This document shows positions 1-64,000 of a stretch of 64,000 nucleotides of DNA, piece after piece. This DNA is from Stigmatella aurantiaca DW4/3-1. Its GTDB lineage: Bacteria > Myxococcota > Myxococcia > Myxococcales > Myxococcaceae. The notes below the pieces were generated by a model. The model made no database searches. It was not told the origin of the DNA and saw nothing but the letters and a program-made list of their open reading frames with translations. A program made the translations under genes and the position numbers. Positions within the stretch are counted from its first letter, which is position 1. Each line of letters starts with the position of its first letter. The DNA is taken from contig NC_014623.1 in NCBI RefSeq assembly GCF_000165485.1, forward strand, positions 2,251,501 to 2,315,500, read 5' to 3'.

Positions 1-800
1 AGGTCCGAGGTGGGCACGGCATCCAGCATCTGCCCGGCGCGGGTGAGCAGGGACTCCATCGTGCCGGTCACGGTCTTGAACAAGCCCTGGAGCTGTTCGA
101 GCTTCTCGGGCAGGGCGGTGAAGAGGGCCTGAACCTGCTTCTCGAACTGGGTCAGGGTGGCCATCAAGGTGTCGAGAGTGGTGGAGGAGACTTCAATGGC
201 TTGCCGGACGGGCGTTTGGATGGACTCCATGGCAGTGCCCGCCGTCTGGACCAGGGCATCCAGGGACGCCGTGCCCTGGGTGATGAGCGCGTCGACCTGC
301 GGTTGCACCTGATCCAGGAGCTGCTCCACGGCCTGGATGCTGCTGGCTTGTTGCTGCACCTGCCCGGCCAGGGTCTGCTCGAGGGAGTTGAGGGTTTGAT
401 TGAGCTGGGCGTGTTGGTCCTGGAGGGAGCCTCCCAGGCGCGTCTCCAGGGGTTGGAGCTGCTGGTGGGTGGACTGGGTGGTGGATTCCACCTGGGCGCG
501 GAGCGGGACGAGCCGCTCGCGGAGCTGGCTCACCTGTTGCTGGGTCTCGGCTTTCGCGGTGGGGTTCGCCTGGGCGCGCGCGTCGGCTTGCTTGAGCTCG
601 GCATCCGCGGCGTCGATCTTCGCCGCGAGGGCGTTTCGCTCGGCGTCCACCTCGGGCCTCAATGAGGAGACCTCCGTCCGGAGCTGGCCCACCTGGTTTG
701 CCGCCTCGGCCCGGATGGATTGCAGGCGGGTTCCCGCCCCCGTGCTGAAGGACTCCAGTTCCTCCCGAAGCGCCGCTACCTTGCCGCGCAGTTGCTGCAT
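1..800 (-). CDS. Coiled-coil protein of a contractile-injection operon (3' end outside window)
   Basis: Reading the minus strand from the ATG at 800 gives 266 codons without a stop up to the window edge, so the C-terminus is missing. The start has a GGAG motif about 7 bases upstream. The protein is almost entirely alpha-helical and rich in Gln, Glu, Leu and Ala with heptad-like spacing (for example VAALREELES near residue 8 and VSQLRERLVPLRAQVES near 92). There is no signal peptide or membrane segment in the visible part. It lies 28 bases after the VgrG-like gene on the same strand, so it is probably co-transcribed with the sheath and spike genes. An accessory or tape-measure-like role in the injection apparatus is possible but is inferred from context only. 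I recognise no named family. Confidence 0.75.
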   Translation of the reverse strand, partial: MQQLRGKVAALREELESFSTGAGTRLQSIRAEAANQVGQLRTEVSSLRPEVDAERNALAAKIDAADAELKQADARAQANPTAKAETQQQVSQLRERLVPLRAQVESTTQSTHQQLQPLETRLGGSLQDQHAQLNQTLNSLEQTLAGQVQQQASSIQAVEQLLDQVQPQVDALITQGTASLDALVQTAGTAMESIQTPVRQAIEVSSTTLDTLMATLTQFEKQVQALFTALPEKLEQLQGLFKTVTGTMESLLTRAGQMLDAVPTSD

Positions 801-828
801 GGGTCTGCTCCGTCCCTCGGTTGGATGT

Positions 829-2751
829 TCACCGCAGCTTCTCGAGCGAAGCCTTGGCTTCCGCCGCATTCCCCGAGAGCTGTCCGCTGCCTTGAGACAG
901 CCGGGCAGAAGCTTCCTGAAACCCGCTCTTGGCCTCGGCCACCTTGGCGCCGACTTCTTTCTTGGCCCCGCTGAGCGCTGCCTTCGTTTCGGCATGGGCG
1001 CTCTGCATCTTCGCCCGCACGGTGCCCATTGCCGCCTGGTAGGCGGTGGCGCTTTCCGCCAGGGCTCCGCCGACCGACGCCGAGAGGTCCGCCTTGGCGG
1101 CATCTACCTGGGGGCTGACGTCATAGGTGGGTGTGGGCGCCATGACCCCCGGTGTTTCCTGCACCTGGATGAAGAGATGGCCTTCGCCCATGCGGACAAT
1201 CTGGGTGTCTCCGCCAGAGGTGCGGTGGATGCGCCACACCGGGTTGTCGTCCTGGAAGTCGTGGGTGAAGGCCGTCTGGCTCGTCTTGTTCCAGCCGAGC
1301 AACGCCTGGTCTCCCTGTCCATCCTGGGGGGTGCGCACGCCTTCCTTCCAGTCGATGAAGCGCACCAACTCGGCATGCTCGAAATGGAGCGCCACCAGCA
1401 CCCGCGTGTTCTTGTAGGGCGGGAAGAAGAAGTGGCCCGGGAGTTGGTTGGGCTCGGCGGGGACATCCACCGTCTGATTCCACAGGGGCACCGTCATCCG
1501 GTAGGAATGGAGAGACGTCTTCTCGTCCTCGACGATGAGGTAACGCCTGTCCTGGGCATCTCCTCCCGGGCTGTGCACCAGGCCCTCGACGTGGATGGGG
1601 TAGCGCGGGGTGCGGTAGGCCGGCAGGTTGACCAGCGTCTCCGAGGCGGGCTCCAGCCGGACCGACAGCAGGTTCTCGTAGGTGGCGATGAGGTTCTGCT
1701 GATCATCGTGGACACCTTCGTTCAGGGCGTGGGCCTCCAGGTCCAGGCTGAGCACCCGCTGGTCCTCATCGAGCCCCTTCAAGCCGGAGGGCCAGAGGGG
1801 CCCCTCCAGGCGCAGCAGGGCACCGGGGAAGATGTCCACTGTCGGGAAGTGCTTGAAGGACATGTCGAGCAGGGATTGCCGCGGCTGCAGGCGGGTCTTC
1901 TCCAGCTTCTGCCGCTGCTCGGCCTGGGTGGCCAGCGGCGTCCTCAGCATCACATCGTGGGACACGCCCGCGACGGCTTGGGGCTGTTCGAGCACCGCGG
2001 TGGTGGGCGCGTGCGCCACCGCGTTGAGCACCCGGGTGGCATGGCGGATGGGCGGCGGCAGGTGCACCTTCATGTCCTGCACCTGGAGGCCGCTCAACGG
2101 GGACGCCAGGAGCAGGGTCGGCTTGTCCGCGGTCAGCCAGTACTGGTTCAGGTGGCTGTCGTAGCTCCAGACGCCGTTGTTCGTGGCCACGTACCAGAGG
2201 ACGAAGTCGTAGAAGCTCACCCCAGGGGCATCCGCGCCCAGCGCGAGGCACAGCATCGGCTGTTTCTGCTTGAGCACCGTCCAGTCGTAGGAGATCTGGA
2301 GGTTGGCCTTGTGCGCCTCGATCACCTCCATCATGGAGATGTTGGTGTACAGGTCGATGGGGCGGTGCTGGCGCCAGAGCACCTGGGCGGGGTCGGCGAA
2401 CTCGAGGGTGAAGCGGCGGAAGAGGTGCTCGACGCCCTGGGAGATGCCATGGCTCTCCGAGGTGACGCGGCGGCTGCGGACGAGCCCCTGGAGCACCAGG
2501 GGGGTGGGGGGCGAGGCGTCCCCCGCGGCCACGGACAGCCGCACCTGGAGCAGGTCTGGCTTCTGGAGGGCGGTGAAAAGCGCCGAGTCCTTCTTCTGCA
2601 GGGAGGACCAGAACGTGACCGACGCGGTGAACCCATGGGTGGCCAGGTGCACGGACAGGTGTTTCACCTGTCCCCCTGGAATGGAGAAGGACTGGCCTCC
2701 GAGGGTGAGCGTCAGCTCAATCTGGAGCCCCTCCTGGACGGCCGTTCTCAT
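829..2751 (-). CDS. VgrG-like spike protein (type VI / phage gpD-gp5 type)
   Basis: About 640 residues. The ATG at 2751 is preceded by GAGGAGAG; a longer reading upstream overlaps the sheath gene and is unlikely. Residues 1 to roughly 370 have the layout of phage gpD / VgrG N-terminal domains. Residues about 390-560 look like the gp5 OB-fold region: a PIHVEGLVHSP entry strand and a stretch GHFFFPPYKNTRVLVALHF that corresponds to the usual 'GDEVLVAF' strand of VgrG. The last 90 residues are an Ala/Lys/Glu-rich helical tail rather than a Gly-rich beta-helix spike. Similarity to textbook VgrG is remote, so the protein may belong to a divergent or myxobacterial subtype. It sits 59 bases downstream of the sheath gene and 28 bases before the coiled-coil gene, in one operon. 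The role as membrane-piercing spike is inferred from fold-level resemblance and neighbours. Confidence 0.6.
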   Translation of the reverse strand: MRTAVQEGLQIELTLTLGGQSFSIPGGQVKHLSVHLATHGFTASVTFWSSLQKKDSALFTALQKPDLLQVRLSVAAGDASPPTPLVLQGLVRSRRVTSESHGISQGVEHLFRRFTLEFADPAQVLWRQHRPIDLYTNISMMEVIEAHKANLQISYDWTVLKQKQPMLCLALGADAPGVSFYDFVLWYVATNNGVWSYDSHLNQYWLTADKPTLLLASPLSGLQVQDMKVHLPPPIRHATRVLNAVAHAPTTAVLEQPQAVAGVSHDVMLRTPLATQAEQRQKLEKTRLQPRQSLLDMSFKHFPTVDIFPGALLRLEGPLWPSGLKGLDEDQRVLSLDLEAHALNEGVHDDQQNLIATYENLLSVRLEPASETLVNLPAYRTPRYPIHVEGLVHSPGGDAQDRRYLIVEDEKTSLHSYRMTVPLWNQTVDVPAEPNQLPGHFFFPPYKNTRVLVALHFEHAELVRFIDWKEGVRTPQDGQGDQALLGWNKTSQTAFTHDFQDDNPVWRIHRTSGGDTQIVRMGEGHLFIQVQETPGVMAPTPTYDVSPQVDAAKADLSASVGGALAESATAYQAAMGTVRAKMQSAHAETKAALSGAKKEVGAKVAEAKSGFQEASARLSQGSGQLSGNAAEAKASLEKLR

Positions 2752-2810
2752 GGCGGAGACCTCTCCTCGTGCCAGCAAACAGCCATCTTCAGGGATGGGG
2801 GGACGCTCCG

Positions 2811-4262
2811 TCAACGCAGCGGCAGAGTGAACTCGAACTGCAGATTCGAGCCCGCAAGCTCCGGCCGCAGAGACACCTGCACATGCAAGCCTTTTTCCGT
2901 CTTTCCGGTGGGCACCACGCGTCCGTGAACCTGACAGGCTTTCCCGGATCCCAATGAAAGGAAGGCTTCGGCGGCCTGGGTGAACGTGGAGGCCACCGCC
3001 TCGGGATGGGCTCTCTCCGGGAGACGCTGGGCGAACTCCTCGCTCAGGCGAAGCAATCTGCCGGTGAGGAGCTGGGCGGGAAGGGGTGCCGCATCGCGGC
3101 CTCCGTGCACCGAGGGGGCCGTGGCTCCCAGCAGCACGGCGTCCGAGTCCCAGCAGCCGCTCACGCCCAGTATCCCCCGGGAGGCCAGCCGTTCCTGTTC
3201 GCGCAAGGAGAGGACGGTCTCGGTGGCTGCCGTGGAGCGGGCATGGGGCTGCCACACCGCGGGCGCACGGCTTCCACTGCCGGGGCCGACGAGGCGGGCG
3301 AAGGTGCGTGTGTCCCGGAAGCTGGCCGTCAGCAGGGCCGCCACGGCGAGGACGGGGCTGGCGAAGCACTCGCGGTGCAACGTCCCCTGGCGCTCGGCCA
3401 TCATCACCACGGGGTTGAGGGCGGCAAAGAGCCAGCGGGCGGATTCCTCGAGGCGCAGGCGGCTCCACGCTTCCGGGGGCCAGGCCTCTTCCGGTGGGCT
3501 GGCCGGCCGCGCGCCGTCGCCGGCGAGGGCCGTGGACACGCAGGCCACCACGGGGACCCAGGCGTTCTCGCCCAGCGTGGCCAGGGGGCGCAGGGCGTCC
3601 ACGCCGTCGAGTTCATCGGCGATGAAGCAGGCGTCGGGGCGCTGGAGCGGAGCCGAGCCGAGCCGCTGGGTGAGCGCCTCCACGAGTTGGTGAGGCGCCA
3701 CGTCCAGCACCTCGATTTCCAAGCCGGTGCAGGCGGCGCTGTGCTCCCACAGCCAGTGCAGCCCGCGCCAGGCGGACTCCAGCCGCGCCACGGCGGGGGA
3801 CTGGAGGATGTCGCGCGCCGTGGCGAAGAGGGATTCCTCGAGGACGGCCAGTGCGGCCCGGCGAGCGCTCTGGGAGGAGCGCGCTTCGTGGAGCGCCGAG
3901 AGCATGCTGGAGGCCAGCAGGCCAGGACCGAGGGTGGACTTGAGGCCCGCCAGCTCTTCGGCCGACAGGGTCCGCGTGCCGGAGAGGGCTTCGTGGAGGG
4001 TGCGCAGGGCACTGAGGCCAGGAATGGAGTCGATGACCCCCGCGAGCTGAAAGGCGCCGGGGGTGGCGAAGGAGACCTCGTGGAGGAGGGCATCGCTGGA
4101 GCCGATGCGGTCCTGGACGGTGACGTTCACTTGGTGGGCCGCAGGGCCGAACCGCTCGGCGAGGGCGCTCTCGGAGAGGAGAAACGAGTGGCCCGAGGGC
4201 GTGGGGAGGAAGGCGCCTGCGACGAGCCAGCGCACGGGGATGGAGGGGGACAGGGGGACCAT
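2811..4262 (-). CDS. Fused TssB/TssC-like contractile sheath protein
   Basis: 483 residues from the ATG at 4262, which has GGGAG 6-7 bases upstream; an in-frame TTG at 4304 lacks a ribosome site. The first ~95 residues resemble a TssB/VipA small sheath subunit: a PVRWLVAGAFLP strand, then VNVTVQD, then an EVSFATPGAF motif like the usual 'L.F.sldDF.P'. From about residue 140 it follows TssC/VipB: ARLESAWRGLHWLWE is the family's hallmark LExxWRGLxxLv, then RLRLEESARWL, then EQERLASRGILGV like the 'E..L...G..pL' block, and a helical C-terminus. TssB and TssC are normally separate (about 170 and 490 residues), so this is a compact single-chain version. The protein should form the contractile tube of a type VI-like injection device, in the operon with the VgrG-like gene. 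The fold assignment is by motif; the fusion is inference. Confidence 0.6.
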   Translation of the reverse strand: MVPLSPSIPVRWLVAGAFLPTPSGHSFLLSESALAERFGPAAHQVNVTVQDRIGSSDALLHEVSFATPGAFQLAGVIDSIPGLSALRTLHEALSGTRTLSAEELAGLKSTLGPGLLASSMLSALHEARSSQSARRAALAVLEESLFATARDILQSPAVARLESAWRGLHWLWEHSAACTGLEIEVLDVAPHQLVEALTQRLGSAPLQRPDACFIADELDGVDALRPLATLGENAWVPVVACVSTALAGDGARPASPPEEAWPPEAWSRLRLEESARWLFAALNPVVMMAERQGTLHRECFASPVLAVAALLTASFRDTRTFARLVGPGSGSRAPAVWQPHARSTAATETVLSLREQERLASRGILGVSGCWDSDAVLLGATAPSVHGGRDAAPLPAQLLTGRLLRLSEEFAQRLPERAHPEAVASTFTQAAEAFLSLGSGKACQVHGRVVPTGKTEKGLHVQVSLRPELAGSNLQFEFTLPLR

Positions 4263-4311
4263 GGCGCTCCCAAACGGCGCGGGATTCTCAAAACGTGAAA
4301 ACAAGTAAACG

Positions 4312-4341
4312 TTGACAGGCCCTGGGGGGCAGATTTACTGT
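4312..4341 (+). promoter_or_regulatory. Candidate sigma-70-type promoter for the secreted protein gene at 4417
   Basis: A perfect -35 hexamer TTGACA at 4312-4317 is followed after 18 bases by TACTGT (4336-4341), a weak -10. The region between the divergent genes (4263-4416) is locally AT-richer than its surroundings. The -10 match is poor, so this is only a candidate. Confidence 0.35.
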
Positions 4342-4416
4342 TCTACAAGATTTTGCCGCTACGGCTGCAACGCAACGAGGGCCGTCTATGGGGACGGACC
4401 ACCACGGGGTGCGCAC

Positions 4417-5736
4417 ATGATGAAGCATGGGGTGATGGGTACGATTGCTGGAGCATTTGTGGTTCTGTGTGGGCTGCCTGCCTTCGCGCAGACGCGCACT
4501 CCGTGGCAGATGCACAACGGTTTGGAGGTGTCGGCCACCAACCCCAACGGGTTCAAGAAGTTCACCTGTAACCCCACGCAGCATGGCCAGATCTGTGAAT
4601 ACGACGTCGCCACCATTCCTCCCCAGTCGGATTCGGGCTGGGCCATCGCGCCCAATGGCGAGACCATCGGATTTTCCATTCCGTCGCGCGTGTGTCAGGC
4701 GCCCATCGCCTGTTTGGGGTATGGCGACTTCACCTACTTCCAGACCCTGGTGGATGTGCCCGCGAACGTGGCGGTGACCCAGTTCACCATCGCCTTCAGC
4801 GGCATGGACGATGGCTCGCGGGTGACCATCTTCAACTCGCAGTATCCGGCGGGGCTCGTCATCCCGGGCAGCTACGTCTACTTCGGGGGCTCCGGCACCA
4901 CGAACCTCGGCCCCTACGTCAAGTCGGGAGAGATCAACCGCGTGGTCGTTACGCAGGTGGATGACTGCTGCTCGGAGAACAACCTCGACAGCGCCATCGT
5001 GGTGCTCAATGGCGAGCCGGTGGGCGCCGACTGCCACTCGGACCTCGAGTGCGATGATGGCAACGCCTGCACCGCGGACATCTGCCAGTCGGATGGCTCG
5101 TGCGTCAGCCACACGCTGGCCTGCGTGGGCGGTGAGCTGTGCAACCCCCAGCCCCCGACCCTGAGCGCCTTGGCCTCCTACAGCAGCAGCAACGCCTCCC
5201 AGCAGTCCAGCAGCACCTGCGAGATTGTCCCCAGCAACATCGCCATCACCCTCAACGGCCCGCAGCACCTGCTGCTCGAGTGCGGTGTGGACTCCTGGGT
5301 GGACCAGGGGGCCCAGGCGTCGGATGCCTGCGGCGCGGTGGAGGTGATCACGCACAACTCCGGCCATGACGCCTACGGCCCCGGTCCGAACACGTGCTCC
5401 GAGGGGACCTACTCGGTGCAGTACCGCGCCCTGGACGCGCAGAACAACGAAGTGCAGATCGTCCGCTCGGTGCAGGTGGAGGACACCCTGGTTCCGGCGC
5501 TGACGCTCAAGGGCTCCGCGCACGAGTACCACAAGTGCGGCAGCCAGTGGGTGGACCCGGGCGCGGAGTCGTTCGACGAGTGCTACGGCAACATCTCGGC
5601 CGAGGTGAAGACGACGGGCTACGTGAACGGCTGGGTGCCGGGCCTCTACACGGTGACCTACTCGGTGACGGACAGCGGCGGGAACTCCGCGACGCCGCTG
5701 ACCCGGACGGTCGAGGTCGCCAACTGCCCCTGGTAG
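4417..5736 (+). CDS. Secreted protein with Cys-rich segment and Ig-like (DUF5011-type) domains
   Basis: 439 residues from the ATG at 4417; in-frame sequence upstream lacks protein-like composition. Residues 1-26 form a Sec signal peptide with a cleavage site after AFA (FAQ). Residues about 27-205 are a beta-rich domain with a few cysteines that I do not recognise. Residues about 206-245 are a Cys-rich segment (CHSDLECDDGNACTADIC) of the kind common in myxobacterial and deltaproteobacterial surface proteins. Residues about 270-439 hold two Ig-like units with the pattern 'G...hhleCG..WVDpGA.A.D.C...', as in DUF5011 domains. The product is probably exported to the surface or medium. It is transcribed divergently from the injection operon and ends at a strong hairpin. 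Its function is unknown. Confidence 0.8.
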   Translation: MMKHGVMGTIAGAFVVLCGLPAFAQTRTPWQMHNGLEVSATNPNGFKKFTCNPTQHGQICEYDVATIPPQSDSGWAIAPNGETIGFSIPSRVCQAPIACLGYGDFTYFQTLVDVPANVAVTQFTIAFSGMDDGSRVTIFNSQYPAGLVIPGSYVYFGGSGTTNLGPYVKSGEINRVVVTQVDDCCSENNLDSAIVVLNGEPVGADCHSDLECDDGNACTADICQSDGSCVSHTLACVGGELCNPQPPTLSALASYSSSNASQQSSSTCEIVPSNIAITLNGPQHLLLECGVDSWVDQGAQASDACGAVEVITHNSGHDAYGPGPNTCSEGTYSVQYRALDAQNNEVQIVRSVQVEDTLVPALTLKGSAHEYHKCGSQWVDPGAESFDECYGNISAEVKTTGYVNGWVPGLYTVTYSVTDSGGNSATPLTRTVEVANCPW

Positions 5737-5760
5737 CCGCTGGGACAGCCATGATGTGAA

Positions 5761-5799
5761 GAAGGGGTTGGAGGCGGCGAGGCCGTCTCCAGCCCCTTC
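5761..5799. terminator. Bidirectional hairpin terminator between convergent genes
   Basis: GAAGGGGTTGGAG (5761-5773) pairs with CTCCAGCCCCTTC (5787-5799), a 13-base-pair stem with one G-T wobble and a 13-base loop. It lies between the convergent genes ending at 5736 (+) and 5798 (-) and includes part of the latter's stop codon. There is no long T tract, as is common in GC-rich genomes. Confidence 0.75.
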
Positions 5800-6079
5800 A
5801 GTCTTTGTAGCCGGGCTCAAAACCGATGGCGGTCTGTCCTGGCGAGCACATCGGGCCGGGCCCGAGCGAGCCGTACCAAGCGGCCGCCATCAGGGGGCGG
5901 GCGCCCCGGAGCAGGGGATCCTCGGGGGCGGCAGCGGCGCGGGCCCGCGTCTCCTCCTGGGAGACGAGGTACGCTTTCAGCTTGGCCGCGAAGCCCTGAA
6001 GCAAGGGAACGAGCCGCACAAGGCGCTGGGGGAAGGGGGCGACGAGTTCCGGGTGGAGGGGGGGAGTGGTGGGGCTCAT
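5798..6079 (-). CDS. Small hypothetical protein (93 aa)
   Basis: The ATG at 6079 is preceded by GAGGA at good spacing. The product has 93 residues with a Pro-rich start (SPTTPPLHPELVAPFP), a central amphipathic helical stretch (QRLVRLVPLLQGFAAKLKAYL) and a less structured tail ending in GFEPGYKD. There is no signal peptide or membrane helix. I recognise no family. The ribosome site, the convergent terminator and the GC pattern support a real gene, but nothing indicates a function. Confidence 0.55.
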   Translation of the reverse strand: MSPTTPPLHPELVAPFPQRLVRLVPLLQGFAAKLKAYLVSQEETRARAAAAPEDPLLRGARPLMAAAWYGSLGPGPMCSPGQTAIGFEPGYKD

Positions 6080-6267
6080 GGGCAAGGTCCTCGAACCGGC
6101 GTGGGAACGGGTCCAGGTGTAACGCAACGCGTTATCGACCGCAACTCCGAAGTCCACGCGGTTCCAGAATAAGGGTCTTTTCGAGGAAGACGGGTCTACA
6201 AGAGGCACCTGACATCGCCCGGAGGCAGCCTCCACGCCCAGGTTCGGGCTGATAGCCTGGGAGGTGG

Positions 6268-7413
6268 ATGCCTCGTCTGTTCGCCCCTTCTCAGCGCTGG
6301 TTGTTCGGCCGGGAGACCGACCTGGCCGTCTTCGCGGGAACCGCGCTCGTGTCCGTGGCGTTGGTCGCCATGGCCCCCTGGCTCGGCGTGGTGGGCGATA
6401 CCCCTCCATGGGCCTGGGTGCTGCTCGTTGTCTGTGTGGACGTGGCGCACGTCTGGTCCACGGTGTTCCGGACCTACCTGGATGGGGAAGAGCTGCTCCG
6501 GCGCCCCGCGCTGTATGCCATCGCCCCGCTCGCCGCCTACGTCACCGGGGTGCTGGCGTATCTGGTCTCGGCGGGCTTGTTCTGGCGGCTCTTTGCCTAC
6601 ACCGCCCTCTTCCACTTCGTGCGCCAGCAATATGGTTGGGTGGCGCTCTATGCGCGCAAAGCGCGGACTTCGGACGCCGAGCGGCGTCTGGATGCCGCGG
6701 CCATCTATGCGGCCACACTGGGCCCCGTGGTCTGGTGGCACGCGAACCTGCCGCGCGAGTTCTGGTGGTTCGTGGAGAACGATTTCCTCTCGGGCTTGCC
6801 GGGGTGGGTGGGCACGCTCGCGCTCTGGGTTCACGGGGGCGTGCTGGCCGTCTGGGCGGGCTTCCAGGTCACGCGCGTGTTTCGGGGAGAGGGGCTCCAG
6901 GTGGGCAAGGTGTTGCTGGTGCTCGCCACCTGGGTGACGTGGTTGGGAGGCATCGTCCTGGCGAGGGATGACTTCGCGTTCACGGTGATGAACGTCCTGC
7001 TCCATGGCGTCCCCTACTTCGCGCTCCTGTTCCGGTATGCGCGTGGGCGGAACGCGGAAGGGGGCTATGGGGCCTGGGCACCGCTGCTGCGCGCCGGGCT
7101 GCCGGGATTTCTCCTGTTCCTGACGGCGCTGGCGTTCGCCGAGGAGTTCCTGTGGGACCGGTTGGTCTGGCACGACCGGCCGCTGCTCTTCGGGGACAGT
7201 GGTTTTGTGCTGGCGCCGGATGTGCTGGCGCTGGTGGTGCCGCTCCTGGCGCTGCCCCAGGCCACGCACTATTTGCTGGATGCCTTCATCTGGAAAGCGG
7301 GCAAGGACCCGGCGCTGCTCGGCCGGCTCGGGTGGCGTGCCCCGGTGCGGGAAGGTTCTCCATTGGGCACGCTTCCCCCATCTCCAGTAGCCATGGCGCG
7401 CCCCACGGACTAA
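6268..7413 (+). CDS. Multi-pass membrane protein with conserved intramembrane histidines
   Basis: 381 residues with about eight to ten hydrophobic segments. The ATG at 6268 directly follows GGGAGGTGG, which is very close spacing; no better start is nearby. Histidines sit in or next to membrane helices in distinctive contexts: DVAHVWSTVFRTYLD (near residue 58), ALFHFVRQQYGW (near 116), NVLLHGVPYFALLFRYA (near 243) and QATHYLLDAFIWK (near 333). This arrangement recalls His-dependent membrane oxygenases such as the Brp/Blh carotene-cleavage family, but I cannot claim homology. The gene ends 13 bases before the trehalose synthase gene, so the two are probably co-transcribed. The function is unknown. 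Confidence 0.75.
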   Translation: MPRLFAPSQRWLFGRETDLAVFAGTALVSVALVAMAPWLGVVGDTPPWAWVLLVVCVDVAHVWSTVFRTYLDGEELLRRPALYAIAPLAAYVTGVLAYLVSAGLFWRLFAYTALFHFVRQQYGWVALYARKARTSDAERRLDAAAIYAATLGPVVWWHANLPREFWWFVENDFLSGLPGWVGTLALWVHGGVLAVWAGFQVTRVFRGEGLQVGKVLLVLATWVTWLGGIVLARDDFAFTVMNVLLHGVPYFALLFRYARGRNAEGGYGAWAPLLRAGLPGFLLFLTALAFAEEFLWDRLVWHDRPLLFGDSGFVLAPDVLALVVPLLALPQATHYLLDAFIWKAGKDPALLGRLGWRAPVREGSPLGTLPPSPVAMARPTD

Positions 7414-7426
7414 TTCGTGGAGTCCT

Positions 7427-9598
7427 ATGTCCCGACTCCTGCTGGTCTCCAACCGGCTCCCCGTCACCGTCAAGGCAGAGAAGGATCAGGTTTCCGTGGT
7501 TCGCAGCGCGGGGGGACTGGCCACGGGTTTGAGCGGCCCGCACGAACGCTCCGGTGGGTTGTGGATTGGCTGGCCCGGGGACGTCTCCCGCCTCTCCCAG
7601 GCGCAGCGGGCGAAGGTGGACGCGCAACTGGCGGAATTGCGCTGCGTGCCGCTGTACCTCAGCGCCAGCGAGGTCAGCCGCTTCTACGAAGGCTATTCCA
7701 ACCGCGTCCTCTGGCCCCTGTGCCACTACCTGCTGGACCGGATGCCGCGACAGGACCGGGACTGGGACGCCTACTCCAAGGTCAACGAGCGTTTCGCGGA
7801 GCTGGCGGCGAGCCATTACCAGCCGGGCGACACCATCTGGGTGCATGATTATCAGTTGATGCTGGTGCCGGGGCTGCTGCGCAAGCGCCTGCCCGAGGCG
7901 CGCATCGGGTTCTTCCACCACATCCCCTTTCCCTCGAGCGAGATCTTCCGCACGCTGCCCCACCGCGAGGCGCTGGTGCGGGGGCTGCTGGGCGCGGACC
8001 TCGTGGGCTTCCACACGTCGAGCTACGTGCACCACTTCTCCAACACGATGTTGCAGGTGCTGGGGCTGGAGACCGAGGTGGACCACGTCACCCACGAGGG
8101 CCGCACCGTGCGCCTCGGGGCCTTTCCCATGGGCATCGATGCGGCGGCCTTCGAGCGCTTGGCCCAGGAGCAGGGCACGCTGGATGAGGTGAAGGTGCTT
8201 CGGGAGCGGGCCACGGGACAGCGGCTGCTGGTGGGGGTTGACCGGCTGGACTACACGAAGGGGATTCCCCGGCGGCTGTTGGCCGTGCAGCGCTTGCTGG
8301 AGCGCGAGCCCTCCTGGCGCGGGCGGTTGCGGTTCATCCAGGTGGCGGTGCCCAGCCGCACGCAGGTGGAGGACTACGCCGCCTATCGCGAGGAGGTGGA
8401 CGAGCTGGTGGGCCGCATCAATGGACTCTACGGCACCATCCACAATGTCCCGGTGCACTACCTCTACCGCTCCCTCAACGAGCGGCAGCTGGCGGCGCTG
8501 TACCGGGGGGCGGATGTGATGCTGGTAACGCCCATCCGGGACGGGATGAACCTGGTGGCCAAGGAGTTCTGCGCGTCGAGGCCAGACGAAGACGGGGTGT
8601 TGCTCCTGAGCGAGTTTGCTGGAGCCTCCAACGAGCTGTGCGAGGCCACCGTCGTCAACCCTTATGACGTGGAAGGCATGACGGATGCCATCCTGAAGGC
8701 GCTGGAGATGCCGGCCGCGGAGCGCCAGCGGCGCATGCGCGCCCTTCGCGAGCGGGTGAAGGCCCACGACGTGCATTGGTGGGTGGGCCGCTTCCTGGAC
8801 ACGCTTCAGGCCATCCCCGTCGCCACCCAGCAGCCGGAGACCGCGGGGGCCAAGGACGTGATGGCACGCCTGAAGGCGGCTGGGCGGCGGGTCTTGCTGC
8901 TCGACTATGACGGGACGCTCGTCGGGTACGCCGCCCGGCCGGAGCTGGCCTCGCCCGATCCAGAGTTGAAGTCCCTGCTGGCGCGGGTGGCGGCGCTGCC
9001 TCACACCTCTGTGCACATCGTCAGCGGGCGGGCCAAGGAGACGCTGGAGGCTTGGCTGGGAGAACTACCGGTGGGACTGCATGGCGAGCACGGGCTCTGG
9101 TCGCGTCCGAAGCCTGGCGGAGAGTGGAAGATGCTGGAGGGGGTGTCTACCGATTGGAAGGCCCAGGCGCGCCCCTTGCTGGACTCGTTCACCGCGCGCA
9201 TTCCGGGCTCCTTCGTGGAGGAGAAGACCGCGTCGCTGGCGTGGCACTACCGGCAGGTGGATGCCGGTTATGGCGCCTCCCAGGCCCGGGAGCTGCGGCT
9301 GAAACTGATCGAGGCCTTCGCTCAGGGGCCGATGGAAGTGCTGACCGGGGACAAGGTGGTGGAGGTCCGGCCCCGGGGGGCCCACAAGGGCCGTGTGGTG
9401 ACCCAGGTGATGGAAGCGCTGGGGCCGGGGGTCCTGGTGGCGGCCTTCGGAGATGACCGCACGGACGAGGACCTGTTCGGCGCGGTGCCCGAGGATGGGA
9501 TCTCCGTCCACGCGGGAGGGCGACCCACCCGCGCGGGTTACCGGGTGTCGGGCCCGGATGAGGTGAGGCAGATCCTCGCCTCGTTGCTGAAAGGGTGA
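7427..9598 (+). CDS. otsA-otsB fusion: Bifunctional trehalose-6-phosphate synthase/phosphatase
   Basis: 723 residues. Residues 1 to about 465 are a GT20 trehalose-6-phosphate synthase joining UDP-glucose and glucose-6-phosphate: SNRLPV at the N-terminus, [47 protein letters not shown] and LSEFAGAS are all present. Residues about 480-723 are a HAD-type trehalose-6-phosphate phosphatase: DYDGTL nucleophile motif, the SGR motif, and GDDRTDED metal-binding motif near the end. All key residues look intact, so one polypeptide can make trehalose. It probably acts in the cytoplasm in osmotic, desiccation or spore protection. It shares a transcript with the upstream membrane protein (13-base gap). The fused arrangement is known from eukaryotes and some bacteria. 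Confidence 0.95.
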
Positions 9599-9617
9599 GG
9601 CGGGAGGTGGGCGCTCA

Positions 9618-10403
9618 TCACCGCGCGCTCTCGAACAGCGCCAAGGTGCCGCGGGGAATGTCCTCCAGCGCGGCGACGAGCGGCATGGAGAAGCGGCGGA
9701 ACCCCGCGTCGTAGAGGGGTTCCGCGATGAAGCGCGCCCCCATCTTGCGAGCAAAGAGGGACAGCGTCCGGGGCATGCGGAGCTCCGCGAGTTGCCCTTG
9801 CTGGGCAAGCGCCCGTTGCGAGGGGGTGTAGTGGGGGGCACTCGGCGCATCAGGCCACCCCGAGGGCTTGTGGGCCCGGACTTGCCAGCGCGTGCTCACC
9901 AGCCCTTGATGAACCGCGACCTGGAAGGCGAGCCGCGCGTCCTCCGCCGAATCTGTCTCCGTGTTGGCGGAGGCAATCCAGTGTGTCACCCCCCGGCGCC
10001 GGCTCTCACGGTAGAGCCCGGCCTGCAAGTGCACGAGCACCTCGGAGTGACGCCATTCCCGGAGGATGCAGAACCGCGTGGTCTCCGCGAACACGAGGCC
10101 GGGCCCTTCCACGCCGGACAAATCCAACTTCTGCTCCAGGTCGATGCCCAGGCGTCCATTCGTGGCGTGTGCCACCTCGGCGTTGGGCAGCAACAGCCGC
10201 GAGGTGGCCACCGGCACATCGCCCGCATAAACGATGAGGTGCACGGTGGTCTCCAGCGTGTCGAAGCAGTTCACCTCGCGGGGGGCCTGCGGAGGGGGGC
10301 CTGGCAGCAAGCCCATCTCCGAGCCGAAAACGGAGAAACGGATTCGCAGGGCATCGTCCAACTGGCGCAGGGTGGTGGCGACACGGCAGCACAGGGCCTT
10401 CAT
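9618..10403 (-). CDS. GNAT-fold acyltransferase resembling acyl-homoserine-lactone / N-acyl amino acid synthases
   Basis: 261 residues; the ATG at 10403 has GAGGAGAG just upstream. The order of conserved residues follows LuxI/FeeM-type acyltransferases: RIRFSVFG (Arg22, Phe26), then EVNCFD (Glu43, Asp48; compare 'E.D.fD'), then VATSRLLLP (Arg69), then FAETTRFCI (Glu107, Arg110; compare 'E..RF'). After this comes a helical region and an ASANTETD segment. Known family members transfer an acyl chain from acyl-ACP to an amine such as S-adenosylmethionine or an amino acid. No LuxR-type receptor lies nearby. It is transcribed divergently from the sigma factor operon across a 318-base gap. The family call is by motif order only, and the substrate is unknown. 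Other GNAT N-acyltransferases are possible. Confidence 0.6.
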   Translation of the reverse strand: MKALCCRVATTLRQLDDALRIRFSVFGSEMGLLPGPPPQAPREVNCFDTLETTVHLIVYAGDVPVATSRLLLPNAEVAHATNGRLGIDLEQKLDLSGVEGPGLVFAETTRFCILREWRHSEVLVHLQAGLYRESRRRGVTHWIASANTETDSAEDARLAFQVAVHQGLVSTRWQVRAHKPSGWPDAPSAPHYTPSQRALAQQGQLAELRMPRTLSLFARKMGARFIAEPLYDAGFRRFSMPLVAALEDIPRGTLALFESAR

Positions 10404-10721
10404 GGCTCTCCTCACATGACATGAGCGATGGGGTGGAGGGCGGCGAGGACAATCCCTTGGCGGGGCTTCCGTCCATCCGCGGTAAATCCTGGATTCCTTC
10501 TCCACCGGCGAGCCGAGTTCGACACGCGGGTGCTTCCCCGCCGCATCTCCTGGTGGCCCGCTGGCCATACCCCCAAAGGGGTACAGCCTTCGGTCCCATT
10601 TGGCGCCAACCTGTTGGGTGAGGACGCAGCAACCCGTTTGTCGCACTCCACGCTGCGGCGCCGAAGGGAGAGGCTAGACGCCATGAGCCAAAGGGCGAGA
10701 GAATCTCAGCGAGGAGGGGGG
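10404..10721 (+). promoter_or_regulatory. Divergent control region with two palindromes upstream of the sigma/HerA operon
   Basis: This 318-base gap separates the acyltransferase gene from the sigma factor operon. It contains an inverted repeat TACCCCC-AAA-GGGGTA (10568-10583) and a perfect 10-base palindrome TTGGCGCCAA (10600-10609), about 140 and 115 bases before the sigma factor start. These are candidate operator sites. I see no convincing -35/-10 pair, which would fit recognition by an alternative sigma factor, possibly the operon's own. A GAGGAGG ribosome site at 10711-10717 sets the downstream start at 10722. Confidence 0.4.
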
Positions 10722-11309
10722 ATGGGCTATCCATCAGTGGATGAGGCAGGTCTGCACCAGCGAGTCCTCCAAGGAGACCCAGTCGCTCCTGTCGATGTCT
10801 TTCAGACCTACATGGATCAAATCCTGAAGATCCTGATTCAGGAGCGGGGCTGTGACGCGGAGGTGGCCAATGATTCCGCGGTCGATGCGGTGATGTCGTA
10901 CCTGAATGAGCCCAGCCGCTATGACCCCAGGCGAGGGCGTCTCTCCACCTATCTCATCCAGGCCGCCAAGAACCGGGCGTCGGACCGGCACCGGACCGCG
11001 ACCTCTCAGGCCCGGCGCGATCAGGACTACGCCAACGTCGTCACGCTTCAGCAAAGGCCTCCGAAAGAGGCGCTGGAAGACGCTGTGGAGGCCAAGCGCC
11101 TTCTGCAACTCGTCGAGAAGCTCCTGAAAAGAGAGAAAGACAAGATCACCTTGGAGCACTTCCTTCAGGACGAACGCTCGACCGAGGCGCTGGCGGAGGC
11201 GTTGGGATTGAAGGCGCTGAGTCCAGAGCAGAAGAAGCGCGAGGTGAAGCGCCACAAGGATCGCCTCACGAAATTCCTGGAGCGCCTCGGAAAGGAGGGG
11301 AACACATGA
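10722..11309 (+). CDS. ECF-like RNA polymerase sigma factor
   Basis: 195 residues from the ATG at 10722, chosen because GAGGAGGGGG lies 5 bases upstream; an in-frame ATG at 10683 has no such site. Residues about 20-95 look like sigma region 2: an acidic helix, then SYLNEPSRYDPRRGRLSTYLIQAAKNRASDRHR, matching the 'FDP.rG.l..yL...arN.a.D..R' pattern of ECF factors. Residues about 125-190 (ITLEHFLQDERSTEALAEALG to the basic KKREVKRHKDRL) take the place of region 4 with a helix-turn-helix. No anti-sigma membrane protein is next to it. Its stop overlaps the next gene's start by 4 bases, so the two are translationally coupled. It probably drives this operon or a small regulon; the target is unknown. 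Confidence 0.7.
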   Translation: MGYPSVDEAGLHQRVLQGDPVAPVDVFQTYMDQILKILIQERGCDAEVANDSAVDAVMSYLNEPSRYDPRRGRLSTYLIQAAKNRASDRHRTATSQARRDQDYANVVTLQQRPPKEALEDAVEAKRLLQLVEKLLKREKDKITLEHFLQDERSTEALAEALGLKALSPEQKKREVKRHKDRLTKFLERLGKEGNT

Positions 11310-11683
11310 CTCCCCCGGTATGGCTGAAGACCGCGGCCCAGCGCAGTGGACAGCAAGAGGGAACCCTCGGCCACACGTTTGCCCAGTACCAGGAGATGGA
11401 AGAACGGTCTGCGGAGGCATTGGCCGCGGAGCTGGGCTGCACGCCGGAGACGCTGCAATGGCTGTCCCTCTGCCGCAACCCCAGTGGGGACCGGTTTGCC
11501 GAGCACCTGTTCGAGATCTCGAAGCGGTTCGCGGTGGACTCGCAGAAGCTCGCCGCGGTGGTTCGCCGGGTCGAGGTGATGAAGGCGCTCTCCATGCGAA
11601 ACAAGGACACCGGGCAGCCGGATGGGAAGGCCATGTTGCTCGCGGCGCGGGATCGGCTGCTCAAGGATGAGGGAGAGTCATGA
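11306..11683 (+). CDS. Small HTH-like regulatory protein (candidate sigma partner/repressor)
   Basis: 125 residues, overlapping the sigma factor by 4 bases (ATGA) and the metalloprotease gene by 4 bases (ATGA). The middle of the protein, SAEALAAELGCTPETLQWLSLCRNP, reads like the first two helices of a helix-turn-helix domain. It is followed by FAEHLFEISKRFAVDSQKLAAVVRRVEVM, a pair of amphipathic helices. There are no membrane segments. The position between a sigma factor and an ImmA/IrrE-type protease suggests a regulator whose cleavage or release switches the operon, as ImmR is for ImmA and DdrO for IrrE. That is inference from gene order. I recognise no exact family. Confidence 0.6.
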   Translation: MTPPVWLKTAAQRSGQQEGTLGHTFAQYQEMEERSAEALAAELGCTPETLQWLSLCRNPSGDRFAEHLFEISKRFAVDSQKLAAVVRRVEVMKALSMRNKDTGQPDGKAMLLAARDRLLKDEGES

Positions 11684-12408
11684 GCAGCGCATGGCTGGTA
11701 GAAGCCATGGACGCCAGCGGTCTGCCGCCCCCCCTCTCGTTTCCCCGGGATTTGGCAGCGGAAGTGGCGGTGTCGCTGCCCGTCAGTGTCGTGTTCCTGG
11801 AGCGCCTCTCGCCCGAGCGGATACGGCAGTGGCTGTCCCGGAGGGGAATCCATACCGAGGCGTCCACGCCCGAGCGGTTCATGCATGGGTGCCCAGCGGT
11901 TCAGAACGGCCATGGGTTTATTTTCTTGGAGGCTGCTGACGGGGAGGACCAGCAGCGCTTCTCCTTGGCCCATGAGGTGGCCCATTTCATTCTCGACTAC
12001 CTGCTGCCTCGCAACCGGGCCTTGGAGGTTTTCGATGAACGGATCAGCTCCGTGATCGATGGGAACCGCCCCATCGAAGCAGGAGAGTTCTTGGTCTCCT
12101 TCTTGGAGCGGATCCCCCTGGGAAATCGGGTCAAGCTCATGGATCGCGATCACGCAACGACCATTTCGATTGGCAAGATCGAGGAGGCCGAGAAGCGTGC
12201 GGACCGCTTGGCTTTTGAAATCCTTGCACCTGCGGCGGCCGTTCTCCCGGCGCTGAAAGGCACTTCGCAAGAAGAAGCGATTAAGCAATTGACGTCTGAT
12301 TTTGGCCTCCCAAAGGAAAAGGCTCAGGAGTACGCAGAGATCCTGTTTGGCCATCAGCGTTTCTCCATCCGGGACCTCTTTGGAGTGGATGAAGATGACC
12401 ATGATTGA
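11680..12408 (+). CDS. ImmA/IrrE-family metallo-endopeptidase
   Basis: 242 residues. The zinc-protease motif HEVAH lies in FSLAHEVAHFILDYLLPRN near residue 104. This is the typical ImmA/IrrE context, in which the two histidines bind zinc and the glutamate is catalytic. A downstream helix EEAEKRADRLAFEILAP (near 178) carries the third-ligand/'E..A..FA..LL.P' block of the family. Residues 1-85 are an N-terminal extension without a recognisable domain. Family members cleave a cognate repressor after stress (ImmA-ImmR in mobile elements, IrrE/PprI-DdrO after DNA damage). Start and stop both overlap neighbours (ATGA with the upstream gene; the NurA-like gene starts inside its 3' end). The likely substrate is the upstream 125-residue protein or another regulator; this is inference. 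Confidence 0.8.
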   Translation: MSSAWLVEAMDASGLPPPLSFPRDLAAEVAVSLPVSVVFLERLSPERIRQWLSRRGIHTEASTPERFMHGCPAVQNGHGFIFLEAADGEDQQRFSLAHEVAHFILDYLLPRNRALEVFDERISSVIDGNRPIEAGEFLVSFLERIPLGNRVKLMDRDHATTISIGKIEEAEKRADRLAFEILAPAAAVLPALKGTSQEEAIKQLTSDFGLPKEKAQEYAEILFGHQRFSIRDLFGVDEDDHD

Positions 12409-13573
12409 TGACGCTCTTCCAGACGGAGGGCACATCGGAAACGATGACTTTTTGAACGCTTTTGGGGAGAGGCTTTCAGACATCATCGATTTCGACACAT
12501 GGGATGACGGGGTTGATGCAGCGAACTCGGTCGAGCGCTTCAGGAGCGCCATCGCCGAGGCGGTGCGTGAAGAGGATCTTCGGCGGGCGGTGATCCGCAG
12601 AAGGCTCCTGGCCCGTTTGAGCAATCGTCCCAACCTGCCGAAAGAGGCAGGGGTTTACAGGGTTAAACCCGAAGAGATGACCATCGTCCATGAAGGGCTG
12701 CTCTTCCCAGGCCATGTCGAGGCCGTGTATGGCACGGCCGTCGTCTACGACAGCCTGCCCATCGGCATCACCCAGATTGGCGTGGCCGCCGTGGGATATG
12801 GAGGCACCTCGGGGACTTTTTCTCAGCGCCTCTTTCACAGGGATATCTCGTCCAAACGGACGAATGCGGTCGAGGAGGCGCTGGCGGTTCTCCATATGCG
12901 TCAGGAACGCTCCGATGGCGCCGATCACCTGCCCTATCTGGCCCGGCGTGGCATCAAGTCATACGCTGAGCGGGCCATCCTCCTGGACAAGTCAGAGGCC
13001 GAGTGGCGCATCGGCCACGGCAATCCGTGTTCCCGGGAGCTGCTCACAGGGGTGGGGTATATGGGCTTGCTGGAGGCCTCGCTCCATGTGCTCCGGCGGC
13101 TCATCCAGAAGCACAAGAAGTTCGTGTTCGTTCCTGACGCGTTGGAGCAGCGGGGCTATCTGACCATCGGGAATGCGCTGAAAGCGGGCGAGTACGCCAT
13201 CCTCACCACGTTGGAGGCGGAAAGCATTCACGCCGTCAAGGGATGGAAGTATGGAGGCTCCTTCCAGAAGGTGGCGCTCGATTTCGTGGAGGAGTGTTGC
13301 CCAGAGATTCTCGTGGGGCTCTTCCGGATCTCTGAGCACGCCCAGCCCTGTTTGTTCTATGCGCACCGGCAGCACGTTCACATGGCGGCTCGCATCGCGA
13401 TGGCCGACAGCATTCTCCGGCCCGAGCGAGGTTTTCCCATGCTCCTCGATGTCGCGGATGTGGCCTGCCGGGGCGCGTTCAGCTCGGAAGGCTTCTTGGG
13501 AATGGTTCACGACGCTTATGCCCAGTCCGGCGCAAAACTTCAGTATTTCGGCGAGCGCGAGACGCGCCGGTAA
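12395..13573 (+). CDS. NurA-like nuclease-domain protein paired with HerA
   Basis: 392 residues from the ATG at 12395, with GGAG 9 bases upstream; in-frame ATGs at 12389 and 12401 are alternatives. It overlaps the protease gene by 14 bases. The layout matches NurA: a helical N-terminus, a central strand region (GHVEAVYGTAVVYDS then GITQIGVAAVGYGG), and a C-terminal block with HVHMAARIAMADSI and GFPMLLDVADVACRG, like NurA's 'R.E.P......GYP..L..A...A'. Where canonical NurA has the metal-binding DGS, this protein has YGT (residues 112-114); Asp119 is nearby. It may therefore be inactive, or use another acid. NurA works with HerA in DNA end resection, and HerA follows after 16 bases. The family call relies mainly on motif layout plus the HerA partner. 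Confidence 0.6.
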   Translation: MTMIDDALPDGGHIGNDDFLNAFGERLSDIIDFDTWDDGVDAANSVERFRSAIAEAVREEDLRRAVIRRRLLARLSNRPNLPKEAGVYRVKPEEMTIVHEGLLFPGHVEAVYGTAVVYDSLPIGITQIGVAAVGYGGTSGTFSQRLFHRDISSKRTNAVEEALAVLHMRQERSDGADHLPYLARRGIKSYAERAILLDKSEAEWRIGHGNPCSRELLTGVGYMGLLEASLHVLRRLIQKHKKFVFVPDALEQRGYLTIGNALKAGEYAILTTLEAESIHAVKGWKYGGSFQKVALDFVEECCPEILVGLFRISEHAQPCLFYAHRQHVHMAARIAMADSILRPERGFPMLLDVADVACRGAFSSEGFLGMVHDAYAQSGAKLQYFGERETRR

Positions 13574-13589
13574 CCAGGAGACTTGAAAC

Positions 13590-15626
13590 ATGGCTGATGG
13601 CAAGAATTCCCAATCCCCGGGTGTCGGCGCCTTTCCGCGAGAGGCAGGCCGCCCGGCCGCGGTCACGAATGGCAAGCTGCCTCATGCTCCGGCCCCCGCC
13701 CCCGAGGTGGTCCGTCCCACCCCGCCCGACGTGCTTGAAGAGCTCCGGGAACTCCAAGGCCAGGCAAAGCTGGCCATGAAGGATCTGGACCCCGAACTGG
13801 AGAAAGCGGTGGGGTTCACCCACTTCGATACCACGGCGAGCCACGACAACCTCATCACCGTCTTGACGAACCGGAACGACATCCACCAACTGGCTTCCCA
13901 GACCCTCGTGCGGGTGAAGTCCCGGGAAGACAAGCGCTCCTATCTGGGGGTCGTCGTCCGGGGACCCTTCTCGGAGCCGGATGCCATTCCGGCCAACTCC
14001 ACGATGGCCATCGGCGTGGTGATCCAAGGCAAGAAGCTCGCTTACACGTTCGACTACCATGGCCGTGCCGAGATTGAGCTCCTCGGAGAGGAGAGCGGAG
14101 GGGCCCTGGTGCCCCCGCGCTACCGTCCCCGGCCCAAGAGTCCCGTCTTCCTCCTCGACGACGAGGAGAGCGCGAAGGTGCTCGGGGTGGGAGGCGATCT
14201 GTGTCTTGGACGGGTGGTGGGCTATGACCGGATGGAGGCCCGGCTCAATCCCAAGGACAAATCGATCCTGCCTCGCCACACCGGCATCATCGGAACGACG
14301 GGGGGTGGCAAGTCGACCACCGTCGCCACCCTCATTCACCATGCGCAGGCGGCGGGGATTGCGACCATCGTCTTCGACGTGGAGGGCGAGTACACGCATG
14401 TGGATCAACCCTCGGACCACGCGGCGATGATCGAAGGGCTCAAGCGCCGTGGTCTGAAGCCAGAAGGGGTGAAGAACCTGCACATCCACCACCTGGTGGG
14501 CCGCGAGAGCCGCAACCCCCGGCACAAGAACCTGCACGGATTCTCACCGAGCTTCTCGAGCCTCTCGCCTTATGCCATCGCCGAGATCCTCGACATGACG
14601 GATGCCCAGCAAGAGCGCTTCCTCAAGGCGTACGACGTCACGAAGCTCCTGCTGGAGGACTTTGGAATCTTCCCGAAGACGGCGGAGGACCGGCAGAAGG
14701 TGCTCGATGTCGATGAGCTTTCGACAGGCTATCCCCGGATGACCATTCAACACGTCCTGGACGTGGTGAGCGCCTACATCTACAGCCTCAGCGATGAGGG
14801 CAGGGCGGAGGCGAAGTCCAAGCCCAAGACCTCCTCCCGCAAGCGGAGCCAGCCCGCGGAGGACTCGGAGGTGGAAGAAGAGCTCGACGAAGCCGCCCAG
14901 GAGCCGGTGGCCGCCCATGGCCCAGTGCTCTACAGCGAGTTCCGGACCCATCCTGGGCGTGTCATGGGCCGCGTGCGGGCCCAGAGCAGCAAGGCGGAGA
15001 TCAGCTGGAAGGCCCTGTCGGGCAAGCTGCAACGCCTGAGACGTCTCAACATCTTCGATGTGGGGGCCTCCTCCCGGATGAAACACGAAGAGATGCTCAC
15101 CCCGGGGCGGGTGTCCGTGATTGATCTCTCGGATACGGACTCCCCGCAGATCAACAACCTCGTCATCGCCGACATCCTCCGGGGGCTTCAGGAGACCCAG
15201 GAGGAGCGCTACCAGAAGGCGAACGCCCAGGGGCAGTCCGTGACGCCGGTCCTCATCATCATCGAGGAGGCTCACGAGTTCTTGTCGGCCAGCCGCATCT
15301 CCCAGATGCCCGTGTTGTTCGAGCAGGTGGCCCGGATCGCCAAGCGGGGCCGGAAGCGATGGCTGGGACTCGTTTTTGTCACACAGTTGCCCCAACACCT
15401 GCCCAATGAGGTTCTGGGACTGCTCAATAATTTTATTATCCACAAAATAACAGACAGCTCGGTGATTTCCCGGATGCAACGGACCGTGGGAAGCATTGAC
15501 GAGAGCCTCTGGGAGCGCGTCTCCCGGCTCGCGCCCGGCCAGGCACTTGTTTCGTTCAGCAACTTTACCCGGCCGCTCATGGTGGCCGTGGACCCTGCCC
15601 CCGTGAAGCGGTTGCTCGTGGACTGA
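13590..15626 (+). CDS. herA-like: HerA-type hexameric DNA translocase/ATPase
   Basis: 678 residues. Residues about 75-210 correspond to a HAS-barrel region. The Walker A motif GTTGGGKS is at 235-242, followed by VFDVEGEYTH (255-270), the conserved 'D.egEy' of HerA. Walker B LIIIEEAHEF, with the diagnostic EEAH, is at 555-564. Then come IAKRGRKRWLGLVFVTQ (arginine finger and sensor) and LNNFIIHKITD. A charged, Lys/Ser then Glu-rich insertion (about 405-440) is unlike compact archaeal HerA and may be a flexible linker. HerA hexamers pump DNA and activate a partner nuclease; similar pairs occur in DNA repair and in several bacterial antiphage systems. It is the last gene of the five-gene operon, 16 bases after the NurA-like gene. 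Neither DNA repair nor defence can be chosen from the sequence alone. Confidence 0.88.
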   Translation: MADGKNSQSPGVGAFPREAGRPAAVTNGKLPHAPAPAPEVVRPTPPDVLEELRELQGQAKLAMKDLDPELEKAVGFTHFDTTASHDNLITVLTNRNDIHQLASQTLVRVKSREDKRSYLGVVVRGPFSEPDAIPANSTMAIGVVIQGKKLAYTFDYHGRAEIELLGEESGGALVPPRYRPRPKSPVFLLDDEESAKVLGVGGDLCLGRVVGYDRMEARLNPKDKSILPRHTGIIGTTGGGKSTTVATLIHHAQAAGIATIVFDVEGEYTHVDQPSDHAAMIEGLKRRGLKPEGVKNLHIHHLVGRESRNPRHKNLHGFSPSFSSLSPYAIAEILDMTDAQQERFLKAYDVTKLLLEDFGIFPKTAEDRQKVLDVDELSTGYPRMTIQHVLDVVSAYIYSLSDEGRAEAKSKPKTSSRKRSQPAEDSEVEEELDEAAQEPVAAHGPVLYSEFRTHPGRVMGRVRAQSSKAEISWKALSGKLQRLRRLNIFDVGASSRMKHEEMLTPGRVSVIDLSDTDSPQINNLVIADILRGLQETQEERYQKANAQGQSVTPVLIIIEEAHEFLSASRISQMPVLFEQVARIAKRGRKRWLGLVFVTQLPQHLPNEVLGLLNNFIIHKITDSSVISRMQRTVGSIDESLWERVSRLAPGQALVSFSNFTRPLMVAVDPAPVKRLLVD

Positions 15627-15666
15627 AGAACGATTACTCCTGCGGCCCAAGGAGAGCGTTCCAACA

Positions 15667-17181
15667 ATGGAAACCACCCGTCCGCAGCGCGGTGCCCTCC
15701 TCACCGGGACCGCCGCGCTGCTCCTCTTGGTTCCTTTGTGCTCCTATTGGGAGACAGTTTTCCATCGTTTTGGGTTTCGCGATGACTACTCCATCCTCCG
15801 CGAGGCCCGGGAGGAGCCCGGGAAGATTCTGAAGGTGTGTTCCTCCCAGGGCCGGATCCTCTACGGCTGGCTTCTGGAGATGTCCGCGCGGATGGCGGGT
15901 GACATCGAGGGGCTGTGCTGGATGCGGCTTGCCAGCGTCGTGTGCCTGGGGGTGCTGGCTTCGGCGGTGTTCCTGCTGCTGATCCGGGCGGGGTGGCACC
16001 TGGCTCCGGCGGCGTTGCTCGCGGCCTTCATGCCCCTGACGCCTTCGGCGCAGGTGTTGTCGAGCTGGGCCATCTGCTGGCCGCACGCGCTGGCGCTGGT
16101 GTTGGCGACGGCCGCCTTCGCGCTCGCGGACCAGGGGATGCGGCCGGGGTCCGGCCGTCTCCGCCAGGTGGGCGGGTGGCTGGGCGCGGGGGTCCTCGTG
16201 GCGGCGGCCACGCTCACGTATCAGTCGAACAGCCTCTTCTACGTCGTCCTCGTGGCCGCCACGCTCGTGGTCCGCCGTGCGGACACCTTCAAGGGAAGCG
16301 TCCGGTGGATGGTGCGGCACCTGTGCGTCGTGGGCGCGGGGCTGGGGGCCGCCTTCGCCGTGTCGCAGCTGACCTTCGCCGCCCATGTGTTCACGGCTTC
16401 GCCCAGGATGCGGTTCGAGACGCACTGGGTGAGCAAGGCCATCTGGACGGTGACCAACGTCCTGCCCGATGCCCTGGCGCTGTCGGCCCTGGATGGTGCC
16501 CGGGGCGCCGCGGCGGTGGGGTACTGGCTCATGGTGCTGGGGGCGGTGGGGGTCCTCTCCGCGGGCACTGTGATGGAGTACCGGCGCGTCGGCCCCGCGG
16601 GGGCAGGACGGTGGCTGCTGGGGATGGTGGCGCTGTCAGGCGTGGCCTACTCCGTCAGCTTTCTCGCGGCGGAGCGCTGGCCAACCTACCGCACCATCTA
16701 TGCGCTCACCGGTGTGTGGAGCGTCTTCATCGCGGCCTCGCTGGTGAATATCGGAAGCCTGTTGCCCGAGCGGGGCAGAAAGGCGGCCATCGGGCTGCTT
16801 GCCGGGGTCGTGCTGACGGGGGCGCTGGTCGCGCGGTGGCACTCTTTCGAGCTGTTCGCCGTTCCCCAGGGCCTCGAACTGCAACTCATGGAGGAGGGGG
16901 TCCGAAAGGCCGTGCTCGCGAAACGGCCCCGGATCTTCGTCATCACCGCCACCCAGGATGACTCGTCCGCGCCGCGCCGGTACCGGGACGAGTTCGGCTC
17001 CGTGTCCATCGATTCCGAGTGGGTCGCCAAGGAGGTGCTGAAGTCGCTCATGAAGGAGCGGTTCTCGGGAACCGCCGACGTGAGCAAGCTGTACCAGTTC
17101 GCCGCTGGGCCGAAGGTGCCCGAGCCGAAGAGCTACGACATCCTCATCGACATGCGGCGGATGCGCCAAGCCCGGCCGTGA
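15667..17181 (+). CDS. GtrII-like multi-pass membrane glucosyltransferase-domain protein
   Basis: 504 residues with about ten membrane segments. A GFRDDYSIL motif (near residue 37) with the acidic pair just after the first helix, then SQGRILYGWLLE, matches the 'DD......GR.l' entry of GtrII-type membrane glucosyltransferases that decorate O-antigen or cell-surface polymers. Residues about 400-504 form a soluble C-terminal domain. It begins 41 bases after the HerA gene on the same strand, so read-through is possible, but there is no functional reason to group it with that operon. It ends in a strong hairpin shared with the convergent gene. The donor and acceptor are unknown. Confidence 0.6.
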   Translation: METTRPQRGALLTGTAALLLLVPLCSYWETVFHRFGFRDDYSILREAREEPGKILKVCSSQGRILYGWLLEMSARMAGDIEGLCWMRLASVVCLGVLASAVFLLLIRAGWHLAPAALLAAFMPLTPSAQVLSSWAICWPHALALVLATAAFALADQGMRPGSGRLRQVGGWLGAGVLVAAATLTYQSNSLFYVVLVAATLVVRRADTFKGSVRWMVRHLCVVGAGLGAAFAVSQLTFAAHVFTASPRMRFETHWVSKAIWTVTNVLPDALALSALDGARGAAAVGYWLMVLGAVGVLSAGTVMEYRRVGPAGAGRWLLGMVALSGVAYSVSFLAAERWPTYRTIYALTGVWSVFIAASLVNIGSLLPERGRKAAIGLLAGVVLTGALVARWHSFELFAVPQGLELQLMEEGVRKAVLAKRPRIFVITATQDDSSAPRRYRDEFGSVSIDSEWVAKEVLKSLMKERFSGTADVSKLYQFAAGPKVPEPKSYDILIDMRRMRQARP

Positions 17182-17204
17182 GGAGGCACCTCGCTCACGG
17201 CCGG
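17172..17204. terminator. Strong bidirectional hairpin terminator
   Basis: CCGGCCGTGAG (17172-17182) pairs perfectly with CTCACGGCCGG (17194-17204). The 11-base loop itself contains GAGG-CA-CCTC, so the stem can extend with a single bulge. It lies between convergent genes ending at 17181 (+) and 17219 (-), and overlaps the upstream gene's stop codon. Confidence 0.8.
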
Positions 17205-17218
17205 GGGGGAACGGCGGC

Positions 17219-20200
17219 TCAGCGGGAAGCGGTCTTCCCTTCCGAGGCTTTGAGCAGCACCTTGCGCCCGAAGGCCCGGTCCACCCGGCCGAGGAACTCA
17301 CGGAAGGCCAGGTAGTCGTCCGACTTCACGCGCGCCCGGGTGAGGGCCACCTCGCCATCGGCGATGAGCTTGCCCCCCTCCTGGCGGAAGGTGAGCCGCA
17401 GCCGTCCAAACGGCAGTTGCTCTTCCAGTGCATCGGGCAACTCCGCGATGGAGTAGCCCGGTGGCAGCGTGTAGCGCAGCGTGAACTGGTTCATCCACGG
17501 GCTCTGGAGCTGCAGGTCGAACCGGCGCTGGGCCAGCGAGGCGTAGGCTTGCTGGTACGTTCGCCCCGCGCCGAAGGGCAGCAGCCGCAGGGCCCCGCCG
17601 GGGAGGACCTCCGAGTAGCGAGGAATGGTCATCCGGAACTCCATCGCCACGTCCTCGTCCAGGCGCGTGGTGTCGTTGAGCTTCACGTCGTGCACGGTGA
17701 GCCCTGGGAAGCTCTGTGCCCAGGCGCGCTCGAAGGTGGACCGTCGCGTGGCCACCGCCCGGTAGGCCCGGCGGTACTCGGGGGCGCTCAGGCCGGTCAC
17801 CGTCGTGGCCCCCATCACCTCCGCGGAGCCGTCCGGCTTGAGCGTCACATCCATGGTCAGCCGCGTGGCGTTGTCCTCTGCCTTCGCCTCGGGCGTGGTA
17901 AGGAAGGTGCTCTTGCCACCCGGCTCCACGATGAGGACGTTGGCCACCCGGTCCGCGCTGGGCAGCTCGCGCGCCCCGTGGAACTCCGCTGTCCCGTCCA
18001 GGAAGAGCTGGTACTTCGGTACGTAGACGATGGCGTGGTTGAAGGCCGCGAGGCTCGCGGGCTCCTCGCCCAGGGCACCCAGGGTGCGCATGCGCAGCAG
18101 CACCAGCCGGGTGTCCACCCCAGCCACCTTCAGCATGGCGTGGATGAGGCTTGCCTTGTCCTTGCAGTCGCCGAAGCGCCGGGCCAGCACCCGGTCCACC
18201 CGGTAGGGCTTGTAGCCGTGGATGCCGAACTCCAGCGCCACATAGCGCGTGTTCGTCACCACGAAGTTGTACACGGAGCGGATGACGGCCTGGTCGTCCT
18301 TGCGGTCCACCCCCTGCAGCACCCGATCCACCGTCTGCCGCAACTCATCGTTGGGCGTGAGCTGATCCTTCACCAGCCCCCAGTAGTAGCGGCCCACCTG
18401 CTCCCAGGTCTGGTACGTGGAGACGTGCAGCGGCACGGCGATCTCCGCCCAGCCGGGCATGCCGGGTTCGGGCACCACCTTGGGCACGTTCTTCGCCGTC
18501 CACCGGTAGAGCACCCGCCCGCCCTCCAGCTCCTCGCGCGTGTGCGCCACGCCCGCCAGCTTCGCCGTGTTCGAGTACAGGGGGCGCTCGCGGGGCATGT
18601 CCACCAGGTACTGGTAGCGGATCTTCGGGTACACGTTCTGCACGTGTTCCACCTCGCCCCAGTAGTCCGACAGCAGGTTCTCCTGGGCCGTGTCCTCCAA
18701 CTGGTACTGCAGGTCCAGCACGTCACCCGGGGCCAGCGTCGGGAAGGAGAGCATCTTGGCGCGGGCGTCGTAGTACATGCCCGTCCACGGCTCGTTGATG
18801 TTGCGCTCGGTCTCGCCGTAGCTGTCCACCACCGAGCCGTCCGGCTTGGTGACGCGGGCGCGCAGGATGCGCACCTCCTGCCGGTCCGGTGAGTAGGTGA
18901 CGGGGTAGCTGCGGAACGCGTCCACGCCGCGCTGGTTGAGCACCTGCACCACCATCTGGTGCGTGCGGCTGGACAGGCCGCTCGTCTGCACGCGCACGAA
19001 GGTGTTGTCCACCACGTACACGGCGTCCTCGGTGGGGTAGGCCTCGGACTCCTTCACCAGGGGCGCGGAGTCCATCACGTAGCGGGTGCCCGCGTTGGCC
19101 TCGCCCTTGAGGGTCCGCACCGTTTCCTTCAAGGCCGGGTTCTGTGGGCGGAGCGCCAGCGAGCGGGCGAAGGCGGCCAGCGCCTCGTCCCGGTGCCCCG
19201 CGCTCATCAGCGCGCGGCCCTCTCGCTCGTACACCTCGGGCTCATCCGGAGCGAGCGCCCGGGCTTCGGCGAAGTTCGCCTTGGCCGCGTCGAGCTTCCC
19301 GTTGGAGGCCCGCAGCTCCGCCAGCCGCACGCGCGCCGCGTTGTCGAAGGGGTTGAGCGCCAGCAGCTGGGAATACTCGCGTGCGGCCTCGTCCACCCGG
19401 CCCATGTCCGCCAGCTGCGCGGCCAGCAGGTTGCGGCTGGCCGTATCGTCGAAGCGCAGGGCGAGCGCCACGCGCAAGCGGTCCAGCACCTCCTGCTGAC
19501 GCTCCAGCTTGCGCGAAGAGGCCACGGCGGCACGCACCACCCGGGGCACGTTGGGCGCCCGGCGGAACGTCTCCTCGACCAGCGTGTTGGCGCGGGCGGA
19601 GACGCCCAGGGCCTCGTAGGCCCGTGCCAGCACCAGCCGCGCGGAGGCCGAGTCCTGGGCGCTCTCCACGAGCGGCTGCAGCAGCTCCAGCACGCGCTCG
19701 GGGTGGTCCCGCTCCAGCTCATGCTCCGCCAGCTTCTCGCGCACCCGGAGCGAGTCCGGCTCCACCTTGAGGGCCGCTTCCAGGAAGTGGCGCCGCAGGT
19801 TCAGGTCGTCCCGGTGGTTCGCGGCGGCCAGGAGCTGCAGGCCCACGTCCTTCGGGGAGGCCCGTGCGGCCCGTTCGGCCTCCACGGTGGCCGTGTGCTC
19901 GCGCTCGTCATAGGCGCGGAAGAAGGAGAGCACCGTGGCGTACTCCCCGCGCAGGGTGGCGTCCTCCGGCTTGCGGGCCACCAGGTCCTTCAGCGCGGAG
20001 GTGAGCGTGGGCAGCGGTTGCGGCGAGGGGGCCAGGCCTCGCTCCAGGGCGGGCGGCGAGGGAGGAAGCGTCGCGCGCACCGTGCCGCGCGCCAGGGATT
20101 CCTGCCGAAGGTAGAAGCCCAGCGGACCGGTCTCCTGGCACACCTTGACGAGCACGCGGTTGAGGCCCTTGCGGAGGCGGACCGCCACCCGGCTCTGGTC

Positions 20201-20887
20201 CGGCCGCGGCAGGTTGTACCGGTCCTCGCGCGCCACGGGCTGTCCGTTCACCCACATCCGGAAGCCTCCGGAGGTGCCAACGCCGAGCGCTACCCGCGTC
20301 TCCTGGGAGGCCTCCAGCCAGGTGAGGGCGTAGGCCACGGCCTCGCGGTTGGGGCGCACCGCCGCCGCCAAGTCCACGTACCCATCGGTGGGGCTGACGG
20401 CGAGCCGCCGCCAGGACACCTGCCGGCCCTTGGCCCCCGCGAACGTGGCGTTGAGGTCCAACGCAGCCGCCTCGGGGCCGAAGTCCGTGTCACACCCGGA
20501 CTTGCCCTCGTTGTCGAAGCCGCCGGTGACATAGAAGTCTCCCACGAAGCCCAGCGCGCGCTGGATCTCCGTGGCGCGCACCATCCGGCCCCGGGCCCGC
20601 TCGAGGTCCATCAGCAGCAGCGTCGCCGTGGCGCGCGTGTTGGGGTCGGTGTTGCGGCGGCCGATGACCTGCGCATAGGTGCTCACCAGCGGGGTGATGT
20701 CCTCCAGTTCCTCGGCCGTGCCGTGAAGGCGGATGAGGTAGGCGGCTCCCCGGGGCGAAGAGGCCAGCTCGAGCGCTTGCGCGGTGTAGGCCTGCGCTGC
20801 CTCGATGTGGGGCCCAGCGGGTTTGGCCAGGGCCAGGAGCGGGCAAGTGAGTACGAAGACTGCGGCGAGCCATGGGAAACGAAACAT
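17219..20887 (-). CDS. TPR protein with DUF3857 and transglutaminase-like domain, secreted
   Basis: 1222 residues from the ATG at 20887 (GAGGAA upstream); an ATG at 20911 would add eight residues with a better charged N-end but lacks a ribosome site. Residues 1-21 (MFRFPWLAAVFVLTCPLLALA) are a signal peptide. Residues about 330-620 contain TPR repeats (for example LAAQLADMGRVDEAAREYSQ). Then comes a DUF3857 beta-domain and, near 900-1010, a transglutaminase-like core: RRFGDCKDKASL with the catalytic Cys, a His in FNHAIVYV and an Asp in LFLDGTAEF. This triad is intact. Such proteins are common in myxobacteria and Bacteroidetes and are thought to act in the periplasm; the substrate is unknown. 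It is a single gene between a terminator and a possible upstream promoter. Confidence 0.88.
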   Translation of the reverse strand: MFRFPWLAAVFVLTCPLLALAKPAGPHIEAAQAYTAQALELASSPRGAAYLIRLHGTAEELEDITPLVSTYAQVIGRRNTDPNTRATATLLLMDLERARGRMVRATEIQRALGFVGDFYVTGGFDNEGKSGCDTDFGPEAAALDLNATFAGAKGRQVSWRRLAVSPTDGYVDLAAAVRPNREAVAYALTWLEASQETRVALGVGTSGGFRMWVNGQPVAREDRYNLPRPDQSRVAVRLRKGLNRVLVKVCQETGPLGFYLRQESLARGTVRATLPPSPPALERGLAPSPQPLPTLTSALKDLVARKPEDATLRGEYATVLSFFRAYDEREHTATVEAERAARASPKDVGLQLLAAANHRDDLNLRRHFLEAALKVEPDSLRVREKLAEHELERDHPERVLELLQPLVESAQDSASARLVLARAYEALGVSARANTLVEETFRRAPNVPRVVRAAVASSRKLERQQEVLDRLRVALALRFDDTASRNLLAAQLADMGRVDEAAREYSQLLALNPFDNAARVRLAELRASNGKLDAAKANFAEARALAPDEPEVYEREGRALMSAGHRDEALAAFARSLALRPQNPALKETVRTLKGEANAGTRYVMDSAPLVKESEAYPTEDAVYVVDNTFVRVQTSGLSSRTHQMVVQVLNQRGVDAFRSYPVTYSPDRQEVRILRARVTKPDGSVVDSYGETERNINEPWTGMYYDARAKMLSFPTLAPGDVLDLQYQLEDTAQENLLSDYWGEVEHVQNVYPKIRYQYLVDMPRERPLYSNTAKLAGVAHTREELEGGRVLYRWTAKNVPKVVPEPGMPGWAEIAVPLHVSTYQTWEQVGRYYWGLVKDQLTPNDELRQTVDRVLQGVDRKDDQAVIRSVYNFVVTNTRYVALEFGIHGYKPYRVDRVLARRFGDCKDKASLIHAMLKVAGVDTRLVLLRMRTLGALGEEPASLAAFNHAIVYVPKYQLFLDGTAEFHGARELPSADRVANVLIVEPGGKSTFLTTPEAKAEDNATRLTMDVTLKPDGSAEVMGATTVTGLSAPEYRRAYRAVATRRSTFERAWAQSFPGLTVHDVKLNDTTRLDEDVAMEFRMTIPRYSEVLPGGALRLLPFGAGRTYQQAYASLAQRRFDLQLQSPWMNQFTLRYTLPPGYSIAELPDALEEQLPFGRLRLTFRQEGGKLIADGEVALTRARVKSDDYLAFREFLGRVDRAFGRKVLLKASEGKTASR

Positions 20888-20954
20888 CCGTCGTATTCCT
20901 CGTCCGGTCATGGGGTGGTGTTTCCAGCCCTGCAAAGGGCTGACGCCGATGAAC

Positions 20955-20974
20955 AGGCGCCACGGGGGGCGCCT
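20955..20974 (-). terminator. Possible terminator downstream of the CheW gene
   Basis: AGGCGCC (20955-20961) and GGCGCCT (20968-20974) form a perfect 7-base-pair stem with a six-base loop, about 130 bases after the cheW stop codon in its direction of transcription. It also lies 68 bases upstream of the DUF3857 gene start. It is short and has no T tract. Confidence 0.35.
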
Positions 20975-21103
20975 TCCCCTGCATGTTGCTCCGGACGGCG
21001 GACAGGCAGCCGGCAAAACGTCACGAGTTGTGGAAAAACATCACCCCGGCGTCCGCCTCGGAGGGGAGGACGGGCCGGGGTGAGGGAACGCGCCGGGAGA
21101 AGC

Positions 21104-21649
21104 TCAGAGCGGCCGGAGGGCCTTGGGACGGACCAGGAGCCCCGTGGGGACTTCCGCGCAAGCCGCGAATTCCTCGGCCGCGAGCAGCTCGGAGGCGGAG
21201 AGGATGCGGTCCACGTCCAGCAACAGGACCAGCCCCTCGCCATGGCGGCCCATGCCCGCGATGAAGGAGTCCATGTAGACGGTCGCGCCAAAGGAGGGGG
21301 CGGGGACGACTTCGCGGGAACCGAGGAGCACCCGGTTTCCCACCGAGTCCGCCGTCAGGCCGATGCGCATCCGGATGCCCTCCCGCTGCACCTCCACGAC
21401 GAGCACGCTGGTGCGCGCGGCCGTGGAGCAGAAGGCCTGGCCCAGCCGGGGGCCCAGGTCCACCACCGGAATCTTGTGGCCGCCCAGGCCGATGGCGCCG
21501 CGCATGAAGCGAGGGGCCGAGGGGACGTGTGTCACCGCCACGTCGTGGAGCACCTCACGGACGCAGAAGTCCGGGATGGCATAGTGCTCTCCTCCGAGCT
21601 CGAAGGTGCAGTACTGCTCGGCTTGTCCCGGCACCAATGCCAGCGTCAT
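21104..21649 (-). CDS. CheW-like chemotaxis coupling protein
   Basis: 181 residues from the ATG at 21649, which has GAGGT 5 bases upstream. It is a single CheW domain: a first strand QYCTFELGGEHYAIPDFCVREVL, then VPSAPRFMRGAIGLGGHKIPVVDLGPRLG (the usual 'P..p.fv.GviNlRG.iiPViDLr..lg', here with GLGG for NLRG), and GLVLLLDVDRIL near the C-terminus. CheW links receptors to a CheA kinase. No CheA, CheY or receptor gene is adjacent; the window's one chemoreceptor is 38 kb away. A sigma-70-like promoter is visible upstream. The protein is about 20 residues longer than E. coli CheW because of its C-terminal tail. Confidence 0.85.
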   Translation of the reverse strand: MTLALVPGQAEQYCTFELGGEHYAIPDFCVREVLHDVAVTHVPSAPRFMRGAIGLGGHKIPVVDLGPRLGQAFCSTAARTSVLVVEVQREGIRMRIGLTADSVGNRVLLGSREVVPAPSFGATVYMDSFIAGMGRHGEGLVLLLDVDRILSASELLAAEEFAACAEVPTGLLVRPKALRPL

Positions 21650-21711
21650 GCATACCTCGGTCAGGGGAGGGCACCTTACGCCCCTCCCCATCCGCAGTGA
21701 AACTGTGAAAC

Positions 21712-21740
21712 TCTATATGTTGTGTAATTCTCAAGATCAA
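21712..21740 (-). promoter_or_regulatory. Sigma-70-like promoter for the CheW gene
   Basis: On the minus strand, TTGATC (21740-21735) and TATAGA (21717-21712) are separated by exactly 17 bases, in a clearly AT-rich segment about 63 bases upstream of the cheW start. Each hexamer matches the consensus at four of six positions. Confidence 0.55.
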
Positions 21741-21821
21741 CTAACACGATAAAACACTTGAGACTCCATTGTAGGAGGGATACCGGGTTTATCAAGGATA
21801 GGTTGAAAAATACGTCCTTTG

Positions 21822-22577
21822 TTAACGCGTCGCGCAAGCTCGGGCGAGGGTGAGAACCTCCACGGGGCCCGCGCCCACCTCGTGCAGCGCGGAAGCGGCG
21901 GCCCGGGCGGTGGCTCCGGTGGTGAGGACGTCGTCCAACAGGAGGAGGGGTTGGCCTGCGGCGAGGGGAGAGGCGCGGAAGGCCCCCGCGACGTTGCGAG
22001 CACGCTCCCCTTCGTCGAGGCCCACCTGCCGCGGGGTGTCGCGCGCACGGGTGAGCAGGCCCACGGGGGCTCGACGGCCCGTGGCCCGGGCGAGTGCCCC
22101 AGCGAGAAGCTGCGTCTGGTCATACCGGCGCTCGCGAAAGCGGCGGTCATGCAACGGCAGGGCGACGATCAGGGCAGGGGCCTGGGCAAGGAAGGCCTGG
22201 GCTTCGTCCACGAGCAACGCGGCCAGGGGCGCGGCCAGTTCGGGGTGGTCCTCGTACTTGTAGCGGTGGATGGCGCGGGACACGGGGCCTTCATGAATGA
22301 AGGGCGCCCAGACCCGCGAAAAGGGCGGCGGGTGGAGATGGCAGCGAGGGCAGGTGGAGGCAGGGAAGGCTCCCGGCTCGGCGCATGTGCGGCAGCAAGC
22401 AGGCGGAAGGCGCTCCAGGGCGGTATCGCAGGTCTCGCAGAAGGGGGACTGCGTGGGGAGCACCTGGGCGCAGGCCAGGCAGGAGGGGGGATACAGCAGC
22501 TCCGCCCATCCTCTGAGGGTCCGCGTGGCGGCCTGGCCCCACGCGGCGGCAAGCCCCTGTCTCGCGTCGCTCCTCAT
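21822..22577 (-). CDS. ComF-family phosphoribosyltransferase-like protein
   Basis: 251 residues from the ATG at 22577, with GGGAGGA just upstream; longer in-frame readings are not protein-like. The N-terminal part has a zinc-finger-like set of cysteines (CLACAQV, CETCDTA, CRTCAEP, CPRCHLH, residues about 38-90). Then come the ComF blocks IHRYKYEDHPELA, ALIVALPLHDRRFRERRYDQT and the phosphoribosyltransferase loop LLLLDDVLTTGATA (near 220). ComF proteins take part in natural transformation in Gram-positive and some Gram-negative bacteria; many homologues have no proven role. The downstream side (21650-21821) is AT-rich and holds the CheW promoter. It lies 163 bases after gpmI in the same direction, so it may have its own promoter. 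Confidence 0.88.
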   Translation of the reverse strand: MRSDARQGLAAAWGQAATRTLRGWAELLYPPSCLACAQVLPTQSPFCETCDTALERLPPACCRTCAEPGAFPASTCPRCHLHPPPFSRVWAPFIHEGPVSRAIHRYKYEDHPELAAPLAALLVDEAQAFLAQAPALIVALPLHDRRFRERRYDQTQLLAGALARATGRRAPVGLLTRARDTPRQVGLDEGERARNVAGAFRASPLAAGQPLLLLDDVLTTGATARAAASALHEVGAGPVEVLTLARACATR

Positions 22578-22740
22578 GCGTCCTCCCGGGTCCCCAGGAA
22601 AAGGGAGCCTCGGGCGGACCCCAAGCACGCGCTGGGCCAGCCGGGGGCGCTTGCTGGGAGGGCGCGTCGTGTCCGGCGCGGGGCGTCTCACGGGGCGGAC
22701 CTTGGGTCCTGCCTGGAGACGCCCGCTTCGCGCCGTGGGG

Positions 22741-24282
22741 CTACGGCAGGAGCCCCATCCGGTTCATCTCCTTCGGCTGCGGCAGCCCCATCACCTTGCA
22801 GAGCGAGGGGGCGATGTCCGCCAGCACGCCCGGGCGCAGCTTCTGCCCACGGAAGTCCGGGTGGATGAGGTGGAAGGGCACCGGGTTGAGCGTGTGCGAG
22901 GTGTGCGGCTCGCCCGTGATGGGGTCCCGCATCATCTCGCAGTTGCCGTGGTCCGCGGAGATGGCCAGGACCCAGCCGTTGCGGCGGCACACGTCGCCCA
23001 GATGGCCGAGGCACTCGTCCACCACCTTCACCGCTTGGATGGCGGCGTCCAGCCGGCCGCTGTGGCCCACCATGTCCGGGTTGGCGAGGTTGACGAGCGC
23101 GAAGTCATACGCGCCCGAGTCCACGCGCTTGACCAGCTCGCTCGTCACTTCCCGTGCGGACATCTCCGGCTTCAGGTCATACGTCTTCACGTCGCGGGGG
23201 GAGGGGACCAGGTGCCGTTCTTCCCCGGGAAACACCACCTCCCGGCCGCCGTTGAAGAAGAAGGTGACGTGCGCGTACTTCTCCGTCTCCGCAGTGCGGA
23301 ACTGACGCAGCCCGGCCCGGGAGAGCACCTCGGGGAAGATGTCCTGCGGCTGGTCGGGCCCATAGGCGACCGGCAGGTCGAACGTCTCGTCGTACTGCGT
23401 CATGCAGACGTAGCGTCCGAGCTGGAGCCCCGCCCGGTCGAACTCCTTGAAGGTCGGGAAGGCCAGGGCGCTGGTGATCTCGCGGGCCCGGTCGGCGCGG
23501 AAGTTGAAGAAGAGCACCACATCGCCGTTGCGGATGCGGCCGACGGGGGAGCCGTCGCCCTGGCTGATGACGGTGGGGACGACGAACTCGTCGGTGACCT
23601 TCTCCGCGTAGGAGGCGCGGATGGCGGACAGCGCATCGGGGGCCTTGGGGCCCTGGGCGAGCACCAGCGCGTCATAGGCCAGCTTGACGCGGTCCCACCG
23701 CTTGTCGCGGTCCATGCCGTAGTAGCGCCCGCCCACGGTGGCGATGCGGCCAGAGTTCGTCTCCTTGAGGAAGCGCTCCAACTGCTCCACGTAGCCCAAA
23801 CCGCTCTGGGGAGGGGTGTCCCGCCCATCGAGGAAGGCATGCACGTAGACCTGGGGCAGGCCGCGCTCGCGCCCCGCCTTGAGCAGGGCGAACAGGTGGT
23901 CCATGGAGGAGTGCACCCCGCCCGGCGAGACGAGCCCCACCAGGTGGAAGGCCTTGCCGTCCGACTTGGCCTGGTCCATGGCCGCGCGGATGACGGGGTT
24001 GTTGCCCAGCTCACCCGATTCGGCGGCGCGGTTGATGCGGACAAGATCCTGATAGACGATCCGGCCGGCGCCGATGTTGGTGTGGCCGACCTCCGAGTTT
24101 CCCATCTGCCCTTCCGGAAGGCCCACGGCCATGCCGGAGGTATGCAACTCGGTGAAGGGGAAGCCGTGAGAGATGCGATCGAGGTTCGGGGTACCGGCCT
24201 GGAGGATGGCGTTGTCCTCGCGCTCCTGGCGGATTCCCCAACCATCCAGGATGCAGAGCAGGACCTTGTGCGCAGGTTTCAT
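22741..24282 (-). CDS. gpmI: 2,3-bisphosphoglycerate-independent phosphoglycerate mutase
   Basis: 513 residues, the usual size for this enzyme. It converts 3-phosphoglycerate to 2-phosphoglycerate in glycolysis and gluconeogenesis with two manganese ions. The metal motif VLLCILDGWG is at residues 7-16 (Asp13). The phosphoserine motif QMGNSEVGH is at about 59-67 (Ser63). HAFLDGRDTPP, GRYYGMDRD, FFNFRADRAREIT, TQYDETF, LANPDMVGHSG and ISADHGNCE (second metal centre) follow in the right order. The start codon at 24282 has only a weak upstream purine stretch but agrees with the family's N-terminus. It is divergent from the lipoprotein gene at 24480 across a 197-base gap. Confidence 0.97.
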   Translation of the reverse strand: MKPAHKVLLCILDGWGIRQEREDNAILQAGTPNLDRISHGFPFTELHTSGMAVGLPEGQMGNSEVGHTNIGAGRIVYQDLVRINRAAESGELGNNPVIRAAMDQAKSDGKAFHLVGLVSPGGVHSSMDHLFALLKAGRERGLPQVYVHAFLDGRDTPPQSGLGYVEQLERFLKETNSGRIATVGGRYYGMDRDKRWDRVKLAYDALVLAQGPKAPDALSAIRASYAEKVTDEFVVPTVISQGDGSPVGRIRNGDVVLFFNFRADRAREITSALAFPTFKEFDRAGLQLGRYVCMTQYDETFDLPVAYGPDQPQDIFPEVLSRAGLRQFRTAETEKYAHVTFFFNGGREVVFPGEERHLVPSPRDVKTYDLKPEMSAREVTSELVKRVDSGAYDFALVNLANPDMVGHSGRLDAAIQAVKVVDECLGHLGDVCRRNGWVLAISADHGNCEMMRDPITGEPHTSHTLNPVPFHLIHPDFRGQKLRPGVLADIAPSLCKVMGLPQPKEMNRMGLLP

Positions 24283-24479
24283 AGGCGGAACCCTAACCAC
24301 CCAGGGGCGTGGAAGTGGGGAGAAAAGTGAGGGCTCTCCTGCCTGGCCGTCCCCCGCAATCGTTTGGGGGCCCACTGCGAGAACGGGCCGCGGGGCCCGC
24401 AGGGTGGGGCGGCGGGAAGGTCTGGAACCTGTTATCCCGGCGGACTTGCTGGACCCCGTGTCCCTGCGCTGGAGCTTTC

Positions 24480-25454
24480 ATGCCTCGTGTCCTTCGTGCT
24501 CTCTCGTTCCTGGCGCTTGCTGGGATGCTCTCCCACTGCGCGACTTCTTCAGGCGCCGGCGGACAAGATGCCTCCCCAGGCCTGCGCTTCGCGTGGCCGG
24601 AGGGATTCAGCAGCCAGGTGGTCTCCACGACCGCGGAGACGCGAGATGGGCAGCCCGCGCGGAAGAAGACGATGCGCTACCGGCTCCGGCTGGAAGGGGT
24701 GGGAGAGGAGCGGACATTGGTCACCGATCAAGTGGAGGTCCAGGAGTCTTCCGCCGAGCCGGATGCCGAGCAGGAAGGGGAAGACGGGCAACCACCGTCC
24801 ACGCCCTCGCTCGTGCTGGGGCCGCGAGGAGAGCTGCGGCGCATCGAGGGGATGGAGCAGGTGGTGGAGGAGATGGCCCGGGAGGCGGAGGCGCAGTCCA
24901 TTCCCGAGGAGCAGCGGAACCACATTCTGGGGCTGGTGCGCGACGCGATGGAGCAGTCCTCCCGGTACCGGTGGGAGATGCTGGTGGGAAAGTGGGTGGG
25001 GCTTCCCCTGAAGCCGGGCGCGCCGGTGGAGCGCACCAGCCGGGTGACGCTGCCGATGTTCGGCAGCACGGTGGAGACCGTGGAGCGTGTGACGTTGAAG
25101 GAGCCCACGGGCTGTGTGGAGGGCGCGGTGGAGAAGCGTTGTGTGAAGCTGCTCCTGGAGTCGTCGCTGGACCCCACGAAGCGGGAGAAGGCCGCGAGCG
25201 ACTTGGTGCAGCAGGTGAAGTCGTTCATGACGGCGAATGCCGGCATGCCCGAGGCGTCGCTCCCGGAGCTGACGGTGACGACACTCAAGCTCGACACCCT
25301 GGTGGAGTACATCGTCGAGCCCGAGACGCTCGTTCCCTACCGCCAGCAGGTCTCGGGCAAATCGCAGGTCGTCCTCCAATCCCCGGATGGGGAGGCGCAA
25401 AACTTCGACATCCAGAGCGATCGGGTCGAGGTCTTCACCTCCGCGGGCCGTTGA
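24480..25454 (+). CDS. Lipoprotein of unknown function
   Basis: 324 residues. The ATG at 24480 has GGAG 6 bases upstream. The N-terminus (MPRVLRALSFLALAGMLSHC) is a lipoprotein signal with Cys20 as the acylation site. The mature part is beta-rich and acidic: a YRLRLEGVGEERTLVTDQVEVQ stretch, an acidic linker near residue 90, a helical segment about 115-155, then LPMFGSTVETVERVTL and a C-terminal beta region LVEYIVEPETLVPYRQ. It has two cysteines in the CVEGAVEKRC loop. No enzyme motif is visible. The histidine kinase gene follows on the same strand after about 50 bases, so the two may be co-transcribed. Confidence 0.8.
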   Translation: MPRVLRALSFLALAGMLSHCATSSGAGGQDASPGLRFAWPEGFSSQVVSTTAETRDGQPARKKTMRYRLRLEGVGEERTLVTDQVEVQESSAEPDAEQEGEDGQPPSTPSLVLGPRGELRRIEGMEQVVEEMAREAEAQSIPEEQRNHILGLVRDAMEQSSRYRWEMLVGKWVGLPLKPGAPVERTSRVTLPMFGSTVETVERVTLKEPTGCVEGAVEKRCVKLLLESSLDPTKREKAASDLVQQVKSFMTANAGMPEASLPELTVTTLKLDTLVEYIVEPETLVPYRQQVSGKSQVVLQSPDGEAQNFDIQSDRVEVFTSAGR

Positions 25455-25506
25455 GGGGCACGGCCTCTCTGCGGCCCTTCCGCGGTCTGGTGCTCTCCGG
25501 CTCCCT

Positions 25507-26829
25507 GTGCGCTCCGTCGCGACATCGCCCTCCTCGGAGGCTCTTCAGCGGCGCCTGACCCTGGCGCGGCGCAATTGCTTCATGTGCGCCGCCGCCTTCG
25601 TGGCGGGGGGGGCTGTCCAGCCCGTGCTCTATGGCACGGTGAGCATGCCCATCATGGGGGTGCAACTGGCGGGAGGCGCCATCTTCTTCCTGCTGGGAAT
25701 GCTGCTGGGGGCGGGCCGGATCAGCCTCAACGTGGTGAGTGTGATGACGGGCACGGTGAGCATCGGCGCGCTCACCGTGACGGTGCTCCTGACGGGAGGC
25801 ATCCAAAGCCCCGCCTTCGCGGTTTTCTATTCGCTGCCGTTGATCATCACGGTCTTCACGCCGGGAAGACGCCTGCCCATGGTGCTGGCCATCGTGCTGT
25901 CCCTGGGGGGGCTGCTGCTGGTCAGCGTGCTGTCACAGGCAACGCCGGTTCAGCTGGCCTCCTACGCCTTCACCTATGTCTTCACGGCCCTGGTGGCGGC
26001 CTATGGGGCGCAGACGTACCGGCGGCTCATCCAAGCGGAGCAGCTCTCCCAGGAGGCCCGGCTGGAGGTGCTCAAGCAACTCTCCGAGAGCGAGCATCGA
26101 AGGGAGCTTGCCGAGCGCAACCGCGCGGAAATCGAACGGCTGGTGTTGATCGGCCAGTTGGCCTCCGGTGTGGCCCATGAAGTGAACAACCCGCTGGCCT
26201 TCGTGAAGTCAAACCTCCGGTATCTCGAGGAGGAATTCGGCCAGCATCCTGAGATGCCCAACCGGGACGAGTTTCACGAGGTGCTCGGCGAGACGCAACA
26301 GGGCGTCCAACGCATTCAGCAGATCGTCACGGACCTGAGGCAGTTCTCCCGCCAGGACCCTCTGCGAGAGGAATGTTCCGTGGCGGAGGCCCTGGAGGAA
26401 GCCGAGCGGCTGGCTTCGGTGCGGCTGCACAGCCTGGGAGAGGTGGTGAGCGAGGTCTCCCCCGGGTTGCCCCGGGTGTGCATGGGACAGCGCCACCTGG
26501 TGCAAGTGCTCCTCAACCTGCTGGTCAACGCCGCGGATGCGGTCGAGTCTGTCCAGCCCAAGCGGCCCGCGCGCATCGTCATTCGCGCCAGCCGCTCCAC
26601 GGCGGGCGTGCGGCTGGAAGTGGAGGACAATGGACCAGGGCTCTCTCCCCAGGTGATGGCGCGCCTGTTCGAGCCCTTCTTCAGCACCAAGCCTCCGGGG
26701 CAGGGGACGGGGTTGGGGCTGGCCCTCTGCCGCGAGTACATCACCCGCTCCGGGGGAACCTTGGTGGCCGAGAATGTCCCCGAGGGGGGCGCTCGCTTCA
26801 CCCTGGAGCTCGCCGCGGTCGCCTCGTGA
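25507..26829 (+). CDS. Membrane sensor histidine kinase
   Basis: About 440 residues if it starts at the GTG at 25507; the start is uncertain because no clear ribosome site exists, and an ATG at 25582 would still keep most of the first helix. Residues about 20-190 contain five or six membrane helices with no separate sensor domain. A short coiled region leads to the kinase core. The H box is QLASGVAHEVNNPLAFVKSN, with the phosphorylated His. The N box is LLNLLVNAADAV, the G1 box VEDNGPGL, the F box LFEPFFSTKP and the G2 box GQGTGLGLALC. These are all intact. It resembles NtrB/HWE-like stand-alone kinases that pair with sigma-54 regulators. No response regulator is adjacent, so it is an orphan kinase. 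Confidence 0.88.
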   Translation: MRSVATSPSSEALQRRLTLARRNCFMCAAAFVAGGAVQPVLYGTVSMPIMGVQLAGGAIFFLLGMLLGAGRISLNVVSVMTGTVSIGALTVTVLLTGGIQSPAFAVFYSLPLIITVFTPGRRLPMVLAIVLSLGGLLLVSVLSQATPVQLASYAFTYVFTALVAAYGAQTYRRLIQAEQLSQEARLEVLKQLSESEHRRELAERNRAEIERLVLIGQLASGVAHEVNNPLAFVKSNLRYLEEEFGQHPEMPNRDEFHEVLGETQQGVQRIQQIVTDLRQFSRQDPLREECSVAEALEEAERLASVRLHSLGEVVSEVSPGLPRVCMGQRHLVQVLLNLLVNAADAVESVQPKRPARIVIRASRSTAGVRLEVEDNGPGLSPQVMARLFEPFFSTKPPGQGTGLGLALCREYITRSGGTLVAENVPEGGARFTLELAAVAS

Positions 26830-26832
26830 GGC

Positions 26833-27088
26833 CACGGACGGGGTGATGGCGAGGTCCCGGCGGATCTCCTCCAGGTCGGCCGCGCACCGGGCCTCGTTCT
26901 TCACGCGGCCCATCACCTTGGCGTAGACGGTCTTCATCATCACTTCGCCCGTGGAGGGGCCAAAGGTGGTGGCTTGCCACTGCAGCCACTGCGCCGTTGG
27001 GGTTCTTGGCGAGAAATGCGGGCGACTCGTGCTCGCCCTTCATCATGTCCACGGAAACCAGGGTGACGGGCAGGCCGGGTGTGAGCAA
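26833..27088 (-). pseudogene. Glutathione S-transferase relic
   Basis: Read on the minus strand from about 27088, one frame gives GLPVTLVSVDMMKGEHESPAF followed by LAKNPNG, the unmistakable first alpha/beta unit of a bacterial glutathione S-transferase. Right after NPNG the frame is lost. In the next frame the sequence continues as QWLQWQATTFGPSTGEVMMK, then TVYAKVMGRVKNEA, which belongs about 35-45 residues further along in an intact enzyme. Both ends are missing too: there is no N-terminal catalytic strand, and the reading ends near the histidine kinase stop. The gene is thus truncated, internally deleted and frameshifted. Confidence 0.75.
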
Positions 27089-27176
27089 TATCGAGTATTC
27101 ATGGTATTTCGAGTTTTAGCTTGATTCAATGTAAATGCCGCTTCATGGTGCCAGCGCTTCCTCCAAGGAGAGATGG

Positions 27177-28727
27177 ATGAATTCGACTGCGAAGAGCTGG
27201 TTCTCGAGGGCCGCCCGCTGTGTTTTCGCGCTTGCCGGCGGCGCTGGATTGGCGCTGGTGCCCACGAGCGCCGCCGCCGCGCCCACCCTCCGGGTGATGC
27301 CGCTCGGCGATTCGATCACCTGGGGGGTGGGCAGCCCGACCACGTCATCCTATCGGAGGCCGCTGGCGAGCCTGCTGGAGGGCCAATCCCGGTATGCCGT
27401 GGCCTTCGTCGGCTCCCAAGCCTCTGGCAGCCTGTCCGACCTTTCCAACGAAGGGCACAGCGGTTACACGATCGACCAGATCCGTGCTGGCATCGACAGC
27501 TGGATGGCTGGGGCCCGGCCGGACGTCGTGCTGCTGCACATCGGCATCAATGACCTCAACCGCAATGTCGATGTCCCCAACGCCCCCAACCGGCTGAAGG
27601 CCCTGGTTGACCGGATCTTCCAGAACAAGCGTGGTGTCACGGTCCTCGTGATGGGCCTGATCCCGACCACGCCCGGCCTGGAGGCGAAGACCAGTGCGTT
27701 CAACAACTGGGTCCGGGCCATGGAAAGCAGCCAGCAGCAGGCGGGCAACAAGTTCCGCTATGTCGAGCCGCCCGCGCTCACCGCCGCCGAACTTCCCGAC
27801 AACCTTCACCCCAATGATGCGGGCTACCAACGCATGGCCCAAGCCTTCCTCGGGCCGCTGGACCGGGCGTTCGTCGATGGCTGGGCGGTAGGCGGGTCGG
27901 CGCTGGGGGCAGGCACCGAGGCCGGGATGGGCAAGGTGCGGTGGGCGGACTTCGACGGCGACGGCCGGATGGACTACCTCACCGTTGCCAGCAGCGGCGC
28001 GGTCTCCGTCTTCCTCAACCGAGGGGGAGATGGCCGAGGCGGTTGGGCGCCAATCGGCCAGATTGCCACCGGCCTGACCACGGACAGCAACCGCGTCCGG
28101 TTTGCCGACTTCAATGGTGACGGCAAAGCCGACTACCTCCTCATCGACACGAACGGCTCGGTCCAGGTCTACCTGAACCGCGGTGGTGATGGCCGAGGCG
28201 GCTGGGAGCCGATCGGCCAGATTGCCGGCGGCGTCACCACCGATGCCAGCCGCGTCCGGTTTGCCGACCATGACGGCGATGGCAAGACCGACTACCTCGT
28301 CATCGATGCGACCGGCGAGGTCCAGGCCTACCTGAATCGCGGCGGCGACGGCCGAGGCGGCTGGGTCGTCCTCGGCCGGATCGCCACTGGCACGACCAAC
28401 GACTCCAACCGTGTCCGGTTCGCCGACCTCGATGGCGACAACCGGGCCGACTACAGCGTGATCGCCGCCGATGGCTCCGTCCAGACCTACCTCAACCGCG
28501 GCGGCGATGGCCTGGGCGGGTGGCTCCTCCTCGGCAAGACCGCCGCCGGTCTGACAAACAACGCCGCTCAGGTCTCGTTCGCGGACTTTACCGGTGACGG
28601 CAACGCCGATTACCTCATGGCCGACCTGTCCAACAACGCCGTCACCGTGTACTCCTGGGCAGGAGGAGATGGCCACGGCGGTTGGATCAACCTCGGACGC
28701 CTCGCCTCCGGCGTTTCCATTCCCTGA
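27177..28727 (+). CDS. Secreted GDSL/SGNH esterase with C-terminal VCBS/FG-GAP-type repeats
   Basis: 516 residues from the ATG at 27177, with AAGGAGAG upstream. Residues 1-35 are a signal peptide ending in TSAAAA. Residues about 36-230 are an SGNH hydrolase: MPLGDSITWG (block I, nucleophile Ser), HIGINDLN (block III, Asn) and DNLHPNDAGY (block V, Asp and His). The rest is five repeats of about 50 residues with the pattern VRFAD.DGDG..DYL......V..YLNRGGDGRGGW, which resemble calcium-binding FG-GAP/VCBS blades. The enzyme is probably an exported carbohydrate esterase or lipase. This domain pairing is frequent in actinomycetes, and the C-ending codon pattern of the repeats would fit a transferred gene, though I cannot test that. 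Confidence 0.88.
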   Translation: MNSTAKSWFSRAARCVFALAGGAGLALVPTSAAAAPTLRVMPLGDSITWGVGSPTTSSYRRPLASLLEGQSRYAVAFVGSQASGSLSDLSNEGHSGYTIDQIRAGIDSWMAGARPDVVLLHIGINDLNRNVDVPNAPNRLKALVDRIFQNKRGVTVLVMGLIPTTPGLEAKTSAFNNWVRAMESSQQQAGNKFRYVEPPALTAAELPDNLHPNDAGYQRMAQAFLGPLDRAFVDGWAVGGSALGAGTEAGMGKVRWADFDGDGRMDYLTVASSGAVSVFLNRGGDGRGGWAPIGQIATGLTTDSNRVRFADFNGDGKADYLLIDTNGSVQVYLNRGGDGRGGWEPIGQIAGGVTTDASRVRFADHDGDGKTDYLVIDATGEVQAYLNRGGDGRGGWVVLGRIATGTTNDSNRVRFADLDGDNRADYSVIAADGSVQTYLNRGGDGLGGWLLLGKTAAGLTNNAAQVSFADFTGDGNADYLMADLSNNAVTVYSWAGGDGHGGWINLGRLASGVSIP

Positions 28728-28887
28728 GCCTCACGGCGGCATCCGGGTCAACCTGGGCCGCAGCTCATGGGCTCCAGGACGCACCTTTCCGCGAGTCAAA
28801 TTTCCTTGAACTTGGAGTATAGTTCGTATTCCCAGGATTTGTCCTTCCTGGGATGGCTTTCTTTTCAAATCAAGGATGGATGGGCCT

Positions 28888-29640
28888 ATGCATCGCCTTT
28901 CTCGCTTGGGGTGGTTGCGCATCGTGTTGGCGGGGGTCTTTCCGATGGCTTGCGGCAGCCCGGAGTCCAGTCTCGCCGAGGAGCCACTGGGCACGAGTGA
29001 TGCGGCGCTCTGTTCATCGGTCTCTGTCTCGAGCCTGAACATCACGGACGGCTCGTCATACGGTGGCGAGTTGGCCGTGTTTGGCACTTTTGGGGTCTCG
29101 GTCTTTTCCAACGCTGTCCGGCTCGAATACTACGTCAATGGTGTTCTCAAGGCAGTCGATGAACGCCCTCAGCCCAGCGGCACTTGGTACTTCAGCGGTG
29201 CTGGGTTGACGTGTGGCGCTCATGCCTTCCTGGTGAAGGCCTACCCGATGATCATCGACAGCAACGGCAACCGCACCACCTGCTACACCAGCGGCGCTCG
29301 CACCGTGTCTCAATCCTTTACCCAGGCGTGCCCGGCCTCATCGATTTCATGTGTTCGGGTTTCCTCTTCGCATGTGACCTGTACGGGCAGCGCGAGTGGC
29401 GGAACGGGTTCCTACACTCCGTTCGTGCAAGAGGATCTCCGTCCTGCGGACCACCCGGAGTCGAACTACAATACGGGGTGGTACCCAGGTGGCTGGAGCT
29501 GGACCCGTTTGTGTCCCCAGGCCCATTCGTTTCCCATGGATGAGATCTTCGTCCAATTCAAGGTGCGCGATAACAGCGGGATGGAGTCTTCCGCGGATTT
29601 CGCACAGATCACTTGCGCCGCGGGAACGCTCGGGTACTGA
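28888..29640 (+). CDS. Small secreted lipoprotein with Ig-like composition
   Basis: 250 residues if it starts at the ATG at 28888; an in-frame ATG at 28876 has no room for a ribosome site. The N-terminus MHRLSRLGWLRIVLAGVFPMAC is a lipoprotein signal with Cys22 as lipid anchor. The mature protein is rich in Ser, Thr and Gly with scattered Cys pairs. It holds two beta-sandwich-like halves (about 45-135 and 140-250), the second with SISCVRVSSSHVTCTGSASGG, typical of Ig-like domains. I recognise no named family. The upstream gap (28728-28887) has an AT-rich patch with a TATAGT box that could serve as a promoter. Confidence 0.7.
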   Translation: MHRLSRLGWLRIVLAGVFPMACGSPESSLAEEPLGTSDAALCSSVSVSSLNITDGSSYGGELAVFGTFGVSVFSNAVRLEYYVNGVLKAVDERPQPSGTWYFSGAGLTCGAHAFLVKAYPMIIDSNGNRTTCYTSGARTVSQSFTQACPASSISCVRVSSSHVTCTGSASGGTGSYTPFVQEDLRPADHPESNYNTGWYPGGWSWTRLCPQAHSFPMDEIFVQFKVRDNSGMESSADFAQITCAAGTLGY

Positions 29641-29790
29641 GCCGGCTGCCCGCGAGCGGAGTTTCAATCGGCCCGCGTCACGGAGTGGGCATTGGGGCGC
29701 TGGCCCGATCCGTGGGAAGGCGAACTCCGAGCGCTCGCTCTCTTTCTTCTGTGCCTGGTGGTTCCGCTCCGCAAGGACTACCTTCTTAAT

Positions 29791-30681
29791 ATGGAAGATG
29801 TGCCCCCAAGCCAGTTTGGAAAGCAGGCGTTCGGCTCGGGCAGCGCCGCGGCATGGAAGGACATCCTTGGGAATTTGAGACGGGAGTGGAAGCGCAACAA
29901 GTTGAGTGACGCCGCGGCCGCCCTCACGTTCTATGGCGTCCTCTCCCTCTTTCCCTTCCTGCTCTTCATCGTCGCCCTGGCGGGGCTCGTCATTCAACCT
30001 GAGCAGGTGCAAGCGCTTATCGGCGAGCTTGGGCGCGAGGTTCCCCCGGCCTTCAGCCAGATCCCCTCTGCGCAACTTGCGCAACTCACCTCTGGACCCA
30101 GCACGGGGTTGCTCACCTTCAGCGCGCTGGCCGCGGTGTGGTCGGCGGCCGCTGGGGTGGTGAGTCTCATGACGGCCCTCAACACCGCCTACGGTGTGAC
30201 GGAAAGCCGTCCGCGCTGGAAGGTGTACGGGATCGCCCTCGGGATGATGCTGGGGGGGGCCCTCCTGGCGCTGCTCGCCGGGCTCGTCGCCGTGGCGGCC
30301 CCTGCCCTTGCCACCCGGCTCGGACAGCCCTGGATGGCGCTCGTGGGCTGGCTGAGGCTGCCCCTCGCGGCGCTGCTGATGATGAGCCTCTGGGCAACCC
30401 TCTACTCCGTGCTCCCGGATGTCCGGCAGAAATTCAAGTTCATCACTCCCGGCTCCGTGGCGGGGGTGCTCGTCTGGCTCGCGGCTTCGCTGGGATTCTC
30501 CTTCTACGTCTCCCACTTCAGCACGTTCGGCATCACCTATGGCGCCTTGGGCGGAATCATCGTCCTGCTGCTGTGGATGTGGATCTCCTCGCTCGCGCTG
30601 ATGCTGGGTGCCGAGATCAACGCCGTCTTGGCGCGCCGTTCTTCGGAAGGGAAATCGGAGACGGCGCGCGAAAGGGCCTGA
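29791..30681 (+). CDS. YihY/BrkB-family inner-membrane protein
   Basis: 296 residues from the ATG at 29791; AAGGA lies 13 bases upstream, somewhat far. The family pattern is clear: a cytoplasmic start, LSDAAAALTFYGVLSLFPFLLFIVAL (first helix with the conserved 'A..laf......P.l'), a periplasmic loop, FSALAAVWSAAAGVVSLMTALNTAYGV, four more helices, and SFYVSHFSTFGITYGALGGIIVLLLWMW near the end ('Y....f..Y..lg.vi.lllW'). The C-terminal tail is polar. These proteins were once wrongly called ribonuclease BN; their true role is unknown. The gene ends 13 bases before the convergent hydrolase gene. Confidence 0.9.
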   Translation: MEDVPPSQFGKQAFGSGSAAAWKDILGNLRREWKRNKLSDAAAALTFYGVLSLFPFLLFIVALAGLVIQPEQVQALIGELGREVPPAFSQIPSAQLAQLTSGPSTGLLTFSALAAVWSAAAGVVSLMTALNTAYGVTESRPRWKVYGIALGMMLGGALLALLAGLVAVAAPALATRLGQPWMALVGWLRLPLAALLMMSLWATLYSVLPDVRQKFKFITPGSVAGVLVWLAASLGFSFYVSHFSTFGITYGALGGIIVLLLWMWISSLALMLGAEINAVLARRSSEGKSETARERA

Positions 30682-30698
30682 GGGTCGAGCGGCTCAGG
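30677..30698. terminator. Short hairpin between convergent genes
   Basis: CCTGAG (30677-30682) and CTCAGG (30693-30698) form a six-base-pair stem with a ten-base loop. It overlaps the stop codons of both the YihY-type gene and the convergent hydrolase gene. The placement suggests a shared terminator, but the stem is short. Confidence 0.4.
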
Positions 30699-31476
30699 GG
30701 TGGGGCTTGCAATGGCCCAGGAAGCGGACCAGCTCCCCATGGAACCACTGGGGCGAATCGAGCATCAGCCAGTGGCTCGCGTGCGGCGCCACGGAGCGGG
30801 ACAGCGTGGGCCGCTGCGCCACCAGCGTCTCTGGGCCGGTGGCCGCCGCCAGCGCGTGGGTAGGCCCGATGAATCCCTCGAAGGCCTCCTCCGGGTTGTG
30901 GCTGTAGAGCGATTCCAGGTTTCCGGCGATGGCCTCCCGCCGTGAGGTGCGCATCGTCTTCAGCACCCGTGTGCGTGTCGTCACCTTCGCCTCCAGCAGC
31001 AGCGGCGTCAGCCAGTGCTCGTGGAAAGCGCCATACTTCGTCGCGCTGAAGTTCTCGAGCCAGGCGGCCGCATCGGCCTTCGACCCATGGCGCAGATCTC
31101 CCGGTGCCTCAACGTAGAGGAGCCCGGCGAGCCGCTCGGGATAGTACGCGGCGAAGGCACCGGCCACCGCGGCCCCGAAGCCGTGGCCCACCGCGACGAA
31201 CTTCTCGGGGAGCAGCGCGTCCGCCACGGCGGCGACATCCTCCATGGCCGCTTCCACTCCAAAAGGGCCGTGTCCGCCGCCGCTTTCGCCCAGCCCGCGC
31301 AGGTCGAACGCGACGCTGCGGGTCGCGAGGCCATGCTGCGCCTCTTCCCAGTGGGTCCGGTCGCCGGCGTTGTCGTGCACAAAGAGGACGGGGATCCCGC
31401 CCTCGCCTGCGACTGTCGCGCTCAGCCGTCCCACGGGGCCAGTGACAATCACCATCTTGGGTTCCTTGTGCTTCAT
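30694..31476 (-). CDS. Alpha/beta-hydrolase-fold protein lacking the nucleophile serine
   Basis: 260 residues from the ATG at 31476. The fold markers are present: LFVHDNAGDRTHWE (oxyanion-hole strand), VAFDLRGLGESGGG, a nucleophile-elbow strand, a helical cap region (about 125-200) and VAPHASHWLMLDSPQ with the catalytic-type His near the end. At the elbow, however, the sequence is GHGFGA (residues 97-102), so the expected Ser of G-H-S-x-G is Gly99; the codon is GGC. Unless another residue takes over, it should not be a classical serine hydrolase. It may be a binding protein or regulator. It converges with the YihY gene and is divergent from the CE13 esterase gene across 276 bases. Confidence 0.82.
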   Translation of the reverse strand: MKHKEPKMVIVTGPVGRLSATVAGEGGIPVLFVHDNAGDRTHWEEAQHGLATRSVAFDLRGLGESGGGHGPFGVEAAMEDVAAVADALLPEKFVAVGHGFGAAVAGAFAAYYPERLAGLLYVEAPGDLRHGSKADAAAWLENFSATKYGAFHEHWLTPLLLEAKVTTRTRVLKTMRTSRREAIAGNLESLYSHNPEEAFEGFIGPTHALAAATGPETLVAQRPTLSRSVAPHASHWLMLDSPQWFHGELVRFLGHCKPHP

Positions 31477-31752
31477 CGCTCGACTCCCCTGGCCCCGGCC
31501 GGGCACTGCCCAGCCGTCCCTCCCGCGCCGTCCGAGACGCCAGGGCCTGTTGCTGAGTCTGCCCTACTTCCATCGGAGACGGGCCGTAGGCCCGTCCGTC
31601 CTTGCGCCCACCCAACGTTTGGCGTGGGGGGGAAGCGTGAATGACGCGAAGCGTCTGAGTAGAAGGGTTTTGCGGGGCTCTCTCTTTTTCCTGAAACCTT
31701 TTCGCACTCCGAGGGTTGAAGCCCCCATCTCGTTGTCGATGAGGGCTCTCAG

Positions 31753-33213
31753 ATGCGCTGGTATTCATTCATCGTCGTGGCCGGAGGGTTGGTGGGCTGC
31801 GGTGGCAAGGACGTGGTGGAGGAGGGCGAAGGCCACGAGGCGATGACGCAGGTCTCCCTCGCCGTGGCTGCCACCTGTGGCAACGGCCTCGTCGAGGAGG
31901 GCGAGCTGTGTGACAGCACCGCTGCCGTGGCATGTCCCTCCCTGTCCGCCCTCTACACGGCGGGACAGACGGTGTGTGCGAGCAATTGCCAGGGCTACGA
32001 GGTGGCCCGGGACTGTACACGCAAGACAGGCCTTGTGGCCGAGACCGTCCGTCCTGGGCTCCGCGACTCTCAGCGCTGGGGGGGCGCGAAGTGCAACGAC
32101 GGCTCGCCCTTTGCCTTCAAGTTCAGCCCTTCGCCCACGGGCAGCAAGGTGTGGATCATCAACACCCAGGGAGGGGGCTACTGTGATGGTTTCACGAACG
32201 CCTGCGCGGACCGCGGACCGCTGCTCACCAGCAAAGGCCTTCCGGCGGACCGGGCGCTGAGCAACGGCTCCGCCGGCAGCTCGGGCATCCTCTCGCGGGA
32301 TCCGCTGGAGAACCCCACCTTTGCCAATGCCAACCAGGCGTCCGGCCACTACTGCTCGAGCGACCTCTGGACGGGCACCAACCCCACGCCGCAGCCGGTG
32401 GATGGGGGGCTGAAGCTGTACTTCAATGGCCGTCTCAACGCCCGGGCCATGTTGGAGATCCTCCGCCGCGACTATGGCCTGGATGACCGCGACCCTGCGG
32501 TGAAGGTCATCTGGACGGGGGAGTCCGCCGGGGGCCAGGGCACCCAGAACAACGCGGATCAGCTCGCGCGCGCCATGCCCACGGCCCGCGCCGGCCAGCG
32601 CCTGTGGATCATCGCCAACGCGGGCTGGATGCCCCTGAACTGGAACAATCCCAACTACACTCAAGGAGGTAAGGGGGATCCGGACCCCGTCGTCACCGAG
32701 CGGCTGCTGACGCTCTACCGGGCGGAGTTCAGCCCCGAGTGCCGCGCGCTTGCCCAGGCCGCCGGGCGCCCCGCCTCGGCCTGTTTCGCGGGTTTACCCG
32801 CCATGGCCGCCATTCACCGGCCCCTGTCCAAGGGCGGTCTGGGCCTGCGTTTGCTGGCGGCCACCAACCGCCGGGATCCCGTGTACACGAGTCACCACGG
32901 GCTCACCAACATGAGCGCGCAGACGAATGCCGCCATGCAGGAGTGGGATGACCTCATGGCGCGCGAGATGCGCGACTCCGGGGTGCGTTGGCTCTTCGCA
33001 CCTTCGGATGATCCCCGCGTGGGCAGCAACAAACTGCACGGCCTCTATGACAGGTGGAAGGTGCCCTTCAAGTCCTACAACCCTGCGAATGACGTGTGCG
33101 ACGACCCATACACGGCGACGGACTACCAGGACATGGTGACACGCTTCTTCGAGGACCCCGCGCCGGACACCTCGCACCTCAAGGTGTGCTTCAGCGGCGA
33201 GTGGCTGCCGTAA
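31753..33213 (+). CDS. Pectin-acetylesterase/Notum-family (CE13-like) lipoprotein
   Basis: 486 residues. MRWYSFIVVAGGLVGC is a lipoprotein signal with Cys16 as anchor. Residues about 40-90 are a Cys-rich spacer (CGNGLVEEGELCD) common in myxobacterial surface proteins. The catalytic domain shows VWIINTQGGGYCDG (oxyanion loop, near 135), HYCSSDLWTG (near 199), then VIWTGESAGGQGT with Ser258 in the 'G.SAGG' elbow typical of the family, and a His-containing C-terminal region. The family removes acetyl groups from pectin in plants and bacteria, and the palmitoleate from Wnt in animals (Notum). It is probably cell-surface anchored. The substrate is unknown. Confidence 0.8.
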   Translation: MRWYSFIVVAGGLVGCGGKDVVEEGEGHEAMTQVSLAVAATCGNGLVEEGELCDSTAAVACPSLSALYTAGQTVCASNCQGYEVARDCTRKTGLVAETVRPGLRDSQRWGGAKCNDGSPFAFKFSPSPTGSKVWIINTQGGGYCDGFTNACADRGPLLTSKGLPADRALSNGSAGSSGILSRDPLENPTFANANQASGHYCSSDLWTGTNPTPQPVDGGLKLYFNGRLNARAMLEILRRDYGLDDRDPAVKVIWTGESAGGQGTQNNADQLARAMPTARAGQRLWIIANAGWMPLNWNNPNYTQGGKGDPDPVVTERLLTLYRAEFSPECRALAQAAGRPASACFAGLPAMAAIHRPLSKGGLGLRLLAATNRRDPVYTSHHGLTNMSAQTNAAMQEWDDLMAREMRDSGVRWLFAPSDDPRVGSNKLHGLYDRWKVPFKSYNPANDVCDDPYTATDYQDMVTRFFEDPAPDTSHLKVCFSGEWLP

Positions 33214-33249
33214 GAGCCGCCACGCGCCCATGAACTCCGCGCCGTTGGG

Positions 33250-33900
33250 CTACAATGTCGCGGTGTGTGCGTAGCGAGGCGCGGCGATCCCGCCCGTGCT
33301 GCTCCAACTGTTCGACTCCGGGTCATAGATCTCCACGGCGGACGTGGTGCGCGAAGAGTAGTCAGAGTAAAGCCCTGAGCTCACCAACACCTTCCCGTTC
33401 GGTAGCAACGTCGCCACGTGGTAGCCACGAGGCGAACCCATGGGCGCCGCCACGGTCCACCCGGAGGGGGCGCAGGTGGGCAGGCCCGTCACCTGGAAGC
33501 TCCTGACACTCGTCAGGGTGAAGGCGTTCGTCACTGTGACTGTCACCATGGGATCCGGGCTTCCCTTCACACAGGCAGGGGCGGTCCACAGCATGTGGCT
33601 CTGTGCCCGGCTGGCGCCCTCGAAAGTCCCCGCGCACGTGGCCGTCCAGAGGAGAAGCCAGCCACCGTGGGCGCGGTGTTGAAGCGCACGCCCACCGCAG
33701 CCCCTCCCGTTCCCACCGCCACCAGTACATGGAGGCTCACCACCAGGGGCCACCACCGTGGGCGAGACCACCACCGAGTCAATGAGAGGCGCCTCGTTGG
33801 TGTAGGGCGGGGAGGCAGCGGTGGACTGGAGCGTGAGTGTGATGAGCGTCACCGTCCCAGCGGTGGCAGTGGGAAAAAGGGCGTAACGCAGGCAAGGGGG
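33250..33900 (-). pseudogene. Kelch-repeat protein relic
   Basis: The minus strand reads ALFPTATAGTVTLITLTLQ, then LIDSVVVSPTVVAPGG, then breaks. A second frame continues with SLHVLVAVGTGGAAVGVRFN, and the first frame resumes with WTATCAGTFEGA and WTAPACVKG. It then reaches one kelch unit, PRGYHVATLLPNGKVLVSSG, and a stop after RYAHTATL at 33250. Intact Stigmatella-type kelch proteins have this Ig-like lead and five or six kelch units. Here two compensating frameshifts and a stop in the first unit leave only a fragment. It lies between the CE13 gene and the Big_2 gene. Confidence 0.7.
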
Positions 33901-34048
33901 GCTCCTGAGTGTTCGGGAGAAGACCATCCTGCTCCCGGAACGCCATCGGGCCACACATGGGGAGTGCGACCAATCCCTGACCGCATCGCCGTCTCTGTCC
34001 CTCACAACGGAAGTGTCCCCGAGGGCTGTTGGGGCAGCCCCTGTGGGC

Positions 34049-36775
34049 TCAGAGGTTCGGCATCTTGGGCGTCCGGTTCGCCACGTGGAAGTCGCTCGCG
34101 TTGTTGCCGGTGTCCGTGCCGTCCGCTGGGAATCGGCCAACCGAACTCCCCGAGGCGGGGGCCGCTGCGGCGGTGCCTTCGACGAACACATTCGTTGCGG
34201 TTCCGTAGCCCATGGAGTCACGGATGATGTTGGCGCCGTCTCGCAACGCCAAGCCACCGCCGGCGGCGGCGAGGCTCCCGCTCATCGTTCCATCGCTTCC
34301 GCTCCCGGAATAAGCGCTTCCGACGTAGAGCCGGAAACCGCCCGGCGAGAGCACCGTTGAAGCGGTGAACGAGATCATGGCGACATCGCTCGTTCCCGCG
34401 GTGGCCCGGTACACGAGCTTCCAGTTTCTCAGCTCGATCGGGAATGCACACCCGTTGTAGACCTCGACGAACTCGTCCGAGGCTCCGCTGGTTCCAGCCG
34501 TGGAGACCTCGTTGATCGTAGGGTGGCATGCGCTGATGGTCAGCGTCGTCGACCCCAGCACCGAGTCCAGCGTTGCGCTGATCGTCGTCGAGCCGGCGCT
34601 GACGCCGCTGGCCAAACCCTTGGTGGCTGCCGCGTTGCTCACCGTCGCAACGGCCGTGCTCGACGAGGCCCACGTCACCGCCGCCGTCAGGTCCTGGGTG
34701 GTGGCGTTGGAATAGGTGCCCGTCGCCGTGAACTGTTGCGTGGTTCCAGCGGAGATCGACGGGTTGGACGGCGTCACCGCGATCGACACCAACGTCGCCG
34801 CCGTCACCGTCAGCGTGGTCGACCCGGATACCGAGTCCAGCGTCGCGCCGATGGTCGTCGAGCCGGCGCTGAGGCCACTGGCCAGTCCCTGGCTGTCGGC
34901 CGCATTGCTCACCGTCGCAACGCCAGTATTCGACGAGGCCCACGTCACCGTCGCCGTCAGGTCCTGGGTGGTGGCATTGGAGTAGGTGCCTGTCGCCGTG
35001 AACTGTTGCGTGGTTCCAGCGGCGATCGACGGGTTGGACGGCGTCACCGCGATCGACACCAACGTCGCCGCCGTCACCGTCAGCGTGGTCGACCCGGATA
35101 CCGAGTCCAGCGTCGCGCCGATGGTCGTCGAGCCGGCGCTGAGGCCACTGGCCAGTCCCTGGCTGTCGGCCGCATTGCTCACCGTCGCAACGCCAGTATT
35201 CGACGAGGCCCACGTCACCGCTGCCGTCAGGTCCTGGGTGGTGGCATTGGAGTAGGTGCCCGTCGCCGTGAACTGCTGTGTGGTTCCGGCCACGATCGAC
35301 GGGTTGGCTGGCGCCACCTCAATCGACACCAGCGTCGCCGCTGTCACCGTCAGCGTGGTCGACCCGGACACCGCGCCCAACGTCGCACCGATGGTCGTCG
35401 AACCCGTGCTGACGCCGCTGGCCAGTCCCTGGCTGCCGGCCGCATTGCTCACCGTCGCAACGCTGGTGCTCGACGAGGCCCACGTCACTGCTGCCGTCAG
35501 GTCCTGGGTGGTGGCATTGGAGTAGGTGCCCGTCGCCGTGAACTGTTGCGTGGTTCCAGCGGCGATCGACGGGTTGGACGGCGTCACCGCAATCGACACC
35601 AGCGTCGCCGCCGTCACCGTCAGCGTGGTCGACCCGGATACCGCGCCCAGCGTCGCGCCGATGGTCGTTGAGCCGACACTGACGCCACTGGCCAAACCCT
35701 TGGTGGCTGCCGCGTTGCTCACCGTTGCAACGCCGGTATTCGACGAGGCCCACGTCACCGCTGCCGTCAGGTCCTGGGTGGTGGCATTGGAGTAGGTGCC
35801 CGTCGCCGTGAACTGTTGCGTGGTTCCGGCCGCGATCGACGGGTTGGACGGCGTCACCGCAATCGACACCAACGTCGCCGTCGTCACTGTCAGCGTGGTC
35901 GACCCGGCCGCCGCGCCCAACGTTGCACCAATGGTCGTCGAGCCGGCACTGACGCCACTGGCCAAGCCCTTGGTGGCTGCTGCATTGCTCACTGTCGCAA
36001 CGGTCGTGCTCGACGAGGCCCACGTCACCGCTGCCGTCAGGTCCTGGGTGGTGGCGTCGGAGTAGGTGCCCGTCGCCGTGAACTGTTGCGTGGTTCCAGC
36101 GGCGATTGACGGGTTAGACGGCGTCACCGCGATCGACACCAAAGTCGCCGCCGTCACCGTCACGGCCGTCGTCCCGCTCACGTTCCCAGCGCTTGCCGTG
36201 ATGGTCGCCTGCCCCGGAGCGACAGTTGTCACGATCCCCTTGCCCCCCGCGGAGTCGCCGACCGTGGCGATCGCTGGTGCAGACGAGGACCAGGCCACTT
36301 GCGAGGTGACGTCCTCCGTGTGGTTGTCGCTGAAGACGCCCGTGGCAGTGAGCGGGAGCGACAGTCCCGCAGCCAGCGAGGGGGCCGAGGGAGTGATCTC
36401 GATGGAGACAAGCTTGGCGGCGAGGACTTCCAACGTGGCCGAGGCGGAGAGGCCGTCCACAGTGGCCTTGATCTGGGCAGTGCCCGCACGGACTCCCGTG
36501 GCCGTGACGCTCCCGTCTTCCTCGCGCGCGACGCTCGCGACCGACGAATTGCTCGAAGTCCACACCACGTCCGCGCCGGCGGGCATGGACGTGCCATCCG
36601 CCATGATCAGCTCGGCCACCAGGTGCGCCGCCGACCCGGTATTCACCGTGGCCATCTCAGGCGTGACGCGAAGCGACTTGTTTGTAGACGGGGAGTTATC
36701 TCCGCAAGCCGCAACAAAGAAGACGGCCAGGAGCAACGCGCTCCTTTCGGTGCGCTGCACGAAACGAGCGGTCAT
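34049..36775 (-). CDS. Lipoprotein with eight Big_2-type repeats and a C-terminal lamin-tail domain
   Basis: 908 residues from the ATG at 36775, preceded by GAGGACATC. The signal ends in LLLAVFFVAAC, a lipoprotein anchor at Cys24. Two diverged Big_2-like domains (residues about 35-205) are followed by six nearly identical 90-residue units starting LVSIAVTPSNPSIAAGTTQQ, each a bacterial Ig-like Big_2 fold. The last ~155 residues (INEVSTAGTSGASDEFVEVYNG, then VLSPGGFRLYVG) are a lamin-tail domain (LTD), common at the C-terminus of secreted bacterial proteins. Surface display or adhesion is likely. The six units are encoded by a 270 bp tandem array, so repeat number may vary between strains. Confidence 0.88.
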   Translation of the reverse strand: MTARFVQRTERSALLLAVFFVAACGDNSPSTNKSLRVTPEMATVNTGSAAHLVAELIMADGTSMPAGADVVWTSSNSSVASVAREEDGSVTATGVRAGTAQIKATVDGLSASATLEVLAAKLVSIEITPSAPSLAAGLSLPLTATGVFSDNHTEDVTSQVAWSSSAPAIATVGDSAGGKGIVTTVAPGQATITASAGNVSGTTAVTVTAATLVSIAVTPSNPSIAAGTTQQFTATGTYSDATTQDLTAAVTWASSSTTVATVSNAAATKGLASGVSAGSTTIGATLGAAAGSTTLTVTTATLVSIAVTPSNPSIAAGTTQQFTATGTYSNATTQDLTAAVTWASSNTGVATVSNAAATKGLASGVSVGSTTIGATLGAVSGSTTLTVTAATLVSIAVTPSNPSIAAGTTQQFTATGTYSNATTQDLTAAVTWASSSTSVATVSNAAGSQGLASGVSTGSTTIGATLGAVSGSTTLTVTAATLVSIEVAPANPSIVAGTTQQFTATGTYSNATTQDLTAAVTWASSNTGVATVSNAADSQGLASGLSAGSTTIGATLDSVSGSTTLTVTAATLVSIAVTPSNPSIAAGTTQQFTATGTYSNATTQDLTATVTWASSNTGVATVSNAADSQGLASGLSAGSTTIGATLDSVSGSTTLTVTAATLVSIAVTPSNPSISAGTTQQFTATGTYSNATTQDLTAAVTWASSSTAVATVSNAAATKGLASGVSAGSTTISATLDSVLGSTTLTISACHPTINEVSTAGTSGASDEFVEVYNGCAFPIELRNWKLVYRATAGTSDVAMISFTASTVLSPGGFRLYVGSAYSGSGSDGTMSGSLAAAGGGLALRDGANIIRDSMGYGTATNVFVEGTAAAAPASGSSVGRFPADGTDTGNNASDFHVANRTPKMPNL
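34535..36155 (-). repeat. Six tandem 270 bp direct repeats coding for Big_2 domains
   Basis: A 90-codon unit is repeated six times without spacer. A landmark such as GTCCTGGGTGGTGGC recurs at exactly 270 base intervals. Copies differ at a modest number of positions, some silent, with a few blocks shared only by neighbouring copies, as expected from unequal exchange or gene conversion. Confidence 0.92.
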
Positions 36776-37190
36776 GATGTCCTCAAGCGAGTGAAGCAGG
36801 GAGGCAAAGGGTGCTCCACACAGAGGTGCGTACAGCGTTCTCAAAGGGACTTCAAGGTGCAACTGATTCCCTGTAAAAGCCGCTGATACAGGAAAAGGGC
36901 TCGTCCCGAGGTGTAGCAAGTAAACAATGTGTGTCGAGCGTTACTCGCTTTCCCTTATCAAGCAACTGCGTTGGCACTTGCCTGCCTACTTTCCCAGGTT
37001 GCTCTCTTGACCCCGATATCCCCTCTTCTTGTGGGCAGACAGACAAGGGCTGACTGGGTCGTTGAGCGTTGTCGCCGTGGCGGGCCACACGGAGAGTCAT
37101 GCTCTTTGTGGCCTGCCAGTGCAGGCTGTCGGCCAAGTCTTGGTGATGTGACGCATGCGTCGCTGGCGAGGGTGAAGGAGAAAAAGAGCC

Positions 37191-37610
37191 ATGAAGAAGC
37201 CCATGCTGTTTCCCTGTTCCTTGTGCTCGTCAGCCCCATCGCCAATGCTCAGACGTTCGTCTGGCTGCAGACGGGCAGCGGGATGAGCCACACCACCGTG
37301 AATACGTATGCGGTGAACGCGGCGGCCTTCAGCCAGCTCAACGCCGCCAATCCTGGCACTGGCGACGATGTGTGGGCCGCGAATCTACGGGGTCATCGAC
37401 AATGCCGGTATGGCTGTCATCGTCGGCAGTTTCGGATGTGGCCCCAATCCACACCGGCTTTGCTTTTGCGTCTGTGACGCCAGGGTTCACCCCGCAGGGA
37501 TATACCGTGATCGCGGAACTGCTGGGTCACGAGTACCTCTATCCCGAGAATCCCTGCGGGCGCTTGCCGCAGCCAGAGTGCCAGGTTCCAGCCCTCCCGG
37601 GTCTCTCGTG
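37191..37610 (+). pseudogene. Relic of a small secreted protein, several frameshifts
   Basis: The sequence begins with ATGAAGAAG at 37191 after a GGAGAAAAAGAG ribosome-like stretch, but the signal-peptide core VSLFLVLVSPIANAQT is in another frame. This continues as TFVWLQTGSGMSHTTVNTYA to GDDVWAANL. The next frame carries IYGVIDNAGMAVIVGSFGCG, and the third frame TGFAFASVTPGFTPQGYTVI, then AELLGHEYLYPENPC. At least three frameshifts are needed for one product. The 3' side runs into the end of the convergent YcaQ-like gene. Whether these are true mutations or sequence errors cannot be told here. I do not recognise the family. Confidence 0.6.
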
Positions 37611-37613
37611 CCG

Positions 37614-38831
37614 TCATCCGGCGCGGGCGCGCGGCCGGCGCACCTTCCGCGCGCCGCACGCCTTGGCGTGCCGGGCCAGGGCTTCGTCGAGAGCGGCGTC
37701 GTCCAGCTTCACGCCCTTTTCTCTCCACACCTTCTCGACATGAAGGACGTCCTCCTTCACGCGCGCCTCCAACCGGCCCACCAGCTGTCCTTGGTGAAGC
37801 AGAGGACACACGTACCAGCCCCAGCGCCGCTGGGCCTCGGGCTTGTACACCTCCCAGATGTACTCGAAGCCGAAGAGCTGCTTCACCAGTGTGCGGTCCC
37901 ATAGCAAGGGATCCAACGGGCCCAGGATCCGCATCCGCGTGTCCGGCGCCGTCACGGGCCGGGAACGGAAGCCCGCCGGGGCCAGGTAGCGCCGGGTGGC
38001 TCCAGGCAACACCACCTCTTCCAATACTCCCTCGCGCACCAGGGTGTCCGGCAGGGCGGAGCCGCGCACGGGGGACAGCATGGACCAGTGCGCCCCGGCC
38101 CCGCGCGACAGCAGCCCCGCTGCTTCCACACGCTCACCGAGGGCCCAGCGCAAGAAGCCTTCCTCGGTGGTGTCTCCCGGGGAGGCGCGTGCCACGTCCG
38201 GCAGGGCCCGGTGCGGCACATCGTAGCGCTTGCCCCCGGGGCTCCGGCCGCACACGACGATGTCACACCGCGTCCACAGCACCTCGAGCGCCATGGAGGT
38301 GGCCTTCGCCGTGCCCTTCCACCCGCTCCAGTCGAGCGGCTCCACCGCCCCGTGGTCGGTCAGCTCCGCGGCCGACAGGGGGCCATGCGCCTCCAACTCC
38401 TCCAGGACGGCGCGCAGCACGGAGGCGGGCAGCCGCTGAAGACGCGTGACGTGGCGCCACCACGGTGCCTCCAGGGAGCGCTCGCGATAGTGGGCGAAGG
38501 CGCTGGCGGGCAGCAGGCAACGCTCCTTGGCCCAATGCTCGAAGGCATGGCCCGGGTAGAGGTGGCGGTACACGTCGCCTCGCGCGATCTCGTCCACCCG
38601 GGCGAGTGCCACCAGGTCCGCGTTGGTGCCGATGACGTCGAGGGGATCGAGCTGGATGTGGCGCAGTTGGCGCAGGAGCGCGCGCACGCCCTCGGCGCCC
38701 GGGGGATGGACGGGCGCGGCGAGGGCGAGGTGGCTGATGAGAAACGCGCGCGCCTGTTCGGCGGGCAGCATCACGGCGGGAGGGGGGGGCGTCTTCGGCA
38801 CGGGCGGGGAGGGGATGGTGGACCCGCCCAT
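37614..38831 (-). CDS. YcaQ/AlkZ-like winged-helix DNA glycosylase (crosslink repair type)
   Basis: 405 residues from the ATG at 38831; an ATG at 38771 (385 residues) starts right at the conserved domain and is equally possible. Features of the HTH_42 family are: LPAEQARAFLISHLAL at the start, LRHIQLDPLDVIG with a QLD triad in the position of the family's catalytic Q-x-D/Q-x-Q motif, YRHLYPGHAFEHWAKERCLLP, three winged-helix units in the centre, LLWDRTLVKQLFGFEYIWEVY and WGWYVCPLLHQGQLVGRLEAR near the end. E. coli YcaQ is known to unhook DNA interstrand crosslinks. The last 15 residues are very basic. It probably protects against crosslinking agents, perhaps including self-made metabolites. 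It is monocistronic. Confidence 0.82.
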   Translation of the reverse strand: MGGSTIPSPPVPKTPPPPAVMLPAEQARAFLISHLALAAPVHPPGAEGVRALLRQLRHIQLDPLDVIGTNADLVALARVDEIARGDVYRHLYPGHAFEHWAKERCLLPASAFAHYRERSLEAPWWRHVTRLQRLPASVLRAVLEELEAHGPLSAAELTDHGAVEPLDWSGWKGTAKATSMALEVLWTRCDIVVCGRSPGGKRYDVPHRALPDVARASPGDTTEEGFLRWALGERVEAAGLLSRGAGAHWSMLSPVRGSALPDTLVREGVLEEVVLPGATRRYLAPAGFRSRPVTAPDTRMRILGPLDPLLWDRTLVKQLFGFEYIWEVYKPEAQRRWGWYVCPLLHQGQLVGRLEARVKEDVLHVEKVWREKGVKLDDAALDEALARHAKACGARKVRRPRARAG

Positions 38832-39185
38832 CCTACCGTGGGCAGCGCCTCGGCTCTGCTCCGATTGACCCCCGTGGCAGGCCGGGGGCCGGTGCCACGG
38901 CGTGGGGATTCCGTCCATGGAGTGGAGGAAGTGCTGACCCGGTGGTGGTGCGGGTGGTAGAGACCAGCACATGACCCAGAGCGGGACTGAATCTGTTGGA
39001 TGTGCACCGTTACGGCGATCCCCTGTTGCGGGTGGGCCGCGTCGAGCGCATCCAGGGGGGAAGGCGAGTCCCAGCTCTCCTGGAGCCGGGCCTCCCGCGC
39101 GCTGATGGCGCACCCGGAGCCAGGACCTGCCTCGACGTAGCGAACGAGAAGACGAACCTCACCGAACTCAGAAAGGACGTACCCG
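38832..39185. other. Intergenic region between YcaQ-like and superoxide dismutase genes
   Basis: 354 bases between divergent genes. I find no supported coding sequence, RNA or repeat. Short open frames on both strands lack ribosome sites and family resemblance. It must contain the promoters of both genes, but I see no convincing hexamers. Confidence 0.5.
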
Positions 39186-39770
<585 letters not shown>

Positions 39771-39878
39771 GGGGCATGACGTGACGGGGGCCGCGCGGCC
39801 CGGCCTGGCTCCGTCCAGCGCTGCGCGGTTCCTGGGGCTGTGTCAGAAGCACTCACCGCAGCCCAGGTGCAGCCCCAC

Positions 39879-39986
39879 TCACATCGCATCTCCTAGCATG
39901 CCTGTTGTTCCCCAGGCCCAGACCGTGCCATCGGGACGGATGGCCAACAGCCACACTCCCAGACTTGCACACAGCACTCGATTCAT
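39879..39986 (-). pseudogene. RCC1-repeat gene remnant in reverse orientation
   Basis: A 35-residue minus-strand reading starts at the ATG at 39986 with MNRVLCASLGVWLLA, like the end of a signal peptide. It passes directly into IRPDGTVWAWGTTGMLGD, a single RCC1 blade, and stops at 39879. The blade is almost the same as the first repeat of the intact RCC1 gene 0.3 kb away on the other strand. It looks like a collapsed paralogue that has lost all other repeats. Confidence 0.6.
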
Positions 39987-40197
39987 TTTCCAACGCCGCT
40001 GTCCAAGCGCCGAATCCTGTTGGGCAATGGGTGGCCACACCGGGCCTCCAGGCGCGAAGCCAGTGGTGTATTCTCATCCTGTCCGGCGAGGGGGGCCCAA
40101 ATCACGTTGGGCAAAGCGCGAGGCTTCTCTGTCAAAAGCCACGCGTGACTTGGCTGCGGAATGCCTCCGTTCCACAGAGACGGTCAGGAGTGGGGAC

Positions 40198-42396
40198 ATG
40201 AGAAAAAAGGCTGAGGGATGGACACGCTGGATGCTGGGAATCGCTCTGGGATTGTGGCTGGCCTTGGGCTGGGCCGAGGCGGGGGCGGATGAGGGGAAAT
40301 CGCGCCTGGCCGCAGGGGGCTCTCATTCCTTGGCCATTCGCCCCGATGGCACGGTTTGGGCCGCGGGGAGCAACACCTCGGGCCAACTGGGGGATGGCAC
40401 CACCAGCGAGCGCCGTGTGCCTGCGCAGGTGGTGGGGCTGAGCGATGCGGTGCTGGTGGCAGCAGGCTCTTCCCACTCGCTGGCAATACGCTCGGACGGA
40501 ACAGCGTGGGCTTGGGGCCATAACGGTTCGGGTGAGCTGGGAGATGGCACCACGTTTCGTCGCACGAGACCTGTTCAGGTGACAGGACTGAGCGAGGCCG
40601 AGGCCGTGGCCGCGGGCGATGGCCATTCGCTGGTGGTGCGTTCGGACGGAACGGTGTGGGCCTGGGGCTGGAACAGCGATGGCCAACTGGGGGATGGCAC
40701 CACCCGCGAGCGCCATGTGCCGGTGCAGGTGGCCGGGTTGAGCGGGGGCGTCAAGGTGGCCGCGGGCGATGGCCATTCGTTGGCCGTGTGCCTGGATGGA
40801 ACGGTGTGGGCCTGGGGGAGGAACGACTCTGGCCAGTTGGGGGACGGCACCACCGTGCAGCGCTCCGCACCGGTGCAAGTAGCCGGGCTGAGCGGGGTGG
40901 TGGCGGTGGCGGCGGGTTCTTCGCACTCGCTGGCGGTGCGCTCGGATGGAACGGTGTGGGCCTGGGGGAGGAACAGTGATGGCCAACTGGGGGATGGCAC
41001 CACCAGCGCTCGCCTCACGCCGGTGCAGGTGACTGGGCTGAGCGGGGGAGTGGCGGTGGCGGCGGGCATGTTCCACTCGTTGGCGGTGCGCTCGGATGGA
41101 ACGGTGTGGGCTTGGGGCCAAAACACCCGTGGTCAGCTTGGAGACGGATCGATGACGGCTTCTTTGACGCCCGTGCAGGCGATAGGGCTGAGCGAGGGGG
41201 AAGCGGTGGCCGCGGGCGAGACGCACTCATTGGTGGCGCGCTCGGACGGAACGGTGTGGGCCTGGGGAAACAACATCGAGGGCCAGCGTGGGGATGGGAG
41301 TGCGAAAACCAGCACCGCTCCCGTGCAGGTGACAGCACTGAGCGGCGGGTTCACGGTGGCGGCGGGCAAGGCCCATGCGCTGGCGGTGCGTTCGGACGGA
41401 ACGGTGTGGGCCTGGGGGCAGAACCTCTTTGGCCAGTTGGGAGACGGCACCCGGATGCAGCGCACGGCACCGGTGCAGGTGACCGGGCTGAGCGGGGGGG
41501 TGGCGGTGGCGGCGGGCGATGACCATTCGTTGGGGCTGTGTCTGGACGGAACGGTATGGGCCTGGGGCCAGAACACCTCTGGCCAACTGGGGGACGGCAC
41601 CACGGCCCAGCGCCCCGCACCGGTACAGGTGACCGAGCTGAGCGGGGTGGTGGCGGTGGCGGCGGGGACTTCGCATTCGCTGGCGGTGAGTTCGGATGGA
41701 ACGGTGTGGGCTTGGGGGAGCAATGCCTCGGGTCAGCTGGGGGATGGCACCACCCGTGCCCGCCTGACGCCGGTGCAGGTGGCCGGGCTGAGCGGGGTGG
41801 TGGCAGTGGCGGCGGGCTATTTCCACTCGCTGGCGGTGCGCTCGGATGGAACGGTGTGGGCCTGGGGGAACAACTCCTTTTTCCAACTGGGAGATGGCAC
41901 CAACACGCAGCGCCCCACGCCGGTGCGGGTGCCAGGACTGAGCGGAGGGGTGGCGGCGGCGGCGGGCTATTTCCACTCGCTGGTGCTGCGCTCGGATGGA
42001 ACGGTGTGGGGCTGGGGAAACAACGCCTATGGCCAGCTGGGGAATGGCACGGCCAACGCGAGCTTTTCACCGGTGCAGGTGACCGGGCTGAGCGGAGGGG
42101 TGGCGGTGGCGGCGGGCGATTTCCAATCGCTGGCGGTGCGCTCGGACGGAACGGTGAGGGCCTGGGGCGATAACATCTATGGCCAATTGGGAGATGGCAC
42201 GGTCACCACTCGCCTTGCGCCGGTGGGGGTGAACGGGCTGAGTGGAGGAATGGCGGTGGCGGCGGGCAATGGCTTCTCGTTGGCGGTGCATTCCGGGGGG
42301 ATGCTTCATGCGTGGGGCTACAACACGGATGGACAGCTCGGCCATGGAGGCCCTTCCGTGTACGTGACGGCCGCCGTGCGCTCCTTGCTGTATTGA
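40198..42396 (+). CDS. Secreted RCC1-repeat (beta-propeller) protein
   Basis: 732 residues from the ATG at 40198, with AGGAG 8 bases upstream. Residues 1-32 form a signal peptide (LGIALGLWLALGWAEAGA). The rest consists of 14 RCC1 units of exactly 50 residues with the pattern HSLAVRSDGTVWAWG.N..GQLGDGT......PVQV.GLSGGVAVAAG. RCC1 units form seven-bladed propellers, so 14 could make two propellers. In bacteria such proteins are exported and mostly of unknown role; the guanine-exchange function of eukaryotic RCC1 should not be assumed. The C-terminal unit (MLHAWGYNTDGQLGHGG) is the most diverged, as expected for a cap. The gene converges on a histidine kinase relic. Confidence 0.9.
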   Translation: MRKKAEGWTRWMLGIALGLWLALGWAEAGADEGKSRLAAGGSHSLAIRPDGTVWAAGSNTSGQLGDGTTSERRVPAQVVGLSDAVLVAAGSSHSLAIRSDGTAWAWGHNGSGELGDGTTFRRTRPVQVTGLSEAEAVAAGDGHSLVVRSDGTVWAWGWNSDGQLGDGTTRERHVPVQVAGLSGGVKVAAGDGHSLAVCLDGTVWAWGRNDSGQLGDGTTVQRSAPVQVAGLSGVVAVAAGSSHSLAVRSDGTVWAWGRNSDGQLGDGTTSARLTPVQVTGLSGGVAVAAGMFHSLAVRSDGTVWAWGQNTRGQLGDGSMTASLTPVQAIGLSEGEAVAAGETHSLVARSDGTVWAWGNNIEGQRGDGSAKTSTAPVQVTALSGGFTVAAGKAHALAVRSDGTVWAWGQNLFGQLGDGTRMQRTAPVQVTGLSGGVAVAAGDDHSLGLCLDGTVWAWGQNTSGQLGDGTTAQRPAPVQVTELSGVVAVAAGTSHSLAVSSDGTVWAWGSNASGQLGDGTTRARLTPVQVAGLSGVVAVAAGYFHSLAVRSDGTVWAWGNNSFFQLGDGTNTQRPTPVRVPGLSGGVAAAAGYFHSLVLRSDGTVWGWGNNAYGQLGNGTANASFSPVQVTGLSGGVAVAAGDFQSLAVRSDGTVRAWGDNIYGQLGDGTVTTRLAPVGVNGLSGGMAVAAGNGFSLAVHSGGMLHAWGYNTDGQLGHGGPSVYVTAAVRSLLY
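40306..42380 (+). repeat. Fourteen 150 bp tandem repeats coding for RCC1 units
   Basis: The core GATGGAACGGTGTGGGCCTGG recurs with near-perfect 150-base spacing from 40345 to 42145, with a diverged last copy near 42295. Copies are highly similar at the DNA level, so copy number could change by recombination. Confidence 0.85.
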
Positions 42397-42399
42397 CCC

Positions 42400-42668
42400 G
42401 GCGCAAGGTCGCCCACCGTGGGCTGGCGTGTCTCGAGCGTGAGGCCGAGGCTCTCTGGCTCGGTCGCGAGGAGCGAAGGCGTTTCTTTCGGGCGCCTCAG
42501 ATTGAGGAGCTGCTCTCTTTGCGGTGTCAGCAAGATCACCGTTGGCTGGCGCGCTGCAGCACGACGAGGCCAGAGAATGCCACCACGGGCAACACCGCGC
42601 CCGCGATGAGCATGGTGAGGTGCCAGCGCAGCGGCCGGGAGAGGCGGTGGACGAGCGGAGGGGAACGC
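42400..42668 (-). pseudogene. Relic of a sensor histidine kinase N-terminus
   Basis: On the minus strand the first fragment reads LSRPLRWHLTMLIAGAVLPV then VAFSGLVVLQRASQR and a stop at 42536, like the first membrane helix of a myxobacterial sensor kinase. Immediately after, in another frame, comes ILLTPQREQLLNLRRP, then LGLTLETRQPTVGDLAPG, which resembles the extracytoplasmic sensor part of the same kind of kinase. The intervening helix, the HAMP region and the kinase core are absent, and the sequence meets the end of the RCC1 gene. Just upstream, 42673-42735 reads PVPSKLLALLMALSKRY and stop, possibly the tail of a lost receiver-domain protein. Confidence 0.5.
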
Positions 42669-42790
42669 GTTCCTAATACCGCTTGCTCAACGCCATCAGC
42701 AGCGCCAACAGCTTGGACGGCACGGGCGCACCGGGATGGAGACACAAACGTGATAACAGTATAAGTGTTTATTTCTTCTGTGTCGTATTT

Positions 42791-42819
42791 TTGACAGTTC
42801 TATCGTTTTTCCTTACTTC
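42791..42819 (+). promoter_or_regulatory. Candidate promoter for the APCDD1-like lipoprotein gene
   Basis: A perfect TTGACA (42791-42796) is followed after 17 bases by TACTTC (42814-42819) within an unusually AT-rich stretch (about 42745-42830). The -10 match is poor. The location, 58 bases before the gene, is appropriate. Confidence 0.4.
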
Positions 42820-42876
42820 TCTGTCGCCCCTGGGCTGGACGCCATCACTCATTTCCAGGGTCTGGGAGAAGCGCAT

Positions 42877-43494
42877 ATGAAGCTACGTCAGGTTTCGGTG
42901 TTGGGCCTTGCAGCGCTGCCGTTCCTCGCGGGATGCGGAAGCAGCATCGAGGATGACATTCAGGGCAAGTGGGTCAGCACCACGTGCGAGGTTCGGCCGG
43001 GCCCCGAGAACTCGAAGCTCTACGTCAAGCGGGAGTACAACATCAAGGAGTCGAGCTGGTCGGGGACCCTGACGTTCTACGTGGACTCCGCCTGCGCGAC
43101 GCCCAACGTGGTGGCCCTGGCCGAGGGGCCGTACAGCGTGACGAAGGATGAGGCGTCGGTGAAGGAGACCCACGAGGCCACCTTCACCCTTCAGACGATG
43201 AAGCTGACGCCCAAGAATGCCGGGATCGTCGAGTTCTTCAAGAGCCTGCCTGCTGGCACGTGTGGCACGGCGTCGGCGTGGGCGGTCGACAGCGCCCAGG
43301 ACGTGACCCCCACGAAGGGCTGTGCGGCGCTTGGCGTCGACCTGCAGAACTGCGGTGTGGAGTACGAGCTGGTGAAGGTGGTGGACGACACGCTGCTGTT
43401 CGGCGCCCGCCCGGCGGATGGAAGCGGCCCCTGCTCCGCCGCGAAGCGCCCCACGACGGAGAGCTTCCAGCCCGCGCTCAAGAAGGCCGACTAA
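42877..43494 (+). CDS. Lipoprotein with an APCDD1-like domain
   Basis: 205 residues. MKLRQVSVLGLAALPFLAGC is a lipoprotein signal with Cys20. The whole mature part reads as one APCDD1 domain. IQGKWVSTTCEVRPGP matches the animal family's 'G.WVS..CEVRP' entry. GTLTFYVDSACATPN corresponds to the 'yy.D..C..Pt' strand, and LQTMKLTPKN to 'vn.mkvTP'. QDVTPTKGCAALGVDL and LLFGARPADGSGP, followed by KRPTTESFQPAL, match the distal strands, including the 'QDVT.T.GC.aLG' block. I know the animal sequence from memory; no search was run. In animals APCDD1 is a membrane Wnt antagonist that binds lipid in its beta-barrel. Here a lipid- or acyl-binding surface lipoprotein is plausible. It ends with a strong terminator. 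Confidence 0.8.
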   Translation: MKLRQVSVLGLAALPFLAGCGSSIEDDIQGKWVSTTCEVRPGPENSKLYVKREYNIKESSWSGTLTFYVDSACATPNVVALAEGPYSVTKDEASVKETHEATFTLQTMKLTPKNAGIVEFFKSLPAGTCGTASAWAVDSAQDVTPTKGCAALGVDLQNCGVEYELVKVVDDTLLFGARPADGSGPCSAAKRPTTESFQPALKKAD

Positions 43495-43522
43495 GCCTCG
43501 TCCCGCAGGGGCCGTTCCGCTG

Positions 43523-43551
43523 AGCGGAGACGGTGTGTCATCGTCTCCGCT
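43523..43551 (+). terminator. Hairpin terminator after the APCDD1-like gene
   Basis: AGCGGAGACG (43523-43532) pairs perfectly with CGTCTCCGCT (43542-43551), a ten-base-pair stem with a nine-base loop, 29 bases after the stop codon and followed by TCTT. Confidence 0.75.
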
Positions 43552-43710
43552 TCTTGCGAGGCGGTTCTGACGCAGCAAGACAATCGCTGACGCGGCCAGA
43601 CAGAGTCCGGCGCCGTTTCTGGCTTTGTGTCGTTGGGTGCGAAAAAGGCTCACGGGAAGGCTCAACGCCACTACCATCCGTTCAAGTTAAACTGATTGAA
43701 CGGAGTAAGC

Positions 43711-46700
43711 ATGAAGCGCCCTGCTGTCTGGTGGAAGTTTTCGTCGAGTGCAGCGCTCGCGCTGCTGTGGTTGGGCGCGTGTCACCCGGAGGATGCCGGC
43801 GAACCGGCGTCTTCGTTGCCGGAGCCCTCGGAAGAGGCCACCCCCCTCATGGGCACCGCGGCGGTGGCCTGGCCCAAGGTGCAGAGCGCGATCGCGGTGG
43901 ATGCGGCGCTTGAGGCCAAGGTCGAGGCCCTGCTCGCGAGCATGACGCTCGAGGAAAAAGTCGGGCAGATGATGCAGGTGGAGATCGGCAACGTCACCCC
44001 GGCGGAGATCAAGCAGTACCACCTGGGCTCGGTGCTGAACGGAGGCGGTTCCTTTCCAGGAGGAAGGAAGAACGCCTCGGTGCAGGACTGGGTGATGCTC
44101 GCGGATCAGCTCTGGGATGCCTCGATGGATCCGTCGAAGGCCCGCCGGATCCCCATCATCTGGGGCACCGATGCCGTTCATGGTCACAACAACGTGCGCG
44201 GGGCCACGTTCTTCCCCCACAACATCGGTCTGGGCGCCGCCAATGATCCGGAGCTGATCCGGCGCATTGGTGAGGTGACCGCCCGCGAGGTGGCCCGCAC
44301 GGGCGTGGACTGGGCGTTTGCCCCGACGATCGCGGTCGTGCGGGATGACCGCTGGGGCCGTACCTATGAGGGGTACTCGGAGGACCCTGCCGTGGTCGAG
44401 GCCTACGCGGGCAAGGCCGTGCAGGGTTTTCAAGGGTTGCTCGGCAAGGATGCCAAGTCCTCCGAGAAGGTGATCGCCACGGCCAAGCACTTCCTGGGAG
44501 ATGGGGGAACCACCCGGGGGGTGGACCAAGGGGTGACCTCGGTGACCGAACAGGACCTGCGCGACATTCACGGCAAGGGCTACTTCACGGCGCTCGCCGC
44601 GGGCTCGCAGACGGTCATGGCGTCCTTCAACAGCTGGCAGGACACGGCGCTGGGGACAAACGCCAAGGCGCTCAAGATGCACGGCAACAAGTACCTGCTG
44701 ACTGAAGTGCTGAAGAACCAGATGGGCTTCGACGGCTTCGTGGTCTCCGATTGGAACGGCCACGGACAGGTCAAGCGGAGCAACAGCGACTCGGCCATCG
44801 ACTGCACCAACGGCAATTGCCCCCAGGCCATCAATGCGGGCATCGACATGGTGATGGTGCCCTACCGGGATGATTGGAAGGCGCTCATCACCAACACCCT
44901 GGCCTCGGTGCGCAATGGCCAGATTCCCGAGTCTCGCATCAACGATGCGGTGCGCCGCATCCTGCGGGTGAAGTACCGCGCCGGCCTCTTCGAGAAGCCC
45001 AAGCCCTCGTTGCGCAACACCTCGCGCGAAGTGGGGTCCGCCGAGCACCGGGCCGTGGCGCGCGAGGCCGTGCGCAAGTCCTTGGTGCTGCTGAAGAACA
45101 ATGGCGGCACGCTGCCGCTGTCGCGCTCGGCGAAGATCCTGGTGGCGGGCAAGAGCGCCAACAGCCTCCAGAACCAGAACGGGGGTTGGTCGCTCACCTG
45201 GCAGGGAACGGGCAACAGCAATGCGGACTTTGGTGGTGGCGTGACCGCGTGGCAGGCGATCCAGAAGATCGTGCCGAGCGCCACGCTCGATACGAGCACC
45301 AACGGTGCCCTGGCCGATTCGAGCTATGCCGCCGCCGTGGTGGTGATCGGCGAGACGCCGTACGCGGAGGGCGTGGGGGACCTGAGCAGCACCACCCTGG
45401 AACTGGCCAAGCTGCGCCCGGAGGACCTGGCGCTCATCGACAGCCTGAAGGCCAAGGGGGTGAAGAAGATCGTCACGGTGCTGTTCTCGGGTCGGCCGCT
45501 CTATGCCAACAAGGAAATCAACCGGTCGGATGCCTTCGTCGCGGCTTGGCTCCCGGGCACCGAGGGCGATGGGCTGGCGGACGTGCTGTTCCGGAACGCC
45601 GCGGGCGCGGTCAACTACGACTTCACCGGCAAGCTGTCCTATTCGTGGCCCAAGAGCCCCTGCCAAGTTCAGGTCAACCGGGGCAACGCGGGCTATGCGC
45701 CGCTCTACGCCTACGGCTATGGGCTGACCTATGCCAGCGGGCAGGAGCAGGGGCAGCATGCCGAGACCACCCAGAGCGGGGACTGCGGCGACAGTGGCGA
45801 TGGAGGCGGGGGAGGGGGGACGACGTCGCTGGTGATGTTCAACCGCGGCAACCAGAATGGCTGGGTCATGCGCGTGGGCGCGCCCTCCAACTGGGATGGA
45901 ATCGCGGTGGCCCAGTCTACCAGCACGGCGACTTCCACCGCTGGCAATGAGCTTTCCGCCACCCCGGTCGATGACCGCAATGGCCTCCAGTGGGCGGCGG
46001 TGAAGGCCACCTGGAACAACGCCACGGCGGAGATCTACATGCAGAACTCGAACAAGACCGAGGTGAAGAACCTCCAGACGTATCTGAGTTCGGGGGGGGC
46101 TCTGGTGTTCGATGCCCGGGTGAGCACAAAGCCGAGCGGCGCGGTGAAGGCCCGGGTGGATTGCGTCTACCCGTGTGCGGGAGAGATCGACATCACCAAC
46201 GCGCTCAATGCATTGCCGGTCAACAGTTGGACGGAGCTGGCGATTCCCCTGCAGTGCTTCGCGGCGAAGGGCACGGACTTCACCCGCATCAACACATCCG
46301 TGTTGCTCTACAGCCAGGGAGCGCTGGAGCTGTCGCTTGCCAACATCCGCTGGGAGCCTTCCCGGGCGGCCAACGTGAGCTGCGAGGGAAACCTCGGCGC
46401 GCCGGGGCAGCTCTTCGCCGACAAGGACGTCTACGTGAACGGTGTCTATGACACGGCGCTGTTCAGTGGTCCGAACGTCTGGAAGTCAGGCAGCGGCAGC
46501 GTGACGCTGAGCCCGGCCTTCAACACGGGCACCGAGACGGTGATCGACGTGGTCTACACCAACTTGACCGAAGGCGGAGGCAATGGCGTCGTGTCCCTCC
46601 CGGTCAAGGATCCCCTGTTCCTGGATGTCTCGCAGATCGCCGCCACGGGCGGGGTTCAGTTCGACATCAAAGTTCTTAGCTATGGAGGCACCACTCAGAA

Positions 46701-46953
46701 CTTCTGGACGAAGATCGTCTGCGACCGGAATCCCAATCAATGCGCGACGGGCGACCTGAAGACATTGATTGGACGGCCCGCGGTGGGCACCTGGAAGACC
46801 GTCAAGGTTCCGTTCACCAGTTCGAGTTACCCCTCCACCTGGAAGAACGACAAGCTCAGCTCGGCGGTGGAGGTGCTCCCGGCTTGGGATGACCAGCGCG
46901 GCACCATCCGCTTCCAGCTCCGCAACATTCGTATCTTGAAGCAGCTCAACTGA
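43711..46953 (+). CDS. GH3-family glucan beta-glucosidase lipoprotein (ExoP type)
   Basis: 1080 residues from the ATG at 43711 (CGGAG upstream). The signal MKRPAVWWKF to LLWLGAC gives a lipid anchor at Cys24. Residues about 60-420 are the GH3 N-terminal barrel: GTDAVHGHNNV, KHFLGDGGTTRGVDQG and the nucleophile motif VVSDWNG with Asp347. Residues about 450-690 are the GH3 C-terminal domain (VGEAPYAEG-like VIGETPYAEGVGD). A Gly-rich linker (near 700) leads to a galactose-binding-like ExoP C-terminal domain, and a further, partly similar beta-domain fills 830-1080. The enzyme should release glucose from beta-1,3/1,4-glucans or cellodextrins at the cell surface. It matches known bacterial exo-1,3/1,4-glucan glucohydrolases but is longer because of the extra end domain. 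Confidence 0.93.
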   Translation: MKRPAVWWKFSSSAALALLWLGACHPEDAGEPASSLPEPSEEATPLMGTAAVAWPKVQSAIAVDAALEAKVEALLASMTLEEKVGQMMQVEIGNVTPAEIKQYHLGSVLNGGGSFPGGRKNASVQDWVMLADQLWDASMDPSKARRIPIIWGTDAVHGHNNVRGATFFPHNIGLGAANDPELIRRIGEVTAREVARTGVDWAFAPTIAVVRDDRWGRTYEGYSEDPAVVEAYAGKAVQGFQGLLGKDAKSSEKVIATAKHFLGDGGTTRGVDQGVTSVTEQDLRDIHGKGYFTALAAGSQTVMASFNSWQDTALGTNAKALKMHGNKYLLTEVLKNQMGFDGFVVSDWNGHGQVKRSNSDSAIDCTNGNCPQAINAGIDMVMVPYRDDWKALITNTLASVRNGQIPESRINDAVRRILRVKYRAGLFEKPKPSLRNTSREVGSAEHRAVAREAVRKSLVLLKNNGGTLPLSRSAKILVAGKSANSLQNQNGGWSLTWQGTGNSNADFGGGVTAWQAIQKIVPSATLDTSTNGALADSSYAAAVVVIGETPYAEGVGDLSSTTLELAKLRPEDLALIDSLKAKGVKKIVTVLFSGRPLYANKEINRSDAFVAAWLPGTEGDGLADVLFRNAAGAVNYDFTGKLSYSWPKSPCQVQVNRGNAGYAPLYAYGYGLTYASGQEQGQHAETTQSGDCGDSGDGGGGGGTTSLVMFNRGNQNGWVMRVGAPSNWDGIAVAQSTSTATSTAGNELSATPVDDRNGLQWAAVKATWNNATAEIYMQNSNKTEVKNLQTYLSSGGALVFDARVSTKPSGAVKARVDCVYPCAGEIDITNALNALPVNSWTELAIPLQCFAAKGTDFTRINTSVLLYSQGALELSLANIRWEPSRAANVSCEGNLGAPGQLFADKDVYVNGVYDTALFSGPNVWKSGSGSVTLSPAFNTGTETVIDVVYTNLTEGGGNGVVSLPVKDPLFLDVSQIAATGGVQFDIKVLSYGGTTQNFWTKIVCDRNPNQCATGDLKTLIGRPAVGTWKTVKVPFTSSSYPSTWKNDKLSSAVEVLPAWDDQRGTIRFQLRNIRILKQLN

Positions 46954-46977
46954 TTTCTCGCCCTGGAACGTCTCGAC

Positions 46978-47010
46978 GGGGAGACCGTACCCCTGTGGTA
47001 CGGTCTCCCC
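46978..47010 (+). promoter_or_regulatory. Perfect hairpin ending directly at a start codon
   Basis: GGGGAGACCGTACC (46978-46991) pairs without mismatch with GGTACGGTCTCCCC (46997-47010) around a five-base loop. It ends at the base before the ATG at 47011 and begins 25 bases after the GH3 stop codon. It could end transcription of the GH3 gene, and it leaves no free ribosome site for the next gene. Confidence 0.7.
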
Positions 47011-47850
47011 ATGGTCGCAACGCGGGATATCCAACTGAACGATGGCCGCGTGGTACGGGCCTACGACACGGGAGCGGATGCCGCGAACGCGGTCACGGTG
47101 CTGTGGCACCATGGTTCGCCCCAGACGGGGGCTCTTCTCGAGCCGCTCATCACGGCCGCCGCCGAACGCGGCATTCGCCTGTTTTCCTATGGTCGGCCCA
47201 GCTACGGCGGATCCAGCCCCTTGCCAGGGCGGAATGTCGCATCCGCCGCGGCCGATGTGGCGCAGATTGCCGACGCGTTCGGCATTGCCCGGTTCGCGGT
47301 GATGGGTGCATCCGGCGGCGGTCCACATGCCCTTGCGTGTGCCGCGCTGCTTCCTGAGCGTGTCACCAGCGCGGTCTGCCTCGCGGGGATCGCGCCCTTC
47401 ACCCAGGATTTCGATTGGTTCGCGGGCATGACCTCCGAGGAAGGATTGCGGGCGGCATTCAAGGGCCGAGATGCCCGTGCACGCTACGCGGAGGTCGCGG
47501 AATTCGATGTCGACAGCTTCATTCCGGCGGACCTGGAGGCGCTGGCGGGCGGGTGGTCATCCCTGGGCGCGGATGTTGGCAGGGCCAATGATGCCGGTCC
47601 AGAGGGTTTGATCGATGATGACGTCGCCTTTGCCTCCCCGTGGGGCTTCGATCTCGCAGACATCACCGCGCCCGTCTTGTTGGTGCAGGGCGGCCGGGAT
47701 CGGATCGTTCCGGCGTCACATGCGAAATGGTTGTCGCGCACATGCCGCCGGTCAGAATTGTGGCTGCGGCCCGATGACGGCCACATCTCGATCTTGAACG
47801 CCTGCCCAGACGCGATGGATTGGCTCCTCGCGAGCGCCGGGCCGCGCTAA
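47011..47850 (+). CDS. Alpha/beta-fold hydrolase
   Basis: 279 residues from the ATG at 47011, the only reasonable start. LWHHGSPQTGAL holds the oxyanion-hole HG, LFSYGRPSYGGSSP is the usual 'D.rG.G.S' block, and FAVMGASGGGPHALACA carries the nucleophile Ser101 in G-x-S-x-G. The acid is likely in VQGGRDRIVP, and the His is in PDDGHISIL. Everything expected of a functional serine hydrolase is there, but the substrate is unclear; many such proteins are annotated as haloperoxidase- or lactonase-like. No Shine-Dalgarno sequence exists because a 14-base-pair hairpin abuts the ATG, so translation may be leaderless or coupled to changes in that hairpin. Confidence 0.85.
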   Translation: MVATRDIQLNDGRVVRAYDTGADAANAVTVLWHHGSPQTGALLEPLITAAAERGIRLFSYGRPSYGGSSPLPGRNVASAAADVAQIADAFGIARFAVMGASGGGPHALACAALLPERVTSAVCLAGIAPFTQDFDWFAGMTSEEGLRAAFKGRDARARYAEVAEFDVDSFIPADLEALAGGWSSLGADVGRANDAGPEGLIDDDVAFASPWGFDLADITAPVLLVQGGRDRIVPASHAKWLSRTCRRSELWLRPDDGHISILNACPDAMDWLLASAGPR

Positions 47851-47939
47851 GCGCTCGGACATCGAGGATGAACCCCCTTTCCACCCTGTCAGCCCTAGAT
47901 GATGTGATGGTCCTGCCTGAAACAAGGAGGGGGACGAAG

Positions 47940-49142
47940 ATGGAATGGGTGGGGCTCGTCGGGCGAGTGGAGCAAGACCTGGAGCGGATGATTTCGCAAG
48001 GCCTGCTGCCCCAGGACGGCTTTCTTCCCTCGGAAAACTCGCTGGCCAAGCACTACGGACTTTCACGGAGCACCGTCCGTGAAGCGCTGAAGCGCCTGGC
48101 CGCCAGAGCGTTGATTGAGCAGCACCCGGGCCGCCGCAGCCGAGCCATTCCCTTGGAGGGGGCGGTGACCCTGGAGAACCTGGGAGTGGTGCTGGAGGGC
48201 CCGGGTGCCGCTCAACCGGAGAGACGGAAGCTGCTGGAAGGGTTTCTGGCCCTCAAGCGAGAGACGGCAGTGGAACTGCTGGCGGCGTGTTGCCAGCAGG
48301 CCTCTGCCAGGGACTTGGACACGCTGGCAGGCCTGTGCTTCGAGTTGGCGGAGGAGGCCCGCTGGGGCGACAACCCCGGCAGGTGGGCGGAGCTGGAGTT
48401 CGCGTTGCTGAGGCAGGCGGCCCGCGCGGTGGACCGTCCTGGACAGGCGCTGCTGCTGCAGTCGCTGGAGCGCTCGTACCGAGGAATGGCCCGGTGGCTG
48501 AGGCCGCACCTGAATGAGCAGGCCACTCGGCAGTGGGCGCTCTGTGCGCTGCACGCCCTGGCAGCCAAGGATGCGCAGCCCCTGCGCCAGGAACTGCCCG
48601 CCTTGCTCCAGGCCAGCGATGGGCACCTGCTCGCAGGCCTCCCATCCCCGCAGGAACCAAGGGGGTCGTCACGGCCCTCACTCTGCGCAGACACAGCCCC
48701 CTCTCACCACCCCCTGGAGCATGAGGACGCCACGGAGAGGCTGTCGGAGGCGAACGGTCCCAACCAGTCTGCTTGTCCTACAGGTTTGCGCCAACGGCCG
48801 CCCACGGGCGGCTCTCCACCCGAGGCCCCCTCCTGTGACTCGCGCCCCCCTCCGGTAGACGGGGCGCCCGGCACGGATGTGCCTCAGGGCCAGGAAGGGT
48901 CGCGAAGGGTTCCGCCTGGCCTCCAGGAGAGACCGTCCCAGGCGCCGGTTGGCGGTGACTCTGGGGTTAGACCCCTGAGCAGAGAGGGCGGACACCTCCT
49001 CTTGTATGGAACAGCGGAGGGTGAACAAGGTGGAGTGTGCACGGCTGAGGAAGCGGGGCCGGTGACCGGCCATCGAGTGCCTGAAGAGGGGCAGGGTGGA
49101 GCGGGTGCTGCTGGCGCGCGAGGTCGCTCTTCTCCCTGCTGA
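47940..49142 (+). CDS. GntR-type transcriptional regulator with a long unstructured C-terminal extension
   Basis: 400 residues from the ATG at 47940, chosen because AAGGAGG lies just upstream; ATGs further 5' overlap the hydrolase gene. Residues about 8-75 are a winged helix of the GntR family: DLERMISQGLLPQDGFLPSENSLAKHYGLSRSTVREALKRLAARALIEQHPGR is recognisable in pieces. Residues about 85-235 are all-helical like an FCD/FadR effector domain but without clear metal-binding residues. From about 240 the sequence becomes Pro-, Gly- and Ser-rich with no domain, and it may be 3' sequence added by loss of an earlier stop. The effector and target genes are unknown. Confidence 0.75.
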   Translation: MEWVGLVGRVEQDLERMISQGLLPQDGFLPSENSLAKHYGLSRSTVREALKRLAARALIEQHPGRRSRAIPLEGAVTLENLGVVLEGPGAAQPERRKLLEGFLALKRETAVELLAACCQQASARDLDTLAGLCFELAEEARWGDNPGRWAELEFALLRQAARAVDRPGQALLLQSLERSYRGMARWLRPHLNEQATRQWALCALHALAAKDAQPLRQELPALLQASDGHLLAGLPSPQEPRGSSRPSLCADTAPSHHPLEHEDATERLSEANGPNQSACPTGLRQRPPTGGSPPEAPSCDSRPPPVDGAPGTDVPQGQEGSRRVPPGLQERPSQAPVGGDSGVRPLSREGGHLLLYGTAEGEQGGVCTAEEAGPVTGHRVPEEGQGGAGAAGARGRSSPC

Positions 49143-49202
49143 CAGGGTCGCTTGAACGCCCTTCACTAGAAGGTGCCCAACCTCCATGTCCGGGAGCTTA
49201 GG

Positions 49203-49667
49203 CTATTTGTGGTAGGGCTCACCCTTGAGCAGGGTGAAGGCGCGGTAGAGCTGCTCGATGAGCACCAGCCGCGCGAGCCGATGCGGCAGCGTCATCCGGG
49301 ACAGGGAGAGCGTTAGGTGCGCCGCCTCGCGCACCGGCTCTGCCAGCCCTTCGTCCCCACCGATGACGAAGAGCAGATCCTTCGCGCCCGTTTGGGCCTT
49401 GGCGAGGTAGCGGCTGAGCTCCACCGAATCCAGGGACTTGCCTCGCTCGTCCATCGCCACCAGCCAGTCCTGGGGCTTGCGCCGGGCGAGAATGGCCTCG
49501 GCCTCGGCGGCCTTCGCATCGCCCGGCTTGAGTTTCCGGCCGCTCGCCTCGGGCAGCTCCACCAGCTCGAACCGGGTGTAGTGCTCCAGCCGGGAGGCGT
49601 ACTCCTGGACGCCGGGCTCGAAGAGGCCCGACCGGTCCTTGCCGATGGAGAGCAGCCGGACTTTCAG
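49203..49667 (-). CDS. rlmH: 23S rRNA pseudouridine-1915 N3-methyltransferase
   Basis: 154 residues if it begins at CTG (49667-49665), which gives the normal family length of about 155. The family N-terminus [20 protein letters not shown] is intact, but no ATG, GTG or TTG is available in front of it; the first ATG-like start would lose some 35 conserved residues. The CTG overlaps the rsfS stop as CTGA, in the same way as ATGA couplings. The SAM-binding knot motif [11 protein letters not shown] (near 102) and the end [21 protein letters not shown] are typical. It methylates m3Psi1915 in helix 69 of 23S rRNA. It is co-transcribed with proA and rsfS. Confidence 0.92.
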
Positions 49668-50188
49668 GTCAGCTTCTCCCGCGGCGCGTCTGCCCAGAGG
49701 CCCTCGAGGTCATAAAAGGCGCGCACTTCCCCCAGGAACAGGTGCACCACCACCTCGCTGTAGTCGAGGAGCACCCATTGGCCCGTCTCCGTGCCTTCGG
49801 TGCCCGTGGGGCGCAGGCTGTCCTCTTCCTTGAGCTTGAGGTGGACGTTCTCGGCCATGGCGCTCACCTGGCGGTCGCTCTCGCCGGAGGCCAGCACGAT
49901 GTAGTCCGCGTAGGACGTCTTGCCGCGCACGTCGAGCACGAGCACGTCCGTGGCCTTCTTGTCCGCCAGCAGCTTGGCCGCCTTGTGCGCCAGCGCCTTG
50001 GCCCGGGGGTTTTCCGCGGGGGCGTCCGCCTTGGCATCCGCGCCCTTGAACGGGGCCTTCTTGCGAATCGTCTTCGGCAGTGCGCCCTTCTTGCGAGCGG
50101 CGGGCTTCTTGACCGCCGTCTTCTTGCGAGCGGCGGGCGCCTTGCCGCCACTCTTCGCCTTCGTGGGAGTCTTCTTCTTTATTGCCAT
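49664..50188 (-). CDS. rsfS: Ribosomal silencing factor RsfS with a basic N-terminal extension
   Basis: 174 residues. Residues about 60-174 are the RsfS/Iojap domain: [45 protein letters not shown] in blocks, then [16 protein letters not shown] and [10 protein letters not shown]-like [10 protein letters not shown]. This protein binds ribosomal protein uL14 and blocks subunit joining when nutrients are low. Residues 1-50 form a Lys/Ala-rich extension ([20 protein letters not shown]) not found in E. coli; it resembles histone-H1-like tails and may bind RNA. It starts 12 bases after proA and overlaps rlmH by 4 bases. Confidence 0.93.
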
Positions 50189-50200
50189 GTGCGCGCCACC

Positions 50201-51469
50201 CTAGCGCACCTGCCCCTGCCCGTGGACGACGTACTTCTGGCTCGTCAACTCTCGAAGCCCCATCGGTCCAAAGGCGTGCAGACGGCTGGTGGAGATGCCG
50301 ATCTCCGCCCCCAGCCCCAACTCCCCCCCGTCGTTGAAGCGGGTGGAGGCGTTCCAGATGACCGCGCTGGCCAGCACCTCCCGGGTGAAGCGGGCGGCCA
50401 CCTGTTCGTCCTGGGTGACGATGGCCTCGGTGTGTTCGCTGCCATAGCGGGCGATATGGGCGAGCGCCGCGTCCTCATCCTTCACGACCCGTATGGCCAG
50501 GATGAGATCCAGGAACTCCCGGCCGTAGTCCTCCTCGGCCGCGGGCTTGACCGGGACCCCGGCTCGCGTGAGCACCGCCACCGTCGTCGGGCATCCACGC
50601 AGTTCCACCCGTTGGTCCACCAGCTTTCGCCCCACCTCGGGCAGGAATTGCTCGGCGATGGCCCGGTCGACCAGCAGGCATTCGGCCGCGTTGCAGACCC
50701 CCGGGCGGCTCGCCTTGGCGTTGAGGGTGATGCGCGAGGCCATCTCCAGGTCCGCCGCCGCGTGCGCGTAGACGTGGCAGACGCCCTGGTAGTGTTTCAC
50801 CACCGGGATGCGCGCGTTCTCTGCCACGAAGCGGATGAGCCCTTCCCCGCCGCGAGGGATGCACAGGTCGATGAGCCCCTCCAGCTTCAGCAGCTCCAGC
50901 AGCGATTCCCGCTCCCCGGCGGGGACCTGCTGGATGGCGTGCTCGGGCAGCCCCGCCTCCCCCAACCCCCGCGAGAGGGCCCGGGCGATGGCCTGGTTGG
51001 TGCGGGCCGCCTCGCTGCCCCCCCGGAGCAGCGCCGCGTTGCCGCTCTTGAGGCACAGGGCGGCCGCGTCGCTCGTCACGTTGGGACGTGCCTCGTAGAT
51101 CATCAGCACCACCCCCAGCGGCAGGCGGACCTTGCGCACCTGGAGGCCGTTGGGGCGGCTCCAGGACTCCGTGACTTCTCCCACGGGGTCTTTCAGCCCG
51201 GCCAGGGACTCCACGGCGCGGGCCATGGCCTCCAGGCGAGGGGCATCCAGGAGGAGCCGGTCGAGGAAGGCGGCGTTTTTACCGGCCCCTCGGGCCGCGG
51301 CCACGTCCTCGGCGCTGGCGGAGAGGATGTCCGGGGCGGCCGCGCGCAGGTGGCGGGCCATGCTCCGCAGGGCTTCGTCCTTCTGGCCGGTGGTCACGTT
51401 GGCGAGCACGCGGGAGGCGGCCCGGGCCCTCTCCGCGAGAAGGCGCACGTCTTGCTTGGCAACCGTCAT
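50201..51469 (-). CDS. proA: Gamma-glutamyl phosphate reductase
   Basis: 422 residues, normal for the family. It reduces gamma-glutamyl phosphate to glutamate semialdehyde with NADPH in proline synthesis. Visible motifs include [32 protein letters not shown] (cofactor loop), [25 protein letters not shown] and [14 protein letters not shown] with the catalytic Cys near residue 265, plus a C-terminal [18 protein letters not shown]. No proB is adjacent in the window. It heads the operon with rsfS and rlmH, a frequent combination in deltaproteobacteria. It is divergent from the TPR gene with only 22 bases between start codons, so the two promoters must overlap the coding starts. Confidence 0.97.
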
Positions 51470-51491
51470 GCCTCTCCTCTATCACCCCTGC

Positions 51492-51806
51492 ATGAGCGAT
51501 GCCCGGTTGGCGCAGTTTCAGCAGATGGTGGCCGAGTTTCCGGAGTCCCCCATGGGGCACTTCTCTCTCGGCAAGCTGTACCTGGAACGCCGTCAGTATG
51601 CCGAGGCGGTGAAGTGTCTGGAGGCCGCCACCCGGCTGGATCCCACCTATGCGGCGGCCTTGGTTTCGCTGGGGGATGCCCACGCAGGGGCGGGGCAGGT
51701 GGCCCCAGCGCGCGAGGCGCTCCTGCGCGCCCGTCAGGTGGCGCTGGACCAGAAGCACCCCAGCCTCGCCGAGGAGATCGACGAGCGCCTCGCGGAGCTG
51801 GCGTAG
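51492..51806 (+). CDS. Small TPR-repeat protein
   Basis: 104 residues from the ATG at 51492. The sequence has three TPR-like helical pairs: GHFSLGKLYLERRQYAEAVKCLEAA, LDPTYAAALVSLGDAHAGAGQ and a capping helix SLAEEIDERLAEL. There is no signal peptide or membrane segment. The product is probably a scaffold for protein-protein contacts. It is divergent from proA with a 22-base gap and has no clear ribosome site, which might mean leaderless translation. Confidence 0.8.
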   Translation: MSDARLAQFQQMVAEFPESPMGHFSLGKLYLERRQYAEAVKCLEAATRLDPTYAAALVSLGDAHAGAGQVAPAREALLRARQVALDQKHPSLAEEIDERLAELA

Positions 51807-51827
51807 CCGTCCGGCCGGGGCCCCTGC

Positions 51828-53030
51828 TCAGCGCGGCCGGTCCATCGCGGGGAGGACCGCCTTCGCCTCACTCCGGATGAAGTCTGCCCGGTGCCGGATG
51901 TACACGTCCGGATGGGAGGCGGCGAGCTTCAGCACCTCGGCCATCTGGCTTTGGAGGCCAGGGTCCATCGTGGACCAGGCGATGCCCGCCAGGTTGGAGA
52001 TGGCGCTGCGCCGCACGTCGAGGTCCGTCTCGCGCAGGAACGCCTCGAGCAGGCCCCGGGCCACCTCTCTCCCGGCCGCCGCATCGGGGGGCGCGCACCA
52101 GTAGAGCGCGCGCATGGCGCCCGCCTTCTCGGTGTCGTCTCCCTGGCGCATGTACCCCAGGAGCCGCTCGAAGACCGAGGCGTTGCCCACGGCCCGAACC
52201 GCCGCCTCCACGAAGTGGCGGTTGCGGTTCGCATCCTGCTCGAAGAGGGCCGCACAGAGCAGCGGCTCGAGCAGCGCCGGAGGCAGGGACTCCGTCATCC
52301 GGACGAGCCGCACGACGAACCACTTCTTCTGTCCGTCGTAGAGGGCATGGCTTAGCCACTTCAAATCCTCGGGGGAGGATTGCAGGTAACGCAGGGCCGT
52401 GGCGGGCAGGCGCGCCGCTTCCTCCCGCACGCTGGGGGAGACGCCGCCGCCCCGCCCGGTGGCCTGGGCGTCCGTACAGGCCAGGTGGAAGCGGCTCAAT
52501 CGCAGGTAGGTGTCACAGCGCGTATCCCAGTCGCGGGTGTCTGGGTTCGTCTGGGCAATGGCCTCCAGCACGGCCATGCGCAGCCGGGAGCGCTCAATCC
52601 CCATCATCTCCAACACCAGCTCGCCATGGCCTGGGGGGGCCGTGGGCACGCCGGGCGTTGAGGGCAGCCCTCGCCGGTCCAGCCGCAGTGCGAGCAGGAG
52701 AGCGCTCGAGGTCTGCAATCCGAGCATGTCCCCCTCGTCCTGCGTGTGAAAGAGGACGTCGGAGGCTGGGGCGGACAACGAGGGGGCATGTCCGGAGCGC
52801 GGCTCTGGGCTGACGGCAAGCTCCTCGAGGGGCCGTTCGATTCGTCCCGGGCCCAGCCCGAGCGCCGCACACGCCTCGCCCGCGTGGCCCGTGTCCCGGA
52901 CGAGGGACTGCAAGAGGTCTCCCGTCGTCAGATAGGGGCTGCGAGAGGCCCTCGCCGCGCGGACCAGGACTTCTCCCAGCTCGCGGCCGAATCCCTGTTC
53001 CTGCGCATAGGCGGACCAGTCCGACGTCAT
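51828..53030 (-). CDS. Protein with Clp-N-like start and HEAT-like helical repeats
   Basis: 400 residues. Residues about 15-60 (FGRELGEVLVRAARASRSPYLTTGDLLQSLVRD) resemble one half of a Clp N-terminal repeat, which binds adaptors or substrates of Clp ATPases. No ATPase domain follows. Residues about 210-400 are all helical with HEAT-like pairs, for example EAAVRAVGNASVFERLLGYMRQ and DVRRSAISNLAGIAWSTMDP. There is no signal peptide. The pairing is reminiscent of adaptor or scaffold proteins. It converges with the TPR gene (21-base gap). Its upstream gap, 53031-53214, shows no coding sequence. The function is unknown. Confidence 0.7.
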   Translation of the reverse strand: MTSDWSAYAQEQGFGRELGEVLVRAARASRSPYLTTGDLLQSLVRDTGHAGEACAALGLGPGRIERPLEELAVSPEPRSGHAPSLSAPASDVLFHTQDEGDMLGLQTSSALLLALRLDRRGLPSTPGVPTAPPGHGELVLEMMGIERSRLRMAVLEAIAQTNPDTRDWDTRCDTYLRLSRFHLACTDAQATGRGGGVSPSVREEAARLPATALRYLQSSPEDLKWLSHALYDGQKKWFVVRLVRMTESLPPALLEPLLCAALFEQDANRNRHFVEAAVRAVGNASVFERLLGYMRQGDDTEKAGAMRALYWCAPPDAAAGREVARGLLEAFLRETDLDVRRSAISNLAGIAWSTMDPGLQSQMAEVLKLAASHPDVYIRHRADFIRSEAKAVLPAMDRPR

Positions 53031-53214
53031 CTTCGTCTCCTCGAAGCGGAAGGGCGGTGCGTCAGCTTACCGTGAGCTGAGGTCTCTTCTGGGTTTGAAC
53101 GTAAGTCACCGCGGGGAGATGCGGGAGCACGGGGCGTGCGTTCTGGCGGGCAGGTGTTGGTTGAAGATAAACGCCTTCCCAGACAGCCTGGAAACCGTCC
53201 TGAAGGCGGGGGGC

Positions 53215-54264
53215 TCACATCCTCCAGGTGAGGCCCACTCCCGCCACCTGCCGGAAATAGGACAGGTTGTTTTGCGGCAGGCGGGTGCCGTAGAGCGCGT
53301 AGGACAGCTCCAGATCCATGTGCTCGCTCACCGCCCGCGCGAGCTTCAGTGACAAGGAATTCTGTGCTTCGTCTTCCTCCACGAGGAGGATTTCGGGGGA
53401 CAGGAAGATTCCGTCAGGGTAGCTGCTCCGGCCGAGCGCCCCTTGCGCCAAGAGCGTGAGGCGCCAGGGCAGCCTCACCCCTGCGCTGCCGCTCAGCCGG
53501 TGTCGCAGCACGGTTTCACCCCGGCTGTTCGAGCTGATCTCCTGGTACGTGTACGTCAAGCCCAGCGCGAAGGGTCCCCGGTACGTGTAGCCCATACCTA
53601 CCGTGAGGGCGGAGTCTTCCCTCAGGCCCAGCGAGGTGTTCTCTCGGCCCAGGGGCGGGGTGGCTTGGACGCTGTAGTCGCGTGCCCCGTATTCGCCAAA
53701 CGCTGTCAGGGCATGGCGGCGGTTGAGCCGGTAGCGTCCCTGCACTCCCAACTCGGGGCCTCCGAAGTTGGCCTCGGGGGCGGGGCGGTAGACGAAGCGG
53801 TGGGCGCCCGCGCGCACCCGGAGCGCGAGCCGCACATCTGGGGCGTATTCGGCGAAGGCGCTGGCGCCCAGGTCCGAGTAGGCCCGGCTGCCGCCTCGCC
53901 GGTCCTTGAGGCGCCCCTCCACCCCCAGCCCCCACCGGGCGCCCAGAGCCACCGAGCCTTCGACTGCCGCGGCCTGCACCAGCAGATCCTCTTCCGTCCG
54001 GTCGATGAACTTGCGGCCGCCCAGCTCATAGTGGCCCACGAGTTGGGCGCGCTCCCCGGTGAGGCTGCCTTCCCCCACGGCCAGCAGGCTCAGGACGGCG
54101 TCCGCGCCCGAGATCCGGGACTGGGCATCGGTGAAGTCCCGGAGTGGATTCGAGTCCACGGAGAGTCGGCCCGTGAGCCTCAGCGAGCCTCTCCCGTCGG
54201 CCGCGTGGGCGCCGGTGGCGAACACGAGGAGGACCAGCAGGGAGGCGAGGTGAGGACAGGGCAC
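53215..54264 (-). CDS. Outer-membrane beta-barrel protein
   Basis: 349 residues from a GTG at 54264; no in-frame ATG gives a sensible signal. The start MPCPHLASLLVLLVFATGAHA is a signal peptide cleaved after AHA. The mature chain is a run of amphipathic beta-strands with aromatic girdles (GSVALGARWGLGVEGRLKD, LRVRAGAHRFVYRP, FALGLTYTYQEI, LRHRLSGSAGVRLPWRLTLLAQGALG). It ends in VGLTWRM, close to the C-terminal signal of outer-membrane proteins. About 14-16 strands are likely. It may be a porin-like or structural barrel; the substrate is unknown. It is divergent from a lipoprotein gene across 94 bases. Confidence 0.8.
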   Translation of the reverse strand: MPCPHLASLLVLLVFATGAHAADGRGSLRLTGRLSVDSNPLRDFTDAQSRISGADAVLSLLAVGEGSLTGERAQLVGHYELGGRKFIDRTEEDLLVQAAAVEGSVALGARWGLGVEGRLKDRRGGSRAYSDLGASAFAEYAPDVRLALRVRAGAHRFVYRPAPEANFGGPELGVQGRYRLNRRHALTAFGEYGARDYSVQATPPLGRENTSLGLREDSALTVGMGYTYRGPFALGLTYTYQEISSNSRGETVLRHRLSGSAGVRLPWRLTLLAQGALGRSSYPDGIFLSPEILLVEEDEAQNSLSLKLARAVSEHMDLELSYALYGTRLPQNNLSYFRQVAGVGLTWRM

Positions 54265-54358
54265 GTGCGGCGCACCATACCGTGAGCTTCGCTCCCGTGC
54301 CCCGTTCCCGAGACGCCCCACCCGTGACGTGGCGTGGAGTGCTCGTTACAGTCGCCCC

Positions 54359-54901
54359 ATGCGCCGCCGTGTGTTGCTCTCCTGGATATGGGCTTGTCCC
54401 CTGCTCGCCGCGTGCGGCCCCACCTCCTTCAAGTCGGAGCTTCGAGGGGAGACGACTGTCCCCGCGGGGATGCCCGGTGCCATCACGCAGCTCAATGCCT
54501 TTCCGGCCATTGGCAGTTTCGTGGGGCTCGACTTCAACGAGAATCAGGACTTCAAGAACCAGGATGTCACCAAGGACGAGGTGGACTCCGTCCGGCTCCA
54601 ATCCCTGGAGATGCGGTTGCTGAGCCCCAGCGATGTGGATTTCGGCTTCCTGGACACGCTGGAGTTCTTCGCCAAGGCGGGGGATTTGGAGGTGCGCATC
54701 GCGCGCCGACGCGACATCTCCCAGTTGGGACTGCGCGCCCCCAATCCGGTGCTGCGGATGGACGTCGATGACGAGGAGCTTCAGCCCTTCATCGCCGCAC
54801 CCGCCATGAGCATTCTGGTGCGCGGCAAGGGCCGGCTGCCCGAGCAGGAAGTCCGTCTCCAGGCCGTGGTGCTGCTGGGGGTGGAGGTCAACTTCTTCTA
54901 G
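54359..54901 (+). CDS. Lipoprotein of unknown function
   Basis: 180 residues from the ATG at 54359. MRRRVLLSWIWACPLLAAC is a lipoprotein signal with a basic start and Cys19. The mature protein is a small beta-sandwich-like domain: FVGLDFNENQDFKNQDV, LQSLEMRLLSPS, FLDTLEFFAKAG, LEVRIARRRD and the C-terminal QEVRLQAVVLLGVEVNFF, the last strand having alternating hydrophobics. It might partner with the divergent outer-membrane barrel. No family name can be assigned. Confidence 0.75.
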   Translation: MRRRVLLSWIWACPLLAACGPTSFKSELRGETTVPAGMPGAITQLNAFPAIGSFVGLDFNENQDFKNQDVTKDEVDSVRLQSLEMRLLSPSDVDFGFLDTLEFFAKAGDLEVRIARRRDISQLGLRAPNPVLRMDVDDEELQPFIAAPAMSILVRGKGRLPEQEVRLQAVVLLGVEVNFF

Positions 54902-54914
54902 CGCGAGGGGCGGC

Positions 54915-55973
54915 TCACTCCAACTCGCGCACCTTGCGCTCCAGCGAGTTCGCGCGCGAGTCCAGCTCCCGGGCCAGCGACTCCAGCCGCTTGGCCTCGG
55001 CCTCCAGGGACGCCAGATCCTCGAAGTCCCCGGCGGCCAGATCCTGGGCCCGGATTCCTTGAACCTGGGGCCGGTGGTCACTGGCACGTACCGACAGGGG
55101 CACCGGAGGAGCCGTGGGCGGGATGGGCGTCTCCGGGTTTCCGCCGCTCATGGGCGGAGAGGGCGCCTCCGGATTGTCCCCAACGGAAGGGGGCGATGAG
55201 TCATTGGGCGCCACGCCAGGTTGAGCGCTCTCCCGCTCGTCCACCTGGGCCGATACCTCCGTGCCATTCAGGCGCAGGCGCATGCGCCGATCCTGCTCAT
55301 CGAACATCCGCTCCTCGCCGAGGAAGTCGCTCATCCGGCGTTCCAGTTCGCGTTCCTCCCGGACTTCGGCGATGCGGGACCTCAGGGCCGTGAGCCGCTG
55401 GCGCACCTTGTCCTCGGAGTCCCTCAGCGCATCGGCCTGCTCCAGCAGGTCCGTGGGATCATCGCTGGTCTCCGTGCGGCCCACCGTCGGCACCCGCGAG
55501 GCGGGAAGGGCGGCGCGGACGGCTTCGCGTTCGGTCCGCAACGCCCGCATCCGGGACAGGAGCCTCGCGCGCTGGTTCCGGTCGCTGGTGGCGTCCCACG
55601 CGGCCCGCGCCTGGGCCAGCTCCTCGGACAGCGCCGCGTGCAAGGCCAGGTGGGCCCGCTCCGATTCGCCCTCCGCGCTCGCCACCGCCTGCGCCAGGCC
55701 CGTCAGCTCTCCGCTCAGCTCCTGGGAGCGCCGCAGGGCTTTTTCCAGCTCCGGCCCCGCCGTGAGCCGGCCTTGCCGTTCCGCCTTGAGCGTCTCGATG
55801 TGCCCCGCCAGCCCGTTCAACTCCTGACGCAGGGCCTGCTGCCGCTCCCGCAGGGCCCGGACCGCCGCCCGTGCTTGCTGTGCCGCGCCGCGGCCCACTT
55901 CCAGGCCTGTCGCGGCCCACACGGGGGCTCCGAGCAGCAGGCACAGCAGCAGGCTCGGCAGGCGGAGCGTCAT
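54915..55973 (-). CDS. Periplasmic coiled-coil protein
   Basis: 352 residues from the ATG at 55973; a TTG at 56021 is in frame but less likely. MTLRLPSLLLCLLLGAPVWA is a signal peptide. Residues about 25-225 are a long coiled coil rich in Arg, Glu and Ala (ARAAVRALRERQQALRQELNG, LRSRIAEVREERELERRMSD). Residues about 235-300 are a Pro/Ser-rich linker with repeated GDNPEAPSPP / GGNPETPIPP. A short coiled coil (LEAEAKRLESLARELDSRANSL) closes the protein. It is downstream of the sigma-54 regulator gene on the same strand (175-base gap) and convergent with the lipoprotein gene (14-base gap). It may be a cell-envelope spacer. I recognise no family. Confidence 0.75.
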   Translation of the reverse strand: MTLRLPSLLLCLLLGAPVWAATGLEVGRGAAQQARAAVRALRERQQALRQELNGLAGHIETLKAERQGRLTAGPELEKALRRSQELSGELTGLAQAVASAEGESERAHLALHAALSEELAQARAAWDATSDRNQRARLLSRMRALRTEREAVRAALPASRVPTVGRTETSDDPTDLLEQADALRDSEDKVRQRLTALRSRIAEVREERELERRMSDFLGEERMFDEQDRRMRLRLNGTEVSAQVDERESAQPGVAPNDSSPPSVGDNPEAPSPPMSGGNPETPIPPTAPPVPLSVRASDHRPQVQGIRAQDLAAGDFEDLASLEAEAKRLESLARELDSRANSLERKVRELE

Positions 55974-56148
55974 CACCAGGACCCAGACAGCAAGGAAGAT
56001 GCCAAATGGATCTGCCCCCAAAACCTTCCGCTGGGGAGAAAAAACCAGCCATTCCAGGGGTTTCGGTGCCAGGCAGGAGCGCCCGCGGCGAGGGGGGCGT
56101 GGTGGAAAGTCATGGGCTCGGGACGCAGGACGATGGATTTTCGAGGGA

Positions 56149-57558
<1,410 letters not shown>

Positions 57559-57699
57559 GGGGGCGTCTTCTTCTTCCACGGGGCAATGGGTGGGCCACTA
57601 GAGCACATCCCGATCTGTTCCCAGACGTGCACGAAGCGTTCCTGGCTGAGACCAGAAGGCACTGGCACCCAGGGCGCACCTGCGCTTTATCCGCCCTTC

Positions 57700-58269
57700 A
57701 TGTCCGACACCGCCCCTTCCTTGGAAGCGTTGCTCGCGCGCCATGTCCCCACGGACGCGAAAGAGCGCGAGGACCTCGAGCGCATGCGCACCTTCGCCGC
57801 CGCGCTGGCCCAACCCTTCTCCCGGTCCCAGACCCCCGCGCACTTCACCGGAAGTGCGGTGGTGGTGAACCCTACAGGCACCCGGGTGGTGCTGGTGCAC
57901 CATGGCAAGCTGAAGCGCTGGCTCCAGCCGGGAGGGCACGCGGAGGCGGTGGATGGCGGACGCATGGACGCCACGGCGCTGCGCGAAGCCCGCGAGGAGA
58001 CCGGCTGTCAGGTCCGGCTTCACCCCTCGGCGCCCCAGCCCTTGGATGTGGACGTCCACACCATTCCCGCCCGCAAGGACGAACCGGAGCACCTCCACCT
58101 GGACGTGCGCTACCTGGTGGTGGTGGTGGACCCGGACACGCTCGCGCACGACCCGGCCGAGTCCCTGGGAGCCCAGTGGATGGGGTGGGATGAGGCGCTG
58201 ACGCATGCGGACGAGGCCCCCTTGCGCCGCATGTTGGAGAAGGCTCGTACCGCGGTGGGGGCTGACTGA
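57700..58269 (+). CDS. Nudix hydrolase
   Basis: 189 residues from the ATG at 57700. The Nudix region reads KLKRWLQPGGHAEAVDGG followed by ALREAREETG (residues about 68-105). It has the REAREETG helix and the GG turn, while the first acidic position is Asp and the loop is slightly longer than in the textbook box, as in many related 'LQPGGH' proteins. The remaining parts, LDVRYLVVVVDPDTL and AQWMGWDEAL, fit the fold. It probably hydrolyses a nucleoside diphosphate linked to another group; the substrate is unknown. It is divergent from the sigma-54 regulator, with 141 bases between starts. Confidence 0.88.
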   Translation: MSDTAPSLEALLARHVPTDAKEREDLERMRTFAAALAQPFSRSQTPAHFTGSAVVVNPTGTRVVLVHHGKLKRWLQPGGHAEAVDGGRMDATALREAREETGCQVRLHPSAPQPLDVDVHTIPARKDEPEHLHLDVRYLVVVVDPDTLAHDPAESLGAQWMGWDEALTHADEAPLRRMLEKARTAVGAD

Positions 58270-58365
58270 AGGGGGATACGGCCCCAACCTGGGGTTCTAT
58301 TCCTTTTTATGAGAGTCCACTAAAGGTTCAAAATTCTTGTGTTGTTTAAAACACTTGGGGATGGC

Positions 58366-58394
58366 TTGACGCGCTATTTCAGCGTGAATAAAAC
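58366..58394 (+). promoter_or_regulatory. Sigma-70-like promoter for the heme-oxygenase-fold gene
   Basis: TTGACG (58366-58371) and TAAAAC (58389-58394) are separated by exactly 17 bases in an AT-rich island, 77 bases before the ATG at 58471. Just upstream, GTGTT-N6-AACAC (58339-58354) is a small inverted repeat that could be an operator. Confidence 0.6.
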
Positions 58395-58470
58395 ATTCCC
58401 CATTGCTCGGCTGCCCGCCAGAAGGCCGGTCAGGAGCTGACGCCTCTCGCGCAGTCGCCTAGGAGTGAAC

Positions 58471-59283
58471 ATGTCGCCCGTCGTTCAAAACACCGAAGTC
58501 TTGACGCAGACGCTGCCGCCCTCCTTGGTGGCCCGTCCGTCCGGTGAGGCGGCCGCTCGGCGCTACAGCCCTCCTGCCCTCAAGCCCACCCCGCACCCGG
58601 AGTGGATGGAAGGGATGCTGGTCTCCTTGCAGCCCGAGTGGGAAGCGGCCTGCTGGCCGAGCATCTTCCGGGACACGGCCGCCGGGAAGCATCCGCCGCT
58701 TCTTCACTGGCAGCGTGTGCTGTCCAACTTCTTCTTCATCGTCGAGAGCTTCCCCAAGTACATGGGGCTGTCCCTGGCGAAGACGACCTATGGCCAGCGT
58801 CCTGGGGATGCGAGCTCCCGCCGGTGGTTGCTTCAGAACCTGGGCGTCGAGGCGCGTCACGCGGAGTGGTACCTGGATTGGATGGTGGCCATCGGGGTAA
58901 ACCCCGATCAGGTCTTCAATGCCAAGCCCCTGCCGGAGATCCTCGCCCTGCACGAGCACCTGGTGGAGATGTGCACGCGCGGCACCCTGGCCGAGGGCGT
59001 GGCCGCCTCGAACTGGGCCATCGAAGGGGTGACGGGCGTCTGGACGGAGAAGTGCGAGAAGCCGTTCCGGGAGTATGCCCGCGACGGGGTCCGCATCGAC
59101 GGTGTGTCGATGATGTGGCTCAAGGCGCACGCCCGGTATGACGACGCGCACCCCGAGGAGGCGCTGGAGATCATCAAGGCCGCGGTGAGCCCGGGCAGCC
59201 AGGAGTGCGAGCGTGTGGTGGCCGCCGCCCGGAAGTCCCTGAAGCTGTATACGGCGGCCATCGAGGCTTGCTGCGCGGTTTGA
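58471..59283 (+). CDS. Heme-oxygenase-like diiron (HDO/PqqC-TenA superfamily) enzyme
   Basis: 270 residues from the ATG at 58471, with AGGAG at 58461; an in-frame GTG at 58465 overlaps that site. The protein is all helical. Possible iron ligands follow the HDO order: Glu92 in FIVESFPKYMGL, His130 in GVEARHAEWYLDWM, Glu185 in ASNWAIEGVTGVW, and His220, Asp224/225 and His227 in WLKAHARYDDAHPEEA. Known members use iron and oxygen for oxidative reactions on amino acids, fatty acids or cofactors, while TenA and PqqC members do not bind iron in this way. The set of ligands suggests an oxygenase rather than TenA. It has its own strong promoter and precedes the chemoreceptor gene by 126 bases. The substrate is unknown. 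Confidence 0.78.
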   Translation: MSPVVQNTEVLTQTLPPSLVARPSGEAAARRYSPPALKPTPHPEWMEGMLVSLQPEWEAACWPSIFRDTAAGKHPPLLHWQRVLSNFFFIVESFPKYMGLSLAKTTYGQRPGDASSRRWLLQNLGVEARHAEWYLDWMVAIGVNPDQVFNAKPLPEILALHEHLVEMCTRGTLAEGVAASNWAIEGVTGVWTEKCEKPFREYARDGVRIDGVSMMWLKAHARYDDAHPEEALEIIKAAVSPGSQECERVVAAARKSLKLYTAAIEACCAV

Positions 59284-59409
59284 GCTCCGCCCGGAGTGTT
59301 GACCGCGGCTTCCCCCGGAGTGGCTCTTGCTGCCTGACGGTGTACTGTTCGGGCGGTTCGAAGCCGTGCTCTTGCCATAGAGTGCACACCCCAGGGGGAC
59401 TGGGCGGTC

Positions 59410-61203
59410 ATGGATACCTCTGACGCAAAATTCGTAGGCTCTCTTTCCCGGCGCGGCCTGGGCATCTTCATGAGCCGGGTGCTGCCCGCCGCGCCCATCG
59501 CGGCGTACCTGAACGGGATGACCGTCGGCGTGGCCGGTGAAGACGGGCTGCTGGCCGTGGCGGCCGTCCTGCCCTGCATCATCCTGGGGCTGGGCATCGC
59601 GTATCCCTACCTGGTCCTTCGCTTCCTGATGCGCTCGGCGCTGCTGCCACGCCCGGACGATGTGCCAGGAGACCGGCTCTCCCGCATCCTGCGCTTGCCC
59701 TGGCGGGGGGCGTTCTACACGTCGGTCTTCGCCTGGACGATGGGCGGGTTCTGCTTCGCGCTTCCCGTCTGCCTCTACTTCGATAAGCCGCTGTACCGGG
59801 TGGTGATCGGCACCATCGTCGGGGTGTGCTGCGGCGTGGTGCTGATGTTTCCCATCGGCCTGGGGCTGGAGAAGCTGCTCTTCCCGGTGGCCCTGAAGGA
59901 GCGGCAAGCCTATCCCAACGTGACGCTCGCGGGCGGCGGCCCCTTCTGGCCGCGGCAGTCCTGGTTCCTGCCCTTCACGTTCGTGGCCTCGCTGATGGCC
60001 ACGGTGATGCTGGGAAGCAGCGTGGTGGCCGTCAAGCTGATGAACTTCCGCGAGGCGCTGCGGGGCGACATGTTGTCCGAAGGCGCGGTGCGCTCCGCGG
60101 CGAAGCTCCAGGACCTGGGCAGCACGCTGTTCACGGATCTGGCCTTCGCGCTGCCGTGGGTCTGCGGCCTGGTGCTCATTCTGCCCGGCATCACCGCCTG
60201 GCTCCTGGCGCGGCGGCAGGCCGAGGGGGCCACGGCGGTGCGCGTGGCCATCGAGGGGCTGGCCGCCGGGCGGATCTCCGCCCCGGAGTGGGTCTCCACG
60301 GACGAGATCGGCGAGCTGTCCGCCCAGTTGAACAACCTGTTGTCCCGGCTGCGGCAGATCCCCGAGACGCTGCACTCGTCGGCCACGCGGCTCGTGGCGG
60401 CCGGCAAGGATCTGACGGACGCCAACTCCGAGCAGGAGCAGAGCCTCAACCAGCAGGCGGCGGCCATCCAGGAGACCCAGGTCACCTCGCAGGAGATCAA
60501 GCAGACCTCGCAGATGACGGCCGAGCGGGCCGAGGCGATGCTCCGGGTGGCCAAGCGCGCGGAGGAGCTGGGCCACGAGGGCGAGGCGGCCATCGAGCAG
60601 AGCATGGTGGGGCTGTCGGCCTTCCAGCAGTTCGTGGAGGCCATGCAGGACAAGCTCAACCGCCTGGCCGAGAGCGCCTCGCAGATCGGCGACATCACCG
60701 AGGCGGTGAAGGACATGGCGGACCAGTCCAACCTGCTGGCCGTCAACGCCGCCATCGAGGCGGCACGGGCGGGGGAAGAGGGCAAGGGCTTCGCCGTGCT
60801 GGCCCGCGAGGTGCGCGCGCTGGCGGATCAATCCGTCAAGAGCACCACACGCATCCGGAACATCCTCAACGAGGTCATCGAGGCCATCGAGGCCGCGGCG
60901 ACCATGGCGGCCCAGGGCTCGCGCGACATCGCCGACGGGCTGGATCAGATGCGGGCCTCCAGCAACAGCCTGCGGGAGCTGTCGCGTCTGTCTCAGGAGA
61001 ACTCGGCGGCGATGCGGCAGATCGTCGCGGCCGTGAGCCAGCAGAACGCGGGCATCTCCCAGATTTTTGGCGCCATCGCGGACCTGTCGCAGATCATGGA
61101 CTCGACGCTCAAGCGGCTGGAGTCCACGCAGCAGGCGACGGGGACGCTGCACGCCGTCTCGACCGAGGTGAGCGAGATGGCGCGCCGGTTCACCGTGAAC
61201 TGA
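59410..61203 (+). CDS. Methyl-accepting chemotaxis-type receptor
   Basis: 597 residues. The N-terminal ~270 residues contain about six membrane helices instead of the usual two flanking a periplasmic sensor; there is no large extracytoplasmic domain. A HAMP-like segment (about 265-320) leads to the signalling domain, whose hairpin tip is [20 protein letters not shown], followed by [16 protein letters not shown], all canonical for CheA/CheW contact. The protein lacks a C-terminal CheR/CheB tether pentapeptide. The membrane-embedded layout suggests sensing within the membrane, or of energy state. No che operon is close by. Expression may be shared with the upstream enzyme gene. Confidence 0.93.
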
Positions 61204-61366
61204 GCTGTCCAGGGCGGGTCTCGCCCCGGGGAAACGGTGCATTCGAGAGGGCTGCGTGGCATGCGCCTGCTTCCTGGGCTGGGGGGCGCGCATGCCCTGC
61301 CAGGCGAGTTGAGGAGTGCACATCGTGGAGAGGACGCATGGATGTCCCATGCAGGGGTCCTCTCTC

Positions 61367-62944
61367 ATGGCTTCGCCTTCCTCGACGGTCGTTCTGTCCC
61401 GGCACGAACTCGACGCGGTCCTGTTTGATCTCGATGGTGTGGTGACGCGGACGGCGCGGGTGCATGCCGCGGCGTGGAAGCGTCTCTTCGACGCGTACCT
61501 GGAGGGGCGCGCGAGGCGCACGGAGGGACGCTTCCAGCCCTTCACCGACGAGGACTACCGGCGGTTCGTGGATGGGCGGCCCCGGCTGGAGGGCATCCGC
61601 TGCTTCTTGGAGAGCCGGGGCCTCTCGTTGCCCGAGGGGACGCCCGGCGATGGCCCCGAGGCGGAGACAGTGCATGGCCTCGGGGAGCGCAAGAACGCCT
61701 ATTTCCACGAGGCCTTGGCGCGAGAAGGGGTAGAGGTGTACCCGCCCGCGGTGCGCCTGCTGGAGCAGATCCGGGCGGCGGGGTTTCGCACGGCGGTGGT
61801 GACCTCCAGCCGCAACGGGGAAGCCGTCCTGCGCGCGGCGGGGCTGGAGCATCTGTTCGATGCCCGGGTGGATGGGGTGGAGGCGGGCCGGTTGGAACTG
61901 CCCGGCAAACCCGCACCGGACACTTTTCTGGAAGGCGCGAGGCGGCTGGGGGTGGCACCCGGGCGCGCCGCGGTGCTGGAGGACGCCCGGTCCGGGGTGC
62001 AGGCAGGGCGGCGGGGCGGCTTTGGGTGCGTCATCGGTGTTCGCCGATCAGGCGCCGAGGGGGCCTTGGTGAAGGCAGGCGCGGACGTGGAGGTGACGGA
62101 GCTGTCCTCTGTGGGGGTGGAGGCGGACTTGGAGACGCGGCCCATGCGAGAGGTTCCCCTGGCGATGGAGCGGCGCGAGGAGTGGTTGCGGCGGATGACG
62201 GGCCGGGTGGCCGTCTTCCTGGACTACGACGGCACGCTGACGCCCATCGTGCCCGTTCCGGAGGAGGCTTTTCTCGCAGACAGCATGCGGACCACCCTGG
62301 AGGAACTGGCCCGGTACGTGCCCGTGGCCATCGTGAGCGGCAGGGATTTGCCCATGCTGAAGGGGTTCGTGAAGCTTCAGGGCTTGTACTTCGCCGGCAG
62401 CCACGGCTTCGACATCGAGGGCCCGGGGGGGCGCCACTTCCAGCAAGAAGAGGGCAAGGCGCTGCTGCCCGAGCTGGACGCAGCAGAGCGGGAACTGACG
62501 GAGGCGCTCGCGGGCATTCCGGGCGCGGGGGTGGAGCGCAAGCGCTTCAGTGTGGCGGTGCACTGGCGGCACGTGGAGGCCGCGCGGCTGCCAGAGGTGG
62601 AACAGGCGGTGGCGGGGTGTCAGGCCCGGCACCCGAAGCTGACCCGGTCCGGGGGGAAAAAGGTGTTCGAACTCCGTCCCGGCATCGACTGGCACAAGGG
62701 ACGCGCCGTGGAGTGGCTGCTGAAAGCCCTCGGGCTGGAGGGCGAGGGCGTGCTGCCGGTGTTCATTGGCGATGACCTCACGGACGAGGATGCCTTCCGG
62801 ACATTGAAAGGGCGGGGGCTTGGGTTGGTGGTGAGGGGAGATGAAGAGCGGCCCACGGCGGCGGACTACGCGCTGCGGGACGTTGAAGAGGTGCGCCGCT
62901 TCCTGGGGGTGCTCATCGCCCACGTGGGAGGCGCCAAGCGATGA
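61367..62944 (+). CDS. Fusion of beta-phosphoglucomutase and trehalose-6-phosphate phosphatase (two HAD domains)
   Basis: 525 residues from the ATG at 61367; an in-frame ATG at 61349 would add six. Residues about 12-255 are a beta-phosphoglucomutase-type HAD enzyme: [10 protein letters not shown] (Asp21, Asp23), [29 protein letters not shown] and [12 protein letters not shown]. Residues about 275-520 are a second HAD domain of trehalose-phosphatase type: [13 protein letters not shown] (about 283-295), [20 protein letters not shown] and [12 protein letters not shown]. All catalytic aspartates are in place. Its stop overlaps the start of the GH65 gene (ATGA). Together they can turn trehalose-6-phosphate into trehalose, split it with phosphate, and convert beta-glucose-1-phosphate to glucose-6-phosphate. 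The exact sugar is inference. Confidence 0.9.
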
Positions 62945-64000
62945 GGCCAGAGCACGGACTGTTCGCCTACGAGGGCTTCGAGCCCGAGCAGGAGAAGCTG
63001 CGCGAGGCGCTGTGCACGCTGGGCAACGGCTACTTCGCCACGCGAGGCGCGGCGCCGGAGGCCGAGGCGGACGAGGTGCACTACCCCGGAACATACCTGG
63101 CGGGAGGGTACAACCGGCTGAAGACAGAGCTGGCTGGCCGGGTGGTGGAGAACGAGGACCTGGTCAATCAGCCCAACTGGTTGTCCCTCTCGTTCCGCAT
63201 CGAGGACGGTGACTGGTTCAACGTGAGCACCGTGAAGGTGCTGGTGTACCGGCAAGTGCTCGACATGGCGCAGGGCCTGTTGCTGCGCACGGTGTCCTTC
63301 GAGGACTCAGGGGGACGGCGCACGCGGGTGGAGCAGCGGCGCTTCGTCCACATGCGGCACAAACACCTGGCGGGGCAGGAACTCGTGTTGGTGCCCGAGA
63401 ACTGGAGCGGGCGCGTGCAGGTGCGCTCCGCGCTGGATGGGCGGGTGATCAACGGCGGTGTGCCGCGCTACCGGCAGCTCAGCAGTCGGCACCTCCGGCT
63501 GGTGATGGCGAAGGAGGTGGATGCGGAGACGCTGCTGATGGAGGTGGAGACGGTGCAGTCCCGCCTGGGCGTGGCGGAGGCGGCCCGGACGCGTTTGTAC
63601 GTGGAGGGGCACCGGGCGGAGGCTCAGTGCCGCCTGATCCAGGAGGAGGGCTTGCTCGCGCACGAATTCACCGTGGAGGTGAAGGCGCACGAGCGGTTGG
63701 GGGTGGAGAAGGTGGTGGCGCTGTACTCGTCCAAGGATCCCGCGGTGTCCGAGGCGGCGATGGAGGCGCGGCACGCGGTGAAGTGGGCCCCGGCGCGCTT
63801 CGACGAGCTGGTGGCCACGCACGTCCAGGCCTGGACGCACTTGTGGAACCGGAGCGATCTGGACCTGGAGCTGGCGGAACCGGATGGGACCCACCGGGCG
63901 CTGCGGCTTCACATCTTCCATCTGCTTCAGACCGTGTCGCCGCACACCCTCGACCAGGACGCGGGGGTGCCCGCCCGGGGGTGGCATGGGGAGGCGTACC
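62941..64000 (+). CDS. GH65-family disaccharide phosphorylase (3' end outside window)
   Basis: 353 complete codons are visible from the ATG at 62941, which overlaps the preceding stop by 4 bases. FEPEQEKLREALCTLGNGYFATRGAAPE in the first 50 residues is the typical GH65 start, 'TLGNGyfgtRG'. The N-terminal beta-sandwich follows, then a helical linker. Near the edge, LHIFHLLQTVSPHTLDQDAGVPARGWHGEAY reads into the conserved 'iPARGltGegY.GH.FWDtE' region of the catalytic barrel; the catalytic Glu would lie outside. GH65 enzymes phosphorolyse trehalose, maltose, kojibiose or nigerose to beta-glucose-1-phosphate. The coupled phosphoglucomutase/trehalose phosphatase gene favours trehalose. Confidence 0.92.
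   Translation, partial: MRPEHGLFAYEGFEPEQEKLREALCTLGNGYFATRGAAPEAEADEVHYPGTYLAGGYNRLKTELAGRVVENEDLVNQPNWLSLSFRIEDGDWFNVSTVKVLVYRQVLDMAQGLLLRTVSFEDSGGRRTRVEQRRFVHMRHKHLAGQELVLVPENWSGRVQVRSALDGRVINGGVPRYRQLSSRHLRLVMAKEVDAETLLMEVETVQSRLGVAEAARTRLYVEGHRAEAQCRLIQEEGLLAHEFTVEVKAHERLGVEKVVALYSSKDPAVSEAAMEARHAVKWAPARFDELVATHVQAWTHLWNRSDLDLELAEPDGTHRALRLHIFHLLQTVSPHTLDQDAGVPARGWHGEAY

What the first reader, a model, noticed from the sequence alone, without database searches (positions are those of the whole stretch)
10722..15626. Five-gene coupled operon: sigma factor, HTH-like protein, ImmA/IrrE protease, NurA-like protein, HerA
All five genes are on one strand with 4, 4 and 14 base overlaps and a 16-base gap, so they are very likely made together. 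The sequence directly shows an ECF-like sigma region 2, an HEVAH zinc-protease motif and a complete HerA ATPase. ImmA/IrrE proteases are known to cleave repressors after DNA damage or mobile-element induction, and HerA-nuclease pairs are known in DNA repair and antiphage systems. A sigma factor in place of an XRE repressor, controlled by such a protease and driving HerA-NurA, would be a stress- or phage-triggered module I do not know as described. A working model is that the protease removes the 125-residue partner and frees the sigma factor. The model is inference.
Basis: partly seen in the sequence, partly recalled or inferred. Interest (0 to 1): 0.85.

Follow-up and report, generated by a model that had tools for sequence, protein, structure and literature searches.

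The report
Self-regulated sigma–NurA–HerA operon
Five genes that switch on and build a DNA-pumping and probably DNA-cutting machine travel together across distant bacterial phyla, often with a DNA-marking enzyme and near anti-virus genes, and the myxobacterial version seems to have lost both the marking enzyme and a key residue of the cutting part.

Summary
The five genes are real, exactly placed, and one system. Besides the window, all five occur in this order in 54 of 60 fetched Myxococcaceae loci and in 11 of 12 loci outside that family, including Chloroflexota, Planctomycetota and Bacteroidota records. In 8 of those 12 a DNA methyltransferase gene lies at the locus; several sit beside CRISPR-Cas or restriction genes. 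The fourth protein has the NurA fold (Z 17.9). The Asp of its AxDG motif, probably catalytic, is kept in 11 of 12 outside sequences and 0 of 58 Myxococcaceae ones. I read the window's version as a domesticated descendant of a methylation-guarded HerA-NurA defence system.

Regulation: an ECF-type promoter motif precedes the sigma gene in 59 of 59 Myxococcaceae copies and recurs inside the sigma gene in most. The HTH protein's tail motif is in 56 of 56 copies with a separate protease and in 0 of 3 fusions without one. A DNA-damage trigger is not supported: in M. xanthus, MXAN_4535 (ECF sigma) and MXAN_4539 (HerA-like), very probably this operon, fall after mitomycin C (PMC12288472). No experiment was done.

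The parts
10722..11309 (+). ECF-type sigma factor gene
   Evidence: TIGR02937 57.5 bits, PF04542 28.4 bits
11306..11683 (+). 125-aa HTH-like protein with disordered tail
   Evidence: HTH_31 17.0 bits, below cut-off; model pLDDT 84.6; best Z 4.0 to XRE-type HTH domains incl. CapH
11636..11656 (+). codons of the tail motif LLAARDR (residues 111-117)
11680..12408 (+). ImmA/IrrE-type (M78) metalloprotease gene; HEVAH at 11971-11985
   Evidence: PF06114 40.4 bits
12395..13573 (+). NurA-fold protein gene; codon of Tyr112 (Asp in relatives) at 12728-12730
13590..15626 (+). HerA-family ATPase gene
   Evidence: PF01935 70.9 bits, PF05872 46.6 bits
10640..10665 (+). P1: ECF-type promoter motif GTCGCAC-N15-CGAA (one mismatch to the family's GTCGAAC)
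10568..10583 (.). 16-bp palindrome TACCCCCAAAGGGGTA, 72 bases before P1; candidate operator
11040..11065 (+). position of P2, the promoter-type site inside the sigma gene; degenerate in the window
9618..10403 (-). divergent GNAT/FeeM-like N-acyltransferase gene, linked neighbour in many Myxococcaceae loci; membership in the system uncertain
   Evidence: PF13444 31.1 bits, PF21926 27.6 bits; found divergent in 40 of 60 loci

Best explanation
The operon is one self-regulated system built round a HerA-NurA DNA-translocating complex. Its ancestral form, still seen in other phyla, is restriction-modification-like: a DNA methyltransferase at the locus marks the host, HerA pumps DNA, and NurA cuts unmarked DNA. 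The sigma factor switches on its own operon from P1 and the four downstream genes from P2 inside its coding sequence, a positive feedback loop. The HTH protein is the brake: it probably binds the palindrome upstream of P1, and the ImmA/IrrE protease recognises its LAARDR-type tail and clears or trims it when a signal appears (by analogy ssDNA, as for PprI and CapP). In the Myxococcaceae the methyltransferase and the AxDG Asp of NurA are both gone while NurA and HerA stay under strong purifying selection, so the window's version is a domesticated, probably nuclease-weak or nuclease-dead machine with a kept but unknown DNA-translocating or sensing role. Shown as sequence facts: gene conservation, family matches, predicted NurA fold, methyltransferase linkage, absence of that Asp, promoter-type motifs, palindrome, tail motif. 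Inferred: that this Asp is NurA's catalytic one, that the sigma factor uses P1 and P2, that the HTH protein binds the palindrome, that the protease acts on the tail, the trigger, and that the outside forms restrict DNA.
For: Order kept in 54 of 60 fetched Myxococcaceae loci and 11 of 12 outside. Methyltransferase at 8 of 12 outside loci and in the fetched flanks of 0 of 60 Myxococcaceae loci; two of the eight scanned by Pfam, both PF01555 over cut-off; none in the window's genome by one query. Outside neighbours: type I-B cas genes (L158), type I-G cas genes (L167), a type I restriction enzyme (L169), a BPTD_3080-like restriction endonuclease and a TmtA-like protein (L149). NurA fold Z 17.9, rmsd 4.4, 272 aligned. 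Position 112: D in 11 of 12 outside, 0 of 58 Myxococcaceae; in a FastTree tree the 58 group beside L149, which has both D and methyltransferase. dN/dS window against L069: NurA 0.05, HerA 0.07. P1 in 59 of 59 against 8 of 11,800 shuffles; P2 strict in 44 of 59 against 324 of 5,900 codon-preserving shuffles; in P2 the Glu codon is GAA 53 of 53 (all sigma Glu codons: GAA 402 of 1,194) while a nearby invariant Glu is GAG 53 of 59. Orphan HTH genes in G000 and G005 keep a P2-type site about 23 bases before the start codon; the only exact match to the promoter pattern in G000 is that one. Tail motif 56 of 56 with separate protease, 0 of 3 without.
Against: No experiment. Profile-profile comparison does not align this family with canonical NurA, so the catalytic assignment rests on motif and fold. 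The Asp of canonical DGP seems replaced by Met, Ile, Leu or Val in the whole family, so the outside forms may be altered too. The methyltransferase is not in the held flanks of 4 of 12 outside loci, and three of these (L158, L164, L166) keep the Asp. The window's own P1 has one mismatch and its P2 is degenerate. With one mismatch allowed the promoter pattern is not above control genome-wide (G000 44 against 82). P1 was not found before sigma in any of the 10 outside loci tested. Two of the three protease-less fusions also lack HerA, so the tail could serve HerA instead. Six proteins near the operon in the window gave no PADLOC hit; other Myxococcaceae flanks were not scanned with that library. 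Most outside loci are MAGs or viral-collection contigs.
Confidence: 0.5

Rival explanations
1. One reading: the 125-aa protein holds the sigma factor, DNA damage or phage infection activates the protease, the partner is destroyed and free sigma drives HerA-NurA for repair or defence.
For: Gene order and protease family; PprI and CapP are activated by ssDNA (PMC10904395, passages); conserved tail motif; promoter motifs of one type.
Against: MXAN_4535 and MXAN_4539, very probably this sigma and HerA, fall after mitomycin C; the partner looks like a DNA-binding HTH protein and a palindrome is conserved before P1, so anti-sigma action is not the simplest reading.
Confidence: 0.22
2. A DNA-repair complex: HerA-NurA resects broken ends as in archaea and Deinococcus, and the three regulatory genes only tune it.
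For: NurA fold and HerA family; widespread in two Myxococcaceae genera; strong constraint.
Against: Probable loss of the catalytic Asp in Myxococcaceae; proteins fall after mitomycin C; methyltransferase and defence neighbours in outside loci; patchy presence outside the family.
Confidence: 0.15
3. A toxin-antitoxin-like unit: the HTH protein binds and restrains NurA (or NurA-HerA) directly, and the protease releases it.
For: In L124 and L125 the HTH protein is fused to NurA, and in L123 to a NurA fragment and HerA.
Against: The fusions may come from deletion of the protease gene, all three lack the Asp or most of NurA, and L124 and L125 are second copies; palindrome and promoter evidence point to gene control.
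Confidence: 0.1
4. Neighbouring genes without a common function.
For: None found.
Against: Same order in 54 of 60 and 11 of 12 loci.
Confidence: 0.01

Closest known systems
HerA-NurA of archaea and Deinococcus
   Same: HerA-family ATPase beside a NurA-fold protein
   Different: no Pfam NurA match; the DGP Asp seems replaced across the family and, in Myxococcaceae, the AxDG Asp too; comes with sigma, HTH and protease genes
PprI/IrrE-DdrO and CapP-CapH
   Same: M78 protease beside an HTH-like protein; protease profile hits CapP and IrrE chains (E 0.00051 and 0.0096), PADLOC capP 32.6 bits
   Different: a sigma factor leads the operon; candidate recognition site is a short tail motif; no CBASS gene among the five; mitomycin C lowers the probable M. 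xanthus proteins
TdpAB of Thermus
   Same: NurA-like chain of TdpAB matches the model (8wfd_G Z 15.2, rmsd 6.2, 276 aligned)
   Different: TdpAB goes with phosphorothioate DNA (recalled); here relatives have a methyltransferase and a regulatory trio
MADS
   Same: HerA hits mad8 (77.6 bits); the L161 methyltransferase hits mad2 (53.3 bits)
   Different: sigma, HTH, protease and NurA-like proteins hit no mad model; type II methyltransferase models score higher than mad2
Type II restriction-modification
   Same: two outside methyltransferases match PADLOC type II models best
   Different: the cutting part would be a HerA-NurA translocase

Membership tests
HerA (DUF87 / HerA_C) | profile above curated cut-off | tested here: met
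   PF01935 70.9 against 23.2 bits; PF05872 46.6 against 22 bits
HerA (DUF87 / HerA_C) | Walker A and B motifs | tested here: met
   GTTGGGKST and IIIEEAH in the window; GTTGGGKST in 51 of 55 Myxococcaceae copies, 3 not matched by the pattern and not looked into, 1 altered (L123); Walker B pattern in 54 of 55
NurA | sequence profile PF09376 | tested here: not met
   no match in the window protein, in 8 homologues or in G000
NurA | NurA fold over most of the chain | tested here: met
   2ygk_A Z 17.9, rmsd 4.4, 272 aligned; Foldseek E 3.9e-8; on a predicted model
NurA | Asp of the A[IV]DG strand | tested here: not met
   Tyr112 in the window; Asp in 0 of 58 Myxococcaceae, 11 of 12 others; equivalence to canonical Asp inferred from motif
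NurA | metal-dependent nuclease activity | not testable with these tools
   -
ImmA/IrrE (M78) protease | profile above cut-off and HExxH | tested here: met
   PF06114 40.4 against 22 bits; HExxH in 55 of 55 Myxococcaceae copies
ImmA/IrrE (M78) protease | cuts a partner HTH protein | not testable with these tools
   -
ECF sigma factor | regions 2 and 4 by profile | tested here: met
   TIGR02937 57.5 against 42.9 bits over residues 26-185
XRE-type repressor | HTH profile above cut-off | tested here: not met
   HTH_31 17.0 against 27 bits
XRE-type repressor | XRE fold | tested here: inconclusive
   best Z 4.0, tied (EDF-1, 434 repressor, CapH); no Foldseek E below 0.001
MADS | set of mad genes | tested here: not met
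   only mad8 among the window's five proteins
CBASS with CapH-CapP | CBASS synthase and effector in the operon | tested here: not met
   none among the five proteins
Restriction-modification-like system | DNA methyltransferase at the locus | tested here: not met
   none in the 64-kb window or, by one query, in G000; present at 8 of 12 outside loci

The most novel reading that the evidence does not exclude
An undescribed six-gene immune system (methyltransferase, sigma factor, HTH protein, ImmA/IrrE protease, NurA, HerA) that switches itself on through a dedicated sigma factor, with a second promoter written inside the sigma gene, and that the Myxococcaceae domesticated by discarding the methyltransferase and a catalytic residue of NurA.
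Probability: 0.45. Interest if true: 0.85.

Novelty: new variant of a known kind. Interest (0 to 1): 0.72.

Why it matters
As far as my searches show it would be an undescribed HerA-nuclease defence type governed by a dedicated sigma factor instead of a lone repressor, with a promoter embedded in the sigma gene's own coding sequence. It is also a natural test of how a DNA-destroying system is disarmed and kept: methyltransferase and a probable catalytic residue gone, the rest under strong selection, in a genus with good genetics (Myxococcus). The tail motif gives a sharp, testable idea of how an ImmA/IrrE protease finds its partner.

Tried and rejected
Led nowhere: single-protein scan of genome contigs for the NurA protein (none; the alignment scan worked); Pfam NurA in 20 relatives and 193 phylum genomes (which gave L168); profile-profile comparison with canonical NurA; PDB sequence search with NurA alignments (nothing relevant); an outside NurA protein in plasmids and phages (none). 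A wide regulon: with one mismatch the promoter pattern is below the reversed-pattern control in G000 (44 against 82) and the palindrome is close to control (4 against 3 places), so not supported. A shared promoter for the divergent acyltransferase gene: 3 of 39 loci, besides the window itself, rejected as general. One pattern (pat2) had a wrong spacing, its zero is void; one search has the right one; one search used the same wrong spacing for L149 and L153 (by eye L149 has the site). NurA-HerA gaps of up to several hundred bases come partly from my choice of start codon: in L076 and L086 an open frame reaches back to NurA. Rejected: chance neighbourhood. Rows left out: L129-L157 hits are not in its count (many are the same records as L069-L128); L126 and L127 (fragments) are not in the promoter counts; L123 is not in the NurA residue count; L153 (Myxococcaceae MAG) is in neither the 60 nor the 12. 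L136 bears the title Comamonas but its contig length equals G118:C7, placed in the window's family, so it is not counted as outside. Flanks of about 5 kb, fewer at contig ends, limit the methyltransferase count.
Full report
OBSERVATION. Families: ECF sigma (TIGR02937 57.5 bits), M78 protease (PF06114 40.4 bits), HerA (PF01935, PF05872), all over cut-off; the 125-aa protein only weakly HTH_31; the 392-aa protein nothing credible. PADLOC gives HerA models and mad8 for HerA, capP (32.6 bits) and RmrA for the protease, and nothing for the other three.

CONSERVATION. HerA occurs in 57 of 145 genomes of the order and the NurA-like protein in 56 of 145, every listed match in the window's own family. 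I fetched 60 loci (L069-L128). tblastn and ORF mapping find all five genes in order in 54 of 60 (L122 has HerA in two pieces, L093 a stop in NurA). L128 lacks HerA at a contig end; L126 and L127 are fragments; L123-L125 are fusions. A profile scan of genome contigs found the NurA-like protein in records titled Chloroflexi, Chloroflexota, SAR202, Planctomycetota, Agaribacillus, Saprospiraceae, Phaeodactylibacter, Pseudolabrys and a Deltaproteobacteria MAG, and two loci came from IMG/VR. Of these 12 loci outside the Myxococcaceae 11 carry all five genes in the same order and strand (the L170 sigma gene is cut by the contig end); L164 has NurA and a weak 84-residue HerA match only. Most are MAGs.

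METHYLTRANSFERASE AND DEFENCE NEIGHBOURS. At 8 of the 12 outside loci lies a homologous DNA methyltransferase gene: before sigma on the same strand in L159, L161, L162, L163 and L165, downstream of HerA on the other strand in L149, L169 and L170 (in L149 with one ORF between). L169 and L161 were scanned: PF01555 30.7 and 30.3 bits, cut-off 26.7. None lies in the held flanks of L158, L164, L166, L167, of the 60 Myxococcaceae loci, or in the 64-kb window; one query found none in G000. Tested neighbours: Cas6 and Cas7/DevR of type I-B (L158), Cas3g and Csb2 of type I-G (L167), a type I restriction enzyme (L169), a BPTD_3080-like restriction endonuclease (575.7 bits, below its cut-off of 800) and a TmtA-like protein (L149), a metallophosphoesterase and an SMC/AAA-type ATPase resembling SbcCD (L159), AddA- and AddB-like proteins below cut-off (L166). 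Six proteins near the operon in the window gave no PADLOC hit.

NURA. AlphaFold2 on alignment A1 (33 rows) gave pLDDT 77.8. Foldseek's best is NurA 2ygk (E 3.9e-8). VIA-align gives 2ygk_A Z 17.9 (rmsd 4.4, 272 aligned), Thermococcus NurA 9x1m_G Z 17.9 (rmsd 4.8, 284 aligned), TdpAB 8wfd_G Z 15.2 (rmsd 6.2, 276 aligned), with EndoV and Argonaute-type chains at 11 and below. Six canonical NurA proteins share A or S, I or V, then invariant DG, and an invariant DGPLA. This family has AxDG or AxDA followed by QIG; the D is in 11 of 12 outside sequences and in 0 of 58 Myxococcaceae sequences, where N 27, A 10, T 5, Y 4, S 4, H 3, L 3, C 2 stand. Asp49 of Thermococcus NurA, changed to Ala, abolishes nuclease activity (PMC12977600, passages); that it is the same residue is my inference, since profile comparison failed. 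Where canonical DGP should stand the family has M, I, L or V before an almost invariant G. E192, H324 and D338 are the same in all 70 sequences. A FastTree tree groups the 58 Myxococcaceae beside L149, which has both the Asp and the methyltransferase; the value on that clade was low, 0.197. NurA and HerA are strongly constrained all the same: dN/dS 0.04-0.29 and 0.06-0.28 in 14 pairs; sigma 0.22-0.92.

REGULATION. Within 330 bases before the sigma gene, [GA]TCG[AC]AC-N15/16-CGAA occurs in 59 of 59 Myxococcaceae copies against 8 of 11,800 shuffles; in the 57 with the stricter GTCG it lies at -81 to -92. TACC-N8-GGTA occurs in 46 of 59 against 53 of 11,800; of 54 copies with at least 7 of 8 end bases right, 47 have it 71 or 72 bases before P1. 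The same bipartite motif with 15-base spacing lies inside the sigma gene (P2): strict in 44 of 59 against 324 of 5,900 codon-preserving shuffles. There Glu is GAA in 53 of 53, though sigma genes overall use GAA for 402 of 1,194 Glu codons; Val is GTC 31 of 31; Pro is CCG 56 of 57; a nearby invariant Glu is GAG in 53 of 59. Relatedness makes these copies dependent, but neighbouring codons are not so fixed. Orphan HTH genes in G000 and G005 (L201, L202) keep the motif about 23 bases before the start codon and keep the LAARDR tail; of three extra HTH genes beside operons two (L082, L091) have it at -72, L072 does not. Hence I read it as the promoter of this sigma factor. P1 was found in none of 10 outside loci (it was found in L153, a Myxococcaceae MAG). 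The window's P1 has one mismatch and its P2 is degenerate.

THE TAIL. The HTH protein ends in a variable, poorly predicted stretch with an AARD-like motif. The motif is in 56 of 56 Myxococcaceae copies with a separate protease, with varying synonymous codons, and in 0 of 3 fusions that lack the protease; it is also in 12 of 12 further copies from L149, L153 and the other outside loci. DdrO is cut by PprI in a C-terminal loop, and ssDNA stimulates this (PMC10904395, passages); by analogy I propose the tail as protease recognition site.

INDUCTION. A mitomycin C proteome of M. xanthus lists MXAN_4539 'HerA-like DNA helicase' at -2.3 log2 (5 h; not significant at 10 h) and MXAN_4535 'ECF-sigma factor' at -2.5 log2 (10 h; not significant at 5 h); 4536-4538 do not occur in the main text (PMC12288472: abstract, outline, passages with table rows). 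The two tags span five numbers, as sigma to HerA does here; that this is the operon is an inference. It speaks against DNA-damage induction.

NOVELTY. Searches (open-access papers only) listed no paper that, by title and start of abstract, describes this gene set; PMC10853773 and PMC9960219 were seen in passages only, PMC11291478 in listings only. The parts are known; the assembly, its methyltransferase and its control I did not find described. Hence: new variant of a known kind.

Noticed in passing
window 9618-10403, - strand: A GNAT/FeeM-like N-acyltransferase gene is divergent from the operon; homologues lie upstream and divergent in 40 of 60 Myxococcaceae loci, 32 of them within 900 bases of sigma. 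It may be a Myxococcaceae addition to the system.
   Followed up: partly
L204:5898-9677 and L205:2609-6358: Sigma factors of this family are part of open frames of about 1,250 codons beside an ORF with an ATPase P-loop and, in L204, a TIR-like ORF (judged by eye): perhaps another conflict system.
   Followed up: no
L124:5020-6477 and L125:5009-6604: A sigma gene followed by an HTH-NurA fusion, with no protease or HerA found next to it; both genomes also hold the full operon.
   Followed up: partly
L123:5044-7383: HTH, a NurA fragment and HerA in one open frame with altered Walker motifs, probably decaying or repurposed.
   Followed up: no
L201 (G000) about 8558-8984 and L202 (G005): An orphan copy of the HTH gene with a P2-type site and an intact tail motif, far from the operon, in the window's own genome and a relative.
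   Followed up: partly
L112:4048-4758: A haem-oxygenase-like gene (PF14518 59.5 bits) beyond the acyltransferase gene; similar ORFs recur in other loci.
   Followed up: no
L168:153-3796: A canonical NurA gene after a HerA-like ORF and before a methyltransferase distantly like that of the outside loci.
   Followed up: no
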